A stretch of 27,095 nt of DNA from Nitrospirota bacterium. Its GTDB lineage: Bacteria; NPL-UPA2; JAADIA01. Below, piece after piece: positions 1-27,095 of the stretch (the first letter of the stretch is position 1; each line of letters opens with the position of its first letter). The translations under genes were made by a program, and so were the position numbers. The stretch is from assembly GCA_013151555.1 (NCBI GenBank), contig JAADIA010000078.1:1-27095 (forward strand). The letters are read 5' to 3'. The notes under the pieces are model-generated. The model worked only from the letters and a program-made list of their open reading frames with translations, had not been told where the DNA came from and ran no database searches.

Positions 1-66
1 AATAGGGAATCTCCTCTTCTAATTACAGATTAACTGCAAGTTTCATGCCAATTGCTCATCATAACC

Positions 67-216
67 ATGAAAAAAGAGGATGCTTTCTTTAATGCCCTTA
101 CTTTACAGTATCTTAACGATATAGAAATTGCCCCCCGAGCAGTTATCCCTCTCCTTTCCCATCTTCATATGTTTAATAATATCAACAATTTTCTCTCAAA
201 AAAGCAAGAAATTTAA
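67..216 (+). CDS. short hypothetical ORF, 49 residues
   Basis: An ATG-to-TAA frame of 49 residues that begins MKKEDAFFNALTLQYL and ends with a lysine-rich tail. The upstream in-frame stop is at 31-33, so it is not simply the tail of a longer frame. I see no ribosome binding site in front of the ATG and do not recognise the product. It could be a degraded gene end or chance coding. The rest of 1-308 is AT-rich and holds nothing else I can name. Confidence 0.15.
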   Translation: MKKEDAFFNALTLQYLNDIEIAPRAVIPLLSHLHMFNNINNFLSKKQEI

Positions 217-308
217 GATTAACTATTGTCTTTACCATGTTTTATCATAATTGTTGTCTTAAATCAACATCAATAGGCTTTCTTTTGGAAAGTCACCATA
301 ATCCGGTT

Positions 309-2255
309 TTATTCGGTAATCCGGTACAGGTGCACCGCGTTACCCTTGAACGCGTCGGTGAAAGAGCCTTTCTTTATGCTGACGGTTCGGCCCTCGCCGA
401 TAACCTCGGCTGTGGCAGTTCCGATACCAGCCAGCTTGAACGTCGCCTTGGTGTCTTCCTGATACATCGCCACGGCGAAGACATAGGTCGCCCCGCCGCG
501 CTTCTTCATTATCGCGTGAACGGGCGTCTTGGGGTTCGTGGACGTCACAGTCAGCTCGCCGGTGATCGTCGGGCTGTTCAGTACCGGCGCCAACTGCTTG
601 ATCCGCTTGTTGATCGCGGTGATGGCGGCGAGCATCTTGGGATTGTTGAGCAACGCGTGCTCATTGAACTTCGGCTTGAACTGGTGAACGAAATAATCAA
701 TGCCGCGCGCGCCGTGGATAATAGCCATCCAGACCTCGGCCTTTACCTGGTGCGGCGTCGGCTTGGATCTCGGAGCCGCCGAAATGCTCCCGGTCTCGAT
801 GTGCACCCAGACCGGCTTCTTGTCGCCGCACCACTTTCGCAGGCGCACCACTCCGCGAGGCACGTACCACAGCGCGTCTTTAAGGGCAAGGGTAGTCTCG
901 TTAACCGGGTATATGTCAAAAGCGATGATATCCGCACCCTTGATGTATTCGGGATAATCTTCCAGGTGTCCCCTGCGCTCGCCGCGCCCTATGTACGTAT
1001 TCCAGGCGACTCCCTGGCCCAGGCCCAGAAAGACCGGGCGGGTCGGATCGTTCTTCCTCATCTGCTTGTAGTCCCGGACGATCCACTTCGGGGGAACGGG
1101 AGGTCCGTAGCCGCGGTAAGCCTTCGTAGCCAGGCCGCGTTTCCTGTATATCTCCGGCCAGGCTTCCTTGATCTTTTCCTTGTCGCTCTTCCAATAGGTC
1201 TTGAACCTGTGTGCATTGTCCGGCTCGTCGCCTTGCATCCAGCCGACGATGATCTTCTCGTCGCCCAGGTGCTTGAGGGCATATTCGTTCTGATGGCAGA
1301 TGACGGGCATACCCGCCGCTTCCAGCTCGGCGAGCTGCTTCGCCGTCGGGCCCTTCCACAAACCAATGTACAGGTTGATTCCTGCGTCCTTGTATCGCGA
1401 CGCGAATTTCGGATCCTGCAGCCAGACAGCGATCGGGAAGTAGCTTTCATCCTTGCCGGGCCCGTTTTTCCACCGGGCGTACGGCGTCGGGTTCCACTTT
1501 GCCAGCGGCGCCAGCACGGTCAGGCCGGCTGGAGGCGTCGGGGGCGGCGGCGGCCAATGCGTCGCGACCTTGGAGGCGGGCCCAAGCCTTACGCTCAGGT
1601 CGTCCACCCAGAGAACCTGGCCGACGCCCGTCGTGCCGCCGAAAAAGACCACGCTGGTGAATCCGTTTAACTTCGACTTGTTCCAGATGAACCTCTTGTA
1701 CCTCGCATTGACGTTTTTACCGTCGAACAGGATGGAAAGCCCTTTCTCCGGATCGAAATCGAATGTCCACTTGTGCCAGCCCCCTTTGCGCCTGATGCCG
1801 AGATACTGAACCTCCTGCCAGGGCCTTTCGTTATTGCCGGGGTTAAACGTAGGTACAGCGTATGTCTTGTCGCCGGAGAGATAGGGTGCGTAAACCGGCC
1901 CAACCGCCAGGACGCGACCATCCGCCTGCATCAATCCCCACATGGCCCCGGCACCGTAAGCTTTCGGCTTGGCGGGAGCGGCGCCGTCTTCATAAACCCA
2001 GAATTCCACCTTCCCGGTCCCGTTGGTATCACGCAATTTCAGGACTGCTTTACTCTTCGGCGCCAATTTGAGCGAGCCTGCGCCTTCGCGCTTTCTCGTC
2101 GTGTCGATCGTTACGTCGCCGATGATTACGAACCTATCCAGCGCCGCCTTGTTGTTGAAGGTGATAACCTTCGGGCCCGCGGACGCGCCAACGGCAAGTT
2201 GCGCCGCTACGCCTACAATGAAAACCGCGGTTACTAATGTAGCAATCCCTTTCAT
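309..2255 (-). CDS. secreted LamG-like + TIM-barrel glycoside hydrolase-like protein
   Basis: A 648-residue protein. The frame is open 22 codons further upstream, but the ATG at 2255 starts a clear signal peptide (KGIATLVTAVFIVGVAAQ, cleavage near ASA at 24-26). Residues 27-225 look like a concanavalin A/LamG-type beta-sandwich (ending GQVLWVDDLSVRLGP). A proline-rich linker (234-242) follows, then a TIM-barrel region from about 250. The barrel carries candidate catalytic acids Glu344 in WMQGDEPDN and Glu487 in VWVHIETGS, spaced as in clan GH-A retaining hydrolases. The substrate is unknown. Codons are strongly G/C-ending and the region is much richer in G+C than the rest of the window, suggesting acquisition from a polysaccharide-degrading lineage. 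It stands alone, and a LacI-type palindrome at 2322-2335 suggests sugar-responsive control. Role as a hydrolase is inference from fold and residues. Confidence 0.75.
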   Translation of the reverse strand: MKGIATLVTAVFIVGVAAQLAVGASAGPKVITFNNKAALDRFVIIGDVTIDTTRKREGAGSLKLAPKSKAVLKLRDTNGTGKVEFWVYEDGAAPAKPKAYGAGAMWGLMQADGRVLAVGPVYAPYLSGDKTYAVPTFNPGNNERPWQEVQYLGIRRKGGWHKWTFDFDPEKGLSILFDGKNVNARYKRFIWNKSKLNGFTSVVFFGGTTGVGQVLWVDDLSVRLGPASKVATHWPPPPPTPPAGLTVLAPLAKWNPTPYARWKNGPGKDESYFPIAVWLQDPKFASRYKDAGINLYIGLWKGPTAKQLAELEAAGMPVICHQNEYALKHLGDEKIIVGWMQGDEPDNAHRFKTYWKSDKEKIKEAWPEIYRKRGLATKAYRGYGPPVPPKWIVRDYKQMRKNDPTRPVFLGLGQGVAWNTYIGRGERRGHLEDYPEYIKGADIIAFDIYPVNETTLALKDALWYVPRGVVRLRKWCGDKKPVWVHIETGSISAAPRSKPTPHQVKAEVWMAIIHGARGIDYFVHQFKPKFNEHALLNNPKMLAAITAINKRIKQLAPVLNSPTITGELTVTSTNPKTPVHAIMKKRGGATYVFAVAMYQEDTKATFKLAGIGTATAEVIGEGRTVSIKKGSFTDAFKGNAVHLYRITE

Positions 2256-2321
2256 CGCGTATCTTCTTCTAATAATGGTTCCATGATGAACTCCACATGC
2301 ACGGACTTTCAGTTGCATCAA

Positions 2322-2335
2322 TTGGAACGTTCCAA
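2322..2335. promoter_or_regulatory. LacI-family-type operator palindrome
   Basis: TTGGAACGTTCCAA is a perfect 14-bp palindrome with a central CG, the usual form of LacI/GalR-family operators. It lies 67 bp upstream of the GH-like start and inside the leader if the promoter at 2474-2502 is used. No LacI regulator gene is in the window, so assignment is by form only. Confidence 0.5.
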
Positions 2336-2473
2336 ATCAGAACGAAAAAACTTGCTCCTAAAAATCCCCGCCCCTCGTTGATTTTCTCATATCCTGATAG
2401 ATATATCATAAGTACATATTAAAGGCAGGGTTAGCTCAGGTACAGTTAGCAATAACAACATTCCTTATTCGTG

Positions 2474-2502
2474 ATAATACCAACAATTCAAATCCTTGTC
2501 AA
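2474..2502 (-). promoter_or_regulatory. sigma-70 type promoter facing the GH-like gene
   Basis: On the minus strand TTGACA (2497-2502) is followed after 17 bp by TATTAT (2474-2479), 6/6 and 5/6 matches to consensus. Transcription would start near 2467, giving a leader of about 210 nt for the GH-like gene with the palindrome 2322-2335 inside it. Confidence 0.5.
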
Positions 2503-2678
2503 CGGTTCGCCATTCTCTTATTGACAACCTCCTTTCCTCTTTGGTTTTGAGAGCAAGCGGCAAGACGCTCCCCCCTCCCGGCCCGGTTAGCTAAAACCCT
2601 CGAGGGGGTTCTAACCCAGAATAGGTGCTGTTGACAGGAGGCAGCAATTATGATAAGTTAGGGTGAGGAACAAAAAAA

Positions 2679-3413
2679 TTGGAGAGAGAATTTCTACAAG
2701 AGACAATAAGGAACTTCAGCGACGGATTTCTGAATCTGATTTTTCCCCTTAATTGCCTTATCTGCCGGAGAGGCTTAGAGTCCGATAACAAGAAATACCT
2801 TTGCAATAACTGTTGGGCAAAGGTAAGGCTGCTCAAGGAACCGCTATGCTCCCGATGCGGACGACTTTCAGCTCTCTCCATCTGCCTCTCCTGTAAGACA
2901 GAACGGCACTACTTCCAAACTGCCCGGGCCGTGGGTTTATACGAAGGAGTTTTGAGAGAATGTATTCATCTCCTCAAGTACGGCAAGAAAATTTATCTGG
3001 CCCAATTCCTGGGAGAATTGCTCGCGGAATCGATGCGGAATGATAGCAATTTAAGAAAAGCAGACCTCCTTGTTCCCGTTCCTCTTGACGAAAGAAGATA
3101 TCGGGAGAGAGACTTCAATCAGGCTTACCTCCTGGCACAGGTAATGAACCGCTACCTTAAGACTCCCGTCTCCGCCCGGAACCTGAGCAGAACAAGAATT
3201 GCTCTTCCCCAAGCCCGACTTAACCGCAAGCAGAGAAGAGAGAATGTCAGGGAGCTTTTCCAGGTCGGAAACGCAAAAGAATATCAAGGGAAAAATATCC
3301 TTATTATAGACGATGTTTTTACTACCGGGGCAACGGTTAATGAGTGTGCCAGAGTGCTTCGCAAGGCCGGAGCCCGGGAAATAAATGTCTTAACGGTAGC
3401 TAGGGGAGAATAA
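2679..3413 (+). CDS. comF: ComF family phosphoribosyltransferase-like protein
   Basis: A 244-residue protein. The N-terminal part has the cysteine pairs of ComF zinc ribbons (CLIC, CNNC, CSRC, CLSC between residues 25 and 75). The C-terminal part is a type I PRTase fold with the PRPP loop IIDDVFTTGATVNECARVL near 207-225. In competent bacteria ComF helps take up DNA; elsewhere its role is poorly known. The start is the TTG at 2679, preceded by GTGAGG at about 10 nt. The gene ends one base before gmk, so the two are probably cotranscribed. Length is normal for the family. Confidence 0.9.
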   Translation: MEREFLQETIRNFSDGFLNLIFPLNCLICRRGLESDNKKYLCNNCWAKVRLLKEPLCSRCGRLSALSICLSCKTERHYFQTARAVGLYEGVLRECIHLLKYGKKIYLAQFLGELLAESMRNDSNLRKADLLVPVPLDERRYRERDFNQAYLLAQVMNRYLKTPVSARNLSRTRIALPQARLNRKQRRENVRELFQVGNAKEYQGKNILIIDDVFTTGATVNECARVLRKAGAREINVLTVARGE

Positions 3414-3414
3414 T

Positions 3415-4005
3415 ATGAAAAGAAAAGGCATCCTCTTTGTTGTCTCCTCTCCCTCCGGAGGGGGAAAGACAACCATCTGCCGGGAACTTATGAAATGGTC
3501 CCCGGAGCTCAATTACTCGATCTCCGTAACCAGTCGCCCCGCGCGAGCCGGAGAAAAGGAGGGAAAAGATTACTACTTCGTCTCGGAAAAGGAGTTCGAG
3601 GAAAGAAGAGGAAGAGATGAATTTGCCGAATGGGCGGAAGTACACGGCCATCGCTATGGAACTCCTCGCAAGTTCCTGGATGAAGCTCTCAGCTCAGGCA
3701 AAGATATTATCCTGGACATTGATGTTAAGGGCGCTTTACAGATAAAAGATGAATACAAAGAGTCTTCCTGCCTTATCTTCCTCCTCCCCCCCTCTTTGGA
3801 AACATTAGCCACCCGCCTCAAGAAAAGAAACACCGATAATGCCCGGGAGGTTGAGAAACGGTTAGCCAAGGCTAAGGAGGAGATATCTTTCCTTAAAGAA
3901 TATCATTACGTCGTCGTTAATCAAAAGCTCTCCCAGGCAGTGCAAGAAGTCCAAGCCATCATTACTGCTGAGCGCTGCCGGGTAGGAAGAATAAAAGTCA
4001 ATTAA
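3415..4005 (+). CDS. gmk: guanylate kinase
   Basis: A 196-residue enzyme that phosphorylates GMP (and dGMP) to GDP with ATP. The P-loop SSPSGGGKTT lies at residues 11-20, slightly altered from the usual GPSGxGKS/T. The GMP-binding stretch SVTSRPARAGEKEGKDYYF is complete and is followed by the usual EWAEVHGHRYGTP segment and DIDVKGA. The lid arginines (TRLKKRNTD, KRL) are present. Its ATG follows the comF stop by one base, and its binding site GGGGAG lies inside the comF end. In many bacteria rpoZ follows gmk; here it does not, and the next gene is convergent. Confidence 0.97.
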   Translation: MKRKGILFVVSSPSGGGKTTICRELMKWSPELNYSISVTSRPARAGEKEGKDYYFVSEKEFEERRGRDEFAEWAEVHGHRYGTPRKFLDEALSSGKDIILDIDVKGALQIKDEYKESSCLIFLLPPSLETLATRLKKRNTDNAREVEKRLAKAKEEISFLKEYHYVVVNQKLSQAVQEVQAIITAERCRVGRIKVN

Positions 4006-4058
4006 TCAGGATTATGCCCCTAAAATTTTCTCAAGTTTTTTCTTGTAAACATCTGAAT

Positions 4059-4084
4059 CCTGACAAATTTTTTCAGGTCTTTTT
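4059..4084 (+). terminator. possible terminator after gmk
   Basis: CCTGA and TCAGG flank a 9-nt A/T loop and are followed by TCTTTTT. TCAGGATT (4006-4013) and AATCCTGA (4056-4063) form a second, wider inverted repeat in the same convergent spacer. The short stem makes this a moderate call. Confidence 0.4.
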
Positions 4085-4100
4085 CCTGTTTTATTTGCAT

Positions 4101-4298
4101 CTACATCTTATCGCATTTAATTCCCCACTTTCTTAAAACCCACATCATCGGGCACCAATTCGTGAATGCGGATTGCAGAAGATTGGCACCGACAAAGGCC
4201 GTAAACCACAACCATTTCGGGCTTACAAAACAAGCAAGGATAAGACTTATCAGAATGAAAAAACCAGCAATACCCCGCAAACCTCTCTCTACGGTCAT
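4101..4298 (-). CDS. small YgaP-like (DUF2892) membrane protein
   Basis: A 65-residue protein, last gene of the minus-strand operon. It fits the YgaP-like transmembrane (DUF2892) pattern: a conserved start (VERGLRGIAG), two hydrophobic helices (about 10-25 and 30-45) and a C-terminal NWCPMMWVLRKWG with the family's Cys-Pro. I chose the ATG at 4298 because GGGAGGTGA lies 5 nt upstream; the GTG at 4307 would overlap that site. It starts 14 bp after the stop of the beta-barrel gene. Function is unknown; related domains occur alone or fused to rhodaneses. No rhodanese domain is present here. Confidence 0.75.
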   Translation of the reverse strand: MTVERGLRGIAGFFILISLILACFVSPKWLWFTAFVGANLLQSAFTNWCPMMWVLRKWGIKCDKM

Positions 4299-4312
4299 TT
4301 TTATCACCTCCC

Positions 4313-5626
4313 TTAAAAGCTATATCTTACCGTTACCTGGACATTATCATCTTTCTTGTGTTGACCCAAAGCAGTGTTTGGATTACTCCCGCCAAAGATG
4401 TTTACTCCCAGCATCGCCTGGAGATTATCGGTAAAGTTATAACTAACCTCCGGCATTAGCAAAAAGTCCTCCGCGTCCGGACTATAGAGAGAAAACAAGG
4501 AAAGCTTCAGGGTTTGATATTTAAGCAACTTTGTAAGTCTCAAAGCAAGGTATTGATGAAGCTGTTGTCTCTTCCCAAATGCGGAAGGCAGGTTATCTTC
4601 ATACTGACGGTATTCATACATCAGTTCGCCATAATATTGGAGTCCAAGGGTAAAATCACCGGGGAAGGCCTTTTGATACCCAATCAAGAATTTTGATTGA
4701 GAATTGTCAATCCCGGGATTGCTTCCTTCTCGATCGTCCCGGGAATCGTAATAGCCGTATTCAGCGCTCACTACTCCTCCTAAGGCGCTTTTCTGGGCAC
4801 TCATTCCATAGACAACCAACTTCGGATAGAAATATGAAATAGTGGAAGGGGAATTAAAATTATCGGCTTTCATCCCGGGAGTTCTAAAAAAACCTTTGTA
4901 AGCGTAAACCGAAACGTCAAAGTCTCCAATATATCTATATAGTCTTAAGGCATACTCGGTATTGTGAAAAGTTGAGCCGGGTTTACCGGTAGCTCTATTC
5001 GTAACAGCCGGATAGGGGTCAAAGGAATGGAATCTCCCCGGAGAGGGGAGAGCATCCGGCTCAAAAAAGGGGATGGCAACAGCCTCAATTGATACAAGGT
5101 CGGAATAAACCTCCACCTTTAGGCTATCCACTCCTATCTTCAAATACTCCAGGGGCCTTCCGGAATAGAAGGCTTGCCAATCCTTGGGAAAGACATCATT
5201 GATAAAGAGAAGGTCTCCCACTCCCCAGGTAATTATCTGCCGGCCCATTCTCAGGGCAAATTTATCCCCCGTAAAGTCCAAATAACCTTCCCGAAGGTCT
5301 GCCTTAAACTCTGTTTCAACCCAATCGTGGTAAAAATCAGATTTTATAAATGCTCCTATTTTGCTTTTTGGGGGATAAAACGAACCTTTGAGCTCTACTC
5401 TTTCTTCTCCCCAGAGCAGATTCCCCTTCTTTGCTTGCGGCGGATTATTATCCGAGAACCTAAGCGAATAATCCGTCTGGAAGAAACCCTGTAAGGACAA
5501 CTCCCCGGCAAAAGCAGAAGGCAGAAGACAGAAGACAGATAACAGAAGAAAGATGAGAGATAACAGATAAGAGATTTTTCTGACTTCTGTCTTCTGACTT
5601 CTGTCTTCTGAATTTACCTTATCCAT
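4313..5626 (-). CDS. outer-membrane beta-barrel protein, DUF1302/porin-like
   Basis: A 437-residue protein with a signal peptide (cleavage near SAFA-GE, residue 40) and many alternating aromatic strands; it ends in QVTVRYSF, the C-terminal phenylalanine typical of BAM-inserted barrels. The stretch RMGRQIITWGVGDLLFINDVFPKDW resembles the DUF1302 family, whose genes often accompany RND exporters and LolA-like proteins. The ATG at 5626 overlaps the upstream gene's stop by 13 bp, implying translational coupling. It is probably the outer-membrane partner or cargo of the exporter; no substrate can be read from sequence. Oddity: codons for residues 6-39, the whole signal peptide, consist of a palindrome of repeated words (5515-5610). 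Confidence 0.7.
   Translation of the reverse strand: MDKVNSEDRSQKTEVRKISYLLSLIFLLLSVFCLLPSAFAGELSLQGFFQTDYSLRFSDNNPPQAKKGNLLWGEERVELKGSFYPPKSKIGAFIKSDFYHDWVETEFKADLREGYLDFTGDKFALRMGRQIITWGVGDLLFINDVFPKDWQAFYSGRPLEYLKIGVDSLKVEVYSDLVSIEAVAIPFFEPDALPSPGRFHSFDPYPAVTNRATGKPGSTFHNTEYALRLYRYIGDFDVSVYAYKGFFRTPGMKADNFNSPSTISYFYPKLVVYGMSAQKSALGGVVSAEYGYYDSRDDREGSNPGIDNSQSKFLIGYQKAFPGDFTLGLQYYGELMYEYRQYEDNLPSAFGKRQQLHQYLALRLTKLLKYQTLKLSLFSLYSPDAEDFLLMPEVSYNFTDNLQAMLGVNIFGGSNPNTALGQHKKDDNVQVTVRYSF
5515..5610. repeat. word-repeat palindrome inside the barrel gene's signal-peptide codons
   Basis: Left arm (5515-5548) is built of GCAGAAG / ACAGAAG words and the right arm (5584-5610) of CTTCTGT / CTTCTGA words. 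The arms are inverted copies of each other with about 35 bp between them. On the coding strand they give the charged n-region (SEDRSQKTEVRK) and the hydrophobic core (LLLSVFCLLPSAFA). Confidence 0.85.
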
Positions 5627-6426
5627 TTTAAAGGAGGTCTCCTTAAGTAACGCTCGGAAAACAGGTTATCTTCTATTCCCAAATTGTATTGGACCGCCCG
5701 GAGAGTTACCTCTGTCCGGTGACCGGTTTTAACATTCCGCATTACCCGTCCGGTTACCGTCGGAAATCCATCTATATCTTTAATCACCAGAGCCTCAAAG
5801 ACCCGGTACAATTCATTCTGCTTATCATAGAATTCTTCTTTTAAGGGTAAATAGGTTTTTTTATCAATCCAGGAAATCCTTTTGGTGTAAACTGACGTTT
5901 TTTTGGGAATACTTTCAATTACAAAACTTTCTTTACCGTTCAATTTTTCTTGCCTCAACAGGGTATGAGTATCTTCCGTGGGCTTTCTACCGGAGATATC
6001 TTCATAGGTAAAATCGCTTCCGACAAAACTGGAATATTTATCGTTGGCGGCAATTCTCTTTACCAGATTAATCGCCGGAATAAAAAGCCAGCGGTCATCG
6101 TCTCTGTCCGGGTATTTATAAACCATAAAGGTAATCCCTCGTACATCCGCGGGTTTGTAAAAATACATGAAATATTTCTGGTTCCCTCCTTTTTGCTCAT
6201 TTTTCCTTAACATAACCAGATCTCTTATCCTTTTTCTCCCCCCTTTATTTATAAGTTCCATGAAGACTTTTGCCTTCATATCCTTACCGGTATAATAGAA
6301 AGCAAGCCTTGATTTAGCAATAATCTTTTCGGCAGTGAAGTTGTTTTCTGCCGCCAATACCGGCCCCAATTTTAAAAACGCTGCTGCTATCAAACCGATA
6401 ATTAACAAGACCTTAATAACTTTCAT
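5614..6426 (-). CDS. outer-membrane lipoprotein-sorting protein (COG2834, LolA-like)
   Basis: A 270-residue periplasmic protein. The signal peptide (KVIKVLLIIGLIAAAFLKLG) ends near LAA-EN. The body carries the hallmarks of the long COG2834 group: an FMYFYKPADVRGITF strand, RWLFIPAINLVKRI, and SDFTYEDI. The ATG at 6426 is fixed by AAAGGAGGT 6 nt upstream; a 12-codon longer frame would begin in the mobile element. These proteins have a LolA-type fold and usually sit beside RND exporters and DUF1302-type barrels, as here, suggesting lipid or lipoprotein traffic to the outer membrane. Before the element at 6452-6699 inserted, its start codon overlapped the exporter's stop as ATGA. Confidence 0.85.
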   Translation of the reverse strand: MKVIKVLLIIGLIAAAFLKLGPVLAAENNFTAEKIIAKSRLAFYYTGKDMKAKVFMELINKGGRKRIRDLVMLRKNEQKGGNQKYFMYFYKPADVRGITFMVYKYPDRDDDRWLFIPAINLVKRIAANDKYSSFVGSDFTYEDISGRKPTEDTHTLLRQEKLNGKESFVIESIPKKTSVYTKRISWIDKKTYLPLKEEFYDKQNELYRVFEALVIKDIDGFPTVTGRVMRNVKTGHRTEVTLRAVQYNLGIEDNLFSERYLRRPPLKWIR

Positions 6427-6451
6427 TTTGAGACCTCCTTTGCAAATAGGC

Positions 6452-6699
6452 GATAATGTCAAAAACTTTTATCTGAAACCCTTTTTAACCTTTCACCCTT
6501 TTCTTAAACACTCTCCAAGAATCCATAACCTAATTTGTTATATACTTTATAAGCACATCCTATAATTTTCTCCGTTAATCCTTCATCCTGCATCTTTACT
6601 ACCTCTTTTAGGTTCTGATTTACATGATAACTTATCCTGGCTATCCTGTTTATCCTGTCAAATTTTCTTCATGTCTTTTTTATGTTATTTTTGACACTA
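6452..6699 (-). mobile_element. non-autonomous mobile element, copy B, with GxxExxY gene remnant
   Basis: A 248-bp insertion flanked by a perfect 10-bp duplication, GCAAATAGGC at 6442-6451 and 6700-6709. Its ends are inverted: GATAATGTCAAAAA at the left and TTTTTGACACTA at the right. The right 75 bp match copy A (9014-9155), including one arm of TATCCTG words (6632-6660) and the terminal TTATTTTTGACACTA. On the minus strand it carries the N-terminus of a GxxExxY-family gene (6459-6593). The element now supplies the last nine codons (SVKNNIKKT) and stop of the exporter gene. Deleting one duplication plus the element restores KSLFAKEVSK-stop, with its TGA overlapping the next ATG. Confidence 0.85.
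6459..6593 (-). pseudogene. GxxExxY-family (PD-(D/E)XK-like) gene remnant
   Basis: From the ATG at 6593 (AGAGGTAG nearby as a binding site) the frame reads MQDEG, then LTEKIIGCAYKVYNKLGYG, then GFLESV, and hits TAA at 6504-6506. This is the start of GxxExxY proteins up to the naming motif; the family tyrosine that should follow GFLESV is replaced by TAA (one base from TAT). The frame then continues EKGERLKRVSDKSF to a TGA at 6459-6461 inside the element's left end. About 45 codons remain of a usual 120-130, so the middle is deleted. Members are PD-(D/E)XK-like proteins of unknown function. Recognition is from memory of the family and should be confirmed by profile search. Confidence 0.75.
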
Positions 6700-8987
6700 G
6701 CAAATAGGCTTTTACCCCAGATCCTCATAAGGGCCGGAAGCAAAATAAGCGTGGTCAGGAAACTAAAGATCATCAAGATGGAAAAAAAGGCTCCTACGGT
6801 TATATAAGGAGTGAGGGTAGCTCCCAATAAGGGCAAAAAACCAAAGGTTATAACGATGGCATTCCGGGTGATGGCCCGGGCCGGTTCCTGGAAGATATAG
6901 GCATTAGTAGCCTCAATATTTTTGTACTTCTTATATCCAGCTCTAAAACGCTGCAAGAAATGGATGGCAAAATCGATGGCCATGCCCAAGCTCAAAGCTG
7001 AAACTACGGCAATAGGCATATCATAATCTTTTCCCAGGAATCCGACCAGTCCATAGGAAGAAATAATGGCAAAGCTCAGTGGTAACATGGAAATTATCGC
7101 CAGCCTTAGAGAGCGAAACTCAAAAATCATCAGCAAAAATACGATAAAAAAGCTTCCCGATACCGCCTTAAGCATTCCGAAGACCATCAGGTTCTGCCAG
7201 ACCTTATTAATATAGGTGAGACCCGACCAGCTAACCGTTATCCCGGCAGGAGGCGGATTTTTCTTTATAAAAGCGGAGGTGGAATCCTCAACCCGGCTCA
7301 TCTGGATATTGTCTCCCCCTTTCATCTGGACCCAGATATTGGCTTTTTGGGCTCCATAATCTATAAAATTATCCAGCTCATTCGGGTCTCCGGTCATAGA
7401 GAATAAGAAAAGATACTGACCAATCTCATTGCGCTTCCCGGGGACAGAGTCAAAGGACTTGTTCTCATCATGAAGGACATAATTGATCCTTTTGACAATG
7501 TCGGCGATGGAAGAAGTTTTACCGACAATCTTCAGGTTGGCAAGATGATTCTGCAGCTTATTGATATAAGCCATTACCGCCGGATTTTTGATGGCCTCTT
7601 CCTTATCGCCTTTTACCACTAAATAAGCCATATAGGTTCCCCCGAAGAACTTGTTCATAACCTTGTCGGCAATTCTAATCTTCTGGTTTGGTTTAAACCA
7701 TTTTACCGGGTTGTCGTTAATCCGGATTTGTTTGATTCCTATTATTCCTGCCAGCAAAATTATCGCTGCCCCGATAAGGATAACCTTACTTTTTGCAAAA
7801 GCAAAATTACCCAGAGGTTTCAACATTCTATCTAAAAACGACCTTTTTTGCCGCCTTCTTTCCAAAAAGAGGGCGAGTTTTTCTTCATTCATAAGCATTA
7901 TTATGGCCGGGACTACCGTGTGAGAAAACAACCAGGCAGCCATGATGCCGAAGGCGACAAAAAGGCCGAATATTCTCACGGGAGGAATATCCGCCATAGC
8001 CAGGGAAGCAAAGCCAACCGCCGAGGTAATCGAGGTGAAGAACATGGGACGGTAAAGGTCTTTCATGGTAGCAATGATCGTTTTTCGTTTATCTTTGATA
8101 AAGGGATAACGGTCGAAAAAGTCACTTAAGATGTGGATGTCATCCAGGAGGGCAATAGGCATAAGGAAGATGGGAATCATGGAACTCATAATATGAACGG
8201 GAAACCTCAGGCCGATTAAAAGTCCCATGGCCCAGACCACCGCTAACACCGCATCCATCATCGGGGAAATGAGAAACACTCCTTTTCTAAAAAGAAGGAA
8301 AAGAAGGATGAGAATAAAGAGCCCGGCCAGGGGAGCGGTAATGCCCATCTGGATAAACATGTCATGACCAAAAGTAGCCTCGGCAACGGGTAAACCGGCT
8401 AAGTAGTATTTCTCTTCCGGAGATAATTCTTTTTTAAGAATTCTTTTAATTTCTTTGGATATGCGATAACCTTCGGATTTCTTGGCTATGGGAATATAAA
8501 TAGCGGTAGCCTTACCATCTTGAGAAACAATTTTATCAACAAAGAAAGGGTTGCCATAAACGGCATTTTTAAGCTTTTCTATCGCCTGGGGGTTTTGAGG
8601 GACTTCTTCCATAAAATGCTTTATTACGAGGGTGCCATTTTCGGAAGTGACATTATCCGAGGTGCGCAAACTCACTACATTCTCAATAATTACGCCTTTA
8701 ATCTTCAGGATAGCATCCGTTACCCGGGCAATTCTTCTTAAGGTATCGGAATTAAAAATCCCCTGTTTATCAACAATACCGACCACTAAAAGGTCATGAA
8801 TGCTGAATTCCTTTTTCATCTTTTGGTAAAAAACTCTCTCCGGTTGATTCTGCTCAAGCATATTCTCCGGGTCGGTATCTATTTTTATCTTGGGAAATTG
8901 CAGGGCAAAAAATATGGTCGCGATTAAGACTAAGAATATGGTTGTTTTGGGGAACCGGGTAACTATGCCCGTTAATTTGTGTAACAC
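6669..8987 (-). CDS. RND/MMPL superfamily exporter (COG1033)
   Basis: A 772-residue inner-membrane exporter with the RND layout: TM1 at 13-30, a large periplasmic loop, a bundle of five helices (about 210-370), TM7 (near 400), a second periplasmic loop and a second helix bundle from about 610. The sterol-sensing/RND stretches MPIALLDDIHILSDFF and LSLGMAIDFAIHFLQRF are typical of the HpnN/MMPL-like group that moves lipids or hydrophobic compounds by proton motive force. The start is the GTG at 8987 with GGGAGA 7 nt upstream. Mobile elements flank it on both sides; the last nine residues and the stop come from copy B, so the native tail was probably KEVSK. Substrate is unknown, but partners point to outer-membrane lipid or lipoprotein transport. 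Confidence 0.9.
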   Translation of the reverse strand: MLHKLTGIVTRFPKTTIFLVLIATIFFALQFPKIKIDTDPENMLEQNQPERVFYQKMKKEFSIHDLLVVGIVDKQGIFNSDTLRRIARVTDAILKIKGVIIENVVSLRTSDNVTSENGTLVIKHFMEEVPQNPQAIEKLKNAVYGNPFFVDKIVSQDGKATAIYIPIAKKSEGYRISKEIKRILKKELSPEEKYYLAGLPVAEATFGHDMFIQMGITAPLAGLFILILLFLLFRKGVFLISPMMDAVLAVVWAMGLLIGLRFPVHIMSSMIPIFLMPIALLDDIHILSDFFDRYPFIKDKRKTIIATMKDLYRPMFFTSITSAVGFASLAMADIPPVRIFGLFVAFGIMAAWLFSHTVVPAIIMLMNEEKLALFLERRRQKRSFLDRMLKPLGNFAFAKSKVILIGAAIILLAGIIGIKQIRINDNPVKWFKPNQKIRIADKVMNKFFGGTYMAYLVVKGDKEEAIKNPAVMAYINKLQNHLANLKIVGKTSSIADIVKRINYVLHDENKSFDSVPGKRNEIGQYLFLFSMTGDPNELDNFIDYGAQKANIWVQMKGGDNIQMSRVEDSTSAFIKKNPPPAGITVSWSGLTYINKVWQNLMVFGMLKAVSGSFFIVFLLMIFEFRSLRLAIISMLPLSFAIISSYGLVGFLGKDYDMPIAVVSALSLGMAIDFAIHFLQRFRAGYKKYKNIEATNAYIFQEPARAITRNAIVITFGFLPLLGATLTPYITVGAFFSILMIFSFLTTLILLPALMRIWGKSLFASVKNNIKKT

Positions 8988-9013
8988 CAGAATATCTCCC
9001 TACGCTCTTACGG

Positions 9014-9155
9014 GTAATGTCAAAAACTTACCCACTTCATTTGACAGGATGAACAGGATAAACAGGATTTTAATTCTCAGATGACTTATCCTGTCTATCC
9101 GGTTAATCCTGTCAAATGTTCTTCATATCTTTTTCATGTTATTTTTGACACTATC
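9014..9155. mobile_element. non-autonomous mobile element, copy A (MITE-like)
   Basis: A 142-bp insertion flanked by a perfect 9-bp duplication, CTCTTACGG at 9005-9013 and 9156-9164. Ends are GTAATGTCAAAAAC and ATTTTTGACACTATC, related to those of copy B (6452-6699). The interior is a palindrome with arms of about 29 bp made of ACAGGATAA-like words (9041-9069 and 9088-9116), with only about 18 bp between them. No coding remnant is left. The element supplies the stop codon TAG (9151-9153) of the ArsR-methyltransferase gene. Without it that gene would end in VVAVRA-TAG twelve bases before the exporter's GTG. Confidence 0.85.
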
Positions 9156-10065
9156 CTCTTACGGCCACTACTCCATAATTGTATTGGCCTAATTCCATGG
9201 TCTTATGAATACAAAATTTATTCTTTATCAGTATCTCTTTCATCATAGATAGAGAAATCCTCTCTTCGAGCGGCGGCCCTAAGGGGGAGGGAACTTTCTT
9301 CCATTCAATAATAGCTATTTTGCCTTTATCTTTGAGTAAACGTCTCAGTTCCCGAAAGAATAAGTCCCGGTTTTCCAATTCATGGACCATAGCGGAAAGG
9401 AAGCAATAGTGGACCTCTTTTGCCTTAAGGGGTATTTTATTCTCTTGAGAAAGGAGCACCTCGACATTATGAAGTTTTTCTTTTTCGATTCTTTCTCTAA
9501 GGTCAATTAACATTTCTTTAGAGATATCCGCAGCGAAAACCTTTCCTTTTTCCCCCACAAGGCAAGCAAGAGGAAGAGTAAAGAATCCTGTTCCACAGCC
9601 AATATCAGCCACCGCCATCCCGGCCTTTATCCCCAGAGATATTAGAGCCTTTTCCGGATTAAGCAATTTTTTTCTCTCGGGACTATCCAACTTTTCCTTC
9701 ATCTCGAGAGGAAACTTATGCACCTTTTTAGGATACTGATTCTGAGCACTCATTTTCTTAACCAACTTTTCATTCTCAGCCAATTGTTCAAAGAGCACCT
9801 CTTTCAAAATATCGCAGGCTTTAATCATCTTGGGATTAGCAATTTTGTAATAAATATTTAAACCGGCCCTCCGAGTTGTTACAATCCTGCCTTGTCGTAA
9901 AATTGCCAAATGTTGAGAGAGATTTGCCTTACGCAGCCCTAACAGTTTAGTCAATTCTTCTACAGATTTTTCTCCTTCCCGCAAAGAGTTAAGAATCTTC
10001 AAACGAATAGGGCTGGAAAGGCTTTTGCAAACCTCGGCATGCATCTGAAATATCTTTTCTTCCAT
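9151..10065 (-). CDS. ArsR-family regulator fused to a SAM-dependent methyltransferase
   Basis: A 304-residue fusion. Residues 1-95 are an ArsR/SmtB winged helix (LSSPIRLKILNSLREGEKSV, then LLGLRKANLSQHLAIL as recognition helix). Residues 140-300 are a class I methyltransferase with motif I ADIGCGTGFFTLPLA, the acidic DIS after strand 2, and FLSAMVHEL. I see no metal-binding cysteine pair typical of arsenic sensors. The ATG at 10065 has GGGAGGTG 5 nt upstream; a 12-codon longer frame has no site. It is first in the exporter operon, and a palindrome at its own transcription start suggests autorepression. The methyl acceptor is unknown. The last residue and stop come from the mobile element downstream. 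Confidence 0.88.
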   Translation of the reverse strand: MEEKIFQMHAEVCKSLSSPIRLKILNSLREGEKSVEELTKLLGLRKANLSQHLAILRQGRIVTTRRAGLNIYYKIANPKMIKACDILKEVLFEQLAENEKLVKKMSAQNQYPKKVHKFPLEMKEKLDSPERKKLLNPEKALISLGIKAGMAVADIGCGTGFFTLPLACLVGEKGKVFAADISKEMLIDLRERIEKEKLHNVEVLLSQENKIPLKAKEVHYCFLSAMVHELENRDLFFRELRRLLKDKGKIAIIEWKKVPSPLGPPLEERISLSMMKEILIKNKFCIHKTMELGQYNYGVVAVRG

Positions 10066-10100
10066 GTTACACCTCCCGGGATTATCCTGTTTCATAATCA

Positions 10101-10118
10101 ATTAATTGCGCAACTATT
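10101..10118. promoter_or_regulatory. candidate ArsR operator
   Basis: TTGCGCAA (10106-10113) is a perfect palindrome with partly symmetrical A/T flanks (ATTAA / CTATT). It covers the predicted start point of the promoter at 10116-10144, a position suited to autorepression by the adjacent ArsR protein. The link is inference. Confidence 0.4.
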
Positions 10119-10144
10119 TTACCAAAATGCTCAGATGCTGTCAA
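10116..10144 (-). promoter_or_regulatory. sigma-70 promoter of the ArsR-exporter operon
   Basis: On the minus strand TTGACA (10139-10144) and TAAAAT (10116-10121) are 17 bp apart, 6/6 and 5/6 matches. The start point would be near 10109, about 44 nt before the ArsR-methyltransferase ATG. Confidence 0.7.
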
Positions 10145-10490
10145 GCCTTTTCTGAATTCTTTAGGGGGCACAGGCAGACAAAGGGCATTACATAAGCCCG
10201 AAGGCTGAAACCGGACGAGGGCGTTTTCCTCGACCGAAGGGGAATGTCCACGCGACCCCTTTTTATTGTTGAGAAAAGTGAACAAGTGGTTTTTTTATGA
10301 ATGTTAGCGTTAAGTACTGGCACGGGAGGAGTTAACTACCGGAACTCTCGCCCTGGTGTGGTTTTCCTTGAACATTGAAGAGGTAGCGCTTCCCCCATCG
10401 TAGAAAAGAAGAGAGAGAAGCTTGTTCTTAACCTGTCCTGGAAGAGCAAGTTAAGGAAGTGGGCAATAAAAAATCAAATTCCCCTGGTTC
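10145..10490. other. intergenic region upstream of the sigma-54 promoter
   Basis: No convincing gene here. It contains a few short hairpins (AGCC-CGAA-GGCT at 10195-10206; CGAGG/CCTCG at 10216-10232). Nearer the promoter is an inverted repeat CTTAAC ... GTTAAG (about 10425-10456), which could be an upstream activator site for a sigma-54 enhancer-binding protein. That last role is a guess from position. Confidence 0.4.
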
Positions 10491-10506
10491 TGGCACGAAA
10501 ATTGCA
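10491..10506 (+). promoter_or_regulatory. sigma-54 (RpoN) promoter of the PEP-CTERM gene
   Basis: TGGCACGAAAATTGCA is a full match to the -24/-12 consensus (TGGCACG-N4-TTGCA, with GG and GC 10 bp apart). The start would be near 10517, leaving a leader of about 150 nt with two hairpins (CTCGTC/GACGAG at 10539-10560; CTCTTT/AAAGAG just after). PEP-CTERM genes in other bacteria are known to be under the sigma-54 regulators PrsK/PrsR. Confidence 0.85.
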
Positions 10507-10668
10507 TGCTTTTTCTTAATTACAATATATTAAGCTGCCTCGTCTTAAAAAAAGGACGAGATGAAATAGCTCTTTTCTGAAAGAGAGGTGATCATTCTTA
10601 CCGGATCCACGCGCAGACGGATAAACGAGCACATTTTATTGTGAAAAAATGACAAGGAGATGATAAGA

Positions 10669-11337
10669 ATGAAAAGGATATTTGGTTTATTGATGGCCCT
10701 GATGATGGTCTGGGGGTTTTCGGGGCAGGCGCAGGCCACCCTGATCCTCAGAGGTACGGATACTCTGGGCAATCCGCTGATCTATGACAATGACCTGAAC
10801 ATCACCTGGTATGGTAATTCCAACCTCCCTAATATCTGGCAGAATCAGGTGGACTGGGCCTCAGCCTTGACAGTGAATTTCGGCAGCACTGTTTATACCG
10901 ACTGGCGTTTGCCGGCAACGGTGGACGGCGAGTATAATTATGGTTATGACGGCACCACTACGGTTGGCTATAACATCACGAACAGTGAGATGGGGCATCT
11001 CTACTATACAGAGCTGGGGAACCTGGGAGCAGAAGATACTTCCGGAGCATGGCAATCAGACCAGGGCCTGAAACACCCCGGTGACTTTATTTTGAGCAAC
11101 GGCCCCTACTGGTCGGGCACGGAGCATTCCGCGGCTCTCGGCTGGGCATGGTACTTCAGTTTCTACAACGGTTTCCAGAACACGATCAAAACTGAGGGCA
11201 CCTACGCGGAGATCGACTACTACGCACTTGCCGTGCGGCCCGGCAATGTTGTAATTCCCGAACCGGGCACAATGTTCCTCTTAGGTTCCGGTCTAATCGG
11301 ACTTGTCGGGTTCCGGAGGACGTTCAGGAAGAGGTAA
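10669..11337 (+). CDS. PEP-CTERM sorted exported protein with DUF1566-like domain
   Basis: A 222-residue exported protein. The signal peptide (KRIFGLLMALMMVWGFSG, cleavage near AQA-TL) is followed by a DUF1566/Lcl_C-like domain: LIYDNDLNITWYGN, WASAL, DWRLPATVDGE, YWSGTEHS and YALAVRPGN. The tail is a classic PEP-CTERM signal, VIPEPG followed by a hydrophobic helix and RRTFRKR, marking it for processing by an exosortase/EpsH-type protease and delivery to the surface or extracellular matrix. I chose the ATG at 10669 because AAGGAG lies 9 nt upstream; the ATG at 10660 would be only 1 nt from it. No exosortase gene is in the window. It is a single-gene unit between a sigma-54 promoter and a terminator. 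Confidence 0.9.
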   Translation: MKRIFGLLMALMMVWGFSGQAQATLILRGTDTLGNPLIYDNDLNITWYGNSNLPNIWQNQVDWASALTVNFGSTVYTDWRLPATVDGEYNYGYDGTTTVGYNITNSEMGHLYYTELGNLGAEDTSGAWQSDQGLKHPGDFILSNGPYWSGTEHSAALGWAWYFSFYNGFQNTIKTEGTYAEIDYYALAVRPGNVVIPEPGTMFLLGSGLIGLVGFRRTFRKR

Positions 11338-11369
11338 ACATAGATAGTAAATAACAACCGGCAAACATT

Positions 11370-11396
11370 AAAGGCAGGGGAAAACCCTGCCTTTTT
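11370..11396 (+). terminator. intrinsic terminator of the PEP-CTERM gene
   Basis: GGCAGGG and CCCTGCC form a 7-bp G+C stem (extended by AAA/TTT) around a GAAAA loop, followed directly by a T run. It begins 33 bp after the PEP-CTERM stop codon. Confidence 0.92.
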
Positions 11397-11459
11397 CTTT
11401 GGGAAGGTCGGGTCTATAGGAGGATAGAGCTTAACTTAAGAAAGGAGAGAACCAATATC

Positions 11460-11484
11460 GCAAGGGGGATTTGAACCCCTGACC
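11460..11484 (-). repeat. duplicate of the 3' end of tRNA-Ala
   Basis: 25 bp that match the T-arm and acceptor 3' strand of tRNA-Ala (11616-11640) at 24 positions. The acceptor then diverges (TTGCGAT instead of TTGCTCC) and no matching 5' half exists, so it is not a working tRNA. It may be an attachment-site-like duplication or the remains of a second tRNA broken by the hairpin array between. Confidence 0.7.
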
Positions 11485-11504
11485 CGTCGCTTTCGCTCTC
11501 CCGC

Positions 11505-11606
11505 AGGGGGGCTGGCCCCCCTAGGGCGTCCGCCACAAAGATTGGCGGACTGATAACCCCCCAGACGTAAGGGGATTCTCCCCTTACCAACCCCGCAGGT
11601 CGGGGG
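11505..11606. repeat. array of short G+C hairpins between tRNA-Ala and its 3' duplicate
   Basis: Four consecutive hairpins: AGGGGGG/CCCCCCT (11505-11522, 4-nt loop), GTCCGCCA/TGGCGGAC (11528-11550, 7-nt loop), TAAGGGG/CCCCTTA (11568-11586, 5-nt loop) and CCCC/GGGG (11591-11606). Spacers are 5-17 bp. No coding potential is seen. Confidence 0.7.
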
Positions 11607-11611
11607 AGAAA

Positions 11612-11684
11612 TGGAGCAAGGGGGATTTGAACCCCCGACCTGTACGTTGCGAACGTACCGCTCTCCCTACTGAGCTATTGCCCC
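11612..11684 (-). tRNA. tRNA-Ala (anticodon CGC)
   Basis: A complete 73-nt cloverleaf: acceptor GGGGCAA / TTGCTCC, D-arm GCTC...GAGC, anticodon arm GTACG-TTCGCAA-CGTAC, T-arm GGGGG-TTCAAAT-CCCCC, discriminator A. The anticodon CGC reads GCG. The acceptor has the G3-U70 pair that alanyl-tRNA synthetase recognises. CCA is not encoded. Confidence 0.96.
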
Positions 11685-11718
11685 GCAAAAATATTTCTTT
11701 ATTCCGGCTTTAGAGGAA

Positions 11719-11747
11719 ATATTACTACTTTCCCGAGCATAAGTCAA
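11719..11747 (-). promoter_or_regulatory. sigma-70 promoter of tRNA-Ala
   Basis: On the minus strand TTGACT (11742-11747) and TAATAT (11719-11724) are 17 bp apart, 5/6 and 4/6 matches, placing the start about 28 nt before the mature tRNA 5' end. Confidence 0.55.
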
Positions 11748-11852
11748 TCCATTTTCAGCAAGCTTCTGATAATAGAACCCGGCAAATTAATTTTTTCTTG
11801 ACATAATCTGATTATCCATGTTAGGCTTAGGAAAGGAAGGGAGGAAAAAGAA

Positions 11853-12257
11853 ATGAAGCAAGGGAAGCCAACCCGTTCGGAGAAACGCAAGTATGTCCGG
11901 CTTCAGCCCAAAGAAGCTATTTCCGTCCATTTCAAGATAGTGACCAAAAGTGAAGGGGAGAAAGTTCCCATCCACCACCGTGCGAAAACAAAGAATGTCA
12001 GCGGGGGGGGGATGTTCCTGGAGATACCTCTCTTAGAACCGAAGTTACTGGAAGGAGTACTCCGAGGAACTCACAATCTTTTCCTGGAGATAAACATTCC
12101 TACCTCTTCTTACCTCGTTAAGGCTTTAGCTAAGGTAGTCTGGATAGAGGGAAAAACCTCGAAGCAATATGGGGTAGGAGTATCTTTTCTCTCTATCAAT
12201 GAAGAGGACCGGGATAAACTTATGGAATATATCATTGAGGGGTGCCTTCAGGAGTAA
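11853..12257 (+). CDS. PilZ domain protein (c-di-GMP receptor type)
   Basis: A 134-residue single-domain protein. The PilZ signature is intact: an arginine motif near the N-terminus (EKRKYVRLQP, residues 11-20) and the NVSGGGMFLE loop (N-x-S-x-x-G, about residue 50), which bind cyclic di-GMP. Strands FLEINIPT and VKALAKVVW match the barrel. The ATG at 11853 has GGGAGG 8 nt upstream. A TTGACA at 11798-11803 lies at a reasonable distance, but the -10 is poor. It stands alone, with no GGDEF or EAL gene nearby, so its partner is unknown; control of surface or motility functions is the family norm. Confidence 0.85.
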   Translation: MKQGKPTRSEKRKYVRLQPKEAISVHFKIVTKSEGEKVPIHHRAKTKNVSGGGMFLEIPLLEPKLLEGVLRGTHNLFLEINIPTSSYLVKALAKVVWIEGKTSKQYGVGVSFLSINEEDRDKLMEYIIEGCLQE

Positions 12258-12286
12258 TAATAGCTCGCCTTGAGCAACCGGTTATA

Positions 12287-12394
12287 GTCAGTTTACGCTG
12301 ACGGGAAAGATTTTCCGCCCGAAGGGCTAACCCCGTTCGCCGGAGGCGAACTTTCCCCGTCCGACTCAGTCGGACTATCCCGTCACGAAGTGAC
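12287..12394. repeat. tandem mini-hairpin array
   Basis: Six perfect short palindromes follow one another: GTCAG/CTGAC (12287-12302), GGAAA-GAT-TTTCC (12304-12316), GCCC-GAA-GGGC (12317-12327), GTTCGCCGGAGGCGAAC (12335-12351), GTCCGACTCAGTCGGAC (12359-12375) and GTCACGAAGTGAC (12382-12394). Four have 3-nt loops. The outer segments GACGGGAAAG and CTTTCCCCGTC can also pair, giving a branched structure. It lies between the convergent PilZ and small basic protein genes. Confidence 0.85.
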
Positions 12395-12409
12395 TATTAC
12401 TTGTAGCTA

Positions 12410-12568
12410 TTACTTCTCCGGTTTTACCTTGGGAAGACCATAAACTCCGTTCTCTTTCTCCCACTTGCCCTCATCCTTTAATATCTTGAGCCGTTCCTGC
12501 CTCTTCAAGACATTCCTCCGCTGCTTACCTCGGGAACCACCGGCTTTCAGGCTTGAATGTTGAGTCAT
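12410..12568 (-). CDS. small basic protein (PVC-type family)
   Basis: A 52-residue lysine/arginine-rich protein: MTQHSSLKAGG, then QRRNVLKRQERLKILKDEGK, then a tail VYGLPKVKPEK. This pattern (short N-terminal HxSL, RNVLKRxERLxxLKxxGxW core, GLPKxK end) matches the family annotated simply as 'small basic protein', found in Planctomycetes, Verrucomicrobia, Chlamydiae, Lentisphaerae and relatives. The role is not established; size and charge suggest RNA or ribosome association. The ATG at 12568 has AGGAGGAG 8 nt upstream. It is divergent from lptF and is a useful taxonomic hint. Confidence 0.85.
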   Translation of the reverse strand: MTQHSSLKAGGSRGKQRRNVLKRQERLKILKDEGKWEKENGVYGLPKVKPEK

Positions 12569-12688
12569 GATTTTACTCCTCCTTTGTAAATTAGCGGGCC
12601 TGTATCGCTTTGCGCTTTACCATCCTCAAGCAAATTTTTAGACTTTCAGTATACAGTAACATATTCGAACTTTGAGGTCAAGATTTCC

Positions 12689-12718
12689 TTGCTAAGGGCA
12701 AGGAGAGTAGTATATAAT
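12689..12718 (+). promoter_or_regulatory. promoter of lptFG, possibly leaderless
   Basis: TTGCTA (12689-12694, 4/6) and a perfect TATAAT (12713-12718) are 18 bp apart. Transcription would start at about 12725-12727, which is the lptF start codon itself. Confidence 0.6.
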
Positions 12719-12726
12719 GAAGTATT

Positions 12727-13800
12727 GTGAAGATACTTAAGCTTTATATCCTTAAAGAATTTTTTCCTCTGCTTTTTTTATCTTTTATCATCTTTACTTC
12801 CATTCTGCTTTTGGGGAATATGCTCGAACTCCTGGAGATGGTGGGTAAAGGGGGAATAGCAGCAGGGAAACTGATTTTTTACATTTCTCTCTTCTCCATT
12901 TCTTACTCTCTCCCCATGTCTACCCTGGCAGCAACAATGATGAGCTTTGGGAGATTAGCCCAGGACAACGAGATAACGGCAGCGAAAGCCAGCGGGATAA
13001 AAGTTCGTTCTCTTCTCACTCCGGTTCTTATTATGGGATTCCTTCTCAGCCTTTTCTCTCTCTACCTGAACAACTCTGTCGTTCCCAAGGCTCAATACCG
13101 GTTTGAAGTTCTCTCCCAGAATCTGGGAACAAAAAATCCCGAGCTCATCTTTCGAGCAAGAACTTTCATCAAAAATTTTGAAGGATACAGATTGTTCGTG
13201 GAAAAAGTGAAAGGAAATTTACTCTATGGCGTGCACATCTGGCAGCTAAGGAAAGAAAACCCTCCTCTGACCATCTTTGCTAAAAGAGGTAAGATAACCT
13301 CCGACCCCGCAAAACGGATGATAACCCTTAAACTGATGAACGGGACAAGAGAAGAAGTTGACCCGGGAGTTCGCGGAGAATACAGTCGTTCCGAGTTCTC
13401 TGTTTATTATTTTAATATTGCTCTGCCTGCAGAGCGAGTAAGGACTAATAAGAGACGTAAGGAAATGACCATTCGAGAACTGAGGGAAGCGATAAAAGAA
13501 CTTAAAGGGAAAAGAGTTTATCCTCTTTTAGTAGAGATTCACCGGAAGCTATCCTTATCCTTTGCTTGTCTTACCTTTGTCCTCATCGGCGCTCCCCTGG
13601 GAGTTATGTTTAAAAAAGGAGGGAAATCCATAGGGTTCGGACTAAGTTTTCTCCTTATCCTCATCTATTATATAATGACTATGTTGGGAGAATCCCTCGG
13701 GGAGAGGGGAGTACTTCCGCCCGTTCTGACCATGTGGGCACCGACCATTCTCCTCAGCAGCATAGGTCTTTTCCTCATCTTCAGGAGGATTGAGCGTTGA
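12727..13800 (+). CDS. lptF: LPS export ABC transporter permease LptF
   Basis: A 357-residue inner-membrane permease of the YjgP/YjgQ family, with helices at about 13-32, 48-75, 98-118 and three near the C-terminus (from about 275), and a periplasmic beta-jellyroll between them. With LptG and the LptB ATPase (22329-23042) it lifts LPS out of the inner membrane. The start is the GTG at 12727 (MKILKLYILKEF, as in the family); a stop in frame at 12718-12720 excludes anything earlier. AAGGAGAG is about 20 nt away, too far to act, and a TATAAT lies 9 nt before the start, so the mRNA may be leaderless. Its stop overlaps the lptG start as TTGA. Confidence 0.92.
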   Translation: MKILKLYILKEFFPLLFLSFIIFTSILLLGNMLELLEMVGKGGIAAGKLIFYISLFSISYSLPMSTLAATMMSFGRLAQDNEITAAKASGIKVRSLLTPVLIMGFLLSLFSLYLNNSVVPKAQYRFEVLSQNLGTKNPELIFRARTFIKNFEGYRLFVEKVKGNLLYGVHIWQLRKENPPLTIFAKRGKITSDPAKRMITLKLMNGTREEVDPGVRGEYSRSEFSVYYFNIALPAERVRTNKRRKEMTIRELREAIKELKGKRVYPLLVEIHRKLSLSFACLTFVLIGAPLGVMFKKGGKSIGFGLSFLLILIYYIMTMLGESLGERGVLPPVLTMWAPTILLSSIGLFLIFRRIER

Positions 13801-14867
13801 GAATCCTCGACCGCTATATCACAAGGAGTCTTCTCCTCTCCTACCTCGGAGCTCTTCTGACTTTCATTTCTCTATACTTAATAGTGGACCTATTCGCTAA
13901 CTCCGATGAATGGCTCCAGGCAAAGATGTCCTTACCAACGGTCCTTGATTACTATCTGAATCTTATTCCCGGGGTATTCATCCTTGTCGGACCGGTGGCT
14001 TTACTTCTGGCTACTCTTTTCGGGTTAGGGACACTTTGCCGGAATAACGAACTCACGGCTATGCAAGCCAGTGGGATTAGCCTCTACCGGACGCTTCTTC
14101 CTTTACTTCTCCTGGCTTTTTTCATCAGCCTTTTCACTATGTTCATCAACGAAGCAAGTGTTCCCCAAGCCGCCCGGAGGGTAAACGAGATACAAAAGAT
14201 GCGGCAGGAGAAACATCGGGGAGCACTTGTATATCGGGATATCCAGTTGTTCGGAGAATCCGGAAATATATTCTACGTCAAGTCTTTCAATAAGAAAGAA
14301 AAAGTTCTGAAAGGAATACAGATCCTGAAATATTCTTCCCGGGGGCTTATGGAATCGAGAATCGATGCTAAAGAAGCTAAGTGGTCGGATGGCCGGTGGA
14401 TTCTTTCCAATGGATTCCGGCAAAAATACGATGAAAGAGGAGAACCTTCCGGCAAACCGGAACCTCTCCGGGAACTCAAAATTGCGGAAACCCCGGAAGA
14501 TTTTTCCGCCAGCGAAAGGAAAGAGACAGAGCTCGACTTCAGAGAATTGAAAAAGCGGATAAGGACGCTGGAGAAAGGTGGGGTCAGACCGAGAAGAGAA
14601 CTGGTAGAACTTTATTCAAAACTTTCTCTCCCCTTAGCCAACCTGATTATCATTCTTATCGGGATCCCCTTTGCTCTCCATACGCGCCGGGGAGGACTCA
14701 TCGTGGGGTTCGGTAAGGCTATCGGGATAGGGTTTACTTACTTAGCCTGCTTCCGGTTAGGACAACTCCTCGGACGGGGAACCTTGCCCCCCATCGCCGG
14801 TGCCTGGCTGGCGAACATTATCTTTGCCACTGTCGGAATTATCCTGATTATTAGAGTCAGGAAGTAG
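13797..14867 (+). CDS. lptG: LPS export ABC transporter permease LptG
   Basis: A 356-residue partner of LptF with the same plan: MRILDRYITRSLLLSYLG, early helices (about 12-35, 55-80, 97-118), a periplasmic domain and three C-terminal helices. Conserved stretches include LCRNNELTAMQASGISLYR (coupling helix that contacts LptB) and IGIPFALHTRRGG. The start is TTG at 13797 with AGGAGG 8 nt upstream, overlapping the lptF stop, so the two are coupled. The lptF/lptG labels follow order and similarity; the two are paralogues and could be swapped. The following spacer (14868-14919) has AATTAAG/CTTAATT arms that may end transcription. Confidence 0.9.
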   Translation: MRILDRYITRSLLLSYLGALLTFISLYLIVDLFANSDEWLQAKMSLPTVLDYYLNLIPGVFILVGPVALLLATLFGLGTLCRNNELTAMQASGISLYRTLLPLLLLAFFISLFTMFINEASVPQAARRVNEIQKMRQEKHRGALVYRDIQLFGESGNIFYVKSFNKKEKVLKGIQILKYSSRGLMESRIDAKEAKWSDGRWILSNGFRQKYDERGEPSGKPEPLRELKIAETPEDFSASERKETELDFRELKKRIRTLEKGGVRPRRELVELYSKLSLPLANLIIILIGIPFALHTRRGGLIVGFGKAIGIGFTYLACFRLGQLLGRGTLPPIAGAWLANIIFATVGIILIIRVRK

Positions 14868-14919
14868 AATTAAGTATTTTTGCTTAATCCTTACCGCTTA
14901 ATCCTTAATTCTGCTTTTT

Positions 14920-16104
14920 TCATGTCCCCATTTCCCAGGAACTGAGATACTGCTTCTGTTCCTTCGTCAAAGAATCTATCTGTACCCCCATTGATTTAAG
15001 CTTGAGACGGGCAATTTCCCTGTCTATGGATGAGGGAACAGCGTGGACTTTTCTCTCCAGGCGACTTCCTTTTTCAACCAGGAACTCCGCCGAGAGAGCT
15101 TGATTGGCAAAGCTCATATCCATAACGGAGGCCGGATGTCCCTCGGCTGCCGCTAAGTTGATAAGACGTCCTTCCCCAAGGAGGTTTATTCGCCGCCCCT
15201 TGGAGAGAGTATATTCCTCGATAAACTCTCTTATCTTTCTTCTCTTCTGGCTCAATCGTTTTAAGGCATCTATATCTATTTCTACATTGAAGTGCCCGGC
15301 GTTAGCTAAAACCGCTCCGTCTTTCATCAACTGGAAATGTTCTTTCCTGATAACCCCCATATCTCCGGTAACGGTAACAAAAATATCCCCTTCCCGGGCC
15401 GCTTTTTTAAGAGGCATCACCTGATGGCCGTCCATCGTAGCTTCCAGGGCTTTCAGGGGATCAGTCTCGGTAACGATCACCTTAGCTCCCATTCCCTTAG
15501 CCCGGGAGGCAACTCCTCTCCCACACCAGCCATATCCGCAGACAACAAAGGTGCTTCCGGCCAAGAGGAGATTGGTCGCCCGCAATATCCCATCCATGGT
15601 ACTCTGTCCTGTCCCATAACGGTTATCGAAAAAGTGTTTGGTGGGAGTATCGTTGACAGCAATTAAGGGAAATTTAAGGAGTCCTTTCTTCTCCAGACTC
15701 CTCAACCGGATTACGCCCGTAGTCGTCTCTTCCGTTCCCCCGATGACATTTTCAGCCAACTCTTTCCTTTGGGAATGGATATTAGAGATTAAATCCGCCC
15801 CATCATCCATAGTAATCATCGGCCGGGAATCAAGCACTTTCTTTATATGTTTATAGTAGGTTCTATTATTTTCCCCTTTCACGGCAAAGACCGGCAGGCG
15901 GTAATCTTTGACCAGGGAAGCAGCTACTTCATCCTGGGTGCTCAGGGGGTTAGAAGCGCAAAGGAAGGGAAGCGCTCCTCCGGCCTTCAAGGTAATCATG
16001 AGGTTAGCTGTCTCCGCCGTCACATGGAGACAGGCTCCTATCTTTACTCCTCGCAGAGGTTTCGTTTTCCCGAACCTCTTCCGGATTAAATTCAGCACAG
16101 TCAT
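14920..16104 (-). CDS. ahcY: adenosylhomocysteinase, N-terminus displaced by a frameshift
   Basis: Splits S-adenosylhomocysteine into adenosine and homocysteine in the SAM cycle; metK is directly upstream. The 394-residue frame carries the NAD-binding motif [11 protein letters not shown], substrate residues in [25 protein letters not shown] and [11 protein letters not shown], and the late [18 protein letters not shown]. It has the shorter tail seen in Thermotoga/archaeal types. The family N-terminus is missing from this frame but present upstream at 16101-16172 in another frame. Near 16120 the sequence reads CTTCGGAGTGG where LRIEW would need four more bases. The upstream stop TGA and the ATG at 16104 overlap as ATGA, so reinitiation could still make the 394-residue form. 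Either a real mutation or an assembly error. Confidence 0.85.
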
Positions 16105-16172
16105 CTGCTGTGCTGCCCACTCCGAAGCTTACCGGCCTTAGCCAGTTTAATATCTTTAATATCAAAGTCCAT
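16101..16172 (-). pseudogene. ahcY: out-of-frame N-terminal codons of ahcY
   Basis: ATG at 16172, preceded by AGGAGT, reads [17 protein letters not shown], a normal adenosylhomocysteinase start, then runs out of frame to a stop at 16101-16103. In the other frame the missing [13 protein letters not shown] continues the protein. The good binding site here, and none at 16104, shows that this is the ancestral start. Confidence 0.85.
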
Positions 16173-16241
16173 ATTATGACTCCTATTTCTGGTTATGAGT
16201 TAGCAACTTTATCCTGCCCGCGATGGGAAGAGGGGGGATAA

Positions 16242-16348
16242 ATAGGCACAGAGGCACAAAGCAGCAAAGGCACAAAGGAAAAATAAGGGCCAACACCTGC
16301 TATTTTTTAGATCTTTTAACTCTGTGCCTTTGTGCCTCTGTGCCTATT
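16242..16348. repeat. word-repeat palindrome between ahcY and metK
   Basis: Left arm (16242-16276) of GGCACAGA / GGCACAAA words, right arm (16319-16348) of their inverse (TGTGCCTTTG, TGCCTCTG), with about 43 bp of A/T-rich spacer. It ends two bases before the metK stop codon. I find no target duplication around it. Confidence 0.85.
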
Positions 16349-16350
16349 CT

Positions 16351-17496
16351 TTACATTCCCGCCTCTTTCCTCAACAGTTCGGCCTTATTCGTCTTCTCCC
16401 AGGTAAATCCTTCCTCCTGACGCCCAAAGTGTCCGTATACGGAGGTCTCTTTATAAATAGGGCGACGAAGGTCCAGGTATTTAATAATCCCCTGGGGGGT
16501 GAGGTCAAAATTCTTCCGGACTAATTCTATGATCTTCTCTTCCGGGAGTTTCCCCGTTCCCAAAGTATTTACCAACAGAGAAACCGGTTCCGCTACTCCG
16601 ATGGCGTAGGCAACCTGAATCTCGCACTGCTCCGCTAAGCCGGCAGCAACGATATTCTTGGCTACGTGACGGGCCATATAGGACCCGGAACGGTCTACCT
16701 TGGTCGGATCTTTGCCGGAGAAACATCCGCCTCCGTGACTTCCTACTCCTCCATAGGTGTCAGCGATGATTTTCCTTCCCGTCAACCCGGTATCACCCTG
16801 AGGACCTCCGACTTCAAAGCTGCCGGTAGGATTAATGAAAAACCGGGTATCCCTATCAATAAACTCCGGAGGTAACACGAGATCGATAACTTCTCTCTTT
16901 ATATCCTCCCGAATCTTCTCTATCTTTACCCCGGAATTATGATGGGCAGAAACGACTACCGTCCTTATGCTCACCGGTTTTCCTTTATCATAAGCCACGG
17001 TGACCTGTGACTTGCCGTCAGGGCGCAGATAACCGATTATATTCTCTTTTCTCACCTGAGCCAATCGCCTTACCAATTTATGCGCCAGCATAATGGGCAG
17101 GGGCATAAGCTCCGGGGTCTCAGTAGTGGCATAGCCGAACATCATTCCCTGGTCCCCGGCACCTCCCGGGTCCACCCCCAAAGCGATGTCCGGAGATTGT
17201 CCCTGAATAGACGTCATCACCCCACAAGTCTGATAATCGAAACCATTTTCCGGCTTGTTATAACCTATCTGTCGGATAGTATCCCGGACAATAGCAGGAA
17301 TATCAACATAACAATCAGTGGTAATCTCTCCGGCTACGAAAGCCAGTCCCGTGGTAACAAGAGACTCACAAGCTACTCTTCCCTGGGGATCCTTCTCCAT
17401 AATGGCATCAAGGACCGCATCAGATATTTGATCGGCAATCTTGTCCGGATGTCCCTCAGCTACCGACTCTGAAGTAAACAAATAACTTCTGCCCAT
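16351..17496 (-). CDS. metK: S-adenosylmethionine synthetase
   Basis: A 381-residue enzyme making SAM from methionine and ATP. Signature stretches are intact: [21 protein letters not shown] near the start, [16 protein letters not shown] in the middle, and [22 protein letters not shown] (with Cys where Ala is usual) holding the catalytic lysines and aspartate. The length is normal. The ATG at 17496 has GGAGGT just upstream. It precedes ahcY, joining synthesis of the methyl donor to removal of its by-product. The 117-bp upstream spacer contains a repeat but no SAM riboswitch that I can recognise. Confidence 0.97.
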
Positions 17497-17525
17497 TTTT
17501 ACCTCCCTCTCCCTGGATAAAAACT

Positions 17526-17613
17526 AACCGGGTTTAAGGGTTTCCGAGTTCTCTTGTTTCTTTTCTAAAGATTTTCCCTGGAATTCTTGAACCCTGGAAT
17601 CCTTGAACCCTAT
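17526..17613. repeat. GGGTTCAAGG-word repeat, copy 1
   Basis: Left part AACCGGGTTTAAGGGTTT, core TTTTCTAAAGATTTTCCCT, right part of CTTGAACCCTGGAA words. The same core and words recur at 23747-23823. It fills the spacer between metK and the nucleotidyltransferase gene. Confidence 0.7.
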
Positions 17614-19397
<1,784 letters not shown>

Positions 19398-19467
19398 AAA
19401 ATATACCTCATCTTGTTCGGTAAAGGGATCCAAGGCTCAAGCACTGGAACCCTTGTTAACTTGCAAC

Positions 19468-21222
19468 TCACTTGCGCCCTAACCGCTTAACGATATCGGG
19501 AACAATCTCCAACAGCTTCTTCCGGGTGCACGCTTCAACTTCCTCAGCAGTGGATAGGGTCAGGATCTGCTTGACTAATTTCTTGGCTTCTTTAAGAGTA
19601 ACCGATCTGATAACCTTCTTAATTTCCGGCAAAGCCACGGCGCTCATGCTGAACTCATCCAGACCCATTCCTAAAAGAATAATCGCCAGGGTAGGTTCAG
19701 CAGCCATTTCCCCGCATATGCCTACCCAAATTCCCTGGCGGTGTCCGGCGTCAATGACGCTCTTTATAAGACGCAACACGGCGGGATGGGCCGGTTCATA
19801 GAGATAAGCTATCTTCTCGTTTATCCGGTCTACTGCTAAGGCATATTGGATAAGGTCATTAGTCCCAACGCTAAAAAACTTGACTTCCTTGGCTAAAATA
19901 TCGGCGGTCATGGCAGCAGAAGGCGTTTCAATCATCACTCCCACTTCCAGATCTTTATCGAAAGGAATACCTTTCTCTCGCAGTTCCTCCCGCACTTCCT
20001 CCAGAACGAGATTAGCTCTCCTTAACTCTTCTACTCCTGAGATCATGGGATACATTATCTTGAGGTTTCCATGCGCACTGGCCCGCAGGATAGCTCTCAA
20101 CTGTACTTTGAAAATATCCGGCCGTTCCAAACAAAAACGAATGGCCCGCCAACCCATAAAGGGATTCATCTCCCGGGGAATCTCCAGTTGAGAGGTAAAC
20201 TTATCTCCCCCTAAATCCAGAGTGCGAATGATAACCGAATGCGGAGACATCTGCTCAGCCACCGATTTATAAGCCTGATAATGCTCATCTTCCGTGGGAA
20301 GGCCGGCTCGATTAAGATAGAAAAATTCCGTTCGGTAGAGTCCGATCCCCGCTGATCCCCGCGCTAAGAGGGAAGGAATCTCTTCCGGGATTTCCAAATT
20401 GGCGACCAATTCTACCCGGTGACCATCCAGAGTTTCTGCCGGCAGGTCCTTAAGTTCCTCCAATTTCTTCTCAAAGACTTTTATCTCAACCTCTTCCCGC
20501 CGGTAATGTTTGCGGGTCTCCTCATCGGGGTTAACGATAACTATTCCATTGGTTCCATCAACGATTAACATGTCCCGGCGCTTAACCCGGGAAGTTATAT
20601 CCTTTAAGCCGACAACGGCAGGAATCTCCAGGGCCCGGGCCATAATAGCCGTATGGGAAGTCTTCCCGCCCACATCGGTAACAAAGCCGACCACTTTCTC
20701 TTTATTATGCATCAGGGCCGTGTCTGAAGGAGCCAGGTCATAGGCAACCACGATGACCTCTTCATCTATATTAGACAGAGCTTTTCTCTTCCGACCCAGG
20801 AGACTGCGCAGCACTCTCCTCCCGATATCCCGAACATCGCTGGCTCTCTCCCGGAGGTATTCATCATCCATAACCTCAAACCTCCGGGCTAAGTGCTCCA
20901 GGACATCGGAAAATACATATTCTACGTTTAATCTTTCCTTTTCCACCCGCCGCATAGTCTCCTCAATAAGGAGAACATCCTCTAACACCAGGAGATGAGC
21001 GTCAAGGATATGGGCGTGCTCTTCATCTATTTCCAGAGCGATTTTCTTCCTTATTTGAATGATCTCCTCGGTGGTCTGGGCCAAAGCCCTCTCAAATCGG
21101 GCCAGTTCTTCAGGGATTTCCCCCTTAGCTATTTCCCTCCTGGGAATAGATAGCCTCTCCCCGCCCAACAAAAAGGCTTTGCCGATAACGACTCCTGGGG
21201 ATGCTCCAATTCCCTTCAACAT
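19468..21222 (-). CDS. ptsI: phosphoenolpyruvate-protein phosphotransferase, PTS enzyme I
   Basis: A 584-residue enzyme I that takes phosphate from PEP and passes it to HPr. The N-terminal domain has the phosphohistidine loop GGKTSHTAIMARALEIPAVVG (His near 190). The C-terminal PEP-binding barrel has GIGLYRTEFFYL, the IRTLDLGGDK stretch, MIETPSAAMTAD, VGTNDLIQYALAVDR and the GICGEMAAEP cysteine. No GAF domain is fused, so it is the ordinary PtsI rather than PtsP. It begins 4 bp after the HPr stop, and its binding site GGGGAGAAA lies inside the HPr end. No EIIB or EIIC gene is in the window. Confidence 0.96.
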   Translation of the reverse strand: MLKGIGASPGVVIGKAFLLGGERLSIPRREIAKGEIPEELARFERALAQTTEEIIQIRKKIALEIDEEHAHILDAHLLVLEDVLLIEETMRRVEKERLNVEYVFSDVLEHLARRFEVMDDEYLRERASDVRDIGRRVLRSLLGRKRKALSNIDEEVIVVAYDLAPSDTALMHNKEKVVGFVTDVGGKTSHTAIMARALEIPAVVGLKDITSRVKRRDMLIVDGTNGIVIVNPDEETRKHYRREEVEIKVFEKKLEELKDLPAETLDGHRVELVANLEIPEEIPSLLARGSAGIGLYRTEFFYLNRAGLPTEDEHYQAYKSVAEQMSPHSVIIRTLDLGGDKFTSQLEIPREMNPFMGWRAIRFCLERPDIFKVQLRAILRASAHGNLKIMYPMISGVEELRRANLVLEEVREELREKGIPFDKDLEVGVMIETPSAAMTADILAKEVKFFSVGTNDLIQYALAVDRINEKIAYLYEPAHPAVLRLIKSVIDAGHRQGIWVGICGEMAAEPTLAIILLGMGLDEFSMSAVALPEIKKVIRSVTLKEAKKLVKQILTLSTAEEVEACTRKKLLEIVPDIVKRLGRK

Positions 21223-21226
21223 CTGC

Positions 21227-21502
21227 TTATTTCTCCCCGAATTTGCTTTTCACCAATTCCTCTAAAGCTCTTCCCGCTGCCTGGGCCTGATTTCCCTCTG
21301 TCGTTATCCTGATAAGACTGCCCTTTCCGGCTTCCAGCATCATCATTCCCATAATGCTCTTTCCATCCACTTTCTGGCCATCCTTCTCCACAAAGATTCG
21401 ACAGGGAAATTCGCTTGCCTGCTTGACAAAAAGAGCTGCCGGCCGCGCATGCAGCCCTAACTCGTTTGCAATTTCCACCCAGGATTCAAACTTATCGCTC
21501 AC
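21227..21502 (-). CDS. ptsH: phosphocarrier protein HPr
   Basis: A 91-residue HPr. His18 in ELGLHARPAALFVKQAS accepts phosphate from enzyme I. Ser49 in DGKSIMGMMMLEAGKG is in the sequence setting phosphorylated by HPr kinase in Firmicutes and many Gram-negatives, so regulation by HprK is possible, though no hprK is seen here. It lies between the EIIA gene and ptsI, as in many nitrogen-type PTS clusters. The ATG at 21502 is 211 bp after the EIIA stop; that gap holds a word-repeat palindrome. Confidence 0.95.
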   Translation of the reverse strand: MSDKFESWVEIANELGLHARPAALFVKQASEFPCRIFVEKDGQKVDGKSIMGMMMLEAGKGSLIRITTEGNQAQAAGRALEELVKSKFGEK

Positions 21503-21556
21503 TTTGAAGTTTCCTCCCTACAGAGGATATAGAGATACACCAAAAAAAACCTTTTT

Positions 21557-21648
21557 AACCACGGAAGCACCGAAACCCGGAAAAGTTAATTTGTTTTTCT
21601 TTCTTCAACCCTTCTTCCGTGCTCGCCGTTATTCCGTGTTTCCGCAGT
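21557..21648. repeat. word-repeat palindrome between EIIA and HPr genes
   Basis: Left arm AACCACGGAAGCACCGAAAC (21557-21576) and on to 21584; right arm (21611-21648) of inverse words (TCTTCCGTGCTC, TTCCGTGTTTCC). The spacer includes AATTTGTTTTTCTTTC, which recurs as AATTTGTTCTTCTTTC in the palindrome at 26861-26962. Minus-strand words read CACGGAAG / CACGGAAT. Confidence 0.8.
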
Positions 21649-21712
21649 CATTCTTCTATCTTTAACTTTCTTATATTCAATATGTTACAGAGGAAATGCC
21701 CCGGTGATCCCA

Positions 21713-22177
21713 TCAGTGCCTCTTGCTATCTTCCTCTCTTATCAGCTCGAGAATCTCCTCTTCGGTTTCTGCCTTCTTCAGAGCTTCCCGAAAAGGTTTA
21801 TCTTTCAAGATCCGGGAAATTCTGGCTAAAGCTCTCAAATGAGGACCAGTGGAATCGGTGGGAGCCACCAAGAGAAAGAAAATATGGGCCGGTTCTCCAT
21901 CCAGAGAATCAAACTCTACTCCCTGATGAGAACAGCCAAAAGCTGCCACAATTTCCTTGACTGCATCCGACTTGGCATGAGGAATAGCTACTCCTTCCCC
22001 AATACCGGTAGAGCCGAGCTTCTCTCTATCCAGGAGAGCCTGAACTATCTTTTCCTTATTCTCTATTTCTCCGGAAGTCTCTAAAAGGTCAATGAGCTCT
22101 CTAATAACCTCTTCCTTTTCCTTCGACTTAAGATGCGCGCTAATCGCTTTTTCCTTCAAAAAATCCATTATTTTCAT
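21713..22177 (-). CDS. ptsN: PTS EIIA domain protein, PtsN/fructose type
   Basis: A 154-residue single EIIA domain of the mannitol/fructose/Ntr class. The phosphorylated histidine is His67 in GIGEGVAIPHAKSD; the later HIFFLLVAP and HLRALARISRIL stretches match the family. Its place just after lptB repeats the lptB-(rpoN-hpf)-ptsN order of proteobacteria, but rpoN and hpf are absent. With only EI, HPr and this EIIA present it is likely a regulatory phosphorelay and not a sugar importer. It is first behind a perfect sigma-70 promoter. PtsN is favoured by context; a fructose-type EIIA whose permease is elsewhere cannot be excluded. Confidence 0.85.
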   Translation of the reverse strand: MKIMDFLKEKAISAHLKSKEKEEVIRELIDLLETSGEIENKEKIVQALLDREKLGSTGIGEGVAIPHAKSDAVKEIVAAFGCSHQGVEFDSLDGEPAHIFFLLVAPTDSTGPHLRALARISRILKDKPFREALKKAETEEEILELIREEDSKRH

Positions 22178-22209
22178 TCTATTCCTCCATAAGATTTTCT
22201 CTTTACCGT

Positions 22210-22238
22210 ATTATATCATAGTCAGATTCTACTGTCAA
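22210..22238 (-). promoter_or_regulatory. perfect sigma-70 promoter for ptsN-ptsH-ptsI and downstream genes
   Basis: On the minus strand TTGACA (22233-22238) and TATAAT (22210-22215) are separated by exactly 17 bp, a full consensus match. The start point is near 22203, about 26 nt before the EIIA ATG. It makes the PTS-isomerase-metK part able to be transcribed apart from the LPS genes upstream. Confidence 0.85.
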
Positions 22239-22328
22239 AGTTCCCGAAAAGTGCCGATTTAAGTAAACATGCCCTGAGGATTAAAGAGTTTATTTTCTCA
22301 CGACTTTCGCTTGCCCCCTTGAACTCTT

Positions 22329-23042
22329 TCATAAAGTAAAGTCTTCTCCCAAATAAAGCTTACGGGCTTCTTCATTGGCAACCAAATCAGAGGAAGTTCC
22401 AGAAAAAAGGACTTTCCCTTTATACATAATATAAGCGCGGTCAGTGATTTTTAACGTCTCCCGCACATTGTGGTCAGTGATCAGGACTCCATAACCTTTT
22501 TCCTTGAGTCGGAAGATAATCTGTTGAATATCGGCAACAGCTATGGGATCGATTCCGGTAAAGGGTTCATCCAGGAGAATAAAGGAAGGAGAAGTAACCA
22601 GAGCACGAGCAATCTCCACTCGCCTCCGCTCTCCTCCCGAAAGGGTATAGGCTTGCTGCCCGGACAAATGAGAGATATCAAATTCTTTGAGAAGCCTCTG
22701 TGTTTCAGCGCGGCGTTCTTTCTTGCTTAAAGGAAGCGTCTCCATAATGGCCATTATATTTTCCTCTACCGTTAGCTTACGAAAGATGGAGGCATCCTGG
22801 GCTAAGTACCCAATCCCCTTCCTGGCCCTCAAGTACATAGGAATTCTGGTTACATCTTCCTCCCCCAAATAGATTTTGCCGGCATCGGGACGCACCAAAC
22901 CGACAATCATCGAAAAAGTGGTCGTCTTTCCAGCCCCATTAGGTCCCAGGAGACCAACTATTTCCCCCGTGTTCACCGCAATGCTGACTCCATTGACTAC
23001 CGTTCTTTTCCGGTATGATTTGAACAGATTATGCGCAAGCAT
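22329..23042 (-). CDS. lptB: LPS export ABC transporter ATP-binding protein LptB
   Basis: A 237-residue cytoplasmic ATPase that powers LPS extraction with LptF/LptG. Walker [12 protein letters not shown] (about 34-44), Q-loop [20 protein letters not shown] (the '[12 protein letters not shown]' form typical of LptB), signature [15 protein letters not shown], Walker [14 protein letters not shown] and the H-loop ITDHNVRET are all intact. It follows the LptC-like gene by 47 bp. The spacer after it contains AAAGAGTT/AACTCTTT arms that may partly terminate before the EIIA promoter. Confidence 0.96.
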
Positions 23043-23089
23043 TCAAAAACTACCTTTCTCGCCGGCATTTCTGCGCTCAAGATCGTTCT

Positions 23090-23728
23090 TCAGGGAGTAG
23101 GGGACCCCTCTCCAGAAACGGCTCCGCTCACTTTGTCTGCCCGCTTACCCCTCAATTCTTCAGGGAAGATCCGGCCGCTCACTTGGCCCTCAGCCGTCAT
23201 CTTCACTATTTTCTTATCCTCTTTATCGAGATATATAATCACCTCGTTTGCATTCAAAAGAGAACGACCCTGCCTTACCTTCACCTTCCCGCTCAGGTTC
23301 AAGAGATGAGCGGAGGGATCGTAAGTCATCTTATCAGCATGTTCAACCACTATCTCTCGCTCAAACCGGACCACTCCTTTCACCCCTTCTTCCATCTGAA
23401 CCGCATCGTTCTTTTTATTCCAAGTACCTTTCTTTGCTTCCACTTCCAGTGAATTTTTCTTGCCTTTCTCATAAAAGAATCTTTCTACCCGAGGATCCTT
23501 AATGGTAACCGTCTCCTTATTCAGACCGCTCACGGAACTCCCTTTTACTTTCAGAGTTACCTTTCCTTCTTCCATTTTAACATGGGTAAAACCTTGCTCT
23601 ACCCTTTCTCCCGTATCTCCGGAAGGTTTAACAGCTGCCGGTTCCCGGGCTTCTTCCTTCTTCTGCGCGCAGGCTCCAAGCAGGAAAACGGATAATCCTA
23701 ATAAGATAACCAGGGTAAAGTTTCGCAT
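23090..23728 (-). CDS. LptC/LptA-like LPS export lipoprotein
   Basis: A 212-residue lipoprotein: hydrophobic signal and lipobox LLGAC with Cys20, then a charged linker (21-45). Residues 48-115 resemble LptC (VKGSSVSGLNKETVTIKDPRV, LEVEAKKGTWNKKNDAVQMEEGV). Residues 118-185 read like an OstA/LptA repeat (YDPSAHLLNLSGKVKVRQG, LLNANEVIIYLDKEDKKIVKMTAEGQV). It probably takes LPS from LptB2FG and passes it across the periplasm. No separate lptA is nearby, so this protein may combine both parts or LptA lies elsewhere. The ATG at 23728 has GAGGTGG about 6 nt upstream. Confidence 0.8.
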   Translation of the reverse strand: MRNFTLVILLGLSVFLLGACAQKKEEAREPAAVKPSGDTGERVEQGFTHVKMEEGKVTLKVKGSSVSGLNKETVTIKDPRVERFFYEKGKKNSLEVEAKKGTWNKKNDAVQMEEGVKGVVRFEREIVVEHADKMTYDPSAHLLNLSGKVKVRQGRSLLNANEVIIYLDKEDKKIVKMTAEGQVSGRIFPEELRGKRADKVSGAVSGEGSPTP

Positions 23729-23746
23729 TCTTCCACCTCATAAATA

Positions 23747-23823
23747 GGATTCCAGAATTCGAGGGTTTGTTTTCTAAAGTTTTTCCCTTGGACCCCTGGC
23801 TACTTGAACCCTTGAACCCTTAA
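23747..23823. repeat. GGGTTCAAGG-word repeat, copy 2
   Basis: Left AATTCGAGGGTTTG, core TTTTCTAAAGTTTTTCCCTT, right CTTGAACCCTTGAACCC. The core matches the repeat at 17526-17613. A fragment with the same words lies at 19421-19455, before the isomerase gene. Confidence 0.7.
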
Positions 23824-23831
23824 GTATTGTA

Positions 23832-24350
23832 TTATCTGTATCTTGCCGTTACTTTTTCCCACTTTCCCTGACTCTTGAGGATAGCCTCGACGACCTCCCG
23901 CACGGCCCCCTGGCCCCCGGATGCCTTAGTCGTATAATGGGCGATTTCCTTTACCTCGTCCCTCCCGTTAGGAACGCTCACGGCCAAGCCGACTCGGTTT
24001 AAAAGGGGCAAATCATGAAAATCGTCTCCAATGTAAGCTACTTCCTCATCCTTCAACCCGTAATCTTGAAGAATCTTCTCATAGGCCCCTTCCTTGCCAT
24101 CCTCAACTTGATAAACATCATGCATTCCTAATTCCCGGGCTCTTCTCTCGGTTGCCCCGGATTTGCGGGCAGAAATAATGGCCGTTTTTAAGCCTGCCCG
24201 ATGGGCCAAATTTATTCCTACGCCATCTTGGACATGGAAAAACTTAAGTTCCTCACCCCGAGACCCTAAAACAATCCTGCCATCAGTTAAGACCCCATCC
24301 ACATCCATAACCAACATCTTAATTTTCCCGGCTCTATCTTCTAAGGACAT
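23832..24350 (-). CDS. kdsC: KDO 8-phosphate phosphatase
   Basis: A 172-residue HAD phosphatase that removes phosphate from KDO-8-P. The KdsC form of motif I is present, MDVDGVLTDGRI (nucleophile Asp16, acid Asp18), then VQDGVGINLAHRAGLKTAIISARKS (motif II Ser) and AYIGDDFHDLPLL (motif IV). No cap domain is present, as in tetrameric KdsC. The gene lies downstream of kdsA as expected, but the arabinose-5-phosphate isomerase gene (kdsD) often found between them is absent; a word-repeat palindrome fills the 105-bp gap. Confidence 0.94.
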   Translation of the reverse strand: MSLEDRAGKIKMLVMDVDGVLTDGRIVLGSRGEELKFFHVQDGVGINLAHRAGLKTAIISARKSGATERRARELGMHDVYQVEDGKEGAYEKILQDYGLKDEEVAYIGDDFHDLPLLNRVGLAVSVPNGRDEVKEIAHYTTKASGGQGAVREVVEAILKSQGKWEKVTARYR

Positions 24351-24368
24351 CTCATCTCCAGTTATAAG

Positions 24369-24458
24369 AATTCAGCCTTCAGGATTCAGACGCTCACGCC
24401 GTTCGCTCTCAGAATTAAGTTTTTTGCTGAATCCTGAATCCTGAAGGCTGAATCCTAA
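24369..24458. repeat. word-repeat palindrome between kdsC and kdsA
   Basis: Left arm ATTCAGCCTTCAGGATTCAG (24370-24389), right arm (24427-24453) of CTGAATC / CTGAAGG words, its inverse, with about 37 bp between. It runs into the kdsA stop codon (24455-24457). Confidence 0.85.
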
Positions 24459-25276
24459 ATCCTTACAATCTCATCTATCTTCAGCACTTCCTCCAGAAGC
24501 ACTTTCAGCTCCTCTAAACTTATCATGTTCGGTCCATCACAAAGGGCCTCATCCGGACAGGGATGAACTTCCAGAAAGAGCCCGTCACAGCCGGCGGCTA
24601 CCGCTGCCCGGGCCAAAGGAGCAACAAATTCTCTTTCCCCTCCCGAAGATTTTCCCTGGCCGGCAGGCAACTGAACGCTATGAGTAGCATCAAAGATGAC
24701 CGGATAACCGAACTTTCTCATCCGGGGCAAAGAGCGCATATCAACAATCAAATTGTGATAACCGAAGGAAGACCCTCTCTCGGTAAGGAGGATATTCTCA
24801 TTGCCGGTGCTCCTTATCTTCTCCACTATATTTTTCATATCGTCGGGAGCTAAAAACTGTCCTTTCTTTACATTCACGGCCTTACCGGTTTGGCCAATTT
24901 CCAAAAAAAGATCGGTCTGGCGGGAAAGAAAAGCCGGAACCTGAATCACATCCAACACTTCAGCGGCTCTCTTCACCTCCTCCCGGCAGTGAACATCGGA
25001 GGTAATGGGAATTTTCAGTTCTTCTTTCACCCGGCCCAGAATTTTCAGGCCGGACTCCAACCCGGGACCTCGAAAAGAAGCTAAGGAAGTCCGGTTCGCT
25101 TTATCATAGGAGGATTTGAAAATAAAGGCCATCTTCAACTCTTCCGTTATTTTCTTTATTGCCCGAGCCGTTTCCAGAGATGTTTGCTCACTTTCAATAA
25201 CACAGGGACCGGCAATAAGCACAAGAGGATAACCTTCTCCTATGGATATATCCTTAATCTTCACTATCTTGCTCAC
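24455..25276 (-). CDS. kdsA: KDO 8-phosphate synthase
   Basis: A 273-residue aldolase that joins PEP and arabinose 5-phosphate to make KDO-8-P. Family motifs: LIAGPCVIESEQT near 20-32, FKSSYDKANRTS (about 53-64), SDVHCREEVKRAAEVLDVIQVPAFLSRQTDL, LTERGSSFGYHNLIVDMR, FDATHSVQLPAG and GLFLEVHP. A cysteine (Cys26) sits in GPCVIE, as in metal-dependent KdsA forms. The ATG at 25276 is close behind the gmhB stop, so the two are cotranscribed. Length is normal. Confidence 0.96.
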   Translation of the reverse strand: MSKIVKIKDISIGEGYPLVLIAGPCVIESEQTSLETARAIKKITEELKMAFIFKSSYDKANRTSLASFRGPGLESGLKILGRVKEELKIPITSDVHCREEVKRAAEVLDVIQVPAFLSRQTDLFLEIGQTGKAVNVKKGQFLAPDDMKNIVEKIRSTGNENILLTERGSSFGYHNLIVDMRSLPRMRKFGYPVIFDATHSVQLPAGQGKSSGGEREFVAPLARAAVAAGCDGLFLEVHPCPDEALCDGPNMISLEELKVLLEEVLKIDEIVRI

Positions 25277-25281
25277 GATTT

Positions 25282-25878
25282 TTAACCTTCAACTTTTAAC
25301 TTTACACTTTCAACTTTCTTAATCCACTTCGCTGCTTCCAGGATATCACCGGCAACAAATTCGGCCGGGGTGCCCCGCTCCCGAAGCAAAGCCTCCGTCT
25401 CTTTACCCTTACCGGTCAGAACCAATATGGATTTACATCCCGCCCGTTGCCCCAACTCGATGTCGCTGAGAGCATCCCCGATGAAATAGGATGTTTTCAG
25501 GTCTACCTGAAACTTGTCCGCCACATCCAGAAGCATTTTGGGTTTCGGCTTACGGCAGGGGCAATCCTCATCCGGGTGGTGAGGACAATAATAGATGCCA
25601 TCAAGGGGGAAATTTTCCCGTATCTTATCATGAATCCGTTCCAGGTCCTCCGGCCCGAACAACCCCCTGGCCAGGCCGGACTGGTTGGTAATAATAAAGG
25701 TTAAGAAACCTTCTTTCTTGAGCAGCTTAACCGCTTCCACCGCGCCGGGGATAATCTCCAGGTTCCGGACATCGCCCAGGTAAACCTTATCCTCATTTAT
25801 CGTCCCATCTCTATCGATAAAAACAGCCCGGGCTCTCTTGGAAATATTTCTTTCCTTTTCCCCTTCTTCAATGGTCAT
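25282..25878 (-). CDS. gmhB: D,D-heptose 1,7-bisphosphate phosphatase
   Basis: A 198-residue HAD phosphatase of ADP-heptose synthesis that removes the C7 phosphate between the RfaE1 and RfaE2 steps. Motif I is FIDRDGTINED (Asp22, Asp24); ITNQSGLARG holds motif II; the zinc-binding loop YYCPHHPDEDCPCRKPKP is complete; FIGDALSDIELG is motif IV. The ATG at 25878 overlaps the rfaE1 end by 11 bp. The last residues, KKVESVKLKVEG, are coded by a run of AAAGTTGAA-like words (25282-25318) and lie outside the normal fold, so a repeat seems to have replaced the original C-terminus. Confidence 0.94.
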   Translation of the reverse strand: MTIEEGEKERNISKRARAVFIDRDGTINEDKVYLGDVRNLEIIPGAVEAVKLLKKEGFLTFIITNQSGLARGLFGPEDLERIHDKIRENFPLDGIYYCPHHPDEDCPCRKPKPKMLLDVADKFQVDLKTSYFIGDALSDIELGQRAGCKSILVLTGKGKETEALLRERGTPAEFVAGDILEAAKWIKKVESVKLKVEG

Positions 25879-26851
25879 CTACGATCCTTACTAATTCTTC
25901 CCTTGATACCATAGCGGTCCCCGCCTTACCAACAACAATCCCGGCCGCCATATTTGATAAATAGGCCGCTTCCTGCAGACTTGCTCCCACGGACAGAGCT
26001 AAAGATAGCGTTGCTACTACGGTATCTCCCGCTCCGGAGACATCGTAAACCTCCCGGGCCACCGTAGGAATATGGACGCCTCCATCCTCCCTCTGAAAAA
26101 GGCACATGCCCTCTTCTCCTAAAGTGATCAGGGCCGCCTGGCAATGAAGGTTTCTGAGAAGCTCTCTCCCCCCCTCTTGCAAACTTTTTTCGTTATCTAT
26201 CTTCTTTCCCAGGGCCACCTCCGCCTCATGGCGATTAGGAGTAATAATATCCATACCTTCATAATGGGAGAAACTGCCCACGCGAGGGTCAATGATAATA
26301 GTTTTTCCTTTTATTCTCCTCATCACCTGCAGAAGCTCCCTGGTTACCACCCCTTTCCCATAGTCTTCAATGGCAATAATATCGACTTCATTCGCTAATT
26401 CCTGACAACAGGTGAGGATTTTTTCTAAAGGGGAATCTTTTAGAAACTCCTTCTTCTCCCGATCCACTCGCACTACTTGCTGATGATGAGCAATGATACG
26501 CGTCTTCAGTGTGGTTGGTCGTCCTTTATCAATTATTATCCCCCGCGTATCTATGCCCCGCTGAGATAGCGTCTCCCTCAGAATATTTCCTGCCGGCCCG
26601 GTGCCCACAACTCCGCTTAAGAAGGTCTTTCCTCCCAGGCTATAGACATTATTGCTTACATTGGCCGCCCCTCCCGGCATAAAAGTTTCCTTCACCACTT
26701 CCACTATCGGAATAGGAGCTTCCGGGGATATCCGGGAGACATTGCCCCAGACGAATTCGTCCAAAATAAGGTCCCCGATCACCAACACTTTCCCCTGGGG
26801 GAAACGGGAAATGATTTCTTTCAGTTTATCTTTATCCATATTCTTCATCAT
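25868..26851 (-). CDS. rfaE1: D-glycero-beta-D-manno-heptose-7-phosphate kinase
   Basis: A 327-residue PfkB/ribokinase-fold kinase equal to the N-terminal half of HldE. It adds the C1 phosphate to heptose 7-phosphate. Motifs are VLVIGDLILDEFVWG, EAPIPIVEV, FMPGGAANVSNNVYSLGGK (substrate and family signature 1) and DVSGAGDTVVATLSLAL (signature 2, with the catalytic Asp). The adenylyltransferase half is a separate gene just upstream (26981 onward), so HldE is split here. Of the possible starts (26851, 26848, 26839) none has a strong binding site; the longest is given. A palindrome fills the 129-bp gap to rfaE2. Confidence 0.94.
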   Translation of the reverse strand: MMKNMDKDKLKEIISRFPQGKVLVIGDLILDEFVWGNVSRISPEAPIPIVEVVKETFMPGGAANVSNNVYSLGGKTFLSGVVGTGPAGNILRETLSQRGIDTRGIIIDKGRPTTLKTRIIAHHQQVVRVDREKKEFLKDSPLEKILTCCQELANEVDIIAIEDYGKGVVTRELLQVMRRIKGKTIIIDPRVGSFSHYEGMDIITPNRHEAEVALGKKIDNEKSLQEGGRELLRNLHCQAALITLGEEGMCLFQREDGGVHIPTVAREVYDVSGAGDTVVATLSLALSVGASLQEAAYLSNMAAGIVVGKAGTAMVSREELVRIVDDH

Positions 26852-26860
26852 ACACCAAGA

Positions 26861-26962
26861 AAATTAACCACAGAGGTCATGGGGTTTTATAAAATTATTT
26901 AAATTAATTTGTTCTTCTTTCTCCGTGTTTTCCATACCTCCGTGTCTCTGTGGTAATTTTTT
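26861..26962. repeat. word-repeat palindrome between rfaE2 and rfaE1
   Basis: Left arm AATTAACCACAGAGGTCATG (26862-26881), right arm (26919-26962) of the inverse words CTCCGTGTTT, CTCCGTGTCTCTGTGG. The spacer has AATTTGTTCTTCTTTC, shared with 21557-21648. On the minus strand a 23-codon frame (26864-26935) starts MENTEKEEQIN inside the repeat; I do not count it as a gene. Confidence 0.85.
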
Positions 26963-26980
26963 AATCCTTTAAATCTGTGC

Positions 26981-27095
26981 TTATCTACGTCCTATATGTT
27001 TTGATTTTCGTATCTTCTCCAAAAGCTCCTTCGTTGAATGTCTTTCCACCAGGGGAACGGTCACCACCTCTCCCCCTCCCGCTTCTACCGTTTCC
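26981..27095 (-). CDS. rfaE2: heptose 1-phosphate adenylyltransferase, C-terminal end (partial)
   Basis: The last 37 residues of a gene that enters from the right edge: ETVEAGGGEVVTVPLVERHS then TKELLEKIRKSK and a short basic tail. GGEVV-x-VPLVExxST-x-x-L-x-x-KI is the usual end of RfaE2 (or of the C-terminal half of HldE), which makes ADP-heptose from heptose 1-phosphate and ATP. It is upstream of rfaE1 and gmhB in the same direction, so the fragment fits the pathway. The nucleotidyltransferase core lies outside the window. Confidence 0.8.
   Translation of the reverse strand, partial: ETVEAGGGEVVTVPLVERHSTKELLEKIRKSKHIGRR

Follow-up and report, generated by a model that had tools for sequence, protein, structure and literature searches.

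The window, i.e., the whole stretch of 27,095 nucleotides that was analysed, is contig C80 of a 1.8-Mb genome in 99 contigs. It holds two related elements, copy A (9014-9155) and copy B (6452-6699), which share 91% over 74 nt and have ends of the form GATARTGTCAAAAA (Table 1). Both carry terminal inverted repeats and 9-10-bp target duplications, i.e., the features of a DDE-type MITE. The chance of a flush 9-mer repeat like those flanking the copies is about 4e-5 per copy, and the end GATARTGTCAAAAA occurs at 9 sites in the genome (at most one mismatch), compared to none for the reversed control. Both copies are located at the 3' ends of protein genes and outside any 23S rRNA helix; the sole match of an Rfam scan of the window is a tRNA. 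In copy B, TAGTGTCAAAAATAACATAAAAAAGACATGA provides the last codons and the stop of an upstream MMPL-type gene (6669-8987, minus strand), and the end of copy A supplies the stop of the gene 9151-10101 (minus strand). The window also contains three further word hairpins, built from other words: CAGAAGACAGAAGACAG at 5515-5610 and TTCAGCCTTCAGGATTCAG at 24367-24456, both with a period of 7, and AATAGGCACAGAGGCACAAAG at 16241-16348 with a period of 9. That is, both word classes discussed below are present in the window.

Table 1. Features of copies A and B (positions in the window).
Feature	Position	Strand	Basis or remark
Left target duplication, copy B, GCAAATAGGC	6442..6451		identical to 6700-6709
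Left terminal inverted repeat, copy B, GATAATGTCAAAAA	6452..6465	+	sequence and genome-wide end search
GxxExxY remnant, N-terminus only; ATG at 6593, family homology 6507-6578	6504..6593	-	profile matches
Apparent deletion junction ending the GxxExxY remnant of copy B	near 6515-6525	-	
Single word arm left in copy B, minus-strand GACAGGATAAACAGGATAGCCAGGAT, upstream of the gene start	6634..6659	-	
Right terminal inverted repeat, copy B, ...TTTTTGACACTA (also read as TAGTGTCAAAAATAACATAAAAAAGACATGA)	6688..6699	-	
Right target duplication, copy B, GCAAATAGGC	6700..6709		sequence
Left target duplication, copy A, CTCTTACGG	9005..9013		
Copy A, hairpin without gene, ends GTAATGTCAAAAA ... TTTTTGACACTATC	9014..9155		
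Word arm, copy A, TTGACAGGATGAACAGGATAAACAGGAT, period 9	9040..9068	+	
Inverted word arm, copy A	9088..9117	-	
Right target duplication, copy A, CTCTTACGG; last codons of gene 9151-10101 (minus)	9156..9164		

The minus-strand frame 6504-6668 reads ...MQDEGLTEKIIGCAYKVYNKLGYGFLESV*. As proposed by the first-pass annotation, it contains the remnant of a GxxExxY gene: the profile run yields matches to TIGR04256 (positions 2-25, E 1.2e-5) and to PF13366 (PDDEXK_3, positions 3-26, E 1.1e-5). For PF13366, the 26.2 bits are above the gathering score of 22, while the 25.6 bits for TIGR04256 stay below the whole-protein cut-off of 35 because 24 residues remain. The final stop of the frame indeed lies in the terminal inverted repeat, i.e., past the TAA a TGA is found within TTTTTGACATTATC of the left repeat. 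The annotation had further described the gene as cut at the family tyrosine. The TAA at this residue most likely represents a deletion junction rather than a nonsense mutation, since the N-terminus of the sister copy C24 crosses TTTTGGAGAG directly into the C-terminus (FGEKRVDIKRKVRTL) and the opposite arm. Flanking word repeats, claimed for both copies, are found in copy A, with 19 nt between its two arms, and not in copy B, where a single arm (6634-6659) is left.

A family search of the contigs reports GxxExxY pieces at C80, C24, C19, C54, C40 and C9, and no full-length gene in this assembly. The first five adjoin or lie between ACAGGAT words and, when aligned, are parts of one gene: the N-terminus is common to copy B and C24, the C-terminus to C24, C19, C54 and C40. 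In C24, both termini are fused across TTTTGGAGAG with a word arm on each side, which gives word / gene / inverted word as the parent order in this genome. About 60 more word matches of the genome come without a gene; the gene-less hairpins look like dispersed or decayed relatives of the gene-bearing unit. No copy of the element was found in eight genomes of the same phylum (search without positive control), which fits a horizontal arrival.

To screen GxxExxY genes of other genomes, the upstream 350 bases were compared with the downstream 350 bases in reverse complement, and a score of at least 17 was considered positive. Intact genes lie between inverted word repeats in 69/79 cases (one per genome, about 22 named phyla of bacteria and archaea), and the same holds for 16/20 genes of a second set, which is free of the bias to one subfamily that the single consensus query brings to the 80-locus set. 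By comparison, inverted flanks are found for only 1/30 ParE toxin genes of the same genomes (p 3e-13 vs. 69/79; p 2e-7 vs. 16/20), and the median flank score is 24.5 for GxxExxY and 12 for neighbouring small ORFs. Since loci share words, a swap control for inverted flanks is inflated, such that ParE, neighbouring ORFs and the direct orientation were used instead. The parent arrangement suggested from the window (word-repeat / GxxExxY / inverted word-repeat) thus exists intact and is general across phyla, and we regard the association of GxxExxY with words as firm, i.e., close to certain. A parent with the window's own word type is found as well: genome G158 (locus L314) encodes an intact gene close in sequence to the remnant (ELTELIIGCAYKVHKELGMGFLEKVYENAL) among ACAGGAT/ACAAGAT hairpins.

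Genes for four-helix-bundle proteins (TIGR02436, 23S rRNA-IVS-type) are likewise framed in 21/27 cases. The window's own genome contains five full and one partial four-helix-bundle genes (L067-L072 on C34, C89, C45, C62, C51 and C5), several of which are located between inverted 7-nt word arms, e.g., AGTTATGAGTTACAAG. At another locus (L074:3350-3980), an unrelated second ORF is framed by CGCCGAT words, the same ones as in the GxxExxY unit beside it, while L080 shows the GxxExxY unit alone at this position; cargo swapping is a possible explanation of the difference.

The arms are made of tandem words, e.g., CRCMGATGAACRCMGAT, CGCAGATTACGCAGATT, CACAGAGGCACAGAG, CGCGAAGGAACGCGAAGG or ACAGGATTAACAGGAT. 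For GxxExxY, the word period is 8-10 nt (exactly 10 in 57/69), compared to 7 or 14 nt in most (18/21) of the framed four-helix-bundle genes. With its period of 9, the window word ACAGGATNN belongs to the GxxExxY class. Word and protein also match within the family: on a tree built from 100 GxxExxY proteins, the distribution of the word core is explained by 4 changes vs. 9.5 in shuffles (minimum 7), which, given short proteins and many open forks, shows clustering rather than exact co-descent.

Dispersed words furthermore co-occur with the gene in trans. Of the genomes with GxxExxY, 11/14 contain a CRCAGAK pattern of three words, compared to 2/46 of those without (p 7e-8), where part of the matches are the flanks of the GxxExxY genes themselves; restricted to genomes of at least 2 Mb, the counts are 10/13 and 1/27. 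Among GxxExxY-negative genomes, these words are independent of four-helix-bundle genes. Two genomes, G055 and G048, have CRCAGAK matches in the range of 40-49 each, vs. only one to four GxxExxY genes. The ACAGGAT triple word is found in 10/386 genomes (reversed control 0); beside the window's own genome, 8/9 of these encode GxxExxY vs. a baseline of 13/59 (p 2e-4). None of 30 ACAGGAT loci fetched from the 10 genomes has GxxExxY within 1.5 kb, i.e., most word hairpins are gene-less. With a query of one subfamily, 8 of 72,556 plasmid records matched GxxExxY, and no phage did at the sensitivity used. A different picture is seen in G016 (2.5 Mb; L197, L209), which shows 19 partial TIGR02436 matches, often as divergent pairs, along with CGCAGAG words and no GxxExxY; the four-helix-bundle system may have expanded here in another way.

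With regard to the protein, 39 relatives show the invariant motifs GFLExVY, D, ExK and QxxNY. The AlphaFold model (pLDDT 95) has the helix/strand order of PD-(D/E)XK, and its best fold neighbour in the PDB is SSO0001 (Z 9.8), while no PDB relative was found by sequence. Lambda-exonuclease-, Cas4- and Hjc-resolvase types follow with Z 6-8, and the fdxN element excision controlling factor (2okf) is listed with Z 6.1, where values below 8 reflect a shared fold only. We therefore consider GxxExxY a small nuclease of the PD-(D/E)XK type, with its catalytic motifs complete and a predicted DNA-cutting activity.

We propose a REPIN-RAYT-like system that is based on this nuclease and spreads its own word hairpins in trans. 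Each GxxExxY clade has its own word (8-10-nt period) in its units; the protein would recognise hairpins of this word as folded DNA and cut or process them, such that hairpins with or without a gene could be copied to new sites, mostly directly past the stop codon of a co-oriented gene. As RAYT transposases do for REPINs, one or few conserved genes under selection would thereby sustain many small palindromic elements in trans. A comparable system with 7-nt words appears to exist in parallel for four-helix-bundle (23S rRNA IVS-type) proteins. Copy B is read as a dead derivative of a unit in which a GxxExxY gene of some 120 codons lies between a 9-nt-period arm (TTGACAGGATNAACAGGATNNACAGGAT) and its inverted counterpart. 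For mechanism and derivation taken together, we see the chances as evenly balanced; architecture, word-protein match, co-occurrence in trans, conservation of both parts, fold and decay series are observed, while word recognition, cutting, mobility and the chemistry behind the 9-10-bp duplications are inferred. The first-pass annotation considered the protein either cargo of, or an actor in, transposition. Clade-word match and co-occurrence in trans favour the actor without proving it, and the match could also result from joint inheritance without recognition. Several observations speak against the proposed system: words occur without GxxExxY in two genomes (G002 and G016), the 30 fetched ACAGGAT loci have no GxxExxY within 1.5 kb, the gene of L314 sits between complete hairpins and not inside one, and, as detailed below, neither a general target duplication nor a transposition event was seen and several units are vertically conserved.

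The ends could alternatively be read as an ordinary MITE, i.e., an outer layer that comprises the GATARTGTCAAAAA ends with their 9-10-bp duplications and is mobilised in trans by a DDE transposase, with the hairpin and the GxxExxY piece as passengers. Such duplication lengths are common among DDE elements, which together with the ends and flush duplications of both window copies is in accordance with this reading, as is the fact that identical ends enclose a different word at C95:16377. Still, no transposase-bearing element was found among the inspected GATARTGTCAAAAA end sites of this incomplete assembly, and GxxExxY genes are generally framed by words with no such ends. The expectation that TGTCAAAAA ends and 9-10-bp duplications are a general rule is not supported: for 92 other word/GxxExxY units, flanking direct repeats do not exceed the control in length (using arm-defined boundaries, the true ones being uncertain). 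That is, copies A and B share terminal inverted repeats and duplications with MITEs, while neither feature is shown for the other units. The ends and duplications of the window are real but may be a local outer layer; as an account of the elements as such, we consider the MITE reading unlikely.

Somewhat less probable still is a homing scenario, in which word hairpins exist between genes as repeats in their own right and GxxExxY, as a homing-type nuclease gene, inserts into the loops of those it cuts. The location of the gene inside a hairpin and the clade-specific words would be expected from it, and a precedent is given by the IVS in rRNA helices 25 and 45 (PMC4990558). Hairpins of different words are also found nested, e.g., in contig C16, where L013 (G000:C16:87-480) forms a concentric 'onion' in which at least 3 different words surround a common centre, as though hairpins had entered older loops; layering as considered above for the window's ends hence does occur. 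On the other hand, free-standing targets should be common in genomes without the gene, of which only the above 2/46 have the words, and the whole hairpins flanking the L314 gene disagree with an insertion into a loop.

Returning to the proposed hairpin-spreading nuclease, both parts of the unit are conserved. In eight syntenic species pairs with heavily diverged synonymous sites, GxxExxY shows dN/dS values of 0.03-0.14 (a ninth pair is saturated). Over eight pairs, the arms are 84% identical vs. 67% in the remainder of the arm-to-gene stretch (p 6e-11). Units can thus persist for long, with gene and arms both constrained. Within the highly conserved arms, 8 compensated pairs are observed between syntenic species vs. 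29 broken ones, most of the latter from one divergent species pair. As several units have stayed in place through vertical inheritance, any mobility is at best slow. With regard to location, GxxExxY shares the strand with its upstream neighbour in 51/62 loci, and a median of 8 nt separates the neighbour's stop codon from the arm (both without matched control); the window units are likewise found at gene ends, i.e., of the MMPL-type gene and gene 9151-10101. Strong purifying selection, synteny and arms directly past upstream stop codons would also suit a host-beneficial nuclease (e.g., for defence) whose flanking hairpins control or stabilise the transcript, with the dispersed words as generic, immobile 3'-UTR hairpins, a reading we regard as improbable, as it leaves unexplained why word period and core track the encoded protein family, why dozens of words occur in trans with the gene, and why internal-deletion derivatives between arms arose repeatedly.

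Loss of a unit is observed in a cyanobacterial pair (G055/G060): the gene-less species retains a C-terminal GxxExxY scar much like the window, i.e., the unit was lost and not gained. Over about 137 kb of this one close pair, neither a clean empty site nor a unit insertion was found; the differences comprise the deletion scar, a TA-flanked MITE with 7-nt words and probable assembly oddities. No transposition event was seen in the comparisons made, where recent insertions are hard to see because the collections hold one genome per species. The MITE-like insert TAGCAATCGAAGATTG...TTTTGCTA is located in stretch L248 of G055 (near G055:C1:727280), contains the 7-nt words TGCCTAC and TGCCTCT, is possibly flanked by a TA duplication and is also present elsewhere in aligned G060 stretches. 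Furthermore, several places in G060 (L260-L279) vs. G055 (L240-L259) follow an X-a-X-Y-b-Y pattern with unrelated inserts of about 24 nt, which is probably an artefact of assembly gap closing.

Among known systems, REPIN-RAYT (TnpA-REP; PMC3116915, PMC8049555, PMC8266576) has features also seen for GxxExxY units: one conserved gene, small dispersed intergenic palindromes, co-occurrence of gene and repeats, a repeat type matched to the protein and long-term maintenance. REPIN-RAYT relies on a Y1 HUH transposase and REP palindromes, while GxxExxY units combine a PD-(D/E)XK nuclease with tandem 8-10-nt words in inverted arms. That is, the GxxExxY gene is flanked by and co-occurs with dispersed palindromes as in REPIN-RAYT, and the framed gene is GxxExxY rather than a Y1 HUH transposase; since this defining transposase is absent, we keep the two apart.

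Intervening sequences of 23S rRNA also carry one small ORF, encoding an S23/four-helix-bundle protein, within inverted arms that form one long stem, and horizontal spread has been proposed for them (PMC4990558). They reside in rRNA helices and are excised by RNase III (PMC4990558), while GxxExxY units are intergenic and encode an unrelated nuclease fold; members of the IVS protein family (TIGR02436) occur here in dispersed hairpins with 7-nt words. TAACTGA heptamer repeats are dispersed, phylogenetically scattered tandem words for which the co-distributed XisH was suggested as partner (PMC4679880). They resemble the GxxExxY words in being short, tandem and intergenic with a suggested partner protein of the same fold (cf. 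2okf in the above fold list), but are direct repeats upstream of start codons without an inverted-arm-framed gene or GxxExxY (PMC4679880). Within the open-licence literature, no description of the GxxExxY word-hairpin arrangement was found (of two papers naming GxxExxY, the one examined is silent on it and the other concerns a virus genome), and six word strings occur in no paper.

GxxExxY genes form a huge, widespread family for which, to our knowledge, no role is established, and we likewise know of no explanation for the origin of tandem-word hairpins between bacterial genes. With the two found together, and with word period and core set by the encoded protein, both questions become open to direct tests; the near-constant framing across many phyla suggests a single self-spreading system of gene and words. 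That the S23/IVS family does the same with 7-nt words connects the intervening sequences of rRNA with a broader set of hairpin elements. We tentatively consider, at slightly less than even chances, that GxxExxY and, independently, S23-type proteins each recognise their own tandem-word hairpins and drive the dispersal of these, which would make them two parallel, undescribed classes of hairpin-based mobile elements in bacteria and archaea, one of them relying on a PD-(D/E)XK nuclease. If so, the widespread intergenic repeats of the CACAGAG, CGCAGAT and ACAGGAT type would be explained.
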